40,087 nucleotides of DNA from an uncultured Clostridia bacterium (GTDB lineage: Bacteria > Bacillota > Clostridia > Christensenellales > CAG-314), in the NCBI GenBank assembly GCA_947630425.1, contig CANRHN010000012.1:1-40087 (forward strand). Reading direction: 5' to 3'. Positions 1 to 40,087 of the stretch are shown piece by piece. A model generated the notes under the pieces. It was not told where the DNA came from. It was given only the letters and a program-made list of their open reading frames with translations, and did not search any database. The first letter of the stretch is position 1, and the number at the start of each line of letters is the position of its first letter. The translations under genes and the position numbers were made by a program.

Positions 1-47
1 CACGCCGCCAGCGTTCGTCCTGAGCCAGGATCAAACTCTTAAGTTTA
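1..47 (-). rRNA. rrs: 16S ribosomal RNA, 5' end only (truncated by window edge)
   Basis: The reverse complement reads AGAGTTTGATCCTGGCTCAG followed by GACGAACGCTGGCGGCGTG, the universally conserved first ~40 bases of bacterial 16S rRNA. The gene runs off the left edge, so only the 5' end is visible. The mature 5' end is placed approximately. The contig probably ends here because rRNA operons are collapsed repeats in assemblies. Confidence 0.97.
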
Positions 48-175
48 ATCTGACTTTTCTAACTTTGGTTGAGCTTTCTTCTCAACCGCCGGCTAAAATC
101 TTTTTGATTGACTGTGTTTCAATTCTTCTTACTATTCTGTTGTCAAGCTTCGCGCTGTAAAAATACAGCTTAATT

Positions 176-204
176 ACTATACTACATAAAGTAAAATATG
201 TCAA
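176..204 (-). promoter_or_regulatory. rRNA operon promoter
   Basis: On the minus strand TTGACA (199-204), a 17-bp spacer and TATAGT (176-181) lie about 130 bp upstream of the 16S 5' end. The leader between them contains a small hairpin (GGTTGAG/CTCAACC, about 69-89) close to the mature end, as expected for a processed rRNA leader. Confidence 0.8.
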
Positions 205-437
205 ACATTTTTAGCTGTTTGCAAAAAAAATTTGTGTTTTGTTACAACCGCTCCAAGCAAACAACTCTCGAAAGCGCAAATTTGTCGTAGCTTAGTGAAA
301 AAATTACCACAAAAAACATTGATAAAATCTCATATTCAAACAATCAAGACGTAAAAAGTGTGATTTGGCATTAGGGTTGGGCTGACTGTGTTTTGAGAAA
401 TCCAATCGACGTTTACAATTGGGCAAAAAACTTGTTT
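205..437. other. A/T-rich intergenic stretch upstream of the rRNA promoter
   Basis: No ORF with a ribosome binding site is visible. A weaker second rRNA promoter may exist (minus strand TTGATT, 17 bp, TATCAA) but it is too degenerate to call. I see no other structure here. Confidence 0.4.
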
Positions 438-788
438 TTAATCGTGAGAATTACCGCAAAGTTTCAGTTCTATGCCCACTACGCCCCACTGCCGTTGAAG
501 TTGAAGGGAGTAGTACCGTTGCATATCGTCGGGAGACGCGGCAGACAACTCGTCGGGCGAATAACCGCACTTAGTCAAATCGAGAGTACTATACAACTGT
601 TGAAAATCGTCAAATATATAAAGCGCGGTCACTTGCGTTTTGACAACGCCCAAACTGCTTTCGAAACGAATAAAATCGCCCACGCGGATAGGGCGCCGAC
701 GTTCGTCGTATAGGCGCAGTTCGATCGTCTTGCTACCGTCGCAAATTTTGCGAAACGGCTCATCGTCCAAGTGCATTGCGTATAACAT
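438..788 (-). CDS. ASCH-domain (PUA-like) small protein
   Basis: A 116-residue protein with an ASCH/PUA-like fold signature: an early segment MHLDDEPFRKICDGSKTIELRLYDERRR, then VGDFIRF, and a later strand with VKTQVTALYIFDDF. ASCH domains are known as small RNA- or nucleotide-binding beta-barrels, sometimes with hydrolase activity; the target here is unknown. I prefer the ATG at 788 over the upstream TTG at 836, because homology begins there and GGGAGAG lies upstream (spacing is rather long). It has its own consensus promoter at 849-877 and sits between the EF-G-like gene and the rRNA operon, probably as a single-gene transcript. Family call is likely; the precise role is not visible. Confidence 0.8.
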   Translation of the reverse strand: MLYAMHLDDEPFRKICDGSKTIELRLYDERRRPIRVGDFIRFESSLGVVKTQVTALYIFDDFQQLYSTLDLTKCGYSPDELSAASPDDMQRYYSLQLQRQWGVVGIELKLCGNSHD

Positions 789-848
789 CGTATCTCTGCC
801 ACTCTCCCACAAAAAATTTAATATCTTGATAATCAATTACTATCAGTG

Positions 849-877
849 ATTATAGTAAAAGTAACGAAAGTTGTCAA
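849..877 (-). promoter_or_regulatory. Consensus promoter for the ASCH gene
   Basis: Minus strand TTGACA (872-877), exactly 17 bp, TATAAT (849-854): a perfect sigma-A consensus promoter about 60 bp upstream of the chosen start. Confidence 0.85.
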
Positions 878-889
878 TATTGGTTGGTA

Positions 890-922
890 AGCAAAACGTC
901 CCGAAAATCGGGACGTTTTGCT
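890..922 (-). terminator. Intrinsic terminator after the EF-G-like gene
   Basis: A perfect inverted repeat GCAAAACGTCCCG / CGGGACGTTTTGC begins 14 bases past the EF-G-like stop codon. The T-rich descending arm TTTTGCTT acts as the U-tract. It lies just upstream of the ASCH promoter and insulates the two units. Confidence 0.8.
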
Positions 923-935
923 AAAAACCGTATTT

Positions 936-2981
936 TTATTCTTCTTCCAAAAGTTTTTTGGCTTCTTCGATGATCTTGGGGGAGCTTGTCGGGGGAACTT
1001 CCTCGTAGCGGACGTACTTCATTTCGTACTTGCCTCTGCCCTGCGTCATGGAGCGAAGATCCGTTGCGTACTTCAAAATTTCCGAAAGGGGAGCTTCGGC
1101 GGTGACAACCTGCTTGCCGCCCACCATTTCCGTACCCATGATACGTCCGCGGCGTTTGTTCATGTCGCCCATGATATCGCCGAGGTAATCGGCGGGAACG
1201 GTGATCCTCAGCTCGTAAATCGGCTCGAGCAGCACGGGATTTGCCTTTTCGCAGCCCGCCTTGTATGCAAGAATGGCAGCCATCTGGAAGGCTATGTCCT
1301 TGGAGTCAACGGGGTGAGAAGAACCGTCGAACAAGGTCGCCTTGAGGTTGACCATCGGGTACAGCTGCGTCAAAACGCCCTTTTGAATGGCTGTGCGCAG
1401 TCCCTTTTCTACCGAAGGAATAAATTGACGGGGAACTGTGCCGCCCACTACCGCGTCCACAAACTCAAACACGCCGTCCTCTGCGCCCGGCTCGAAGCGC
1501 ACCTTGCAGTGACCGTACTGACCGGCACCGCCCGATTGCTTTTTGTGCTTGCCTTCCGCCTCTACCTGCTTGCGAATGGTCTCACGGTAGGGAATACGGG
1601 GATCTTGCAGCACCGCCTCGCAATTGAACTTGGATTTGAGCTTTTTGCATATAACGTCCAGCTGTGTGTCGCCGAGACCGCTAAGCAGCATTTCTCCCGT
1701 TTCGGGGTCCTTGGTGACGGTAAAGGCAATGTCCTCGTCCTTCAGCTTGGAAAGTCCGCCAAACACCTTGTCCTCGTCGCCCTTCTTGGCGGCATACACC
1801 GCGCGAGAGTAGACGGGCTTGGGCAGCTCTACAGGTTTGAGTTCCACTTCGCCGTTTTCGCAAAGCACGTCGCCCGTGCCCGTTGCGGAAAGTTTGGCAA
1901 GCGCGGCAATGTCGCCTGCGCAAGCGCAATCGGCGGGCTCTTGCTTTTTACCCTTCATAAAGTACACTTGCGAAATCTTTTCGTTTGCGGAGCTTGTAAG
2001 GTTCTTCAACGTCATACCGCTCTTTAACGTGCCGCTGACGACCTTGAAGATAGACAGCCTGCCCACAAACGGGTCGGCAATGGTTTTGAACACGCGCAAA
2101 ATGACGGGCGCATTGGCGTCGGGAGCAATCGTTTTGCCGTTTGCGTCCAAGGTGGGACGAGCCTCGGGGCTGGGAAGCGTGCCTACGATAAAGTCCAACA
2201 ATTGGTTGATGCCCTGACGTTGGAGCGCGCTGCCCGCAAGCACGGGAACGGTGTCGCCGTTGAGCAACGTGGTTGCAAAGCCACGGGTAATTTCCTCTGC
2301 GGAAAGTTCCATTGTTTCAAAGAACTTTTCCATCAGCTCCTCGTCGCTTTCCGCCGCAACCTCCATAACGGAAGCGCGAGCCTCCTCGTAAGCGGACTGC
2401 AACGAAGCGGGAATTGCTCCGCCGTTGCCCGCAAAGCTGACGTACTCGCCGCTGACAACGTTTACGTAACCCACCATTTTGTTACCCGCCAGCTCCGGCA
2501 CGACAATTTCCGAAACCTTGTTGAAGCGCGCCTTTACGGCGTCCACGGTGGCTTGGAAATTGCTGTTTTCCTTGTCGATACCGTTTACGAACAGCACCGC
2601 GGGAATTTTGTGTTCAAAGCAATATTCAAGCGCTTTTTCCGTGCCCACGCTCATAGAGCCTGTTGCGCTTGTAACTATGATCGCGGCGTCCGCTGCCGTA
2701 AGGGCTTCCAGCATTTCGCACTCGAAGTCGAAGTAGCCGGGGACGTCGATGATGTTGATCTTTGTGCCCTTGTAGCTGCAATTTGCCACAGAAAGGCTTA
2801 TGGAAATGCGACGGGCGATTTCTTCCGGATCGAAGTCCATTGTGGAGTTGCCGTCGTCCACCTTGCCGAATCTGTCAAGCGCGCCGGCGTTGTACAGAAG
2901 CGCTTCGGCGAGAGTGGTCTTGCCTTCGCCGCTGTGTCCGATCAGTGCTACGTTACGAATGTCTTTCGCAAAAACTGCCAT
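936..2981 (-). CDS. Elongation factor G-like translational GTPase (EF-G paralogue type)
   Basis: This 681-aa protein has the full EF-G architecture: G domain (residues 1 to about 265), domain II, and domains III-V with the typical C-terminal block (GQYGHCKVRFEP; DIMGDMNKRRGRIMG; LRSMTQGRGKYEMKY). The G motifs differ from canonical EF-G. The P-loop is GHSGEGKT rather than GHxDxGKT. G3 is DVPGYFDF rather than DTPGHVDF, so the catalytic histidine is replaced by tyrosine. G4 is NGID rather than NKMD. These features mark the EF-G-like/EF-G2 paralogue group, whose members are not all translocation-competent. Start: AGGAG 10 bases before the ATG, with promoter 3057-3085. It is monocistronic with a terminator. 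Housekeeping fusA with rpsL/rpsG/tuf neighbours is not here, in line with a paralogue. It probably acts on the ribosome in the cytoplasm; its exact role is unknown. Confidence 0.92.
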   Translation of the reverse strand: MAVFAKDIRNVALIGHSGEGKTTLAEALLYNAGALDRFGKVDDGNSTMDFDPEEIARRISISLSVANCSYKGTKINIIDVPGYFDFECEMLEALTAADAAIIVTSATGSMSVGTEKALEYCFEHKIPAVLFVNGIDKENSNFQATVDAVKARFNKVSEIVVPELAGNKMVGYVNVVSGEYVSFAGNGGAIPASLQSAYEEARASVMEVAAESDEELMEKFFETMELSAEEITRGFATTLLNGDTVPVLAGSALQRQGINQLLDFIVGTLPSPEARPTLDANGKTIAPDANAPVILRVFKTIADPFVGRLSIFKVVSGTLKSGMTLKNLTSSANEKISQVYFMKGKKQEPADCACAGDIAALAKLSATGTGDVLCENGEVELKPVELPKPVYSRAVYAAKKGDEDKVFGGLSKLKDEDIAFTVTKDPETGEMLLSGLGDTQLDVICKKLKSKFNCEAVLQDPRIPYRETIRKQVEAEGKHKKQSGGAGQYGHCKVRFEPGAEDGVFEFVDAVVGGTVPRQFIPSVEKGLRTAIQKGVLTQLYPMVNLKATLFDGSSHPVDSKDIAFQMAAILAYKAGCEKANPVLLEPIYELRITVPADYLGDIMGDMNKRRGRIMGTEMVGGKQVVTAEAPLSEILKYATDLRSMTQGRGKYEMKYVRYEEVPPTSSPKIIEEAKKLLEEE

Positions 2982-3056
2982 GTTAGTTAGTACTCCTAAA
3001 AAAATTAAATTTCGGTTAGTTTGCCAAAATGTTCCATTTTACAAACACTATCATAG

Positions 3057-3085
3057 ATTATACACTAACCAACATATTTTTTCAA
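3057..3085 (-). promoter_or_regulatory. Promoter of the EF-G-like gene
   Basis: Minus strand TTGAAA (3080-3085), 17 bp, TATAAT (3057-3062), about 75 bp upstream of the ATG. The -35 lies within 20 bp of the end of the upstream racemase-like gene. Confidence 0.82.
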
Positions 3086-3099
3086 GAGGTTACGGCATT

Positions 3100-3786
3100 T
3101 TAGTCGATAAAAAATGTGTATTTTTCCCGAATATCGTTGCCGTCAAGGTCTATAACGCGAAAAGAGCCTTCCTCTCGCGGCTGTTTTTTGTAGGTTTTAC
3201 GAATACGGCGCGCCACACCCTCCAAGCTGTCGAACAGCTTTACCCCGGGGAAAACGCGCGCAAAACAGTGCTTGTACAGATTCATTGCGCTGTTTGCCAA
3301 TGCAATGCAATCGAACTGTCCGCCGAAAGGCTCACACAATTCGGACACGTACTCCACTATGCTGCGTTCGTTGCCCTCCTCGGCAAGTTGGGCAAACTGC
3401 GGCATGGGCACAGTCAACACGCCGCCGAGCGTCTGATTGCGCAAGGCAAAGGGGTCTCCCACCAACAAAACGTTGCTTGCCGTGTAGGTCAGCCCGTGCA
3501 GAACGGGCGGCTCGCAACCGAAAACGCGCACGTCGGGAAGGGAAGAAAACGCCTTGAAGCAGCGCGACGACAGCGCGACGGAGCTAAAAACCACCGCGTC
3601 GCAGCCCATTTGCCTCAATTTCCGCACCGCTTGCGTTCCCACCGACATCAACAGCGCGCCGCTTTGATTGCCCAACGGAAAATGTTCTCCGCACACCAGA
3701 CAAACAAACTCCGCCGACACCGCTTGCCGCAGCTTTGCAAGAGCGGGCACAAATCCCAAGCCGTCGTCTACGATCCCAATTTGCAT
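3100..3786 (-). CDS. Glutamate/aspartate racemase-like protein lacking both catalytic cysteines
   Basis: A 228-residue protein that aligns along the MurI (Asp/Glu racemase) fold: IGIVDDGLGF corresponds to the IGVxDSGxGG start, DAVVFSSVALSS to the LVIACNTATA strand, VLLVGDPFALRN to the second-domain strand, and FDCIALANSAMNLY to LILGCTHYPIL. Both catalytic cysteines are absent (Cys to Ser in the first motif, Cys to Asn in the second). It is shorter than typical MurI (about 265 aa). Racemase activity is therefore unlikely; a binding or regulatory role, or another reaction, is possible. The start at 3786 is chosen over 3816 because GGAGGA lies 7 bases upstream and the conserved IGI segment follows directly. 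No clear terminator is seen after it. Family assignment is by motif alignment by eye. Confidence 0.62.
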   Translation of the reverse strand: MQIGIVDDGLGFVPALAKLRQAVSAEFVCLVCGEHFPLGNQSGALLMSVGTQAVRKLRQMGCDAVVFSSVALSSRCFKAFSSLPDVRVFGCEPPVLHGLTYTASNVLLVGDPFALRNQTLGGVLTVPMPQFAQLAEEGNERSIVEYVSELCEPFGGQFDCIALANSAMNLYKHCFARVFPGVKLFDSLEGVARRIRKTYKKQPREEGSFRVIDLDGNDIREKYTFFID

Positions 3787-3901
3787 AAGTACATCCTCCG
3801 CCAAATAGCTTGTCACACACTATTGTACGAGAGGGAACGCTCCAAAATGTTGATTGAACGCAATTACACACAAAAACTTTGCACAATGTGGCTAAAAACT
3901 G

Positions 3902-3930
3902 TTGCGAAAAAGTTGGAAGTATGCTAAGAT
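3902..3930 (+). promoter_or_regulatory. Promoter of rpsT
   Basis: TTGCGA (3902-3907), 17 bp, TAAGAT (3925-3930) preceded by TGC (extended -10), about 45 bp upstream of the rpsT start. Confidence 0.75.
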
Positions 3931-3976
3931 ATATAGGCAAAATTAGTAGTGGAACTATGAATACAAGGAGATACTA

Positions 3977-4531
3977 ATGCCTAACATCAAATCCGCAGAA
4001 AAAAGAGTTTCTGTATCCGCAACCAAAAAACTTCAAAATCAAATGACCCGTTCGCAAATGCAAACGGCTGTCAGAAAGTTCAACGCAGCTATCGCCGAGG
4101 GCGACGTGGAAAGCGCGAAAAAATTGCTGCCCATCGCTTCTTCCAAAATCGATAACGCCGCCACCAAGCACGTCATTCACAAAAATGCAGCCAACCGCAA
4201 AAAGGCGCAAATTGCCAAGGCTTTGAGCCAGCTCGAACGCGGCGTGGTCGTGGTAAAAGTGGACGCCAAAACCTTGAAACAAGCCGAACAAAAGGCTGCC
4301 GCTCAACGCAAGGCAGAGGAAGTCGAGGCTATCAAGGCTCAACGCAACGAAGCCAAAAAAGCAAAGGAAGCCGCCAAAGCTCCCGCAAAGAAAGCTCCTG
4401 CCAAAAAGCCTGCCGCTCCCAAAGCTCCCGCCAAGGAAGAAGCTCCCAAAAAGCGCGCCCCTGCAAAGAAAGCTCCCGCTGCCGCTCCCAAAACCGAGGA
4501 CGTTGGCGAAGTCGAGGACGAAATAAAGTAA
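3977..4531 (+). CDS. rpsT: 30S ribosomal protein S20 with a long Lys/Ala/Pro-rich C-terminal extension
   Basis: Residues 1 to about 87 are a clear S20: MPNIKSAEKRV, then RSQMQTAVRKFNAAI and VIHKNAANRKKAQIAKAL. S20 binds 16S rRNA helices at the base of the small subunit. The protein continues for almost 100 more residues, a stretch of charged helix (EQKAAAQRKAEEVEAIKAQRNEAKKAKEAA), then AKKAPAKKPAAPKAP-type repeats like those of histone H1 or bacterial AlgP/HU tails, and an acidic end (EDVGEVEDEIK). Typical S20 is only about 85-90 aa, so the size is doubled without a stop or frameshift. The start has a GGAG ribosome binding site 7 bases upstream. The gene is monocistronic, with its own promoter and a strong terminator. 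The extension probably adds RNA or DNA binding; that is inference. Confidence 0.95.
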   Translation: MPNIKSAEKRVSVSATKKLQNQMTRSQMQTAVRKFNAAIAEGDVESAKKLLPIASSKIDNAATKHVIHKNAANRKKAQIAKALSQLERGVVVVKVDAKTLKQAEQKAAAQRKAEEVEAIKAQRNEAKKAKEAAKAPAKKAPAKKPAAPKAPAKEEAPKKRAPAKKAPAAAPKTEDVGEVEDEIK

Positions 4532-4546
4532 TTTTGAGCAAATTCA

Positions 4547-4575
4547 AACCCCCGCACCACTTGTGCGGGGGTTTT
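4547..4575 (+). terminator. rpsT terminator (possibly bidirectional)
   Basis: AACCCCCGCAC / GTGCGGGGGTT, an 11-bp stem with a 7-base loop, followed by TTGGATTTT. It lies between two convergent genes and could also stop the minus-strand transcript from 4623. Confidence 0.9.
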
Positions 4576-4622
4576 GGATTTTGCCAATGCTTTGCCAAGA
4601 AGAAATCTTGTTTGGAAACTAT

Positions 4623-4880
4623 TTACAGAATTGTATAATCGTTTCTTTTGTTCCACCGATAGAGTTTGGCGTTTTCCGTCAAAACATATTTTTTGTTGGG
4701 GTTGTCGGTAGGAACAAAATCGGAAATGCAATAAGGCGACAAATTTTTGCGCCCCAAATATGAGGCAGCGCCACTGTTTATCATGGCAGCAGTACAGTTT
4801 GCTCCTTTATTTGCATTTGCGTACTTTATCAACGCTCTCGAAACTTCCCATAAAAAGGCGTCATCTTTTTTGTAGCTCAT
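4623..4880 (-). CDS. Hypothetical 85-aa protein, partner of the lipoprotein gene
   Basis: I do not recognise this protein. It is soluble and slightly basic, has no signal peptide or membrane segment, and contains two cysteines (ANCTAAM, SPYC) and many aromatic residues near the end (YVLTENAKLYRWNKRNDYTIL). It is believable as a gene because an excellent ribosome binding site (AAAGGAGGAAGAA before the ATG) precedes it and it follows the large lipoprotein gene by only 11 bases on the same strand, so it is probably cotranscribed. The terminator region at 4547-4575 follows it. A cytoplasmic helper of the lipoprotein or an unrelated rider gene are both possible; no function is claimed. Confidence 0.7.
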   Translation of the reverse strand: MSYKKDDAFLWEVSRALIKYANANKGANCTAAMINSGAASYLGRKNLSPYCISDFVPTDNPNKKYVLTENAKLYRWNKRNDYTIL

Positions 4881-4891
4881 TTCTTCCTCCT

Positions 4892-7126
4892 TTAATCATC
4901 TTTATTCCACACGAGGGGCGTTTTTTCGTCCCCGTCGTAGTGCCAATAGTTACCCTCTTGTTGCGGTGCGGTGGGTTCGTAGAAGTACACAATTGCTTCA
5001 TTGAACACATCGCCGGCGTTACTCTTGTCTAATGTCTCCCACGCTTGCGCGTCTCCCTTGAAGTAGATGGTTTCAAATACCGAACAGCCCGAAAAAATGT
5101 CCGAACCGATAGATGTGATACCGCTCGGCAAAATTACATACTTCAATGCAGTACAACCCTCAAACAATCTGTTGTCAATCCTTGTAACGCCGCTCGGTAT
5201 TTCCAAATGCTCCAATGCCGTGCAATCATTAAAGGCATAATTTCCAATTTCCGTCACATTGGGCATGTACACTTCAGTCAATGATGAACATTGCTCAAAC
5301 GCACGAAATCCAATAGTGATGATATTAGGCATTTCTATACTATGTAAACTTTCGCAACAATAAAATGCAAAATTTCCAATTGCAGTTACTTTGCTCGGTA
5401 TTATAATGCCTTGCAATGATGCGCACCACGCAAACGCATTATTTCGAATGTCCATAATTGTTTCCGACAAATGTGCAAACTTAAATGAGAAATAACTACT
5501 GAAATTTCCCGCAAATCCTTTTTCCGCAATGACCGTTACCGGCTTGCCGTCGTGATATGCCGGAATGAACAGCTCCTCCGCTTGCTTGCTCATTGTACCT
5601 GCGGACACGCGATACTCCTGCTGACTGTTGATGAGAGTATACTGCAGTCCTTGCGTTTCGTACACTGCGTTGACGGTCATATCCTCGGTTATGCGACTGA
5701 AATCCGTCACGTCCCAATATGCGTCGTTGTCCGCTATGGGCGTGATTGTGGGAATGTCCGTCAACTCCTCGCCGTAACTGACGGTGCGCGTGACGTCCTC
5801 TTCCTCACGGAATGGGTTGTGGAAGGTCACGGTGAATTGTTGCATTGTGTAGACCGCATGCACCTCGATGTCCTCCGTGATGTTGGTAAAGTCCTCTCTG
5901 TCCCACTTTGCGCTTGCCTGACCTTCCTTTTCGGGTACTTCGGGAATGTCCGTCAGATCCTGCCCGATAAACACGCGGCGAACGATGTCCTCTGCCACTT
6001 CCGACTTGAATGTCACCTTGTATATGGTAAGATTGCCATTGACAAGGTCGGCTATCCACTGTTCCTCGTCTCCTTGGTAGAACGGGTAGTACTTTTTGAA
6101 AATGTCGTAGGCACTCAAACCGTCCTTGCCGTCAGTTCCGTTTTGTCCGTCTTTACCGTCTTGACCGGCAGGACCTTGTTCGCCCTTGTCGCCTTGTTGA
6201 CCGGTTGCGCCTTGCTGACCTTGTTGTCCCTGCGGACCCTGAGGACCGGTAATATCGGCTATTTGTTGCCAAGAACCGTCCGCTTGTTTTTGGTACACAT
6301 AGCCGTTGGACGTGTCGAGGTACAAATCGCCCTGCTTTGCTTGAGCGGGAGCGTTGCTTTGCGGTTCGCCCTCTCCCGTATACCACATGCTGCCGTCTTT
6401 GCCGTTTTGTCCGTCTTTGCCGTCTTGACCGGCAGGACCTTGTTCACCCTTGTCGCCTTGTTGACCGGTTGCGCCTTGCTGACCTTGTTGTCCTTGTTGT
6501 CCCTGCGGACCGGTAATATCAGCTATTTGTTGCCAAGAACCGTCCGCTTGCTTTTGGTACACGTAGCCATTGGACGTGTCAAGGTACAAATCGCCCTGCT
6601 TTGCTTGAGCGGGAGCGTTGCTTTGCGGTTCGCCCTCTCCCGTATACCACATGCTGCCGTCCTTGCCGTTTTGTCCTTCGGGACCCTCATCTCCCTTGCC
6701 GCCTTGCTGACCTTGTTGTCCCTGCGGACCTTGCGGACCGGTAATATTGGTTACTTGTTGCCAAGAACCATCCGTCTGCTTTTGGTACACATAGCCGTTG
6801 GACGTGTCGAGGTACAAATCGCCCTGCTTGGCTTGGGCGGGAGCGTCGCTTTGAGGTTCGCCCTCTCCCGTATACCACATGCTGCCGTCTTTGCCGTTTT
6901 GTCCGTCTGAACCGTCTGCGCCGCGAACGCTTTCCAGCCAATCTTCGTAGCTCAAAACATCTTCGCCCGCTGCCGTTGCGTATTCGACATACAGATTGTA
7001 AATCTCGCGCTGTTTGGCGACTTTAGGTTCTTCCGGTTCTTCCGTCTGCTGACATGCGCCCAAAACAAAACACAGGCACACAACCAATGCGAGAACAATA
7101 CATACCAACAGTTTGTTTTTCTTCAT
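4892..7126 (-). CDS. Surface lipoprotein with collagen-like repeats, InlB-type repeats and BspA-type leucine-rich repeats
   Basis: A 744-aa predicted lipoprotein. The N-terminus has a Lys-rich start, a hydrophobic segment and the lipobox LGAC. Residues about 70-340 hold collagen-like Gly-X-Y runs (GPQGQQGQQ, GPAGQDGKDGQ) alternating with three near-identical modules that start GSMWYTGEGEPQ and contain GDLYLDTSNGYVYQKQ. Two repeats of the InlB/Listeria-Bacteroides type follow (YKVTFKSEV, QFTVTFHNPF). The C-terminal ~240 aa are BspA-like LRR_5 repeats (IGNFAFYCCESLHSIEMP and similar). Such proteins are displayed on the cell surface and often bind host or matrix components; the ligand here is unknown. 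The start at 7126 is preferred over 7156 because AAAAGGAGA lies upstream and the signal peptide begins there. Promoter at 7162-7190. The collagen-module DNA is repetitive and likely to vary in copy number. Confidence 0.9.
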   Translation of the reverse strand: MKKNKLLVCIVLALVVCLCFVLGACQQTEEPEEPKVAKQREIYNLYVEYATAAGEDVLSYEDWLESVRGADGSDGQNGKDGSMWYTGEGEPQSDAPAQAKQGDLYLDTSNGYVYQKQTDGSWQQVTNITGPQGPQGQQGQQGGKGDEGPEGQNGKDGSMWYTGEGEPQSNAPAQAKQGDLYLDTSNGYVYQKQADGSWQQIADITGPQGQQGQQGQQGATGQQGDKGEQGPAGQDGKDGQNGKDGSMWYTGEGEPQSNAPAQAKQGDLYLDTSNGYVYQKQADGSWQQIADITGPQGPQGQQGQQGATGQQGDKGEQGPAGQDGKDGQNGTDGKDGLSAYDIFKKYYPFYQGDEEQWIADLVNGNLTIYKVTFKSEVAEDIVRRVFIGQDLTDIPEVPEKEGQASAKWDREDFTNITEDIEVHAVYTMQQFTVTFHNPFREEEDVTRTVSYGEELTDIPTITPIADNDAYWDVTDFSRITEDMTVNAVYETQGLQYTLINSQQEYRVSAGTMSKQAEELFIPAYHDGKPVTVIAEKGFAGNFSSYFSFKFAHLSETIMDIRNNAFAWCASLQGIIIPSKVTAIGNFAFYCCESLHSIEMPNIITIGFRAFEQCSSLTEVYMPNVTEIGNYAFNDCTALEHLEIPSGVTRIDNRLFEGCTALKYVILPSGITSIGSDIFSGCSVFETIYFKGDAQAWETLDKSNAGDVFNEAIVYFYEPTAPQQEGNYWHYDGDEKTPLVWNKDD
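6123..6900 (-). repeat. Three in-frame tandem modules of the collagen-like region
   Basis: Three long near-identical DNA segments recur with spacings of 264 and 228 bp (for example CCCGTATACCACATGCTGCC at 6375, 6639 and 6867). Both spacings are multiples of three, so gain or loss of modules by recombination keeps the frame. Confidence 0.88.
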
Positions 7127-7161
7127 GTTCAAATCTCCTTTTAGGGTGATATACATGGTAC

Positions 7162-7190
7162 ATTATATACTTAAAATAGCGTGAAGTCAA
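7162..7190 (-). promoter_or_regulatory. Promoter of the collagen-like lipoprotein operon
   Basis: Minus strand TTGACT (7185-7190), 17 bp, TATAAT (7162-7167), about 35 bp upstream of the lipoprotein ATG. Confidence 0.85.
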
Positions 7191-7194
7191 TATT

Positions 7195-7257
7195 TTACCA
7201 AGAATAATGTTGATTAAACTAAAAAATCTGCAGATACTGTTCAATGTTACCAAGAAT
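7195..7257. repeat. Paired 11-bp direct repeat TTACCAAGAAT between divergent genes
   Basis: TTACCAAGAAT occurs at 7195-7205 and 7247-7257, 52 bp apart (about five helical turns), in the spacer between the lipoprotein promoter and the XRE regulator gene. It is a candidate operator pair for that regulator. Confidence 0.45.
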
Positions 7258-7322
7258 CACCGCAACATGCACAAGCGGCAAACGTTTTATAATAAAGTCA
7301 TCACAGTGCAAGGGAGTTTTTT

Positions 7323-7679
7323 ATGGAAAAATCCGAAATTATTGCAAGGATTGGCTACATAAGAGTGCGTGCCAAGCTGACGCAAAAAGCACTTTCGTGC
7401 GCGATAGGCATGAACCCGAACTACATAAACCGTTTGGAAAGCAAAAAGGATTTTTTGCCGAGCCTTGAGGTGTTGATGAAGATCATTGAGGAGTGTGGCA
7501 GCACGGAGGAGGAGTTTTTCAGCCCCGACATTGTAAATTTTGCCCAAAACAAAACGTTTACCGACAAGGTGCTTGCACTACCCGAAAACACACGGCAATT
7601 TATTCTTACGTGCGACCCGTCCCTTATGGAGCTGTTTTGTAAAGTGAACGAACGGGGCGTAAAGCTAGACGGAAAGTAA
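7323..7679 (+). CDS. XRE-family helix-turn-helix transcriptional regulator
   Basis: A 118-aa protein. Residues about 5-65 form a Cro/CI-type HTH: IGYIRVRAKLTQKALSCAIGMNPNYINRLESKKDFLPSLEVLMKI, with the usual LTQxxLS helix 2 and the NPNYINRLE recognition helix. The remaining ~50 aa (FTDKVLALPENTRQFILTCDPSLMELF) is a small C-terminal domain with no family I recognise. AAGGGAG lies upstream of the ATG with a -10-like TATAAT at 7288-7293 and no clear -35. It is divergent from the lipoprotein operon, with the paired TTACCAAGAAT sites between them, so it may control that operon and itself; this is inference from position. Confidence 0.9.
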   Translation: MEKSEIIARIGYIRVRAKLTQKALSCAIGMNPNYINRLESKKDFLPSLEVLMKIIEECGSTEEEFFSPDIVNFAQNKTFTDKVLALPENTRQFILTCDPSLMELFCKVNERGVKLDGK

Positions 7680-7711
7680 AAAAAAACGTTTTGCAAAGTG
7701 ACAAATAATCT

Positions 7712-7740
7712 TTGACAATTACGAAATTGTTTGCTATACT
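7712..7740 (+). promoter_or_regulatory. tRNA-Thr promoter
   Basis: TTGACA (7712-7717), 17 bp, TATACT (7735-7740) with TGC before the -10, ending 20 bp before the tRNA. Confidence 0.88.
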
Positions 7741-7760
7741 GTAAAAGCATCAAAAGATTT

Positions 7761-7836
7761 GCTGGTGTGGCTCAGTCGGTAGAGCAAGTGATTCGTAATC
7801 ACTAGGTCGGGAGTTCGATTCTCTTCACCAGCACCA
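7761..7836 (+). tRNA. tRNA-Thr, anticodon CGT
   Basis: The cloverleaf folds fully: acceptor GCTGGTG/CACCAGC, D-stem GCTC/GAGC, anticodon stem AGTGA/TCACT with loop TTCGTAA (anticodon CGT, reading ACG), and T-arm GGGAG-TTCGATT-CTCTT with two G-U pairs. The 3' CCA is encoded (7834-7836). It has its own promoter and a terminator just downstream. Confidence 0.97.
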
Positions 7837-7864
7837 AACGCCTACGTGAGTGGGCGTTTTTTTT
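7836..7864 (+). terminator. tRNA-Thr terminator
   Basis: AAACGCC / GGCGTTT hairpin followed by a run of eight T directly after the encoded CCA. Confidence 0.85.
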
Positions 7865-7868
7865 GTGG

Positions 7869-7881
7869 GGTCGGGAGTTCG
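7869..7881 (+). repeat. 13-bp duplicate of the tRNA T-arm
   Basis: GGTCGGGAGTTCG repeats tRNA bases 7805-7817 exactly, 64 bp downstream. It could be an old attachment-site scar or a chance partial duplication; no integrase is in the window. Confidence 0.45.
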
Positions 7882-8118
7882 CTCAGCCGAACGAACGCAG
7901 TGAGTGAACGCCACGAGTGAACATTTGTTTTATAGTCTTTTTCTTTTCTGACTTTTTACCATAAAAAATAGCTTCCCCGAGAGTGTGGGCGTGGCGCGTA
8001 AAGCCAATCACCACAGTGTGGTGTTGGTAGCAGCCACGCGCTCGCCGCTTCTGACTTACCGCGGAGAGCGATCCTTGTTGTCCCCGACAGGGGAAAAGGG
8101 ACGAAATATTTATTTTTT
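7882..8118. other. Intergenic stretch without recognisable genes
   Basis: The stretch includes GAACGCAGTGAGTGAACGCCACGAGTGAAC-like short direct repeats (GTGAGTGAACG, CACGAGTGAAC) and an inverted CACCACAGTGTGGTG. No ORF carries a ribosome binding site. It leads into the repeat cluster. Confidence 0.4.
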
Positions 8119-8179
8119 GTCGAAACTCATCCACCGCTTCGCGGTTCCCCTTCTCTTGCGTCCTCAAGAGAAGGCTTAA
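8119..8179 (-). repeat. REP-like palindromic element, copy 1
   Basis: Read on the minus strand: a perfect 10-bp hairpin CCTTCTCTTG/CAAGAGAAGG (8149-8174), a second hairpin ACCGC-GAA-GCGGT, then GGATGAGTTTCGAC. Copies 2 and 3 lie near 22618-22787 and 32532-32596. The form resembles dispersed two-hairpin intergenic repeats that I recall from Clostridia. Confidence 0.75.
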
Positions 8180-8181
8180 AA

Positions 8182-8511
8182 GAAAACACCCCCAACCTTG
8201 TTTAACACAGAATCGAAGGTGTTTGCACTCAAAACAATCTGCAATACACTACTACGAAGAAGTACACCCAAACCTTATATAACAGGGAGCGAGGGTACTC
8301 CGTGAAAAATAATCTGCAACGAACACCTCGCAATAAATTGTTACGAAGAAAACCACTCCCAACCTTGTTCAACACAGCCGCGAGTGTGTTTCCCGAAAAA
8401 TAATCTGCAACGAGTACCTTGCACAAATTTTATTTTGTCCCTTTACTAAAGGGTGCAAGGTACGAGCGAAGCCCTTTTTTCGGGGAATATGCGAGCGGCA
8501 CTGCGAAGCCC
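8182..8511 (-). repeat. Composite tandem-hairpin repeat, array 1
   Basis: Three units of about 80-90 bp share CCAACCTTGTT, AATAATCTGCAACGA and TACGAAGAA blocks. In each, the bases flanking the core pair with each other although the bases differ between units (AAACACC/GGTGTTT, AGTAC/GTACT, CACTC/GAGTG). The array ends in an 11-bp stem GTACCTTGCAC/GTGCAAGGTAC (8414-8463) and two copies of GCGAAGCCC. On the minus strand it starts about 40 bp after the YhhN stop codon. Track ORFs inside it are chance readings. Confidence 0.8.
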
Positions 8512-8552
8512 TTTTTTCACGGAGTTGCCCGAGCGACACTTTGGTCGGAAAC

Positions 8553-9263
8553 TCAAAGCAAACAGGTTGCCAAGCCGAAATAGATAAGCGTTTGACCGAT
8601 AAGGTAGCTCAACATGGTGTAAAACTCGCCGCGCTTGATACCGCGCTTGTTGGTTACGTAGTTGACGAAAAGGTCACTCAGCACGTAAACGACATAGCCC
8701 AGCAAAATCATAAGCTCGCGTGCGGCAAATTTGCCGTCAATCAGCACCATCAGCGCAAGTGCAATGTTGACAAAGTGAAAGCACGCATAGGCGGGGCACA
8801 CCGCCGCAACGGCAACGCTTGCGTCTTTTTCGCGCGTAAAGTAGCCCACAAACCCCGCAAGCAGCACCACGCCCGCCAAAATCGCCCAAGCATAATCGGG
8901 GAATTTGTAGCTCAACAGCTTGGTTTGGTTGATTGCGTTAAGAACGTGCGCCGCCGCAAACACCGCCGCACCCGTCAAAAAGTACTTGGGGTCTTTGTTG
9001 TTGACAAGCAACAAATCGCCCACGGCGGAAACCCAGCAGGACGCGTATAGCAACGGGTAGTTGGGGGCTAAAAATGCCAATGCCGCGCCCAACAGCACCA
9101 TACAAAATGGTCTGGTGAGCTTGCGCCAAAAGGATTTTGACATGTAGCAAAACGTCAAATGTACCGCGCAAACGGCAACAAACAACGAAAAGAACAGCCA
9201 AAATGCCGCCTGAAAGCCGCTGCCCGTTTCTTCAAATGGTGACGCAAACAACAAAGCGTTCAT
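8553..9263 (-). CDS. YhhN/TMEM86-family membrane protein (putative lysoplasmalogenase)
   Basis: A 236-aa multi-pass protein with about eight hydrophobic segments. It carries the YhhN family pattern: KLTRPFCMVLLGAALAF near the start, YASCWVSAVGDLLLV with the conserved Gly-Asp, then YFLTGAAVFAAAHVLNA with the conserved His, and a late YVLSDLFVNYV block with its Asp. Characterised TMEM86 members hydrolyse the vinyl-ether bond of lysoplasmalogens; many anaerobic Clostridia make plasmalogens, which fits, but activity is inferred. The start at 9263 (ATG) is preferred over the GTG at 9272, since GAGGTG sits 6-7 bases upstream. It is monocistronic, with promoter 9295-9323 just after the ABC importer operon, and followed by the composite repeat array. 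Confidence 0.85.
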   Translation of the reverse strand: MNALLFASPFEETGSGFQAAFWLFFSLFVAVCAVHLTFCYMSKSFWRKLTRPFCMVLLGAALAFLAPNYPLLYASCWVSAVGDLLLVNNKDPKYFLTGAAVFAAAHVLNAINQTKLLSYKFPDYAWAILAGVVLLAGFVGYFTREKDASVAVAAVCPAYACFHFVNIALALMVLIDGKFAARELMILLGYVVYVLSDLFVNYVTNKRGIKRGEFYTMLSYLIGQTLIYFGLATCLL

Positions 9264-9294
9264 AAACTGCACCTCAATTGGTTAGTTTTGTTTC

Positions 9295-9323
9295 AGTATA
9301 ACAAAAATTTGTTCAAATTGCAA
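9295..9323 (-). promoter_or_regulatory. Promoter of the YhhN gene
   Basis: Minus strand TTGCAA (9318-9323), 17 bp, TATACT (9295-9300), in the short gap after the ABC importer operon. Confidence 0.8.
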
Positions 9324-9330
9324 CATTTTT

Positions 9331-10113
9331 TCAGCTACGGGACAAAAAGGCTTTGGTGCGTTCCTGACGAGGAGACGTGAACATCTGTTCGGGAGAGCCT
9401 TCCTCCACTATCACGCCGCCGTCCATAAAAACGACATGGTTTGCAACATCGCGGGCAAAGCCCATTTCGTGAGTTACCACAAGCATTGTAAGCCCCTGCT
9501 CGGCAAGCGTTTTCATTGTGGCAAGCACCTCGCCCACCATTTCGGGGTCTAACGCGCTGGTTGGCTCGTCGAACAACAGCACTTCGGGGTTCATGCACAG
9601 CGCACGCGCAATGGCGACGCGCTGTTTTTGTCCGCCCGAAAGCTGACGAGGTTTGGCGTTTACAAAAGCGTCCATGCCCACCACCCGAAGATATTTCAGA
9701 GCAAGAGCCTCCGCTTCCGCTCTTTTCAATTTGAGTACCTTTCTCGGTCCGAGGGTGCAATTGTGCAGCACGTTAAGGTTGTTGAACAGGTTGAAGGACT
9801 GAAACACCATTCCCACGCGCCGACGAAGCAAATTGGCTTTGCGTGCGGCGGTCACGTTCTCGCCGTGGAACAAAATTCGTCCCGAGGTGGGCTGTTCAAA
9901 CAAATTGATACATCTCAACAGCGTGCTTTTGCCGCTGCCGCTTGGACCTATGATGCAGGTGACGTCGCCCTGCCGCACGGAAAAATCGATGTCCTTCAGC
10001 ACAATGTGGTCGCCAAAGCTTTTGCCGAGGTGTTCCACGCGCACCAACGGTTCGTCTGCGTTTGTTGCCGTTACAGCGCCGTTTTGAAGATATGGGGTGG
10101 AATTTTCAGTCAT
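9331..10113 (-). CDS. Amino-acid ABC importer, ATP-binding subunit (probably lysine)
   Basis: A 260-aa ATPase of the polar amino acid family (GlnQ/HisP-like). Walker A is GPSGSGKST (about residues 56-64), the Q-loop VFQSFNLF, the signature [15 protein letters not shown], Walker [15 protein letters not shown], and the H-loop VTHEMGFA, so it looks fully active. The first ~20 residues ([19 protein letters not shown]) are a nonconserved lead. The start has GAGAGGT upstream and overlaps the permease stop by 8 bases, indicating translational coupling. It is the last gene of the riboswitch-controlled operon and powers uptake at the cytoplasmic membrane. Substrate specificity is taken from the upstream lysine riboswitch, not from this protein. 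Confidence 0.93.
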
Positions 10114-10855
10114 GCTTTACCTCTCTTGCAAACGTTTCGGCGTCGGGATTTTGCGAGCCTAAAATTTTGTAGTTTTTGCCGCCGTCCATTTTGCGTTCCA
10201 CAAGGCGCAAGATCATGCTGATACCGAAGGTGAGAACAAAGTAAACCATTGCCACCAGCAGGTATGTCTGGAAGGTTTTGTAGGTTTGCGTAACGATGTC
10301 CTTTGCCACAAAAAACAGCTCGGTAAAGCCTATCACGTTAAGCACGGACGTGTCCTTGATGTTGATGACAAACTCGTTGCTGACGCTGGGCAAAATGTTT
10401 CGCATCGCCTGAGGCAACACAACGTTGAACATTGTTTGCGCGTGAGTAAGCCCCAACGCATGTGCTCCCTCGAATTGACCCTTGTCTATGGAAATGATGC
10501 CTCCGCGCACAATTTCCGCCATGTACGCGCCCGTGTTGACGGAGACAATCACCAATCCGCTGACGGTGACGTCCAACGTTTTGCCGTCGTTGAGCAGGGC
10601 AAACCCCCAAAAGATGACCATTGCCTGCACCATCATGGGCGTTCCGCGAAACACCTCTACGTAAGCGGAAAGCAGGTAGTCGCCTGCTTTTTTGAATACC
10701 AATGCCACCTTGTTTTTGGGATTGGGTATCGTGCGGTAGACGCCTATAAGTATGCCTATCAAAAGCCCCGCAAGCGTGCCTATCACCGCCACGAGCATGG
10801 TGTAGCCCACGCCGAGAAGTATGTCGGAGTAGTATTCGCGCAGTATTTCCAACAT
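10106..10855 (-). CDS. Amino-acid ABC importer, permease subunit (probably lysine)
   Basis: A 249-aa HisM/GlnP-type permease with about five membrane helices and the family's EAA-loop region ([41 protein letters not shown]), where the conserved EAA...G appears as EGAHALG. The typical [10 protein letters not shown] segment is at about residues 68-77. It starts 8 bases after the binding-protein stop and overlaps the ATPase start, within a compact three-gene operon. It would form the membrane pore as a homodimer because only one permease gene is present. Lysine is the probable substrate, given the riboswitch. Confidence 0.93.
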
Positions 10856-10863
10856 TTTTTACG

Positions 10864-11736
10864 TTACTCCACGATGTTTTTTCCGCTGGAAAGCTCGATT
10901 GCTTTGTTCATAAGCTCTTGGCGTTGCGCGTCCGTGATGCCTTGGAGAATTTCGTTGACCTGTGCCGTGAGGCTGCTGCCCTTTTTGATGCCGACGGCAA
11001 TTGCCGTGTCCGCTTCGGTGGCGACAAAGCCCGTGGTGTTGTTATGCAGGCGCACGTAGTCAAACTCGGGATTGGACGCGCAGTTTTCGATTGCGCCCGG
11101 TTCTTCCGCCACGTAGGCGTCGATGGCTTTTGTTTTTAACGCGTTTATAAGCGCGGGAAAATCGGCGAGCGGCGTTTGCGGCTCTATACCGTAGCTCGGA
11201 CCCTGCTGCTGCAAGGCGTCATCGTGGAAAGTGCCCTTTTGCGCGGCAACCTTTGCGCCGTTGAAGTCGGACAACTGCGTTTTGCCGTAGTACTTGCCGT
11301 CTTTACGCACCACCAACACAAGATTGCTTTGGTAGTAAGGTTCGGAAAAGTCGATCTGCTCCTTGCGCTCGTCGGTGGGAGACATTCCGGCAATAATCAT
11401 GTCTACAGTGCCCGCGTTAAGGGCGGGAATAAGCGCATCCCACTCCATTTTTACCACCACAAGCTCCTTGCCGAGGCTTTCTGCAAGCTGTTTGGCTATC
11501 ATCACGTCGTAGCCGTTGGCGTAGCTGTTACGCACCCTGCGGTAGTTGGTGTTGTAAATCTGCACCGCGCCGTTGCTGTCGTCTCGCTGCGTGTAGTTGA
11601 AGGGCGAGTAGGCGCACTCCAAGCCGACGTACAGCTTGCCATCCTGCTTTCCGTTACAAGCGACAAGAGTCAGCGCGCATGTGGCAACGAGTACCGCCGC
11701 CGTCAAAACGAGCAATGCTTTTGTAAGTTTTTTCAT
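10864..11736 (-). CDS. Amino-acid ABC importer, substrate-binding lipoprotein (probably lysine)
   Basis: A 290-aa family-3 periplasmic-type binding protein anchored as a lipoprotein (lipobox LVAC, Cys at about residue 28). Typical segments include GKLYVGLECAYSPFNYTQ, GYDVMIAKQLAESLGKELVVVKMEWDALIPALNAGTVDMIIAGMSPTDERKEQIDFSEPYY and VAAQKGTFHDDAL. The start has AAGGAGAAACTCAA before the ATG. It is the first gene after the lysine riboswitch and its two terminators, so expression should fall when lysine is plentiful. That control makes lysine the likely ligand; arginine or ornithine would be alternatives for this family. Confidence 0.93.
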   Translation of the reverse strand: MKKLTKALLVLTAAVLVATCALTLVACNGKQDGKLYVGLECAYSPFNYTQRDDSNGAVQIYNTNYRRVRNSYANGYDVMIAKQLAESLGKELVVVKMEWDALIPALNAGTVDMIIAGMSPTDERKEQIDFSEPYYQSNLVLVVRKDGKYYGKTQLSDFNGAKVAAQKGTFHDDALQQQGPSYGIEPQTPLADFPALINALKTKAIDAYVAEEPGAIENCASNPEFDYVRLHNNTTGFVATEADTAIAVGIKKGSSLTAQVNEILQGITDAQRQELMNKAIELSSGKNIVE

Positions 11737-11793
11737 TTGAGTTTCTCCTTAAAACGTATTTAACCGATAACCCTTCAACTGCTTGCCGCAAGG

Positions 11794-11837
11794 TAAAAAA
11801 AGCCCGCAACAAGCGAGCGGTAACGCCGTTGCGGACT
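11794..11837 (-). terminator. Second riboswitch-controlled terminator
   Basis: Minus strand hairpin GTCCGCAAC / GTTGCGGGC followed by TTTTTTT. Its 5' arm TCCGCAAC is also perfectly complementary to the 3' arm GTTGCGGA of the upstream terminator, so the two can exchange partners. Confidence 0.85.
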
Positions 11838-11849
11838 GTTTGCAAAACA

Positions 11850-11888
11850 AAACAAAAATTCCGCAACAAGCGAAGCTATATTGCGGAA
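11850..11888 (-). terminator. First riboswitch-controlled terminator
   Basis: Minus strand hairpin TTCCGCAA / TTGCGGAA followed by TTTTTG. A competing pairing TATATTG / CAATATA joins the aptamer's 3' flank to the 5' arm region and would act as antiterminator when the aptamer is empty. Confidence 0.85.
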
Positions 11889-11899
11889 AAAATCAACAA

Positions 11900-12066
11900 T
11901 ATACGATAGCGCTCCACTTGCGTGACAGTACGACGCATATTGTACGCCGTCCCAGCGCAGCAACCCCTCAGACAAGGCAACTGCACTTCGGTTGCTTCCC
12001 CTTTACCGCCTGCGCGTTTGTCTGACCGCGCGGGTTTGTCATGGAAGCCACAACCTCTATCAATTA
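11900..12066 (-). promoter_or_regulatory. Lysine riboswitch (L box) aptamer
   Basis: The minus strand carries the L-box core in order: GATAGAGG closing P1, P2 arms GGCTTCC/GGGGAAGC, then CCGAAG, P3 (GCAGTTGCC/GGTTGCTGC), GCTGGGAC, P4 (ACGGCGTA/TGCGTCGT), CTGTCA, a short P5 with a GCAA loop, and GTGGAGCGCTATC closing P1. These match the lysC leader consensus. It lies directly downstream of a promoter and upstream of two terminators and the ABC importer, so it should switch off transcription when lysine binds. Confidence 0.94.
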
Positions 12067-12073
12067 TGTAAAC

Positions 12074-12102
12074 ATCTTAACACACGCAGCCGCAGTTGTC
12101 AA
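12074..12102 (-). promoter_or_regulatory. Promoter of the lysine-riboswitch operon
   Basis: Minus strand TTGACA (12097-12102), 17 bp, TAAGAT (12074-12079), a few bases before the aptamer. Confidence 0.87.
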
Positions 12103-12180
12103 ACAAAAACGGACTGTTTTTTCAAATCCGTCGTTGTTCGCCTGTTGCGTGCGCTCTTTTCAAAGCAAGAAAAGGGCTTT

Positions 12181-12855
12181 TTACTGCAGCCATTTGTCTA
12201 AGGTACGCGTAAACCTTTTCAGCTCCGCCTCGTCCTTCGGGTGCCATTTGACGTGATCGTCGTTCCAAATGCCGTACTCCGCGACCGTTTTGTCGTCGCA
12301 AGAGTTGCCCAACCAATCGGCGCGCGCGGCAACAAGCTCCGTTTTTGTCACCGTCGCCTGCGCCACTGCGGAAATGAGATATTTTTCCAGCTCGGCAAGC
12401 GATTTCAGGTCGCCGACGGGCAAAAACGCCACCTCGAGGTGCTTTTCGATATAGTCGGTGACGGCGGCTTCCGTTTGCGCGTCCCCCTTTTCGCTTTTGA
12501 GCAACCACTTGTTCAGCTTTTTACCGTTGCCAACAAGCAGACTGCTACCTATATGCTTGCGCAAAATGCTGCGGTTTTTGCTGCCGACAAGGTGATTGAA
12601 CACTCTCGACAGCAATCCGTTGGCGTTTGACGGCTCGTGCGTGCCTATGCGCACAATGCGTTTGGGCGAGGACAGCTTGTCCGTCATCACGTAGATACCG
12701 TTCATCGGCAGAGCGTTCTCATCCTTGAAGGCTATAAACACCTTTCCCTCGGAAAAGCTCACCGTGGGAGAATTGCTTGCCACCTTGTTCAGCAATTTGT
12801 CATACATTTCCGCCGAGATCTCGGCGTATTTGAGCATCAGTTCTTCGCGTTTCAT
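12181..12855 (-). CDS. GIY-YIG-like nuclease-fold protein
   Basis: A 224-aa protein. A GIY segment (MNGIYVMTDK) is followed 13 residues later by RIVRIGTHEP, then a loop with LLSRVFNHLVGSKNRSILRKHIGSSLL. This resembles a GIY-YIG subfamily in which the second motif reads RIVRVGTH and conserved Arg, His and a downstream Glu complete the site; here the second-motif Tyr is replaced by Arg. Such domains cut DNA; the biological target is unknown. The start at 12855 has GGAGGCAGGT upstream, whereas the track's 12888 start lacks support. It has its own promoter (12877-12905) and faces the riboswitch promoter region downstream. No restriction or mobile genes lie next to it. Confidence 0.68.
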   Translation of the reverse strand: MKREELMLKYAEISAEMYDKLLNKVASNSPTVSFSEGKVFIAFKDENALPMNGIYVMTDKLSSPKRIVRIGTHEPSNANGLLSRVFNHLVGSKNRSILRKHIGSSLLVGNGKKLNKWLLKSEKGDAQTEAAVTDYIEKHLEVAFLPVGDLKSLAELEKYLISAVAQATVTKTELVAARADWLGNSCDDKTVAEYGIWNDDHVKWHPKDEAELKRFTRTLDKWLQ

Positions 12856-12876
12856 ACCTGCCTCCAAACAAAATGT

Positions 12877-12905
12877 ATTGTAGCACACTCATTCGCAGAT
12901 GACAA
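12877..12905 (-). promoter_or_regulatory. Promoter of the GIY-YIG-like gene, with palindrome over the -35
   Basis: Minus strand TTGTCA (12900-12905), 17 bp, TACAAT (12877-12882). An inverted repeat CGCAGAT-GACAAT-ATCTGCG (12894-12913) spans the -35 and could be an operator. Confidence 0.7.
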
Positions 12906-12979
12906 TATCTGCGACGAAAATAGCCTTTTTTCCGTCAAAAATACGCATAAATCGCAAACGCAAGCGTTTTGAAGAGCTT

Positions 12980-13909
12980 TCAGCCCCTTACGCGGCGCGC
13001 GGTGTGACGCCTGTTTTGCAACACCACTATCGTCACGTAAGCGACAAGCAGCAACGCGCAAGTGCCCAGCAGTATAACGTACATACTCCACAGCGGGATC
13101 TGTGTTTTGCTTACATACAGATTGCCGTCAAAGCTATCCAAAACAGCTTTTTGCCCCTGTTCGGACAAGCCTTGTCTGCCAAGCTCTTTTACATAGCCTT
13201 GCATAAAGTGTACGCGCGTTATGCCCACGCTGTACGTGCCGGGAAGTACGCACAGCACGTTTCTGACTCCTTCGTCAAATTGCGACAGAGGCATATATGC
13301 GCCGCAAATAAAGCCGTACAGACTGCTTACCAACGTCGATACGGCGGAAAGCGCGCCCTGTGTGCCGATATAGCTTTCTATAACGCCCGCAAGCAATGTG
13401 CCGAACAGCACGCAGCAAAGGGTGTCTGCAAGTATAAGTAAAACGTCGACAAAGGAAATGTACCAACCCACTATCGCAAGATACACAAATCCCACCGCGA
13501 TTACTGCCAACATCACCGTGAGGGTGACAAGAAAGTTGGCGGCAAAGTAGCTGAGCGAAAGCGTCGTGCCCTTGACGGGTGAGGTTTTGAGGTCGTTGAC
13601 AGAGCCTTCTATTTTGTCCTGTATCATCACCGCGTTGGAGCATATAGCCACCGTCACCGCACACACCGACACCACAGAGGACAACAACCAACTGCCTGCA
13701 AGCCCATTGACGAGGCGCGCGTCCGTTTCAAAACCGAATTGCTCGAAAATTCCCTTAAAGGAGCTGATGTACACCTCTCTCAAAAAGGTGACGAACAACA
13801 CAAGCAGTATCATCGGGGTGATGAGCGACACAAAAAACAGAAACTTGTCTTTGAAGTAACACTTCATATTGCGCACGGTCAACGCCCAAAATTTTTTTAG
13901 TTCTTTCAT
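12980..13909 (-). CDS. ABC-2 type exporter permease
   Basis: A 309-aa membrane protein with the ABC-2 layout: a cytoplasmic N-terminus (FWALTVRNMKCYFKDKFLFFVSLITPMILLVLF), a long extracytoplasmic loop, then a cluster of helices ending near YVILLGTCALLLVAYVTIVVL and a basic tail. The loop containing DKIEGSVNDLKTSPVKGTTLSLSYF matches the drug/lantibiotic/polysaccharide export permeases (DrrB/NodJ-like). It follows the ATPase gene by one base and is the third gene of the TetR-led operon. The cargo is unknown; with a TetR repressor, efflux of a toxic compound is a reasonable guess. Confidence 0.88.
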   Translation of the reverse strand: MKELKKFWALTVRNMKCYFKDKFLFFVSLITPMILLVLFVTFLREVYISSFKGIFEQFGFETDARLVNGLAGSWLLSSVVSVCAVTVAICSNAVMIQDKIEGSVNDLKTSPVKGTTLSLSYFAANFLVTLTVMLAVIAVGFVYLAIVGWYISFVDVLLILADTLCCVLFGTLLAGVIESYIGTQGALSAVSTLVSSLYGFICGAYMPLSQFDEGVRNVLCVLPGTYSVGITRVHFMQGYVKELGRQGLSEQGQKAVLDSFDGNLYVSKTQIPLWSMYVILLGTCALLLVAYVTIVVLQNRRHTARRVRG

Positions 13910-13910
13910 G

Positions 13911-14825
13911 TTACGCCTCCTCGATATTTTTGCCCGTCACGCGCAAAAACACGCTGTCCATGTTGCCCTTCAAAACTTCGTAGTCGTCAAACAGCTCGGG
14001 ACGAGCGGTAATGAGCTGCGTTGCGACTGCGGTGTTTTTTACCTCGATGTCAACAAAATCCCGTTCGCGCTTTACCGAATAGCCCTCGGCGCACAACTGT
14101 TGTGCCTCGTCAAGATGAGAATAGACCCTAACCGTGTCGGTGGCGAACTTGGTTTTCAATTCGTGAGGAGTGCCTTCCGCTACCTTCTTGCCCGCGTCCA
14201 ATATCACAACGTAGTCGGCAATTGCCGCCTCTTCCATATAGTGAGTGGTCAAAAACACCGTCATTTTGCGCTTTTGCCGCAACTCGTCTATCACGCGCCA
14301 CACCGTTTGCCGCGTTTGCGGATCTAACCCCGTTGTCGGTTCGTCCAAAATGAGCAGTTCGGGGTTGTGAATGAGCGCACGCGCAATATCGACTCGCCGA
14401 CGTTGCCCTCCAGACAGCTTTACAAGCGGACGTTGAAGCAGTTCCTTGAGACCAAGCATTCCGTCCAACTCATCGAGACGACGCCTGAAATCCTCTCCGA
14501 AAATACCGTAGAGCGCGGCTCGGCTTTTGAGATTGTCCTTTACGCTCAGGCGTTTGTCTAACGCCGAAGCCTGAAAAACAATGCCCAACTTACAACGTAT
14601 ACTCTCGGCATGTTTGTCGATATCCTCGCCGCACACCGTCACCGTGCCGCTGTCTTTGGGTAAAATGCCGCTCAAAATGTTGATTGTCGTGGACTTGCCC
14701 GCGCCGTTTACGCCGAGAAAAGCAAACAGCTCCCCCTTTTGAACGCAAAAGCTCAATCCATCCACCGCTTTCACTTCCTTGAAGGACTTGTGCAACTCGG
14801 TTATGTCAATGACCTTTTCATTCAT
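13911..14825 (-). CDS. ABC exporter ATP-binding protein (DrrA-like)
   Basis: A 304-aa ATPase with Walker A GVNGAGKST, Q-loop VFQASALDKRLSVKDNL, signature LSGGQRRRVDIARAL, Walker B LLILDEPTTGLDPQTR, and H-loop TTHYMEEA, all intact. The C-terminal ~80 aa (TVRVYSHLDEAQQL to the end) is the accessory domain common in DrrA/ABC-2 ATPases. The ATG at 14825 is used: GGAGGTGA precedes it and it overlaps the TetR stop by 8 bases, which couples the two genes. It provides energy for the neighbouring permease. Confidence 0.93.
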   Translation of the reverse strand: MNEKVIDITELHKSFKEVKAVDGLSFCVQKGELFAFLGVNGAGKSTTINILSGILPKDSGTVTVCGEDIDKHAESIRCKLGIVFQASALDKRLSVKDNLKSRAALYGIFGEDFRRRLDELDGMLGLKELLQRPLVKLSGGQRRRVDIARALIHNPELLILDEPTTGLDPQTRQTVWRVIDELRQKRKMTVFLTTHYMEEAAIADYVVILDAGKKVAEGTPHELKTKFATDTVRVYSHLDEAQQLCAEGYSVKRERDFVDIEVKNTAVATQLITARPELFDDYEVLKGNMDSVFLRVTGKNIEEA

Positions 14826-15387
14826 GTCGCTCACCTCCGATTTTTTCTTTTACCGCAAAAAATTCTTCCGTAAGCAATTCGCTCACAGCTTCCCAATCCC
14901 AATCGAGAAAGCCCGTGGCATACATTGCCGCAATGCCGTGTACCCACACCCACATGTGAGTGTGTATACGTCCCGACGCTGATTTGTCGAAACCGTACTT
15001 TTCTACACGTTGGGCTTCACGCCGAAATTCATACGCCTGTTCCCATTTGTCGTTTTCTCCCGCGCGGTTGCGCATAAACAAATACTTGAAAAAATTGGGT
15101 TGTTCCTTGGCAAAACGAATGTACCCCATGCCGCTCGCCTTGTACTCGGGGTATTTGCCGCTTTTTATTTCCTCTGCAATGTAAGCGTTGTAACGGTTTT
15201 GTATTTCCCCTTCCACCGCGTCCTTCAGTTGTTGCAAATTTTCAAAACAAAGATATATCGGCTGGGTGGAGCAACCGCACCTTGCCGCAACGGAACGAGC
15301 GTTGAGAGCTTCCATACCCTGCTCCGAAACGATAGCCATCGCCGCCTGCACTATTTGCTCCCTTGTGATTTGTCTTTTTGCGGACAT
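14818..15387 (-). CDS. TetR/AcrR-family repressor of the ABC exporter
   Basis: A 189-aa protein with an N-terminal TetR HTH (ITREQIVQAAMAIVSEQGMEALNARSVAARCGCSTQPIYLCFENLQQLKDAV) and an all-helical ligand-binding C-terminal domain (FAKEQPNFFKYLFM, HMWVWVHGIAAMYATG). The start has AAGGAGGCGTT upstream. It is the first gene of a three-gene operon with the ABC-2 ATPase and permease, and its promoter overlaps a double palindrome (15407-15438), so autorepression and induction by the exporter's substrate are the expected mode. The inducer is unknown. Confidence 0.93.
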   Translation of the reverse strand: MSAKRQITREQIVQAAMAIVSEQGMEALNARSVAARCGCSTQPIYLCFENLQQLKDAVEGEIQNRYNAYIAEEIKSGKYPEYKASGMGYIRFAKEQPNFFKYLFMRNRAGENDKWEQAYEFRREAQRVEKYGFDKSASGRIHTHMWVWVHGIAAMYATGFLDWDWEAVSELLTEEFFAVKEKIGGERHE

Positions 15388-15406
15388 AACGCCTCCTTAA
15401 AAGAAA

Positions 15407-15438
15407 AATAACAATCGTTATTGATAACAATTGTTATT
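15407..15438. promoter_or_regulatory. TetR operator: two adjacent palindromes
   Basis: AATAAC-AATC-GTTATT (15407-15422) is followed one base later by the perfect palindrome ATAACAATTGTTAT (15424-15437). Both have the ATAAC/GTTAT half-site. The pair overlaps the -10 and likely transcription start of the tetR operon. Confidence 0.8.
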
Positions 15439-15464
15439 TTATCCATTTTTTAGAATTTTGTCAA
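15436..15464 (-). promoter_or_regulatory. Promoter of the tetR-ABC exporter operon
   Basis: Minus strand TTGACA (15459-15464), 17 bp, TAAAAT (15436-15441), with the operator just downstream of the -10. Confidence 0.85.
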
Positions 15465-15512
15465 TAGTTTGAACAAAAAAAATTTACAATCCACCACCAA
15501 GAAATCAGACAA

Positions 15513-16247
15513 TCAGTGCGAAAGAATTTTGCGCACCAACGCTTCGTTGCAGGAAAGCAAATCGACCAAAATGAACATGTCTACGCTGCCGAACACTTTG
15601 TCTACAAACGGCTGAGAACCAACTTTTGCGCCCAACATCAGGTACGCCTTGAACAGCGGCGGCAACTTGGCAAAGACGGCTTTGGGGTCGTATTGGTTCG
15701 GCGCAAGCAACGTCATGTCCCCCAACGGGTCGCGCGAGACGATACGTAGCGACGGATCTGCCGAATGATTGTGTACAAGAAAAGATATCTCCTCGGCGTA
15801 TTTGTCGCGATCCACTCCGAAAAAGCTTGCGTCCCCCACCATGTAACGCACGCCGTTTTTTTGCATGTAGTCCAAAATGAACTTCCACAGCTGCATAAGC
15901 ACCATGCCGTTGCGGTACTCTTTTTTTATGACGGCGCGGCTGAACTCGCAGATCTTTTCTCTGCGGGCTTTGAGCGCGTCCAAGTTGTATTCTTCTTCGC
16001 ACACAAACGTGCGCCCATTTTCAAGATCCGCGCTTTCTATCATGCGGTAGTAACCAACGATCTGCCCCGTTTGCAGGTCCTTTACGGCAATATGCTTGGC
16101 GTAGATGTCGTACTCGTTTCGATCCAGCCCAAGGCTGTTTACCGCGTCGGGACGGTACTCCAATATCATGTCATTGTAGCGCAGCTTGTAAATTTGCTGC
16201 AAGTCATCTTCGTCGGTGACAAATCCCACCCAAAATTTTTGCGTCAA
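15513..16247 (-). CDS. GNAT-fold acyltransferase of the OlsB / hemolysin type (PF13444-like)
   Basis: The protein has about 244 aa with this start (277 from the track start). Family marks: FVTDEDDLQQIYKLRYNDMILEY near the start, DEYDIYAKHIAVKDLQTGQIVGYYRMI-type strand pair, EFSRAVIKKEYRNGMVLMQLWKFI and NGVRYMVGDASF. OlsB enzymes transfer a 3-hydroxyacyl chain from ACP to ornithine in ornithine-lipid synthesis; other members are called hemolysins or make autoinducer-like molecules. No OlsA/PlsC partner is adjacent. The start is uncertain: AGGAG lies 10 bases before the TTG at 16247, where homology begins; the TTG at 16346 is the longest option. A PlsC-like second domain, present in fused OlsF, is missing. 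Confidence 0.7.
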   Translation of the reverse strand: MTQKFWVGFVTDEDDLQQIYKLRYNDMILEYRPDAVNSLGLDRNEYDIYAKHIAVKDLQTGQIVGYYRMIESADLENGRTFVCEEEYNLDALKARREKICEFSRAVIKKEYRNGMVLMQLWKFILDYMQKNGVRYMVGDASFFGVDRDKYAEEISFLVHNHSADPSLRIVSRDPLGDMTLLAPNQYDPKAVFAKLPPLFKAYLMLGAKVGSQPFVDKVFGSVDMFILVDLLSCNEALVRKILSH

Positions 16248-16428
16248 GATGTTTTTTCTCCTGTGTTTACGTAAAACCAAATTGCCTCTAAATGATACCA
16301 CCTTACAAATCAAGTCGCAAGCGTTTTGCAAAAAAATATTCAACAAATGTTAAACTTTTTGAAGGGCTTCTTCTCGAAAAACACGTATACATTTCAAAAT
16401 GTTACGCCGAAAAAAGCAATTATTGTGA

Positions 16429-16457
16429 TTGACGGAGACAAATCAAAGTAGTATACT
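16429..16457 (+). promoter_or_regulatory. Promoter of the AmaP-like gene
   Basis: TTGACG (16429-16434), 17 bp, TATACT (16452-16457), 42 bp before the start codon. Confidence 0.85.
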
Positions 16458-16498
16458 AAGGTAGAAATTTATATGCCGCAGGGCAAAAAGAGGTCGTT

Positions 16499-17197
16499 AT
16501 GAAAAGAATTGCCGAAAAGGTTGCGCTTGTCGCGCTTGTTTGCATTGCATTTGTGTTTGTGATAGTTGCAGTGCTTTACTCCACAAACGTCATTCCCCAA
16601 AAAGATACAGCCGACAACGCCGTTGCGATAGTCGTACTGTCCGTGTTGGGGGCTATATATTTGGGATTGTCGGCATATCTGCTGATAATCAACTTTTCCG
16701 AGGGCGTAAACGTCAAACGCATACTGCTGTTTCACGACTCCGACAGCGCAACTCGCGCGGGCAGCAAGGTTGTAAACAGCATTGTCAAGGGCTGCGCAAA
16801 GGAGTTTCCGCAGCTGAAGGTGAAGCGCACCGTGTTAAGGCTCGACGACAAAATGGGCTTGACGGCTACCGTTTCGCTGGAAGCGTTGATAGCGGACGAC
16901 ATTGCAAGCTACGTGCCCAAATTCAAGACGCTGCTTTTACAAAGTTTTTCCGACGCGCTGGGACTGAAGCTTAACGCCGTCAACTTCGATGTGGTAAAGC
17001 TGACCAAAAAGTACACTCCCACCGACACCGAAGTGGTAACTGCGGAACAAGCGCCACAGGCGGCTGCGGAGAAAACGCCGCAACCCGAGCAAACGCCGAC
17101 GCCCGCCGTCGAGGAGGTCGCCGCAACGGAAGAAACCGCTTCGGAACACAAGCAGGAGGACATAGCCGCCGGCGAAAACGTCGAAGTCGAAGCGTAA
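16499..17197 (+). CDS. AmaP-like alkaline-shock membrane anchor protein
   Basis: A 232-aa protein with two N-terminal membrane helices (residues about 7-29 and 41-65), a soluble Asp23-like domain (GSKVVNSIVKGCAKEFPQLKVKRTVLRL, TATVSLEALIADDIASYVPKFKTLLLQSFSDALGLKLNAVNFDVVKL) and a disordered Pro/Glu/Ala-rich tail. This layout matches AmaP, which anchors Asp23/Gls24 envelope-stress proteins at the membrane. No asp23 gene is next to it here. The start has AGAGGT upstream; the gene has its own promoter and a terminator and is thus monocistronic. The low-complexity tail is longer than in typical AmaP. Role in envelope stress is inferred from the family. Confidence 0.75.
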   Translation: MKRIAEKVALVALVCIAFVFVIVAVLYSTNVIPQKDTADNAVAIVVLSVLGAIYLGLSAYLLIINFSEGVNVKRILLFHDSDSATRAGSKVVNSIVKGCAKEFPQLKVKRTVLRLDDKMGLTATVSLEALIADDIASYVPKFKTLLLQSFSDALGLKLNAVNFDVVKLTKKYTPTDTEVVTAEQAPQAAAEKTPQPEQTPTPAVEEVAATEETASEHKQEDIAAGENVEVEA

Positions 17198-17203
17198 AAA
17201 ACC

Positions 17204-17244
17204 TAAAAAAAATCGGAACGGTAAAATGCCGTTCCTTTTTTTTG
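17204..17244. terminator. Bidirectional terminator
   Basis: GGAACGG-TAAAATG-CCGTTCC (17215-17235) with T8 on the plus side and a T8-like run on the minus side. It serves the AmaP-like gene and the convergent ABC exporter operon. Confidence 0.92.
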
Positions 17245-17250
17245 TACTTG

Positions 17251-18042
17251 TCAGCTGCCCGTAGATTCGTATTTGCGCTCCAAAATGTGCCACACACACA
17301 ACGACAACGCAAACAGCGCGCAGGACACAGCCACTATCACTGCGGCGATGACGTAGGGCGAATAGGTGGCAAACAAGGTCACCTCCACGGGGTAGCTGAT
17401 GATGAGCGCAAAGGGAAACACAAACGTCAGCAAGCCGCGAATGATCGTCGGGTAGATTTTAAGCGGGTAGCGCGTGTAGGAAATAAAGTTGTAGTTGATT
17501 TGCAGCAGCTGTCCGCTACGCTTGAATTTGAACGCAAGCGCAGCAAAGATGATTTTGAAAGATGTTATCATCAACGCGCCGAAAAGCGTTGCCATAATGA
17601 GCAAAAACACCGCTCCGAAGCTCCAGCTGACGGAAAGCATGCTTCCGCACACCGACAACATCACCACTCCCACGGCAAGCTCGCCCAAGCCCTCCAATTG
17701 GAAGGTTTCCGCAATTACCAAAAACAGCACGGGCACGGGCTTTGTAAACATTCTGTCCATTTCGCCAGATTGCACCTTGAAAAACGCCACGCTCCACAGG
17801 TCGTCGGTAAAAATGTGGTCGAGGGCAACGGGCAACATGGAAAAACCGTACAAAAAGCCCATTTCCACCATCGTCCAACCGTTAAGGCTCGGTATGCTTT
17901 CCATTATCATCCAAATGGAAAGTATGCTTGCAACGTTGGTGACAAAAAAGTTGAATATGGAAATGAACGTGTCTCGTTTGTACTCCAACCGCGTGATTAT
18001 GGAACGCTTTATACAAGTGAAGTAGAGCTTTATATATCTCAC
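17251..18042 (-). CDS. ABC-2 exporter permease, COG3694 type
   Basis: A 263-aa protein with six predicted membrane helices, of the PF06182-like ABC-2 family. The beginning YIKLYFTCIKRSIITRLEYKRDTFISIFNFFVTN and the central FFKVQSGEMDRMFTKPVPVLFLVIAE (the Gly-Glu-Asp-x-x-Lys-Pro turn) are typical of the two-permease exporter systems with a COG4586 ATPase. It is the third gene of the operon, starting 2 bases after the preceding permease stop. It forms a heterodimer with that permease, by analogy. The cargo is unknown. It ends just before a bidirectional terminator. Confidence 0.87.
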   Translation of the reverse strand: MRYIKLYFTCIKRSIITRLEYKRDTFISIFNFFVTNVASILSIWMIMESIPSLNGWTMVEMGFLYGFSMLPVALDHIFTDDLWSVAFFKVQSGEMDRMFTKPVPVLFLVIAETFQLEGLGELAVGVVMLSVCGSMLSVSWSFGAVFLLIMATLFGALMITSFKIIFAALAFKFKRSGQLLQINYNFISYTRYPLKIYPTIIRGLLTFVFPFALIISYPVEVTLFATYSPYVIAAVIVAVSCALFALSLCVWHILERKYESTGS

Positions 18043-18044
18043 GT

Positions 18045-18869
18045 CTAACCTCCCTGTACGGTAACCTTTTTACTCGCCACGCGGAACACAAGCCAACCGA
18101 CGCCCTCCAACACAACGAGCCACCCCAGCGACAACGCAAGGCTTAAAAGGGCGTTTGCCCAATCCATTTTCAACATCAATATCAGCACGGGATTTTGACT
18201 GATACCCGCAAAAGGCGAGTAATTGAGCAGCTGCTTGAACACGCCCGGAAAAAAGCTTAGCGGAATAAGCGAACCGGACAGAAAATTGACGATGACTTGC
18301 TTCATCGAGTTCATTCCCCAACCTGCCGTTGTGTAAAAGCACAGCACGCCGCAGATGTAGTCCAAGCAGTCGTACAGCATGGTAGCAAGCAGCTGTGCCG
18401 CAAAAAACAGTACCAAATGCAGCGGCACTAACCACCAAGCGGCAATGACAATATAGCCCAGCGCGGCAAAAACAATGTACAAAACGGCAAGCAGCGGCAA
18501 GCCCAACAGCACCATGTTCATGCACATCGCGCCCAAATTGGAAAAAACAAATCTCACGCGATAGCTTATCGGTTTGACAAAGGACATTGCAATTGTGCCC
18601 TTGGTGATGTCCTGCACCACGCTGTACATTGTGTTCCCCGGGAAGGACACAAAGTTGAACACGTTTATAAACGCCGCGTACACCAACATTTCCCGCAGGG
18701 TGAACCCGTTTATCACCGCCTGCTCAGAATTGGAGTAGACGCCAATCCACAAAAAGAACACGCACAAAATCTGCAATGCGCTGACAATCAGCCATCCGAA
18801 AATGTTAAAGCGATATGCGACCGTTTCCATTGCTCCCGCGCGGAAAAACGGCTTGTAACGTCTCAACAT
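18045..18869 (-). CDS. ABC-2 exporter permease, COG4587 type
   Basis: A 274-aa membrane protein with six helices, paralogous to the next gene. It has the family segments RAGAMETVAYRFNIFGWLIVSALQILCVFFLW and VVQDITKGTIAMSFVKPISYRVRFVFSNLG (the Gly-x-x-x-Lys-Pro turn). It overlaps the ATPase stop by one base and sits between the ATPase and the other permease, so translation is coupled and a heterodimeric channel is expected. The substrate is not evident from the sequence. Confidence 0.87.
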   Translation of the reverse strand: MLRRYKPFFRAGAMETVAYRFNIFGWLIVSALQILCVFFLWIGVYSNSEQAVINGFTLREMLVYAAFINVFNFVSFPGNTMYSVVQDITKGTIAMSFVKPISYRVRFVFSNLGAMCMNMVLLGLPLLAVLYIVFAALGYIVIAAWWLVPLHLVLFFAAQLLATMLYDCLDYICGVLCFYTTAGWGMNSMKQVIVNFLSGSLIPLSFFPGVFKQLLNYSPFAGISQNPVLILMLKMDWANALLSLALSLGWLVVLEGVGWLVFRVASKKVTVQGG

Positions 18870-19858
18870 CAGCCTGCCTCCTGTTCTTCGAGGATTTGTC
18901 GCACCACGTCCTCTACGGTTATCTCCGCCACCTTGAGGTCGGAGGTTTTGAGCGTGTGGAAGCAGTAGTCCACCACATGTTCCAAAGCCACCTCGTCGGC
19001 GTTGAATTTGACAAGCAGTCCGTCGCCGTCCCTTTCGTAGGTCACTTTGCCGTCAAAGGTGTTGAGCAAATCGGCGTCAAAGCTCGCTTGGGGGTTGACG
19101 GTAAGCGTGCGCAGATCGCCGAAGCGATGCTTGATGTCGGCAAGAGGACCGTCGTAAATTATGCCGCCCTTTTCTATGATTATTATGCGCGAGCATAAGT
19201 CCTCGATGTCCTGCATGTCGTGAGTTGTCAAAATCACCGTGGTGTTGTACTTGGCGTTCATCGTCTTGATGGCTTCGCGTATGTGTTGCTTTACCAACAC
19301 GTCCAAACCTATCGTCGGCTCGTCGAGAAAAAGTATTTGCGGATTGTGCAGCCACGCCGCGGCAAGGTCGGCGCGCATACGCTGTCCGAGAGAAAGCGTC
19401 CGCACCGCCTGATTGAGAAACTCCCTGATACCCAACGTCTCGCACAAAAAATCCATGCGTTCACGGTAGTCCGCGTCGTCGATACGGTAAATCTCTTTCA
19501 GCACCTTAAAGCTTTCTATCAGCGGAATATCCCACCACAGCTGCGTTTTTTGCCCAAACACGACGCCAATTTTAGACGCCACCTTTCGGCGCGCCTTGTA
19601 AGGCTCTATGCCGTCCACAAGCACCTTGCCCTCGGTGGGAGTAAGTATGCCGCACATCATTTTGATGGTTGTGGATTTGCCCGCGCCGTTGCTGCCTATG
19701 TAGCCGACGATCTCGCCGTCGCCTATTTCCGCATTGATGTGATCCACCGCCACTATCTCCTCGTACTTTGCGGAAAACAGCGTTTTGAGCATTCCGAGAA
19801 CGCCCTCCTTGCGAATGGGCTTTTTGAAAATTTTGGTGAGATTTTGCAGTTGGATCAT
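18869..19858 (-). CDS. ABC exporter ATP-binding protein, COG4586 type
   Basis: A 329-aa ATPase with the long N-terminal lead typical of COG4586 (IFKKPIRKEGVLGMLKTLFSAKYEEIVAVDHINAEI). Walker A GSNGAGKST, Q-loop VFGQKTQLWWDIPLIESFKVL, signature LSLGQRMRADLAAAWL, Walker B ILFLDEPTIGLD, and H-loop TTHDMQD are present. The LSLGQ variant and QLWWD segment are diagnostic of this subfamily. The ATG at 19858 follows GGGAGG; the track's 19936 start has no such site. Its own promoter is at 19920-19949. A second, poly-G promoter further upstream (20225-20252) also points at this gene, through the XRE gene on the opposite strand. Confidence 0.92.
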   Translation of the reverse strand: MIQLQNLTKIFKKPIRKEGVLGMLKTLFSAKYEEIVAVDHINAEIGDGEIVGYIGSNGAGKSTTIKMMCGILTPTEGKVLVDGIEPYKARRKVASKIGVVFGQKTQLWWDIPLIESFKVLKEIYRIDDADYRERMDFLCETLGIREFLNQAVRTLSLGQRMRADLAAAWLHNPQILFLDEPTIGLDVLVKQHIREAIKTMNAKYNTTVILTTHDMQDIEDLCSRIIIIEKGGIIYDGPLADIKHRFGDLRTLTVNPQASFDADLLNTFDGKVTYERDGDGLLVKFNADEVALEHVVDYCFHTLKTSDLKVAEITVEDVVRQILEEQEAG

Positions 19859-19919
19859 AAAAAACCTCCCTGTGCCGTTGCCTTGCACAAACCGCATTGT
19901 TTTAGAACATTTGTTTATA

Positions 19920-19949
19920 ATTTTACTCTTTGCCAACTGTTGCTGTCAA
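19920..19949 (-). promoter_or_regulatory. Proximal promoter of the COG4586-type exporter operon
   Basis: Minus strand TTGACA (19944-19949), 18 bp, TAAAAT (19920-19925), about 60 bp upstream of the ATPase start. Confidence 0.78.
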
Positions 19950-20015
19950 GTAAAAAATATGTTTTGCAAATATATTCCCGCAAATTGCGCACGCTAATTG
20001 CAAAAGGAGAAAAAT

Positions 20016-20225
20016 ATGACCATAGCACAACAGGTGGGCGAAAACCTCAGAAGCGCACGCAAGGCAAAGGGAATGACTCAACAAAAGGTTGCGGAAGCAA
20101 TGAACAAATATCAATCGGATTACAGCGACTACGAGCGCGGACTGATACAGCTTGACTACGACAAAATACTGTTTTTGTGCAATTTGTTCGACATAACCCC
20201 CAACGAATTGTTTTATATGGGCTAA
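20016..20225 (+). CDS. Small XRE-family regulator, paralogue 1
   Basis: A 69-aa single-domain Cro/CI-type HTH: VGENLRSARKAKGMTQQKVAEAMNKYQSDYSDYERGLIQLDYDKILFLCNLFDITPNELF. The ATG at 20016 follows AAGGAGAAAAAT; the track's TTG at 19998 is not used. The protein is about 70% identical by eye to the regulator at 21299, with nearly the same recognition helix (NKYQSDYSDYERG), so the two may bind similar sites. It is divergent from the ABC exporter operon and convergent with a poly-G promoter whose -10 touches its stop codon, so an antisense transcript across the gene is expected. Confidence 0.92.
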   Translation: MTIAQQVGENLRSARKAKGMTQQKVAEAMNKYQSDYSDYERGLIQLDYDKILFLCNLFDITPNELFYMG

Positions 20226-20252
20226 TTATACGCCTACCCCCCCCCCTGTCAA
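20225..20252 (-). promoter_or_regulatory. Candidate phase-variable promoter with G10 tract in the spacer
   Basis: Minus strand TTGACA (20247-20252), a 16-bp spacer made of G10 plus TAGGCG, then TATAAT (20225-20230). Both hexamers are perfect. It follows a terminator (20264-20312), so it starts a new transcript. That transcript would run antisense to the XRE gene and on into the ABC exporter operon. Changes in tract length would alter the spacer. Confidence 0.72.
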
Positions 20253-20263
20253 GTTTTTAACAC

Positions 20264-20312
20264 AAAAAAATGACTCCGAAGAGCCAAATTTTCTTGTCGC
20301 TCACATTCGGAG
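20264..20312 (-). terminator. Terminator of the DUF1292-like / membrane-protein operon
   Basis: Minus strand stem CTCCGAA / TTCGGAG with a long internal segment, followed by TCATTTTTTT. It lies 35 bases past the 20347 stop codon. Confidence 0.72.
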
Positions 20313-20346
20313 CTGTTTTTGCATACTTACGGACTGTTTTGAGAAG

Positions 20347-20682
20347 TTACTGTTTCAAAATACCCTTAGGCGCAAAACTGTTACGCTTGCCCGACAACAT
20401 GTCGTAGTACATATTGAACACGTTTATCGCAGTGCCTTCCTCCGCCAACTCCATCACATACTCGCCGTTGAGCTTGTACATCACAAACACCAACGCCTCG
20501 TCCGACGCTATATCGGGAATTGGGGTGACAGGGTGCAATATGCAAAAAAGTTTTTTCCCATACGGAAACACAGCCACCTGCTCGAATTCCACCTCGATAT
20601 TGTCGTTGAAGAGGGTGATATTTTCAAAATTGCGCTTGTTCAACAATTTTTTGCGCGTCTCTTTCATTTTGTTTGTTTTCAT
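20347..20682 (-). CDS. DUF1292-like small protein
   Basis: A 111-aa soluble protein. After a basic start (KTNKMKETRKKLLNKRNF) it has ENITLFNDNIEVEFEQVAVFPYGKKLFCILHPVTPIPDIASDEALVFVMYKLNGEYVMELAEEGTAINVFNMYYDMLSGK, which follows the DUF1292 pattern: a short strand with an acidic Asn/Asp turn, then 'F.vl....g.....l.p' and an acidic 'vfvm' strand. DUF1292 proteins are of unknown function, common in Firmicutes. It follows the membrane-protein gene by 8 bases, with GAGGTGAACC before the ATG, and is cotranscribed from the consensus promoter at 21220-21248. Similarity is weak and judged by eye. Confidence 0.6.
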   Translation of the reverse strand: MKTNKMKETRKKLLNKRNFENITLFNDNIEVEFEQVAVFPYGKKLFCILHPVTPIPDIASDEALVFVMYKLNGEYVMELAEEGTAINVFNMYYDMLSGKRNSFAPKGILKQ

Positions 20683-20690
20683 GGTTCACC

Positions 20691-21188
20691 TCAGATTTTC
20701 AGTTTCAAAATTTTACCGGCGATGCGCGACAAAATGTTTTCCAATATTATCAACACCAGCCAAGCGCCGAGTATACCCAACACCACGCCGACGATGTTCG
20801 CCCATTTTTCATCACCAAACAACATTCCGCCCACCAACGGTCCTATGGGTGGTATCAACACGAGAAAGGTGAAGGGTAACACAAATCCGACCAAGCTTCT
20901 GATAAAGAAAAACAGGTTGTAAAAGAACTCCAACAGCCCCATAGAACCTATATTCTCAAAGTCCTCGTCATACCGCACAAAACTGAGATGTATACGTATT
21001 TTTTTGCTTTTGGTCGTGTGTGGGTTGATGTTGACATTTCCGTTTTCACTGACGTACCCGTTATACGTCGTTCTGGTGCGCGTCTCCGTTTGCTGCACCG
21101 CGTCGTCAAGTTGCCAACCGAACCGACCCATGTTCCGCGCTATTCGTTGCCAACCCATCTGCCTCACCCACAGCGATTTTGTTTGCAT
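20691..21188 (-). CDS. Hypothetical protein with two membrane helices
   Basis: A 166-aa protein I do not recognise. The first half is polar and basic (WVRQMGWQRIARNMGRFGWQLDDAVQQTETRTRTTYNGYV...NPHTTKSKKIRIHLSFVRYDEDFENI). The second half holds two long hydrophobic segments (FFIRSLVGFVLPFTFLVLIPPIGPLVGGMLF and IVGVVLGILGAWLVLIILENILSRI). The ATG at 21188 follows GGGAGGAGA, whereas the track's 21299 start would overlap the promoter. It heads a two-gene operon with the DUF1292-like gene, behind a perfect consensus promoter with a palindrome, and is divergent from a small XRE regulator that is its likely controller. Confidence 0.8.
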   Translation of the reverse strand: MQTKSLWVRQMGWQRIARNMGRFGWQLDDAVQQTETRTRTTYNGYVSENGNVNINPHTTKSKKIRIHLSFVRYDEDFENIGSMGLLEFFYNLFFFIRSLVGFVLPFTFLVLIPPIGPLVGGMLFGDEKWANIVGVVLGILGAWLVLIILENILSRIAGKILKLKI

Positions 21189-21219
21189 AGTGGTCTCCTC
21201 CCTTTCTTTTTTTGACATA

Positions 21220-21248
21220 ATTATATAGGAATTTTTCCTATATGTCAA
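21220..21248 (-). promoter_or_regulatory. Perfect consensus promoter with a 9-bp palindrome in its spacer
   Basis: Minus strand TTGACA (21243-21248), 17 bp, TATAAT (21220-21225). The spacer is almost filled by ATATAGGAA-TTT-TTCCTATAT (21223-21243). A repressor bound here would block polymerase fully; the divergent XRE protein at 21299 is the obvious candidate. Confidence 0.87.
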
Positions 21249-21298
21249 TATAAAAATACGAAAAAATACTATATTTCTCTTGAAAAAGGGAGCTGACA

Positions 21299-21511
21299 AT
21301 GAACATTGCTAAGATTGTGGGAGAAAATTTGAAATTGGCGCGAAAAGCCAAAGGTTACAGCCAACAGCAGGTGGCGCAGGCACTCAACAAGTATCAGCCT
21401 GACTACAGCGAATACGAGCGGGGACTCATACAGTTGGACTACGAGAAGATAGTTTTTCTGTGCAAGATGTTGGACATCACGCCCAACGACCTGTTCGGTT
21501 TCAATTCGTAG
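21299..21511 (+). CDS. Small XRE-family regulator, paralogue 2
   Basis: A 70-aa Cro/CI-type HTH protein: VGENLKLARKAKGYSQQQVAQALNKYQPDYSEYERGLIQLDYEKIVFLCKMLDITPNDLFGF. It is a close paralogue of the 20016 gene. AAAAGGGAGCTGACA precedes the ATG. It is divergent from the membrane-protein operon with the ATATAGGAA palindrome between them, which suggests a self-contained repressor-operator pair. A plus-strand promoter is not clear. The shared terminator at 21619-21666 follows. Confidence 0.92.
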   Translation: MNIAKIVGENLKLARKAKGYSQQQVAQALNKYQPDYSEYERGLIQLDYEKIVFLCKMLDITPNDLFGFNS

Positions 21512-21618
21512 GCGCACCGCATTATTTGCAGTTTTGCCCGCAAGTTATATATAATTGTTGTTTGAATACGTTCATAACAAATTGCCCCAAACGGGAAAAC
21601 ATAAAAAACACATACCGC

Positions 21619-21666
21619 AAAAAGAACTCTTGCAAGAGCCGTAAGACAGTGCAAAAGTTCTTTTTT
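21619..21666. terminator. Bidirectional terminator between convergent genes
   Basis: AAGAACTCTTGCA / TGCAAAAGTTCTT with a T6 run on the plus side and TTTTTGCGG on the minus side. It serves the XRE gene (plus) and the 21676 gene (minus). Confidence 0.87.
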
Positions 21667-21675
21667 ACGGTTTGT

Positions 21676-22032
21676 TTACAGCTTCAGCAGCTGCTCCACC
21701 AATCCGTCCAGACGAGCGCGCTGCTCGGCGTTCAAAAGGGGGCGGACGCGGTTGGCAAACGCTTTGAGCTGCTCGTTGGAGAGCTGTCCGCGCGCCTTTT
21801 GCTCGATGACGTTGTATACTATGTCCTTTACAAGCTGTCCTTCGCCCTCGCGCTCGTACTTGGCAGCAAGCCTTTTCATTTCCTCTACCTTGCTTTGATA
21901 GTCGTCGGCGGGTCGTTGAGAGCGTTCCTGCGGCTCCGCCTGTTTTTCACGGGGAGCTTGCGGTTTGGACTTTTCGCTGTACTCGTATCGTTGATTTACA
22001 AATATGTTGCGCGGATCGTTTTCGTTGGGCAT
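21676..22032 (-). CDS. Hypothetical 118-aa charged protein
   Basis: I do not recognise this protein. Residues 1-50 are polar and probably disordered (PNENDPRNIFVNQRYEYSEKSKPQAPREKQAEPQERSQRP). The rest is predicted helical (YQSKVEEMKRLAAKYEREGEGQLVKDIVYNVIEQKARGQLSNEQLKAFANRVRPLLNAEQRARLDGLVEQLLKL). There is no signal peptide or membrane segment. AAGGAGAATGCACA precedes the ATG and a strong terminator follows, so it is a real monocistronic gene. It is divergent from the 22117 gene, with an A/T-rich 84-bp promoter spacer that holds a TATAAT for each direction; both proteins have a small helical domain, and they may act together. Confidence 0.8.
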   Translation of the reverse strand: MPNENDPRNIFVNQRYEYSEKSKPQAPREKQAEPQERSQRPADDYQSKVEEMKRLAAKYEREGEGQLVKDIVYNVIEQKARGQLSNEQLKAFANRVRPLLNAEQRARLDGLVEQLLKL

Positions 22033-22116
22033 TGTGCATTCTCCTTGAAATTTAGTTGTTACTATAAATTATATGACGGCATATAATGTAGTGATTACAA
22101 AAAGGAGGGAGACTGC

Positions 22117-22569
22117 ATGAATTTGTCTACCGTGGCTTTGATATTGCTTGCGTGGCAGTTGCTCGGCTCGGGAGACAAACCGCGGCGCACACCTCCGCAA
22201 ATGGATTTGAAAAACGTTTTGAGCGACGACGTAAAACAGATGATAAACAGCGCGCAAAGGCTGTCGGACAAAAACTGTACGCAAGCGGAACGCGCGGGAG
22301 CAATATTCGAAATTATGGCAAATCCCGCCTTGCAAAGCCTTGCGGGAAGCATTTTCGGCACAATGGGGTCGCAAAACAACGAAGCTTCACCGCCGCCACC
22401 GCAGGAGCCCGAATGTAAAACCGAAGAACCGAATGTCAACGCAGAGGGGTATCGCTTTGAAACACCCTCTCCCGCCACGCAGGAGTTTTTCCGCCCGATA
22501 GACAACATCGCCGACGCCGAGGTCAAGCACAAACTTTATTGGTTCTACGAAAATTGGTACATAAAGTGA
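22117..22569 (+). CDS. Hypothetical 150-aa protein with N-terminal hydrophobic anchor
   Basis: Not recognised. It begins with a hydrophobic stretch (NLSTVALILLAWQLLG), followed by a helical segment (LKNVLSDDVKQMINSAQRLSDKNCTQAERAGAIFEIMANPALQSLAGSIFG), a Pro-rich linker (ASPPPPQEPE) and an aromatic C-terminal segment (EVKHKLYWFYENWYIK). AAAGGAGGGAGACTGC before the ATG is a strong ribosome binding site. It is divergent from the 21676 gene. It may be membrane-anchored with a cytoplasmic domain. The stop codon is followed by the repeat-rich intergenic region. Confidence 0.8.
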   Translation: MNLSTVALILLAWQLLGSGDKPRRTPPQMDLKNVLSDDVKQMINSAQRLSDKNCTQAERAGAIFEIMANPALQSLAGSIFGTMGSQNNEASPPPPQEPECKTEEPNVNAEGYRFETPSPATQEFFRPIDNIADAEVKHKLYWFYENWYIK

Positions 22570-22617
22570 CGCTTTCCTTGCGTAGCCACTTTCCCGCTCG
22601 TGGGGTAGCTCCCTTGT

Positions 22618-22787
22618 GTCGAAACTCATCCACCTCGTCACAGCTTTCCCTTGATAGCACCAACCTCGCACAAGGCTCGGTCGGTTCCGCTATCGGTCAG
22701 CTGTTCCTCTCCCCAACAAGCTTCGTTATACTCAACTCGTTGGGGTCCCCGTTATAGCCCCCCTTCTCTTGCGTCCTCAAGAGAAGG
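22618..22787 (-). repeat. REP-like palindromic element, copy 2 (expanded)
   Basis: The plus strand has GTGTCGAAACTCATCCACC at the left edge and CCTTCTCTTG-CGTCCT-CAAGAGAAGG (22762-22787) at the right edge, as in copy 1. Between them about 120 bp are inserted, including CACAGCTTTCCC, GATAGCACCAACCTCGC (also found near 32480) and an inverted CCCCAACAAGC...CGTTGGGG. No ORF is supported. Confidence 0.7.
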
Positions 22788-22845
22788 CTTTGTATGCAGT
22801 TGCAGAATATGTTAAGAAACAAGCTGTCAAAACAAACTCGGAATT

Positions 22846-22869
22846 TTCGCGCGCGGAGACGGACGTTTC
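22846..22869 (+). repeat. Dispersed repeat GCGCGCGGAGACGGACGTTTC, copy 1
   Basis: CGCGCGCGGAGACGGACGTTTC is also present at about 32391-32412. It is followed here by the mirror CGTCCG, giving a small hairpin. Confidence 0.65.
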
Positions 22870-22972
22870 GTCCGTAGTAGCGGAAAAAGCGAAAATTCCG
22901 TCTGCAATCGCGGGCGTGTACCGAGATTGCAGCCAAACTTGGGGGTGCTGGGGCAAGACCCCCAGCTAAGTC

Positions 22973-23001
22973 TAAAAAATGAAGCCGCGTGCAGCGGCTT
23001 C
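22973..23001 (-). terminator. Terminator of the structured RNA / S41 protease operon
   Basis: Minus strand GAAGCCGC-TGCAC-GCGGCTTC followed by ATTTTTTAG: an 8-bp GC-rich stem and U-tract on the minus strand only, which fixes the RNA's orientation. Confidence 0.9.
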
Positions 23002-23009
23002 CTTAGTAG

Positions 23010-23155
23010 TCCGACTTTGGCGACGCTCCGCGCACGAAGTGGCAGTATCGTGAGAGCTTACCAAAAGACTTAAATATGGTAAATGGGAAGAGCCAACTTC
23101 TACGGAGAAACCGATTTGTTAAGCGAACGATACGCTCGCCAAACGTGTGGTCGGA
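23010..23155 (-). ncRNA. Candidate 146-nt structured RNA with pseudoknot
   Basis: In minus orientation the segment nests P1 TCCGAC/GTCGGA, P2 TTTGGCGA/TCGCCAAA, P3 AGCG/CGCT with a 7-base loop, P4 CTCCG/CGGAG, P5 GAAGT-GGC/GCC-ACTTC and P6 TTACCA/TGGTAA. The P3 loop TATCGT pairs with ACGATA between P6 and the 3' arm of P5, making a pseudoknot. It starts 2 bases after the S41 protease stop and ends 9 bases before a strong terminator. It might be processed from the operon 3' end or have its own promoter. I could not match it to a family from memory; size, pseudoknot and adjacent terminator are reminiscent of the raiA motif. Confidence 0.75.
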
Positions 23156-23156
23156 T

Positions 23157-24764
23157 TCATCCCCAATATTCGTTTACCTTCTGCATCAAATCGGCGTAGG
23201 ATGACAATCCGTTGTACGCGTCGTCGGGCGTGTAGCCCTTGTCGTGAATGTTGACGCCCAACGGCGAATAGTAGCTTGCGCAGGTGTAGTAAACCGCCCA
23301 CGGGTAGTCGATTTGCTTGCCGTTGATGTCGGTGACTGTGCCCGTATAGGGCAGCTCGTTCCAAGTTTGCGCAATGCCTTTGCCGTAAGTGGTAGTACCC
23401 ATCTGCACCGCCGTTCCGTAGTCGAGCATACAGCCCGTCAGCAATTCGCTCGCGCTTGCGCTGCTGCCGTCCGTCCACACCACAATGTCGCACTTGTCCG
23501 AAAGCGCACCAAAGTAGCTGAAGTAGCTGCTTGTACGGTACTCGTTTTGACGAACGGGTGAGGGTTTTGGCATGTCGAAGTAGGTGATGAGCAATTTTCC
23601 GTCGGTGTTTGTTACGCTCTTTTTTTGTGCGGAGGTTAATTTTCCGTCGGTGATGAGCATTGACGCGATTTCGCTTACGTAGGAAACGTTGCCTCCCGGA
23701 TTGCCCTTCAAATCCAACACAAGATGCTTCAGACCCGACTCCTTGAACAGCTTCATCACCTTTTTGAACTCGTCGCTTGCGGACACGGTTTTTTTGTCCG
23801 AACCGATGTAATCCATAAATTCCAATATGCGCACGTAGCCAGTGTCGGCGGGAAGCGCGTCCAAATTGCGCAGTTCTTCCGTAGAGGTTGCGCTTGACGG
23901 CGATTTGTTGATGCGTGTGGAAACGTTGGTTTTGTTTTGCCCAAAGTAGAACTCCACAAATTGATAGTTGTACTTGCTGTTGGGCTGAAACAGCACGCCG
24001 CGCTTTAACGGCACGGAAACAATGTCGTACCCGTCGTCAGTGCGGCGCAGCACCCTGAAATTGGCGGAATCTGTCGCGTTCATCACCATTCTTACAGAAT
24101 CTTCCGTCCATTCCCCCGGCGCAAATTGCGAAAAAGTCTCCTTTCCTACCACGGGTGCGCTGCCGTTCGAGGCTTTCATTTCCGTCAGCTCCAAAACAAT
24201 GTCGCCGACAAAAAGCTTGCCGTAGGCGGGTGAATCGGTAATGACGTTGGAAATGTACAACCCCAAACCGCTTTCCCAAATTTCCGAAAAGCCGAATGTC
24301 CGTTCGTTACCTACAATTTCCACCACGGGGTGAGTAAAATCGTAGTAGGTTTGAGGGGACATCAGCCGACAAAAACGATCGCCGGCATTTCGCATAAGCG
24401 CAGTTCCCGAAGCTTCGATAGCCGCCGTCCATTGCTCGTCGGAGACGTCCGCGTAGTAGTTATCTTTTAGATACTGCACAACCTCGCTGTAAATGCCGTC
24501 GGCGTCGTCGCTCACTCTGTGCGTAACTGCTTGAACGATTGTGCAAAGCAGATACCCTAGCCCTATGCAGGCGACCAACGCCACCACCAGCAACACGATA
24601 TACAGCGTTTTTCCGTTCTTTTTTTTCGGTTCGGGAGCGGGGGTGTTGTACCAACCGTTAAAAACGGGACTGCCTTGCGGTTGCGCGCCGTTTTGCCCAT
24701 TGGGATCGTTCTGCGCCTGCTGCTGTTGATGTTTTTTATACTCTTCATCGTAAAAATCGTTCAT
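23157..24764 (-). CDS. S41-family C-terminal processing protease (CtpA-like)
   Basis: A 535-aa protein with a Gln/Pro-rich cytoplasmic start, one membrane helix (about residues 53-78), a PDZ-like region (GFSEIWESGLGLYISNVITDSPAYGKLFVGDIVLELTEM) and the S41 core. Catalytic residues are visible: Ser in TDGSSASASELLTG and Lys in TTYGKGIAQ, about 26 residues later, with the substrate-binding LDLKGNPGGNVSYV. CtpA enzymes trim envelope proteins from their C-terminus, outside the membrane. The ATG overlaps the ABC-like stop (ATGA), with AGGAG upstream. Third gene of the yfbR - ABC-like - protease operon; the structured RNA and terminator follow. The PDZ region is longer than usual. Confidence 0.92.
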   Translation of the reverse strand: MNDFYDEEYKKHQQQQAQNDPNGQNGAQPQGSPVFNGWYNTPAPEPKKKNGKTLYIVLLVVALVACIGLGYLLCTIVQAVTHRVSDDADGIYSEVVQYLKDNYYADVSDEQWTAAIEASGTALMRNAGDRFCRLMSPQTYYDFTHPVVEIVGNERTFGFSEIWESGLGLYISNVITDSPAYGKLFVGDIVLELTEMKASNGSAPVVGKETFSQFAPGEWTEDSVRMVMNATDSANFRVLRRTDDGYDIVSVPLKRGVLFQPNSKYNYQFVEFYFGQNKTNVSTRINKSPSSATSTEELRNLDALPADTGYVRILEFMDYIGSDKKTVSASDEFKKVMKLFKESGLKHLVLDLKGNPGGNVSYVSEIASMLITDGKLTSAQKKSVTNTDGKLLITYFDMPKPSPVRQNEYRTSSYFSYFGALSDKCDIVVWTDGSSASASELLTGCMLDYGTAVQMGTTTYGKGIAQTWNELPYTGTVTDINGKQIDYPWAVYYTCASYYSPLGVNIHDKGYTPDDAYNGLSSYADLMQKVNEYWG

Positions 24765-25441
24765 TGTTCACTCCTGAGGCTGTTGCACAGCCATTGCAAA
24801 CCGTTTACCGCTTTAACTGCGCCTGCCGCGTCTCCGCAGAAAACAGTAACGCCGCCGTCCAACACTACCGTGTTGCCGCGAGCTTGGCTTGCGTCGCTTG
24901 TTACGATAACGTGCGTCGCCCCTTCAAACAAAGCCAACGCTTCGTCTACCTTTGCGGCGTCGTCAAAAAAGTCGTCCCACACCACGATCCGCCGCGCGAC
25001 TGTCATTCCGCGAGCGAGCGCGAGCTTTTTCCGTTGCTCCGACGAGAGCTTACCCGCTTTGCAACCTACGTTTTCAAAGCCAAAGCGTTCTGCAAGCGCC
25101 ATTGCCTCGCCGCGGCGCACTTGTTTGGGAAACTTGCGCAATTTGAGGGGGTATTCGATATTATACAATATGCTTTTTCTCTCGAAAAAAACGGGTTTGC
25201 TCGGCAAATAAAGTATGTCCAAGTTGGCGTGAGCAATACCCGACAGGCTTTGTCCGTCCAACAAAATTTGTCCCGACGTGGGTTCTGCCTGTTTGACAAG
25301 CAGCTTGCACAAGGAGGTTTTGCCGCTTTGCACGTCGCAAAGAATTGTGTTCAGCCCGTCCGTCAGACAAAAGCTCGCACCCTTCAAAACCTCGAACTCG
25401 TCGTAATGGTATTTCAGATGAACGTCCTTGAACTCGATCAT
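24761..25441 (-). CDS. Degenerate ABC ATPase-like protein
   Basis: A 226-aa single ABC domain whose active-site motifs are all altered. Walker A reads CDVQSGKTS (first Gly missing), the signature is LSSEQRKKLALARG instead of LSGGQ, Walker B is RIVVWDDFFDD (Asp in the Glu position), and the H-loop reads VTSDAS with no His. ATP binding may survive through GKT, but efficient hydrolysis is doubtful. No permease gene is adjacent. The start at 25441 overlaps the yfbR stop (ATGA) and the stop overlaps the protease start (ATGA), so all three are translationally coupled. It could regulate the membrane protease, in the way FtsEX-like ATPases act on wall hydrolases; this is speculation. The track's longer start at 25609 would overlap yfbR and is not used. 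Confidence 0.82.
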   Translation of the reverse strand: MIEFKDVHLKYHYDEFEVLKGASFCLTDGLNTILCDVQSGKTSLCKLLVKQAEPTSGQILLDGQSLSGIAHANLDILYLPSKPVFFERKSILYNIEYPLKLRKFPKQVRRGEAMALAERFGFENVGCKAGKLSSEQRKKLALARGMTVARRIVVWDDFFDDAAKVDEALALFEGATHVIVTSDASQARGNTVVLDGGVTVFCGDAAGAVKAVNGLQWLCNSLRSEQ

Positions 25442-26013
25442 TCTTCCAGCTCGTCCAACGTAAGCTTGTAGGCGGCAACAAAGTTGTCTACAAAGTAGTC
25501 CACTTCGGGGCTTTTGAAGGCGCGGATCTCCTTCAAGATTGTTTTTTCCGCCTTGGCGAACTCCGAATTGCCCATTTTTACTTCGTCTATACATTTGATG
25601 TAGGCGCACAGCTTGTCGGCATACTTGACAAAACGGTGTTCGATACTGTCATTGTCGTTGATTATTTTGGCGTACTCCGCCGACAGCTCCGACGGCAAAA
25701 AGGTAAGTAATCTTTCGTTGCTGTAATGCTCCAAACGCTTGTACGCGTCGCGTATTTCGGGGTTGAAGTACTTGATAGGCGTAGGCAAATCGCCCGTCAT
25801 AACCTCGCTCGTTTCGTGAAACAACGCTTTTACCGCAATGCTGTTGGCGTCTAAATTTCCGCCGAAATATACATTTGAAACGGTTGCCAAAGCATGCGCG
25901 ACCACCGCCACCTGCTGACTGTGTTCCATGATGTTTTCCGTCATGCCGGAGTGCATCAAACCCCAACGGTTGATGTACTTCATTCTGTTGAGATAAGCAA
26001 AAAATTTGTACAT
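25438..26013 (-). CDS. yfbR: HD-domain 5'-deoxynucleotidase YfbR
   Basis: A 191-aa HD phosphohydrolase that follows E. coli YfbR closely: FFAYLNRMKYINRWGLMHSGMTENIMEHSQQVAVVAHALA, then ALFHETSEVMTGDLPTPIKYFNPEI, and VKYADKLCAYIKCIDEVKMGNSEF. The metal ligands His (EHS), His-Glu (FHETSE, where HD is replaced by HE) and the late Asp (YADKL) are in place. YfbR removes phosphate from deoxyribonucleoside 5'-monophosphates in the cytoplasm. The ATG at 26013 follows GAGGTGTTT; the track start at 26091 would lie across the promoter. First gene of the operon, with promoter 26060-26088. The HD-to-HE substitution is notable but conservative. Confidence 0.93.
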   Translation of the reverse strand: MYKFFAYLNRMKYINRWGLMHSGMTENIMEHSQQVAVVAHALATVSNVYFGGNLDANSIAVKALFHETSEVMTGDLPTPIKYFNPEIRDAYKRLEHYSNERLLTFLPSELSAEYAKIINDNDSIEHRFVKYADKLCAYIKCIDEVKMGNSEFAKAEKTILKEIRAFKSPEVDYFVDNFVAAYKLTLDELEE

Positions 26014-26059
26014 AAACACCTCTTTTTTCAAGCAAACGCAGTTAGTTGATTTTCTTACT

Positions 26060-26088
26060 ATTTTAGCACATATTTTTACAAATAACAA
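26060..26088 (-). promoter_or_regulatory. Promoter of the yfbR operon
   Basis: Minus strand TTGTTA (26083-26088), 17 bp, TAAAAT (26060-26065) with TGC before the -10. Its -35 lies in the U-tract of the rnf terminator. Confidence 0.72.
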
Positions 26089-26117
26089 CAAAAAGCAGCC
26101 GCATTGAAAGCGGCTGC
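26089..26117 (-). terminator. Terminator of the rnf operon
   Basis: Minus strand GCAGCCGC-TTTCAAT-GCGGCTGC followed by TTTTTGTT, 14 bases after the rnfB stop codon. Confidence 0.93.
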
Positions 26118-26130
26118 CCGTTGAATTTGT

Positions 26131-27006
26131 CTACTTTGCCTGTTCGGCGGTTTCCGTAGAGCTTGGCGCGTCCTCGGGGTGTACGTATTTGATACACTTG
26201 CGCGGACAGCCCTCCAAGCATTTGTAGCAGTGGATACACTTGCTGTAGTCGATGATGGGCACATTGTCAACAAGGTAGATAGCCCCCGTAGGACAGTTGC
26301 GTTGGCACTTGCCGCAGGCAATGCAACCTGCTTGACACTTGCTCGTCACGTCCTTGCCGCGGCACTGCGTGGAGCAAGCCACATAAACCTTTGCCGAAAC
26401 AGGTACGCGCCTGATAAGGTTTTTGGGGCAAGTTTTGATGCACATTCCGCAGCTGCGGCACAAATCGGGATCGATGTGCGAGTAGCCCTCGCGACACTCC
26501 ACAGCGTGATAGGGACAAGCGTCTACGCAGCTTCCCGCGCCCATGCAGCCCACCTCGCAGGCTTTACGTCCGCCTGCAAGCATGTTTTGGCTGACGCAAT
26601 CGCCGTAGCCCTGATACGCGTACTTGTCCTGACACTTTACGCCGCCGCTGCAGCCCACGACCGCAATTGTCGGTTCGGCGTTGCCCTCTACCGCTATGCC
26701 GAGAATGTTGCTTATCTCTATGCGCTTGTCGGGGGGAGTTTGTCCGCAGGCGTCCAGCTTGGCTGTGCCGTCAACGAGAGCCTTGGCAAAGCCCGCGCAA
26801 CCGGGGTAGCCGCAAGCGCCGCAGTTTGCGCCCGCAAGACATTTTTCCACTTCCTCTATGCGAGGGTCTTGCTTGACTTCGGTAAATTTGTTTATCAGCA
26901 GTATCAACACGCCCAATACAAGGGAAAAACCAAACGCGATTGCAAGGGCAATGAGTACTGTCGTCCATTGAAAGTCGCGACCAATTCTCAATAACAATTC
27001 AATCAT
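26131..27006 (-). CDS. rnfB: Rnf complex subunit B, multi-cluster ferredoxin
   Basis: A 291-aa protein with one N-terminal membrane helix (about residues 15-40), then a CLAGANCGACGYPGC Fe-S domain, followed by ferredoxin-type CxxCxxCxxxC motifs in DLCRSCGMCIKTCPKN, CQAGCIACGKCQRNCP and CIHCYKCLEGCPRKC plus the partner CMGAGSCVDACPYH, so about five or six [4Fe-4S] clusters. This is the ferredoxin-accepting subunit of the Rnf ferredoxin:NAD+ oxidoreductase. The ATG at 27006 follows GGAGGGCGCT. It is the last gene in the rnfCDGEAB order typical of Clostridia, 10 bases after rnfA, and ends just before the operon terminator. Confidence 0.96.
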   Translation of the reverse strand: MIELLLRIGRDFQWTTVLIALAIAFGFSLVLGVLILLINKFTEVKQDPRIEEVEKCLAGANCGACGYPGCAGFAKALVDGTAKLDACGQTPPDKRIEISNILGIAVEGNAEPTIAVVGCSGGVKCQDKYAYQGYGDCVSQNMLAGGRKACEVGCMGAGSCVDACPYHAVECREGYSHIDPDLCRSCGMCIKTCPKNLIRRVPVSAKVYVACSTQCRGKDVTSKCQAGCIACGKCQRNCPTGAIYLVDNVPIIDYSKCIHCYKCLEGCPRKCIKYVHPEDAPSSTETAEQAK

Positions 27007-27016
27007 AGCGCCCTCC

Positions 27017-27652
27017 TTAAATTGTGAACAGGTAGAATGCCATTGCCATAAAGCAGGCGGCAAGCATAGTGATGGGGAAGCCTCTCATCGGTTTTGCCAC
27101 TTGCAGCTTGTCCGTTTTGGTGCGCAAGCCCGCGAGCAAAACGATGGCGAGAGTAAAGCCCAAGCCGTAGAACAAACCGGAAAGTACCGCTTCGCCATAG
27201 CCCATCACCATGTTGACGTTGACAAGTTTTCCGAAGAACACATCGCTGAAAATGTAGCCCGCTTTGGAAGCGTCTGTTGTTTCCGTGACGATTTTTGCGA
27301 TACCGAGAATTGCGCAGTTTGTGGTGACAAGGGGCAGATAGATACCCATTGCGGAGTACAATCCGGGGCTGAAACGGCGAAGCACCATTTCCAGAATTTG
27401 CACCAACGACGCAATGACAAGAATGAATACCAATATTCTCAAATACTGCAAACCCATCGGCGCGAGCAAAAATGTGTAGATAGGATAGCACACCACGCAG
27501 GTGATGACCATAACGGCGGTGACGGCTAAGCCCATACCCGTCGCGGAACTGATTTTTTTGGACACTCCGAGGAAGGGGCATATTCCCAAAAATTGAGAGA
27601 GAACAAAGTTGTCTGCAAAAAGTGCAGCTATGATGATAGCAAATACGTCCAT
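27017..27652 (-). CDS. rnfA: Rnf complex subunit A
   Basis: A 211-aa protein with six membrane helices. It starts DVFAIIIAALFADNFVLSQFLGICPFLGVSKKI, the hallmark of RnfA with its conserved Cys in LGICPFLG, and has YLPLVTTNCAILGIA with the second conserved Cys. RnfA and RnfE form an inverted pair of membrane subunits that bind an Fe-S cluster in the membrane and carry electrons across. GGAGGC precedes the ATG; the rnfE stop is 2 bases upstream. Fifth gene of the operon. Confidence 0.97.
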   Translation of the reverse strand: MDVFAIIIAALFADNFVLSQFLGICPFLGVSKKISSATGMGLAVTAVMVITCVVCYPIYTFLLAPMGLQYLRILVFILVIASLVQILEMVLRRFSPGLYSAMGIYLPLVTTNCAILGIAKIVTETTDASKAGYIFSDVFFGKLVNVNMVMGYGEAVLSGLFYGLGFTLAIVLLAGLRTKTDKLQVAKPMRGFPITMLAACFMAMAFYLFTI

Positions 27653-27654
27653 GA

Positions 27655-28344
27655 TTATGCCTCCTTAGCTTCGGTCGAAGCAGCTGCTTGTGCCTCAGCC
27701 TCACGCTCGACAGCAGCGGCGTTGTGTGCCGCCTTGTGCTTCAATTTGCGCTCGACTGCGTTGTAGCATACGTTGAATATAGCGATAAACAACGCATAGG
27801 TCAGGAATGCGCCCGCTTTTTCCGCAAAGAACGCAATTTGGAAGTTCCACAGCTGTACGCCGAACAACATTCCCTTGCCGAGAATCTCGCGAACAATGCC
27901 CATAAGAGTAAGAGACACTGTGAAGCCTATGCCCATGAACAGACCGTCGCAAACGGAATCCAACGCGGGGTTGTGGCTGGCAAAACTTTCCGCTCTGCCC
28001 AAAATGATACAGTTGACGACTATCAAGTCGAGGAACATGCCCAAATTTGCAAAGAGCTTTTCCATGTACGCTTCCATAAACATAGAGACGATTGTGACGA
28101 ATGTCGCAATTATCATGATGAAGCAGGGAATACGTACCTTGTCGGGAATGACGTTGCGAAGCAGCGAAATCATCAGGTTGCTGAACACCAACACAAATAT
28201 GACCGCGGCTCCCATGCCGAGACAGGATATTGCGCCCATGCCCGTCACCGCAAGCGTGGGACATGTGCCCAACACAAGGCGGAGAGTGGGATTTTGACGG
28301 ACAGTTCCGTCAAGAGCTATTTCCTTAAATCTTTTTAATTTCAT
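27655..28344 (-). CDS. rnfE: Rnf complex subunit E
   Basis: A 229-aa protein with six membrane helices, paralogous to RnfA in inverted topology. Typical segments: NPTLRLVLGTCPTLAVTGMGAISCLGMG with the conserved LGxCP, FLDLIVVNCIILGRAESFA and LTLMGIVREILGKGMLFG. The C-terminal tail is charged and Ala-rich (EREAEAQAAASTEAKEA). The ATG at 28344 follows GGAGGGCAACACA. It lies between rnfG and rnfA. It pairs with RnfA in the membrane to pass electrons between the cytoplasmic and outer-face cofactors. Confidence 0.97.
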   Translation of the reverse strand: MKLKRFKEIALDGTVRQNPTLRLVLGTCPTLAVTGMGAISCLGMGAAVIFVLVFSNLMISLLRNVIPDKVRIPCFIMIIATFVTIVSMFMEAYMEKLFANLGMFLDLIVVNCIILGRAESFASHNPALDSVCDGLFMGIGFTVSLTLMGIVREILGKGMLFGVQLWNFQIAFFAEKAGAFLTYALFIAIFNVCYNAVERKLKHKAAHNAAAVEREAEAQAAASTEAKEA

Positions 28345-28357
28345 TGTGTTGCCCTCC

Positions 28358-29752
28358 TCAATTGCCTGACGCGGCGTTCGCGTCAAATGCCGTCAAAGCG
28401 GCTTGCACCGCCACGCGAATGAGGTTCGCCGAGTGCGTTGCACCTGTAATGTTGTCAAGGTTTGTGTTGTAGAGCTCATCGATATTGTCAAGTCTTGCGC
28501 CGACAAGATACGTGAGCATTCTGTCCGTTTCGTCCTTCGTAGGCTGTCCGGGAACATAGCCGTCGACGACAGTATTGATTGCTTGGACCTTGCCCTTGCC
28601 GTCGGTATCCGCAACGACAGTCACTTCGAGTACGTAAGTTTGAGGCGTTGTACCGATACCGAGTCCCGCAACGGTATACACGCCCTCGGTTGAGCTTGTC
28701 ATTATCGCATAAGCGTTGTAGCTGCCGAAAGTGAACGTGTAAATACGGTTGGCAAGAATTTTGACAACGATTGCGTCGGTATCCTCTATGCCCTCGCTCT
28801 TAGATAGTATCTCGCCGTCCTTTACGACGACTACCTTCAGCGTTTCTTCGCCGTAGACGTAAGCGAACAAAACGTCGCCGTCATTGGTTACGCGGAACAA
28901 GTAGCTCAGCTTGTCTGTTTCGTCGGACAAAGCGTCGGCAACCTTTTCGGTGCCGTCCACCGTCGCCGTGCTTACGTTGACTGCGGCAAACGTCGCGCTT
29001 GCATAGTCGTCGCCGAGCAGTTGCTTAACGGCGTCGCGCGCCAAACCTTCTTTGTCTATCAAGCCAAGCTCGTTTTTGACGCTTTCGGTGTTGAGGCAGT
29101 ACCATGCCGCCGCTTTTACGGCGTTGTAAATGGCGTCGGTCGTTTTGATAACGGTAGCGCCGGTCATGTCCTTGCCGAATTCCTCATCGACGCGCTTGCC
29201 GACATACCACCTTGTACCGGCATTGGACGGAACGCGCGCGATATAAGATTGTAGCGTGTTTTCCTTTATAGCCCAGCTTTTTATGGTAGCGTCGGGGTTA
29301 ATCAAAACGTACAGCGTAACAGTTCCGCCTTGATAACCGTCGTTGCCCACCGCTTCGATGATGTAAACGCCGTCCTTGGACTTGTAAACATTTTTTACGT
29401 TGCCCGTAGGCGCGGAGGTGTGCGTCAAATCCGCTTCAAAGCCCTCTGCGGGGGAGTAGTCGCTGTACACATCACGCATTGCGCGAGCAAAACGCTCGGC
29501 GTCGTCAATGTAAAGAAACTCGTTGCAAACAGCCAGCAGCGCAACGCACACAAAGCAGATGCACACCAACACAGCCACTGCCTTTACCGCGGAAACAAGC
29601 GCGGGATGCTTGTACTGCTTGGCAGGCTTCGCCTCGGTTGCCGCAGCTGCGTGCCTTTTGTACCTGCTGACAAGCAAGTAGACGACAGCGGCAATTTGTA
29701 CGGCAATTATCAAAAGCAGTACCACAAGAATTGCAATTTGAGCGCCCGTCAT
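28358..29752 (-). CDS. rnfG: Rnf complex subunit G with two FMN-binding domains
   Basis: A 464-aa protein with two N-terminal hydrophobic segments (about residues 5-30 and 50-78) and two FMN-binding domains. Each has the covalent-flavin motif: DMTGATVIKT at about residue 200 and DNITGATHSAN near 440, both fitting Dxx[ST]GAT. Ordinary RnfG is about 200 aa with one such domain, so this subunit is roughly doubled, probably by duplication within the gene. The flavins would be attached to threonine by an ApbE enzyme (not in this window). The segment between the domains (TVDGTEKVADALSDETDKLSYLFRVTNDG) looks like the start of the second FMN_bind repeat. GGAGGGTAAGTGAT precedes the ATG. Third gene of the operon; it faces outside the membrane. 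Confidence 0.93.
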   Translation of the reverse strand: MTGAQIAILVVLLLIIAVQIAAVVYLLVSRYKRHAAAATEAKPAKQYKHPALVSAVKAVAVLVCICFVCVALLAVCNEFLYIDDAERFARAMRDVYSDYSPAEGFEADLTHTSAPTGNVKNVYKSKDGVYIIEAVGNDGYQGGTVTLYVLINPDATIKSWAIKENTLQSYIARVPSNAGTRWYVGKRVDEEFGKDMTGATVIKTTDAIYNAVKAAAWYCLNTESVKNELGLIDKEGLARDAVKQLLGDDYASATFAAVNVSTATVDGTEKVADALSDETDKLSYLFRVTNDGDVLFAYVYGEETLKVVVVKDGEILSKSEGIEDTDAIVVKILANRIYTFTFGSYNAYAIMTSSTEGVYTVAGLGIGTTPQTYVLEVTVVADTDGKGKVQAINTVVDGYVPGQPTKDETDRMLTYLVGARLDNIDELYNTNLDNITGATHSANLIRVAVQAALTAFDANAASGN

Positions 29753-29753
29753 A

Positions 29754-30917
29754 TCACTTACCCTCCTTTGCTACAGCTTTTTCGTCGGAAACAGGCTCGC
29801 TTTTCAGCTTTTTGACGCGAGGCTTTTTTTCCGGTTTGACGTAGCCAAAAGGCTTGCGGCGAATGAAAAGGTCAAACAGCGGTACGAGAATGTTGCCCAG
29901 CAAAATCACGAAGGACACCACTTCGATTTTCATCACTCTGCGCAGAACCGCAGTCAAAATGCCCAACAGGGCAAAGTAAATGTAGTTGCCGAGTTTGGTA
30001 TTTGGCGTAGTTACGTAGTCGGTAGCCATGAATATTGCTCCGAGCATCAATCCGCCGCTCAATATCGAAGGCAAAAAGACCTTGAGCGCGTCCTCAAACG
30101 CAATGCTTATCGTCCCGCTGTTTACAGTGGAAAATGCGCGCGTATTGTCTACCCAAGCGATCAGCACAGACACAACGCCTGTAGTCAAAATGTACACCAA
30201 GGGCCAACGGAAGTTGAGTACGCCGCGAATTATCAGATATATACCGCCCACGATCAGAGCCAGCTTGCAGGTTTCGCCGATTGTGCCGGCAACGCCTGTG
30301 CCAAGGAACAGATCCCAATTGTTAAGAGGGTTTGCGGGAGCTTCGGCACTGCCCAACAGCACCTGCAGCGGAGTTGCGCCCGTCATGCTGCCATGGGACA
30401 CGGGCGAGGTTACAGGCAAAGGGGTGTTGTTGCTCGGATTGACAAAGTACATTGTTCCGCCTAAAGTCGCGCCGAATGCGATAAAGGCAAAAATTCTGCC
30501 CGCAATTGCAGGGTTGACAATGTTTTTGCCCGTGCCGCCAAACAGCATTTTGACAATGACAATTGCAAATACCGACGCAAGCAAGCCGACATACCACTTT
30601 GACGTGGGGTAAAGGTTCATGCCGATAAGCAAGCCCGTAACAAGGGACGTAAAGTCGAACTCACGGACGATTTGCTTGAAGGGCTTTTTGCAGCACAGCA
30701 AGTAAATCCACTCGGCGGCAACGCAGGTAACGCAGCAAATTGCAAGGTGCATAAAGGACAGCCAGCCCAACTCGGGAAAAGCGGGGTTTGCAATGCCGTT
30801 AAGCACGCAGCCTGCAATGCACGCGGGAAGCAGCGCAATGCAGACGTCTATCATTATTCTGCGCGTCGTGCGAGGAGATTTGATGTGCGGAGAACTCGAA
30901 TAAACGTAGTTTGCCAT
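29754..30917 (-). CDS. rnfD: Rnf complex subunit D
   Basis: A 387-aa membrane protein with about nine or ten helices. It starts YVYSSSPHIKSPRTTRRIMIDVCIALLPACIAGCVL, as in RnfD/NqrB, and carries the covalent-flavin site GSMTGATPLQVLLG, where the Thr before GAT is expected to hold FMN. GIYLIIRGVLNFRWPLVYILTTGVV and the late FMATDYVTTPNTKLGNYIYFALLGILTAVLR are family-typical. The C-terminus is a Lys-rich tail. AAAGGAG precedes the ATG, 1 base after rnfC. RnfD is thought to form the ion-translocating part together with the other membrane subunits. Confidence 0.97.
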   Translation of the reverse strand: MANYVYSSSPHIKSPRTTRRIMIDVCIALLPACIAGCVLNGIANPAFPELGWLSFMHLAICCVTCVAAEWIYLLCCKKPFKQIVREFDFTSLVTGLLIGMNLYPTSKWYVGLLASVFAIVIVKMLFGGTGKNIVNPAIAGRIFAFIAFGATLGGTMYFVNPSNNTPLPVTSPVSHGSMTGATPLQVLLGSAEAPANPLNNWDLFLGTGVAGTIGETCKLALIVGGIYLIIRGVLNFRWPLVYILTTGVVSVLIAWVDNTRAFSTVNSGTISIAFEDALKVFLPSILSGGLMLGAIFMATDYVTTPNTKLGNYIYFALLGILTAVLRRVMKIEVVSFVILLGNILVPLFDLFIRRKPFGYVKPEKKPRVKKLKSEPVSDEKAVAKEGK

Positions 30918-30918
30918 A

Positions 30919-32244
30919 CTATTTTTTCTCCTTTGCTTTCATTTTGGTAAGACGAACGCTTTGCACAATAGGGCGTTTGGCAGGACATACGTAAGCGCAA
31001 GTGCCGCACTCGAAGCAATTGAGCGCGCCGTACTTGATTGCGTTTTCCATGTCGCCCACCGTTGTGTAAAAGTCGATGTACATGGGCATGAGTCTCATGG
31101 GACACACGCTTGCGCAACGTCCGCAGTTTATGCACGGAGTGGGTAGCACCGTGGACGCTTCCTTGTCGGTAAGGGCAAGAAATCCGCTGTCCGTTTTGGT
31201 GGTTGCCACGTCGAGATTGACAAGGCTGAAGCCCATCATAGGACCGCCGCTGACCAATTTTGTTGTGTTTTCCGTTGTGCCGCCGCACAGCTCCACAATT
31301 GCGGAAAGGGGCGTTCCCACGGGCACTTCCAAATTTTTGGGGTTGACAATGCCTCTGCCGCTGACCGTCATCAAACGCTTGTATAGCGGCGTTCCGTTTA
31401 CAACGGCGTCGTACACAGCATAAGCCGTGCCCACATTGTCTACAATGCAACCGACGGCTGCGGGCAACGCGCCCACGGGCACATCGCGGTTGAGGCAAGC
31501 CTTGATGATGGTTTTTTCCGCGCCTTGAGGGTACTTCTTTTTGAGCAGCACCACCACAATGTCGTCCTCTTGACGGTTTTGAAGCGCTTCCTTGGTGTCG
31601 GCAATGACGCCCTCTTGCTCAAGCAGCTTGGCGTAAGCCTCCTGCTTGTTTGCTTCGATACCGATGTACACGTTGTGGACGTTTATCGCCTTGGCAATGA
31701 GTCTTACGCCCTGCAAAAACTCCTGCGTGCGCTCTATCATCAGACGATTGTCGCAGTTGAGATAGGGCTCGCACTCGGCGGCGTTGATGACAAGACTGTC
31801 AACGGGATCTTTGGGTTGCAGCTTTACGGCTGTGGGAAATCCCGCTCCTCCCATGCCTACGATACCCGCCTCGGCAATACGATTTACAATTTGTTGCGGC
31901 GTCGGCTCGGAAAGCTTGGGGTAGGCAAATTTGTCCTGCTTGCCGTTGGAACGAATGTGAACACATTCCACATTTGCGCCTTGGGCATTTTTGCGCTGAA
32001 CGACGCCTACCACTTCGCCGCAGACGGGTGAGTGAATGTTTGCCGAAACAAACGAGGACGCTTGCGCAATCAATTGTCCTTCGACAACCTCGTCCCCTGC
32101 GTTTACGACAGGCTGTGCAGGTTTTCCGATGTGCTGAGACAGCGAAACGTAGTAGTCGGTGACAACGGGCATTTGTTCAATAGCCGCCGTCGCCGTCAGC
32201 TCCTTGTTGTCCGGCACATGAAAACCACCTCTGAAAGTTTTCAT
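30919..32244 (-). CDS. rnfC: Rnf complex subunit C
   Basis: A 441-aa peripheral subunit. It begins TFRGGFHVPDNKELTA, continues with a biotinyl/lipoyl-like barrel (VNAGDEVVEGQLIAQ), the NADH/FMN-binding GMGGAGFPTAVKL segment near residue 135, an SLBB domain (VSGRGIVNPKNLEVPVGTPLSAIVELCGG) and two [4Fe-4S] ferredoxin motifs (CINCGRCASVCP, CFECGTCAYVCPAKRP). It reduces NAD+ at the cytoplasmic face. The ATG at 32244 follows AAAAGGAGCAACGT. It is the first gene of rnfCDGEAB, with promoter 32294-32323. Confidence 0.97.
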   Translation of the reverse strand: MKTFRGGFHVPDNKELTATAAIEQMPVVTDYYVSLSQHIGKPAQPVVNAGDEVVEGQLIAQASSFVSANIHSPVCGEVVGVVQRKNAQGANVECVHIRSNGKQDKFAYPKLSEPTPQQIVNRIAEAGIVGMGGAGFPTAVKLQPKDPVDSLVINAAECEPYLNCDNRLMIERTQEFLQGVRLIAKAINVHNVYIGIEANKQEAYAKLLEQEGVIADTKEALQNRQEDDIVVVLLKKKYPQGAEKTIIKACLNRDVPVGALPAAVGCIVDNVGTAYAVYDAVVNGTPLYKRLMTVSGRGIVNPKNLEVPVGTPLSAIVELCGGTTENTTKLVSGGPMMGFSLVNLDVATTKTDSGFLALTDKEASTVLPTPCINCGRCASVCPMRLMPMYIDFYTTVGDMENAIKYGALNCFECGTCAYVCPAKRPIVQSVRLTKMKAKEKK

Positions 32245-32293
32245 ACGTTGCTCCTTTTTTGGGATTTTGGCGCGTTTGCACCACACAAAGAAC

Positions 32294-32323
32294 AGTATAG
32301 CACAAGATTATATTATTTGTAAA
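32294..32323 (-). promoter_or_regulatory. Promoter of the rnf operon
   Basis: Minus strand TTTACA (32318-32323), 18 bp, TATACT (32294-32299) preceded by TGC, about 50 bp upstream of rnfC. Confidence 0.7.
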
Positions 32324-32386
32324 ATAAATAACAAAAATTTAATAAAAAAACTCTCCGCCTTGGAGAGGTTTTCACTATGCAAGAAA

Positions 32387-32412
32387 TTTCCGCGCGCGGA
32401 GACGGACGTTTC
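32387..32412 (+). repeat. Dispersed repeat GCGCGCGGAGACGGACGTTTC, copy 2
   Basis: Same core as at 22846-22869. It lies after a short hairpin CTCTCCGCCTTGGAGAG (32352-32368). It belongs to the gene-free repeat region 32330-33119. Confidence 0.65.
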
Positions 32413-32444
32413 ATCTCTATTCAACTATCGAGGGGAAGTTGCTT

Positions 32445-32600
32445 TGTGTCGAAACTCAACCACCGCTCGTCACAGCTTTCCCTCGATAGCACCAACCTCG
32501 CGCAAGTAGCAACATACTCTTACTTCGTCCCTATGTGTCGAAACTCATCCACCGCCGTTCGGCGGTCCCCCTTCTCTTGCGTCCTCAAGCGAAGGCTTTA
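32445..32600 (-). repeat. REP-like palindromic element, copy 3 (two partial units)
   Basis: GTGTCGAAACTCAACCACC (about 32447) with GATAGCACCAACCTCGC, and a second GTGTCGAAACTCATCCACC (about 32536) leading to ACCGCC-GTTC-GGCGGT (32551-32566) and CCTTCTCTTG-CGTCCT-CAAGCGAAGG (32570-32595). The small hairpin stem is one pair longer than in copy 1, and the change is compensated. The stretch from here to 32775 holds only short hairpins such as CTTCCCCACTCGTGGGGAAG. Confidence 0.72.
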
Positions 32601-32775
32601 TGTGCAGCTTTTAGCTTGCTACACACAAAATAGTAGTGCCCACTCGAAAGAGAAACCTTATATGGTTAGACGAAATGAATTTCGTCCCTATCGTCTGCTT
32701 TCGCAGACACTTCCCCACTCGTGGGGAAGCTATGCCTCTGTGACAAACTTTGTTTCAAAACAAACTGTTCTAATT

Positions 32776-33092
32776 AAAGCTCCGACCTTGTTTAACACAG
32801 GCACGAGGGTGTTCGGTGAAAAATAATCTGCAACGAACTACTACGAAGAAAAACACCCCCCCCCCAACCTTGTTCAACAAGGAGCGAGGGTGTTCGCACG
32901 CAAAACAATCCGAAATATACTACTACGAAGAAAAACGCCCAAACCTTATTCACCACAGCCGCGAGTGTGTTTCCCGAAAAATAATCTGCAACGAGCACCT
33001 TGCACAAATTTTACTTTGTTCTTCTACTAAAGGGTGCAAGGTGCGAGCGAAGCCCTTTTTTCGGGGAATATGCGAGCGGCACCGCGAAGCCC
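32776..33092 (-). repeat. Composite tandem-hairpin repeat, array 2
   Basis: Three units with the same blocks as array 1, ending in the stem GCACCTTGCAC/GTGCAAGGTGC (32995-33044). Compared with array 1, the second base pair is C-G instead of T-A: a compensatory change. The middle unit holds a C10 tract (32856-32865) where other units have C3-C5. It starts, on the minus strand, 28 bp after the 57-aa ORF stop. The relative order of tail, stem, three units and REP element matches array 1. Confidence 0.8.
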
Positions 33093-33119
33093 GTTTTGCG
33101 GCGAATACCCGATGCGACA

Positions 33120-33293
33120 TCACCAATCTTCTCTGTCCGTCAGCTTGATGTCGGTGTAAAACTCTTTGTACTTTTCCTTGAACTTTTCGCTTTCGGGACG
33201 GGTATCCTGCGCCACGGCATCGTCCAAATCCATTCCGTCGTCGTCCGCAAGCTCGCTTTGGCGCATAAGATCGTACATTGTGCTGTTTTTCAT
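33120..33293 (-). CDS. 57-aa acidic protein coupled to the antiporter (not in the ORF track)
   Basis: The ORF is below the track's size cut. It reads MKNSTMYDLMRQSELADDDG, then MDLDDAVAQDTRPESEKFKE and KYKEFYTDIKLTDREDW. It is acidic, soluble and probably helical at the end, with no family I recognise. Its ATG overlaps the antiporter stop (ATGA), so translational coupling replaces a separate ribosome binding site. The coding pattern has GC-rich third positions like its neighbours. A regulatory partner of the antiporter is possible; a fortuitous ORF is less likely given the overlap but not excluded. The composite repeat array follows at once. Confidence 0.68.
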   Translation of the reverse strand: MKNSTMYDLMRQSELADDDGMDLDDAVAQDTRPESEKFKEKYKEFYTDIKLTDREDW

Positions 33294-34792
33294 GACTGCG
33301 CGTCACCGCCGTTGTTTGTCGATTCGTCCGAGCCTTGCGCGCTTGCGCTCTGCTCCGATTGGACGTTTTGAACGTTCTCCGTTTGAACTTCCGAAGGCGC
33401 GCCCGCAGTTACAGGCGCAGGCTTACCCCTGCGACGGAGCATTTCGGGAGCGATTTCGCCCGCCTTGCTCAAAGCCCACTTGGTAAGAACGGGACCGACA
33501 AGCTCGTAAATAAGCACCGCGCACATGGTGATTGTAACAATGTTTGCCCCGACGTGGCTCAAGGTTGCAGCCATATCTCCCGAAGCGTTGTTGGCGGCTT
33601 TGGCAAATTCGGTTTTGCACATGGTAGCCATACCTATTGCCACGCCCGCTTGCGGAAACAGCGTTATACCAAGGTAGTTGCGCACTTTTTTGTCGCTCTT
33701 GGTGATGGCTGCGCCCGCCATTGTGCCCAAGTACTTGCCCGCGCAACGCAGTATGATGTAAGCGGCAATGCACACCAAAAGCAGCGGATTTTCCGCAAAC
33801 ATCATCACGTCCAATTCCGCGCCGGAAAGAATAAAGAACAGCATCAAAACGACGGGCGTCCAATGGTCGGTGTTATCCATGATTTGAGACGCCTCTTTGC
33901 GCATGTTGACGAATGTCGCGCCCGCCATCATGCACACCAACAGGTCGGACAGCGCAAAAGGCAGCCATTCCTTTTCTTCCATCAGCTCAAACAGCTGACA
34001 AACGCCGAGGGACAAAAACACGCTGACAATCGTTGCTATTGTGCGGTTGTCGCGAGATTTGAAGAAACGGGGAACGACAGACAGCAATGCGCCGATACCC
34101 ACACCGACAACAAGCGAACAGATGATTTCCAAAAGCGGCCAAACCAAAATTGACAGCACGGTGATACTTTCACCGCTGGCAAGGGAAAGCGCAATGGAGT
34201 TGGAAATTGCAAAAACAATCAAGCCTACCGCGTCGTCCAATGCCACAACGGGCAGCAACGTTCCCGTCACCACGCCTTTTGCCTTGTACTGCCGCACCAC
34301 CATCAAGGTTGCCGCGGGAGCGGTTGCAGTTGCGATTGCGCCCAAAATCAACGCTTCGTACAACGTCATGACGGACGGAAGCGCAAAGCTTATGGCAATC
34401 AAGCCCACGTCTACGCACAAGGTAGCTGCCAACGCCTGAAAGAACGTTATGGTAATTGCGCTTTTGCCTATTTCCTTGATATGGGACAGCTTGAACTCCA
34501 CACCGATAGAAAAGCCGATAAAGCCCAAAGCAACGGTGCTTACAATGTCAAGTCCGCCTGTACCCGTCGCGCCCGAAAGCACTTCCTCGCTGATAAGCCC
34601 CAACGCGTGAGGACCTATTATAAGACCCACAACAAGGTAGCCCGTCACGTTTGGCAAGCCGATAACCTTCATCACGCGGGTGATGAGCAAGCCGAAAATA
34701 AGTGCAATTGCAATGGCGAGCAAGCTGCCGATGTACCCACCGGGAATGAGCGGAGCAGCCGCAAGTGTGCCGTTTAGTATTGTTGATGTCAT
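33290..34792 (-). CDS. Cation:proton antiporter, CPA2 (KefB/NapA-like) family
   Basis: A 500-aa membrane protein with about twelve helices and an extended hydrophilic tail. Family-typical segments: VTGYLVVGLIIGPHALGLI, ALGFIGFSIGVEFKLSHIKEIGKSA, LGAIATATAPAATLMVVRQYKAKG, and VVALDDAVGLIVFAISNS, where the acidic pair of the ion-binding site appears as Asp-Asp. Late helices include GITLFPQAGVAIGMA. No TrkA-N nucleotide-binding domain follows; instead there is a disordered Gln/Ser/Asn-rich tail (about 70 aa). It exchanges Na+ or K+ for H+; the ion cannot be told by eye. The ATG at 34792 follows AAAGAGG. It has its own promoter (34885-34914) and a leader with two hairpins. Confidence 0.9.
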   Translation of the reverse strand: MTSTILNGTLAAAPLIPGGYIGSLLAIAIALIFGLLITRVMKVIGLPNVTGYLVVGLIIGPHALGLISEEVLSGATGTGGLDIVSTVALGFIGFSIGVEFKLSHIKEIGKSAITITFFQALAATLCVDVGLIAISFALPSVMTLYEALILGAIATATAPAATLMVVRQYKAKGVVTGTLLPVVALDDAVGLIVFAISNSIALSLASGESITVLSILVWPLLEIICSLVVGVGIGALLSVVPRFFKSRDNRTIATIVSVFLSLGVCQLFELMEEKEWLPFALSDLLVCMMAGATFVNMRKEASQIMDNTDHWTPVVLMLFFILSGAELDVMMFAENPLLLVCIAAYIILRCAGKYLGTMAGAAITKSDKKVRNYLGITLFPQAGVAIGMATMCKTEFAKAANNASGDMAATLSHVGANIVTITMCAVLIYELVGPVLTKWALSKAGEIAPEMLRRRGKPAPVTAGAPSEVQTENVQNVQSEQSASAQGSDESTNNGGDAQS

Positions 34793-34805
34793 TTTAGCCT
34801 CTTTC

Positions 34806-34873
34806 GGAGCAAAACAAGCAAGTTTGCTCCCGTTCAAAATTTATGTGAGGCAAGCACGAGTGTACTGCCTCAC
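34806..34873 (-). promoter_or_regulatory. Two hairpins in the antiporter leader
   Basis: In the roughly 86-nt leader, GTGAGGCA/TGCCTCAC (34845-34873) is followed by GGAGCAAA/TTTGCTCC (34806-34830), the second ending 6 bases before the AAAGAGG ribosome binding site. Neither has a U-tract. A cis-acting control element is possible; no riboswitch class is recognised. Confidence 0.5.
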
Positions 34874-34884
34874 AAGCCTTGTAT

Positions 34885-34914
34885 ATTTTAGTACTTTTTG
34901 TAGCAAATTGTCAA
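34885..34914 (-). promoter_or_regulatory. Promoter of the antiporter operon
   Basis: Minus strand TTGACA (34909-34914), 18 bp, TAAAAT (34885-34890), 30 bp after the coaE stop codon. Confidence 0.82.
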
Positions 34915-34943
34915 ACAAATTTGCTATCTTGCCAACAAATTCG

Positions 34944-35510
34944 TCAACGCAGTCCCGCGCAAACCAAAAGCTCGCCCAAGGTCCTTTCCAACTCGGCAAG
35001 CGAACCGTTGTTGCAAATGATACGCGTGGGAGCAGAGCAGGGCTTTTGATTGGCGAGGGTGGCAGTGACGCTTGCGGCAGTTACGCCGTCGCGCGCGGTC
35101 ACTCTGTCTACAAGCGTGTTTTTTTCGCTTTGCACGCACCACACCTCGTCCCAATCGAAGGGGAATGCATCGATAACGGGGATTTCCACAAACAAAACGT
35201 TCCCTTCTTGAGTGGCAAGCTCCGCTATACGCGCCCTTACGCCCTCGAAAAACAGAGCTTGGTAACGGTTGAGCAGTTCGGGGCAGGCAAAGACCCTTTC
35301 CCGTACCGCAGCGCGGTCGAGCTTGCCGTCGATCACGTACTGCTCGCCCAACAGACGAGCCGCGCGCGCAACCACCTCTGGGTCGTCGGCAATTTGCCTT
35401 GCAATTTCGTCGCAATCGACTGTTTTGTAACCCCATTGCCGCAAAATCGACGCAATCGTGCTTTTTCCGCTGCCGATAAAGCCCGTCAGCGCAATCATTT
35501 TACGCCTCAT
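34944..35510 (-). CDS. coaE: Dephospho-CoA kinase
   Basis: A 188-aa P-loop kinase: MIALTGFIGSGKSTIASIL (Walker A GFIGSGKS), YKTVDCDEIAR with the conserved Asp of the CoA site, and VLFVEIPVIDAFPFDWDEVWCV, the usual 'PLLFE' region, followed by Arg-containing TARDGVTAASVTATLANQ. It phosphorylates dephospho-CoA at the 3' hydroxyl, the last step of CoA synthesis. The ATG at 35510 (GGAG 9 bases upstream, inside polA) or the ATG at 35498 (GAGG 6 bases upstream) could both serve; the shorter one is closer to family starts. It overlaps polA by 11 bases; the polA-coaE order is common in Firmicutes (often with mutM between). Confidence 0.94.
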   Translation of the reverse strand: MRRKMIALTGFIGSGKSTIASILRQWGYKTVDCDEIARQIADDPEVVARAARLLGEQYVIDGKLDRAAVRERVFACPELLNRYQALFFEGVRARIAELATQEGNVLFVEIPVIDAFPFDWDEVWCVQSEKNTLVDRVTARDGVTAASVTATLANQKPCSAPTRIICNNGSLAELERTLGELLVCAGLR

Positions 35511-38025
35511 AAAGCGTTGCTCCTTCCTCCGTTTCCACCGTGAGCGGACACAGCAGTTGAACGACGTTTTCCATTTGCTCCTTGAGCAATTTTTTTACCG
35601 TTTCCGCTTCCTCGGGGTAACAGTCCACAATCAGCTCGTCGTGTATCTGCAACACAATTTTGCTTTTGAGATTTTGTTTGCGCATCGCCTCATCGACGTG
35701 CAGCATGGCAATTTTCATTATGTCCGCCGCGCTTCCCTGCAATGGCATGTTCATTGCCGCCCGTTCGCCGAAGGCGCGCAGATTGTAGTTGCCGCTTTTC
35801 AGCTCGGGGATCACTCTTCTTCTGCCCGTGAGCGTTGTCACGTAGCCATCCTTTTTTGCCTGTTCCACACTGCCGTCAAGGTAGCTCTTGATGGTGGGAA
35901 AACGCTGAAAGTACAAGTTGATATATTCGTGCGCCTTGCGCAGGGACAAATTTACGTTTTGACTCAAGCCGAAGTCGGAAATGCCGTAAATTATGCCAAA
36001 ATTGACCGCTTTTGCCATTCGGCGCATGTCGGAATTGACCAATTCGGCAGGAATACCCATCAGCTCCGACGCCACGCGGCGGTGAATGTCCTCTCCCTTG
36101 CGGAAACTGTCCAACAAATTTTCGTCCTTGCTGAATGCCGCAAGCAGTCTCAACTCTATTTGCGAGTAGTCCGCGCCCACAAACACTCCGTACTTGGAAA
36201 CGAACAGCTTGCGTATTTCCTTGCCGACGTCGCTGCGAATGGGAATGTTTTGCAAATTGGGGTCGCTGCTGCTGAGACGTCCCGTAGAGGTGAGCGTCTG
36301 ATTGAATGTTGTGTGTACCAAACCGCGCTTGATGAGCGGTCTCAAACCGTCCAAGTAGGTAAACAGCAGCTTGGACGTTTGGCGGTACAGCAAAATTTGC
36401 TCCACTATGGGGTGTTTGTCTACAAGTTTTTCGAGTACGTCGTTGCCCGTGGAGTAGCCGCGTTGGTTCTTTTTGCCGTGGGGAAGTTCCAACTTGTCGA
36501 AAAGAATTTTTTGAAGCTGCATCGGACTGTTGATGTTGAAAGTTTCTCCCGCCAATTCGTAGATGCGCGCGGTGACGCCGTCCAACTGCGCGTGCAGTTC
36601 CGCAGACATTTTGTCAAGCAACGGGACGTCCACCTTGACGCCCTCCGTTTCCATGCGGTAGAGCAAATTGGAAAGGGGCAATTCCACTTCCCAATAGAGT
36701 TTTTCCACCCCATGTTGCGTTAATTGCTCTTTCAACCTGCTTGCAAGGGCAAAAATTGCCGCGCCGAGCTGCTCGTAACCGTTGGCTGTGGCAAGGCTTT
36801 GAACGTCCTTGTAAGCACGGTACTCCACCAAATACTGCATCAAACACACGTCATAGCGAACGTTGTTAAGCTCCGCCCCCTGTTGCTCCAGTAGGTGCTT
36901 GAGAGCCTTGCCGTCGTAGACGGCTTTGGGGGCGTCGCTTGCAAGCAAGGGCTTAAGCACTTCCCACACCGCCTCGCTCGTCAATTCGTCCAAAAAGCTG
37001 TCCGACGGCACAACAGTATACTGCAAAGCGTCGTTGCAGCTCAAAATGATGTTTTTGCCGTCAAAGTAAAAGGCAAAGTAGGGAGCAGTCGCCATCATTT
37101 CCACCGCTTCCTTCAGCTGCGGCAGAGTGCGTATCTCCACCGTTTGCACCTGCACGGCGGCGGCAGCTTCGCTTTCGTCGAATATAAGACGGTTCATTAT
37201 GGAACGGAATTGTAATTGCTCGAACTGCCTTTTCGTTTCCGCATTGAACACGGGCAGCGAAGCGGACTCCAAATCAAAGTCCACGTCCGCGTCGGTGACA
37301 ATCGTCGCCAACTTTTTGCTTACGTAAGCCATTTCCCGTCCTTCTGTCAGCTTGTCGCGCAACGCGCCCTTTACCTCGTCTACGTGAGCAAACAGCGCGT
37401 CTATGTCTCCGTACTTGCTCAACAGCGTCATCGCCGTTTTGTCACCCACGCCTTTTACGCCCGGAATGTTGTCCGAAGTGTCGCCTCGCAACGCTTTGTA
37501 CTCAATTACCTGCGCGGGGGTAAGGTCGTAGTTGGTTTTCAGAACTTCAAGGTCCACCGCCTCCACCTCCGTCACGCCCTTTTTGGTGAGCAAAACGGTG
37601 GTTTTGTCGGAAACAAGCTGTAACATGTCGCGGTCGCCGGAAACAATAAAGCTGTCCCCGTCGAAGGCAAGAGAAATCGTCCCGATGATGTCGTCCGCCT
37701 CAACGCCCGCCTTTTCCGCCACCTCAACGCGCATTGCGGCAAGCAAATCGTGCAAAAGAGGCAATTGCGCGGCAAGGTCGTCCGGCATTCCGTGACGGTT
37801 GGCTTTGTACTCGGGGTAAATGTCTTTGCGGAAATTGTGCCCGTGCTTGTCGAATGCCACAATGAGCTTGTCCGGCTTGAGGTCGGACAGCACCTTCAGC
37901 AAAATGTTGACAAACCCGTACACGGCGTTGACGTTGCGCCCCTGCGTGTCGTTCATCATCGGCAAAGCGAAGTACGCCCTGTTAAGTATGCTGTTGCCAT
38001 CGATAAGAAGTAACTTTTGAGCCAT
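35500..38025 (-). CDS. polA: DNA polymerase I
   Basis: An 841-aa family A polymerase. Residues 1 to about 290 form the 5'-3' exonuclease (LLLIDGNSILNRAYFA, GVEADDIIGTIS, SGDRDMLQLV, GDTSDNIPGVKGVGDKTA). The middle region (VEIRTLPQLKEAVEMMATAPYFAFYFDGKN) corresponds to the 3'-5' exonuclease but lacks the catalytic DxE, so proofreading is probably absent, as in Bacillus-type enzymes. The polymerase domain has motif A GADYSQIELRLLA, motif B RRMAKAVNFGIIYG and motif C QIHDELIVD. It acts in Okazaki-fragment maturation and repair. GAGGTGAAAA precedes the ATG; promoter 38068-38096. It is followed by coaE with overlap. Confidence 0.98.
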   Translation of the reverse strand: MAQKLLLIDGNSILNRAYFALPMMNDTQGRNVNAVYGFVNILLKVLSDLKPDKLIVAFDKHGHNFRKDIYPEYKANRHGMPDDLAAQLPLLHDLLAAMRVEVAEKAGVEADDIIGTISLAFDGDSFIVSGDRDMLQLVSDKTTVLLTKKGVTEVEAVDLEVLKTNYDLTPAQVIEYKALRGDTSDNIPGVKGVGDKTAMTLLSKYGDIDALFAHVDEVKGALRDKLTEGREMAYVSKKLATIVTDADVDFDLESASLPVFNAETKRQFEQLQFRSIMNRLIFDESEAAAAVQVQTVEIRTLPQLKEAVEMMATAPYFAFYFDGKNIILSCNDALQYTVVPSDSFLDELTSEAVWEVLKPLLASDAPKAVYDGKALKHLLEQQGAELNNVRYDVCLMQYLVEYRAYKDVQSLATANGYEQLGAAIFALASRLKEQLTQHGVEKLYWEVELPLSNLLYRMETEGVKVDVPLLDKMSAELHAQLDGVTARIYELAGETFNINSPMQLQKILFDKLELPHGKKNQRGYSTGNDVLEKLVDKHPIVEQILLYRQTSKLLFTYLDGLRPLIKRGLVHTTFNQTLTSTGRLSSSDPNLQNIPIRSDVGKEIRKLFVSKYGVFVGADYSQIELRLLAAFSKDENLLDSFRKGEDIHRRVASELMGIPAELVNSDMRRMAKAVNFGIIYGISDFGLSQNVNLSLRKAHEYINLYFQRFPTIKSYLDGSVEQAKKDGYVTTLTGRRRVIPELKSGNYNLRAFGERAAMNMPLQGSAADIMKIAMLHVDEAMRKQNLKSKIVLQIHDELIVDCYPEEAETVKKLLKEQMENVVQLLCPLTVETEEGATLYEA

Positions 38026-38067
38026 TTTTCACCTCGCGGCATGCGTTGCCGCACTGTTATTATTCAT

Positions 38068-38096
38068 ATTTTACACTATTTCAAGATATTTTACAA
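38068..38096 (-). promoter_or_regulatory. Promoter of polA-coaE
   Basis: Minus strand TTGTAA (38091-38096), 17 bp, TAAAAT (38068-38073), about 45 bp upstream of polA. Confidence 0.72.
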
Positions 38097-38142
38097 GCGT
38101 AAGGGTTACACTTTTTCCCGCTCCCGAAACTCTTCCTCTTAC

Positions 38143-38176
38143 AAAAAACACCGAGAACGAAATCGCTCTCGGCGTT
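38143..38176 (-). terminator. Terminator of the leucine-rich lipoprotein gene
   Basis: Minus strand AACGCCGAGA / TCTCGGTGTT, a 10-bp stem with one G-T pair, extended by GCGA/TCGT, followed by TTTTGT. It lies 34 bases after the stop codon. Confidence 0.9.
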
Positions 38177-38209
38177 GAATTTGTTGTAAAATTCGGTTAC
38201 TTGGTCGAT

Positions 38210-40033
38210 TTATGCAAAAGTGTTGTGATTCCAATTGTAATTCCAGTTATAATTCCAATACTCATCAACGTAAGTTTCCGTGAGATAACGAGCGTTTTGC
38301 TCGGGATCGGACAAGTCGAGCGTCTCGTCGTTCACTTCCCAATGGTCGGTTTTGTCAAAGGTGACGGAGTGCAGGTTTGCACAATCTTTGAACACTTCAC
38401 TTTCAATTTCCACGACAGAAGCGGGAATAGTTATTTGCTCTATCGCCGTGCCTTCAAAAGCGTTGATAAAAATACGTGCCAAGTTTTCCGACAGGGTTAC
38501 GTTTTTAAGATTTGTACACTCCGCAAAGGCATAACCGCCTATTCTTATGAGGGAACTCGGCATTGTTACCGACGTGATGTTTTCGTTGCCGTAAAATGCG
38601 CAGTACTCTATGTACTCCACGCCCTCGGGTACTTCTCCTTGGTCGTTGCCAAAGTAGAGGTAAGTGCCGTCCTTGTTGAGCAACTCGTTGTTGTGCGATT
38701 TGAGCGTGGTATTGCTTTCGCTTACGGTAAGTTCTTTCAAAGCGGTCAACGCGGATAGCTCGCCTTTCACGTCGATCTCCTTTTTTGTTACGCCGGCACC
38801 TAAATGCAGTTTGGCAAGGCTCTTGCAATCATTTACAATACCATCGTATAACTCGTTGTTTGGCATTTCGGGACTGCGTCCCAATTTTGTAACCGTGTCG
38901 GGAATGGTCAACTCGGTGATACCCGTGTTGCCGAATGCGCGCCGATAAATTTCCGTAAGTCCCTCGGGAAGATTTACCTTTGTGAGACCGGTTGCGTTGT
39001 AAAAAGCCTGTCTCCAAATGGTTTTGACGCTCTGCGGCAGCGTCACTTCTCCGCTGAGTTTAAGCGGAGCGTGCAGCAAAACGGACTTGTCCGCATTGTA
39101 CAAAATTCCGTTTGCGTCGGACGAATATGCTGCATTGCCCGCGGCCACTTCGTAACGAGAGAATTTGAAATCCGTGTGGTTGAATTGATTCAGAAATTCA
39201 CCAAGACCATATACATCCGGCGCATAAAACAGCTTCGCAACAGTGGACGATATGTAGATTTTTTCTATGCTTTCTTCCTCGTAGAATGGTGACTCATATT
39301 GCAGTTCATGGACCGCGACCACGCCCTCGTCAAAAACAATTTCCTCTAAAGACGGGCATTGCCAGAACATATAGTCGCTAAGCTCAACTTCTTCGCTTTT
39401 GAAGGTTACCTTTTTGAGTACGGACGACTGCTGGAAAATTTGCGGTCCGAGTTCCGTCGCGTTCGCGGGAATGACAATCTCCTCAAATCCGCTTGCGCCC
39501 AATGCCCATTTTTCTATCGTATGCAACGACTCGGGCAAAGTGAGTTCTTTCAATCCTTCCGTTCCCCAAAGTGCTTGCTGTTCCAACTTGGTTATCGTGG
39601 AGGGAAGATTGATATGTATCAATTTTTCGCAGCCTTCGTAACAAAATGCCGCTTCCCCTATAACGGTGACGTCCGCGCCCTGATAAGTGGCAGGTACGTT
39701 GGCAAATGTGGCAACGTCGGGGTTGGTGACGCCCGTCACGGCATAGGTGTTGTCCTCCAAAAGAGCAAACTCGAATTGAGCTTGCACTTCGGCATAGTCG
39801 CACACTGTACATTCGCCGTTTTCGTCCAACTTGTGAGGCGCAATGTCGGATTTTTCCGAAGTGTGTTCGCAGGTGGCGGCGTGCCAATGGTTGGTGTTGT
39901 CAAACGTCCAACCTTCCGCAAAAGTGTGCATGTGTTCAGGCGGTTCGTCGGGTTTGCAAGCGACAAGCGCAATTGCGGCAACAGCAAACACCATTGCAAA
40001 CAAAATAAGCAAAAGTTTCTTCGATTTGTTCAT
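38210..40033 (-). CDS. Surface lipoprotein with BspA-type leucine-rich repeats
   Basis: A 607-aa lipoprotein: basic start (NKSKKLLLILF), hydrophobic segment and lipobox LVAC. Residues about 34-80 hold a His/Cys-rich segment (HTFAEGWTFDNTNHWHAATCEHTSEKSD...CTVCDYAE), a type seen at the start of many gut Clostridia surface proteins. The rest is LRR_5 repeats (IGEAAFCYEGCEKLIHINLPSTITKLEQQAL and so on, at least ten). The last residues are a short repeat, NYNWNYNWNHNTFA. BspA-like proteins mediate adhesion or matrix binding; the ligand is unknown. AAAGGAGAAAAAACC precedes the ATG. Upstream is a -10 (TATACT) followed by a G12 tract at the -35 spacer position, so expression may switch. A terminator follows. 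Confidence 0.9.
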   Translation of the reverse strand: MNKSKKLLLILFAMVFAVAAIALVACKPDEPPEHMHTFAEGWTFDNTNHWHAATCEHTSEKSDIAPHKLDENGECTVCDYAEVQAQFEFALLEDNTYAVTGVTNPDVATFANVPATYQGADVTVIGEAAFCYEGCEKLIHINLPSTITKLEQQALWGTEGLKELTLPESLHTIEKWALGASGFEEIVIPANATELGPQIFQQSSVLKKVTFKSEEVELSDYMFWQCPSLEEIVFDEGVVAVHELQYESPFYEEESIEKIYISSTVAKLFYAPDVYGLGEFLNQFNHTDFKFSRYEVAAGNAAYSSDANGILYNADKSVLLHAPLKLSGEVTLPQSVKTIWRQAFYNATGLTKVNLPEGLTEIYRRAFGNTGITELTIPDTVTKLGRSPEMPNNELYDGIVNDCKSLAKLHLGAGVTKKEIDVKGELSALTALKELTVSESNTTLKSHNNELLNKDGTYLYFGNDQGEVPEGVEYIEYCAFYGNENITSVTMPSSLIRIGGYAFAECTNLKNVTLSENLARIFINAFEGTAIEQITIPASVVEIESEVFKDCANLHSVTFDKTDHWEVNDETLDLSDPEQNARYLTETYVDEYWNYNWNYNWNHNTFA

Positions 40034-40066
40034 GGTTTTTTCTCCTTTGAATTTTTTGTTATAGCA

Positions 40067-40087
40067 AGTATATCACCCCCCCCCCCC
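40067..40087 (-). promoter_or_regulatory. Partial promoter with G12 tract, cut by the contig end
   Basis: Minus strand -10 TATACT (40067-40072) with TGA directly before it (extended -10), preceded by at least 12 G (40076-40087). The -35 lies beyond the window. With 1-3 more bases the spacer would be 16-18 bp, as in the 20225-20252 promoter. Confidence 0.6.

What the first reader, a model, noticed from the sequence alone, without database searches (positions are those of the whole stretch)
20225..20252. Consensus promoter with a G10 tract as spacer, aimed at an exporter operon and antisense to its divergent XRE regulator
TTGACA and TATAAT are both perfect and 16 bp apart, with ten of the sixteen spacer bases being G. 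Homopolymer tracts slip during replication, and spacer changes of one or two bases strongly alter sigma-A promoters; this is the known mode of porA-type switching in Neisseria. Here the -10 abuts the XRE stop codon, a terminator isolates the promoter from upstream, and the transcript would run antisense to the XRE gene and then into the COG4586-type exporter. One slip could thus lower the regulator and raise the exporter together. I know of few promoter-spacer homopolymer switches in Clostridia, where DNA inversion is more usual.
Basis: partly seen in the sequence, partly recalled or inferred. Interest (0 to 1): 0.85.

Follow-up and report, generated by a model that had tools for sequence, protein, structure and literature searches.

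The report
Slippery poly-G promoters for surface proteins
The odd promoter, with ten Gs between its two recognition boxes, is one of about a dozen in this uncultured gut bacterium (relatives have up to about 18), most of them in front of cell-surface lipoprotein genes, which suggests that these bacteria switch surface proteins on and off by letting G runs slip during DNA copying.

Summary
In detail: TTGACA-G10-TAGGCG-TATAAT, 16-bp spacer, minus strand 20225-20252. The exporter has its own near-consensus promoter downstream, conserved in three orthologous loci; the G10 promoter occurs in none of the XRE-bearing orthologues examined. If active it makes an XRE antisense RNA and perhaps reads into the exporter.

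The larger result lies outside the window. The genome holds 22 G runs of 8 or more, and 13-14 lie inside a -35/-10 spacer. The pattern occurs in 19 of 25 congeners and 70 of 248 genomes of the order, with reversed-pattern controls at zero. Outside the order it is rare (11 of 277 genomes, 1-2 each). G-run lengths are bimodal. Downstream genes are enriched for lipoproteins and secreted repeat proteins: 53 of 79 carry a signal peptide, against 65 of 344 genome-wide. Related promoters with gap-free flanks differ in tract length.

Best reading: a genome-wide set of promoters phase-variable by slippage. The mechanism resembles Neisseria porA and Mycoplasma vlp, but I found no report of it at this scale or in Clostridia. 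Slippage, transcription and switching were not measured.

The parts
20247..20252 (-). -35 hexamer TTGACA of the G10 promoter
   Evidence: sequence
20237..20246 (-). G10 tract, abutting the -35 box, inside the spacer
20225..20230 (-). -10 hexamer TATAAT, overlapping the last base of the XRE stop codon; start point inferred near 20218
20271..20286 (-). terminator-like hairpin plus T-run upstream of the promoter, ending the 20347-20682 (-) gene
20016..20225 (+). 69-aa XRE-family HTH protein (HTH_19/HTH_3), which the G10 transcript would run antisense to
   Evidence: found by DNA similarity in other genomes of the genus
18869..19858 (-). ABC exporter ATPase (ABC_tran), next sense gene downstream
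19920..19949 (-). exporter's own promoter TTGACA-N18-TAAAAT, followed by a near-palindromic AACAAATGTTC motif (about 19905-19915); conserved in orthologues L094-L096
40076..40087 (-). G12 tract at the very end of the contig, followed by TGATATACT; probable second member of the promoter class, with its -35 box beyond the contig end
   Evidence: orthologue L223 has TTGACA-AATC-G10-TATACT
38210..40033 (-). 607-aa lipoprotein with BspA-type leucine-rich repeats (LRR_5), downstream of the G12 tract

Best explanation
The 28-bp element is one member of a genome-wide class of sigma-A-type promoters whose -35/-10 spacer carries a G8-G12 run. Slipped-strand replication changes the run by one or a few bases, changing spacer length and so promoter strength, and each promoter switches independently. 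In this genus the class mainly drives large surface lipoproteins and secreted repeat proteins (BspA-type LRR, Listeria-Bacteroides repeats, Ig-like), so a clonal population would hold many surface combinations. At this locus the promoter is specific to this genome among those compared; it would make an XRE antisense RNA and may add read-through transcription to the exporter, which keeps its own promoter. Shown: anatomy, recurrence, position in the spacer, bias to surface genes, tract-length differences between related copies. Inferred: slippage within a population, effect on transcription, ON/OFF switching, and any role in controlling XRE or the exporter.
For: Own genome: 22 tracts, 13-14 in a promoter spacer. 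Genus: 19 of 25 genomes; reversed-pattern control 0 in all. Order: 70 of 248 genomes, control 0 in all, up to 18 distinct sites in one genome. Rest of class: 11 of 277 genomes, 1-2 each. G/C run lengths bimodal, A/T runs smoothly decaying. Downstream genes: 53/79 signal peptide and 37/79 lipoprotein, against 65/344 and 25/344 genome-wide (P about 1e-15), and against 10/31 and 4/31 for ordinary strong promoters (P about 0.001); Pfam LRR_5, Flg_new, Big_2, Flg_new_2. Tract differs while flanks align without gaps: L290 G12 / L295 G10 (same genome, 94% of 70 flank bases), L042 G9 / L239 G10, L057 G10 / L076 G9, L248 G8 / L250 G9; paralogous promoter units in one genome with G18/G10 and G10/G9. Spacers range from 14 to 25 bp, including lengths expected to be silent. 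The tract's place inside the spacer varies (abutting or one base from -10 in 66 of 90, elsewhere in 24), which points to spacer length rather than a fixed protein site.
Against: No reads, strains or transcripts could be examined, so length variation within one population is not shown. Tract lengths come from metagenome assemblies, where homopolymers may be off by a base. The run is strongly biased to G on the non-template strand (7 distinct C-run spacer sites against well over 100 for G), which pure spacer-length control does not predict. MutL is present across the order, so loss of mismatch repair does not explain tract instability. Some downstream genes are housekeeping-like (ribosomal protein S2, aldolase), possibly chance neighbours. 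At this locus the promoter is not conserved and the exporter has its own promoter.
Confidence: 0.74

Rival explanations
1. The G run is a fixed recognition element: a regulator or RNA polymerase feature reads G-rich non-template spacer DNA, and length does not vary functionally (a regulon, not a phasome).
For: Strong G-over-C strand bias. The commonest form is uniform, N9-G9 abutting the -10.
Against: The tract abuts -10 in most of 90 but lies elsewhere in the spacer, sometimes against -35, in 24; form and length differ between families (G9-10 here, G10-14 in G113). Lengths differ between near-identical copies. Uninterrupted runs of 9-12 are not needed for a binding site.
Confidence: 0.15
2. 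At this locus the promoter is a phase-variable control of the exporter operon, with antisense repression of XRE reinforcing it.
For: Orientation, perfect hexamers, a terminator upstream and none found between the promoter and the exporter.
Against: The exporter has a closer conserved promoter; the G10 promoter is absent from orthologous XRE loci; about 360 nt of antisense leader precede the exporter start.
Confidence: 0.3
3. The tracts are neutral or artefactual: slippage-grown runs that persist where they do no harm, or assembly or sequencing artefacts.
For: Four of 22 tracts lie within 400 bp of contig ends (0.6 expected, P = 0.0025), so they may disturb assembly.
Against: 13-14 of 22 lie between matched -35 and -10 boxes, with zero reversed-pattern controls over the genus and order samples. 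The downstream bias to surface genes is strong. The end-of-window run reads C on the + strand at the right-hand end, the opposite of dark-cycle poly-G read tails.
Confidence: 0.06

Closest known systems
Neisseria meningitidis porA / opc promoters (poly-G or poly-C in or next to the -35/-10 spacer)
   Same: A homopolymer G or C run sets -35/-10 spacing or promoter strength; the target is a surface protein (van der Ende 1995 and Sarkari 1994, cited in PMC5084427).
   Different: A few loci in a Gram-negative pathogen; here 10 or more promoters per genome in many members of a Clostridia order.
Mycoplasma hyorhinis vlp lipoprotein genes (poly-A in the promoter region of every vlp gene)
   Same: A family of surface lipoproteins, each switched on or off by indels in a homopolymer in its own promoter region (Citti and Wise 1995, described in PMC10502178).
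   Different: Poly-A and one gene family; here poly-G with perfect or near-perfect -35/-10 boxes and many unrelated surface genes scattered over the genome.
Campylobacter / Helicobacter poly-G phasomes
   Same: Tens of homopolymer tracts per small genome, many affecting surface traits (PMC6321876 and PMC2823697, abstracts; the rest from own knowledge).
   Different: There most tracts lie inside coding sequence and act by frameshift (own knowledge); here most lie in promoter spacers, with only a few intragenic ones.
Invertible promoters of Clostridioides and Bacteroides
   Same: Phase variation in gut bacteria (PMC11868660).
   Different: They need inverted repeats and a recombinase; no inverted-repeat pair brackets this promoter.

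Membership tests
porA-type promoter-spacer homopolymer phase variation | Homopolymer lies between -35 and -10 of a recognisable promoter | tested here: met
   90 unique cases
porA-type promoter-spacer homopolymer phase variation | Tract length differs between otherwise similar copies or strains | tested here: inconclusive
   met between paralogues and orthologues of the class; not testable between strains; no orthologue of this particular promoter was found
porA-type promoter-spacer homopolymer phase variation | Transcription depends on tract length | not testable with these tools
   needs reporter fusions or RNA data
SSR phasome (many independent contingency loci) | Excess of long tracts over background in the genome | tested here: met
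   bimodal G/C run lengths; 22 tracts
SSR phasome (many independent contingency loci) | Targets enriched for surface functions | tested here: met
   53/79 against 65/344 signal-peptide genes; Pfam results
SSR phasome (many independent contingency loci) | Reversible length change within a clonal population | not testable with these tools
   no reads available
Invertible promoter (invertase switch) | Promoter bracketed by inverted repeats | tested here: not met
   the only pair (19875-19886 / 20059-20070) does not bracket 20225-20252

The most novel reading that the evidence does not exclude
Several families of an order of small-genome, uncultured gut Clostridia use a promoter-spacer poly-G phasome, up to about 18 independently switching promoters per genome, as their main way to diversify surface lipoproteins. 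Promoter units are duplicated and spread among genes, the tract sits at lineage-specific positions in the spacer, and the non-template strand is almost always G.
Probability: 0.6. Interest if true: 0.85.

Novelty: new variant of a known kind. Interest (0 to 1): 0.74.

Why it matters
Slippage-driven promoter switching is known from a few loci in Neisseria, Haemophilus and mycoplasmas. Here the same anatomy recurs at 10 or more sites in single genomes and across several families of a Clostridia order, in front of surface proteins. If real, existing metagenomic reads could show surface phase variation in uncultured gut commensals with no cultivation: count G-run lengths at known promoters and link them to transcripts. 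It would also matter for strain tracking and for phage or immune interaction studies, because assemblies report only one length per tract.

Tried and rejected
Loss of mismatch repair as the cause of long tracts: MutL_C was found in 224 of 248 genomes of the order, including tract-rich ones; the window's own genome gave no hit, probably an assembly gap. Technical absence in congeners without tracts (G020, G022, G023): even G5 versions are essentially missing, so the absence looks real. C runs as an equal alternative: few and near control level. DNA inversion: no bracketing repeats. Literature: Clostridia, Firmicutes and Christensenellales combined with homopolymer phase variation gave no report of this kind; only open-access papers were searched. 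My first pattern (NNN before the run) missed the site because the run abuts the -35 box. Baseline caveat: gene starts and signal peptides were called by simple scripts, not SignalP; the promoter set comes from several congeners while the baseline comes from this genome; and paralogues are not independent.

Full report
THE OBSERVATION. The element is as described: on the minus strand TTGACA (20252-20247), G10 (20246-20237), TAGGCG, TATAAT (20230-20225), a 16-bp spacer with both boxes perfect. Three perfect TTGACA-N13..21-TATAAT promoters occur in the window; 0.02 are expected from shuffles. Upstream lies a hairpin with a T-run ending the previous gene. Downstream on the minus strand come the antisense of a 69-aa XRE-type protein (20016-20225 +), then an ABC exporter ATPase starting at 19858.

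THE LOCUS. A second strong promoter, TTGACA-N18-TAAAAT (19949-19920 minus), followed by AACAAATGTTC, lies directly before the exporter. The same arrangement (TTGACA, an A/T-rich -10, AACAAATGTTC) is present before the exporter in three orthologous loci, L094-L096, so it is the better candidate for the exporter's regular promoter, perhaps under XRE control (inference). The G10 promoter is not conserved: in the other genomes with the XRE gene that I read, similarity stops at about the XRE stop codon and no G run follows. Here, then, it is a recent or lineage-specific addition whose first product would be an XRE antisense RNA; read-through into the exporter is possible, with no terminator found in between.

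A GENOME-WIDE CLASS. The genome (1.44 Mb, 48 contigs) holds 22 distinct G/C runs of 8 or more, of lengths 8 (3), 9 (7), 10 (10), 12 (1) and 18 (1). Reading their flanks showed the same anatomy again and again: TTGACA, a few bases, the G run, TATxxT. In 434.6 kb of this genome, G/C runs fall from 248 (length 5) to 9 (6) to 0 (7) and then reappear at 8-18, while A/T runs decay smoothly. So long G runs form a separate, maintained class.

DISTRIBUTION. The pattern TTGAC-N1..15-G8-N0..9-TANNNT occurs in 19 of 25 genomes of the genus; the reversed pattern occurs in none. The C-run version is rare (7 distinct sites, 3 in the control). In the order 70 of 248 genomes match, patchily: this genus, family f32 (many genera; 25 raw matches, 18 distinct sites in G056), f15, f28, f3; the reversed control is 0 in all. 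In the rest of the class 11 of 277 sampled genomes match, with one or two each. Several congeners have no match, and three that were checked further (G020, G022, G023) lack even G5 versions.

ANATOMY. Among 90 unique promoters, nearly all from this genus, G9 (52) and G10 (28) dominate. The run abuts the -10 (within one base) in 66 and lies elsewhere in the spacer in 24, the window's being of the second kind. Spacers run from 14 to 25 bp with a mode of 18-19 (58 of 90); ordinary perfect-35 promoters of this genome have 17 in 23 of 31 (the ordinary set was searched at 16-19 only). Either most reference alleles are one or two bases too long, or G-tract DNA, which is more compact and less twisted than average B-DNA (own knowledge), makes 18 behave like 17 (inference). 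The window's 16-bp spacer would come nearer the optimum by gaining Gs, not by losing them.

TARGETS. Of 79 promoters with a callable downstream gene, 53 encode a signal peptide and 37 a lipobox, against 65 and 25 of 344 genes genome-wide (P about 3e-16 and 2e-15) and 10 and 4 of 31 genes behind ordinary strong promoters (P about 0.001 each). Domains are those of surface proteins: LRR_5 (BspA), Listeria-Bacteroides repeats, Ig-like Big_2, InlB B-repeat-like, and one collagen-like; zinc-ribbon proteins recur. In other families 11 of 19 callable genes carry a signal peptide. The window itself ends in a second case: G12 (40076-40087) before a 607-aa LRR_5 lipoprotein; its orthologue in G006 (433 identities over 611 alignment columns) has TTGACA-AATC-G10-TATACT.

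EVIDENCE FOR LENGTH CHANGE. Nine pairs of related promoters align without gaps on both sides of the run (70% or more of 70 flank bases). In five the run differs: L290 G12 / L295 G10 and L290 G12 / L280 G10 in one genome; L042 G9 / L239 G10; L057 G10 / L076 G9; L248 G8 / L250 G9. In four it is the same. Paralogous promoter units in single genomes carry G18 against G10 and G10 against G9. The G18 copy gives a 25-bp spacer, which should be silent. Four of 22 tracts lie within 400 bp of a contig end (P = 0.0025), as expected if tract heterogeneity or repetition breaks assembly. None of this replaces counting reads.

HOW IT MOST LIKELY WORKS. Slipped-strand mispairing changes the run; spacer length, and with it RNA polymerase binding, changes; each surface gene switches alone. 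The varying place of the run inside the spacer argues for length, not a fixed binding site. The strong preference for G on the non-template strand is not explained. Mismatch repair is present in the order (MutL), so high rates would come from the tracts themselves.

KNOWN RELATIVES AND NOVELTY. The mechanism is that of porA and opc in Neisseria (references in PMC5084427) and, for a set of lipoproteins, of vlp in Mycoplasma hyorhinis (PMC10502178). A 2025 review mentions Clostridioides for invertible promoters and related signalling in the passages I read (PMC11868660), and searches for homopolymer promoter switches in Firmicutes or Clostridia gave no such report. I therefore call it a new variant of a known kind: known mechanism, new scale, group and target set.

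TAXON. The nearest named records are uncultured 'Clostridiales bacterium' MAGs (HAN102-104), so I say only an uncultured Clostridia lineage; 'gut' rests on the sources named in related records.

Noticed in passing
window 40076-40087: The contig ends exactly inside a G12 (minus) tract before an LRR_5 lipoprotein gene; 4 of 22 G tracts lie within 400 bp of contig ends.
   Followed up: partly
window 32300-33290: Intergenic stretch with degenerate direct repeats about 80 bp apart and a G10 run at 32856-32865 not in a promoter spacer; similar sequence at the start of contig C36 (L058).
   Followed up: partly
L045 position 2501; L048 position 2501: Intragenic G8/G9 runs near the junction of two reading frames (a 99-aa stretch before an 841-aa frame; 29 aa before the end of an 862-aa frame), suggesting frameshift-type contingency genes as well.
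   Followed up: partly
window 19905-19949: Conserved exporter promoter followed by (G)AACAAATGTTC, a possible operator for the divergent XRE protein, shared with L094-L096.
   Followed up: partly
L095 and L096, upstream of the exporter; window 21220-21248: Tandem second XRE gene beside the first, with a TTGACATATAGGAATAATTCCTATAAAAT-like promoter whose spacer is an inverted repeat; the window has a similar promoter at 21220-21248 (minus).
   Followed up: no
genomes G020, G022, G023: Congeners with no poly-G spacer promoters at all, not even G5, so the system was lost or never gained there.
   Followed up: partly
genome G113 (family f28): Longer tracts (G10-G14) and spacers up to 23 bp; same-looking promoters with G11 (C3:295823) and G12 (C7:112874).
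   Followed up: partly
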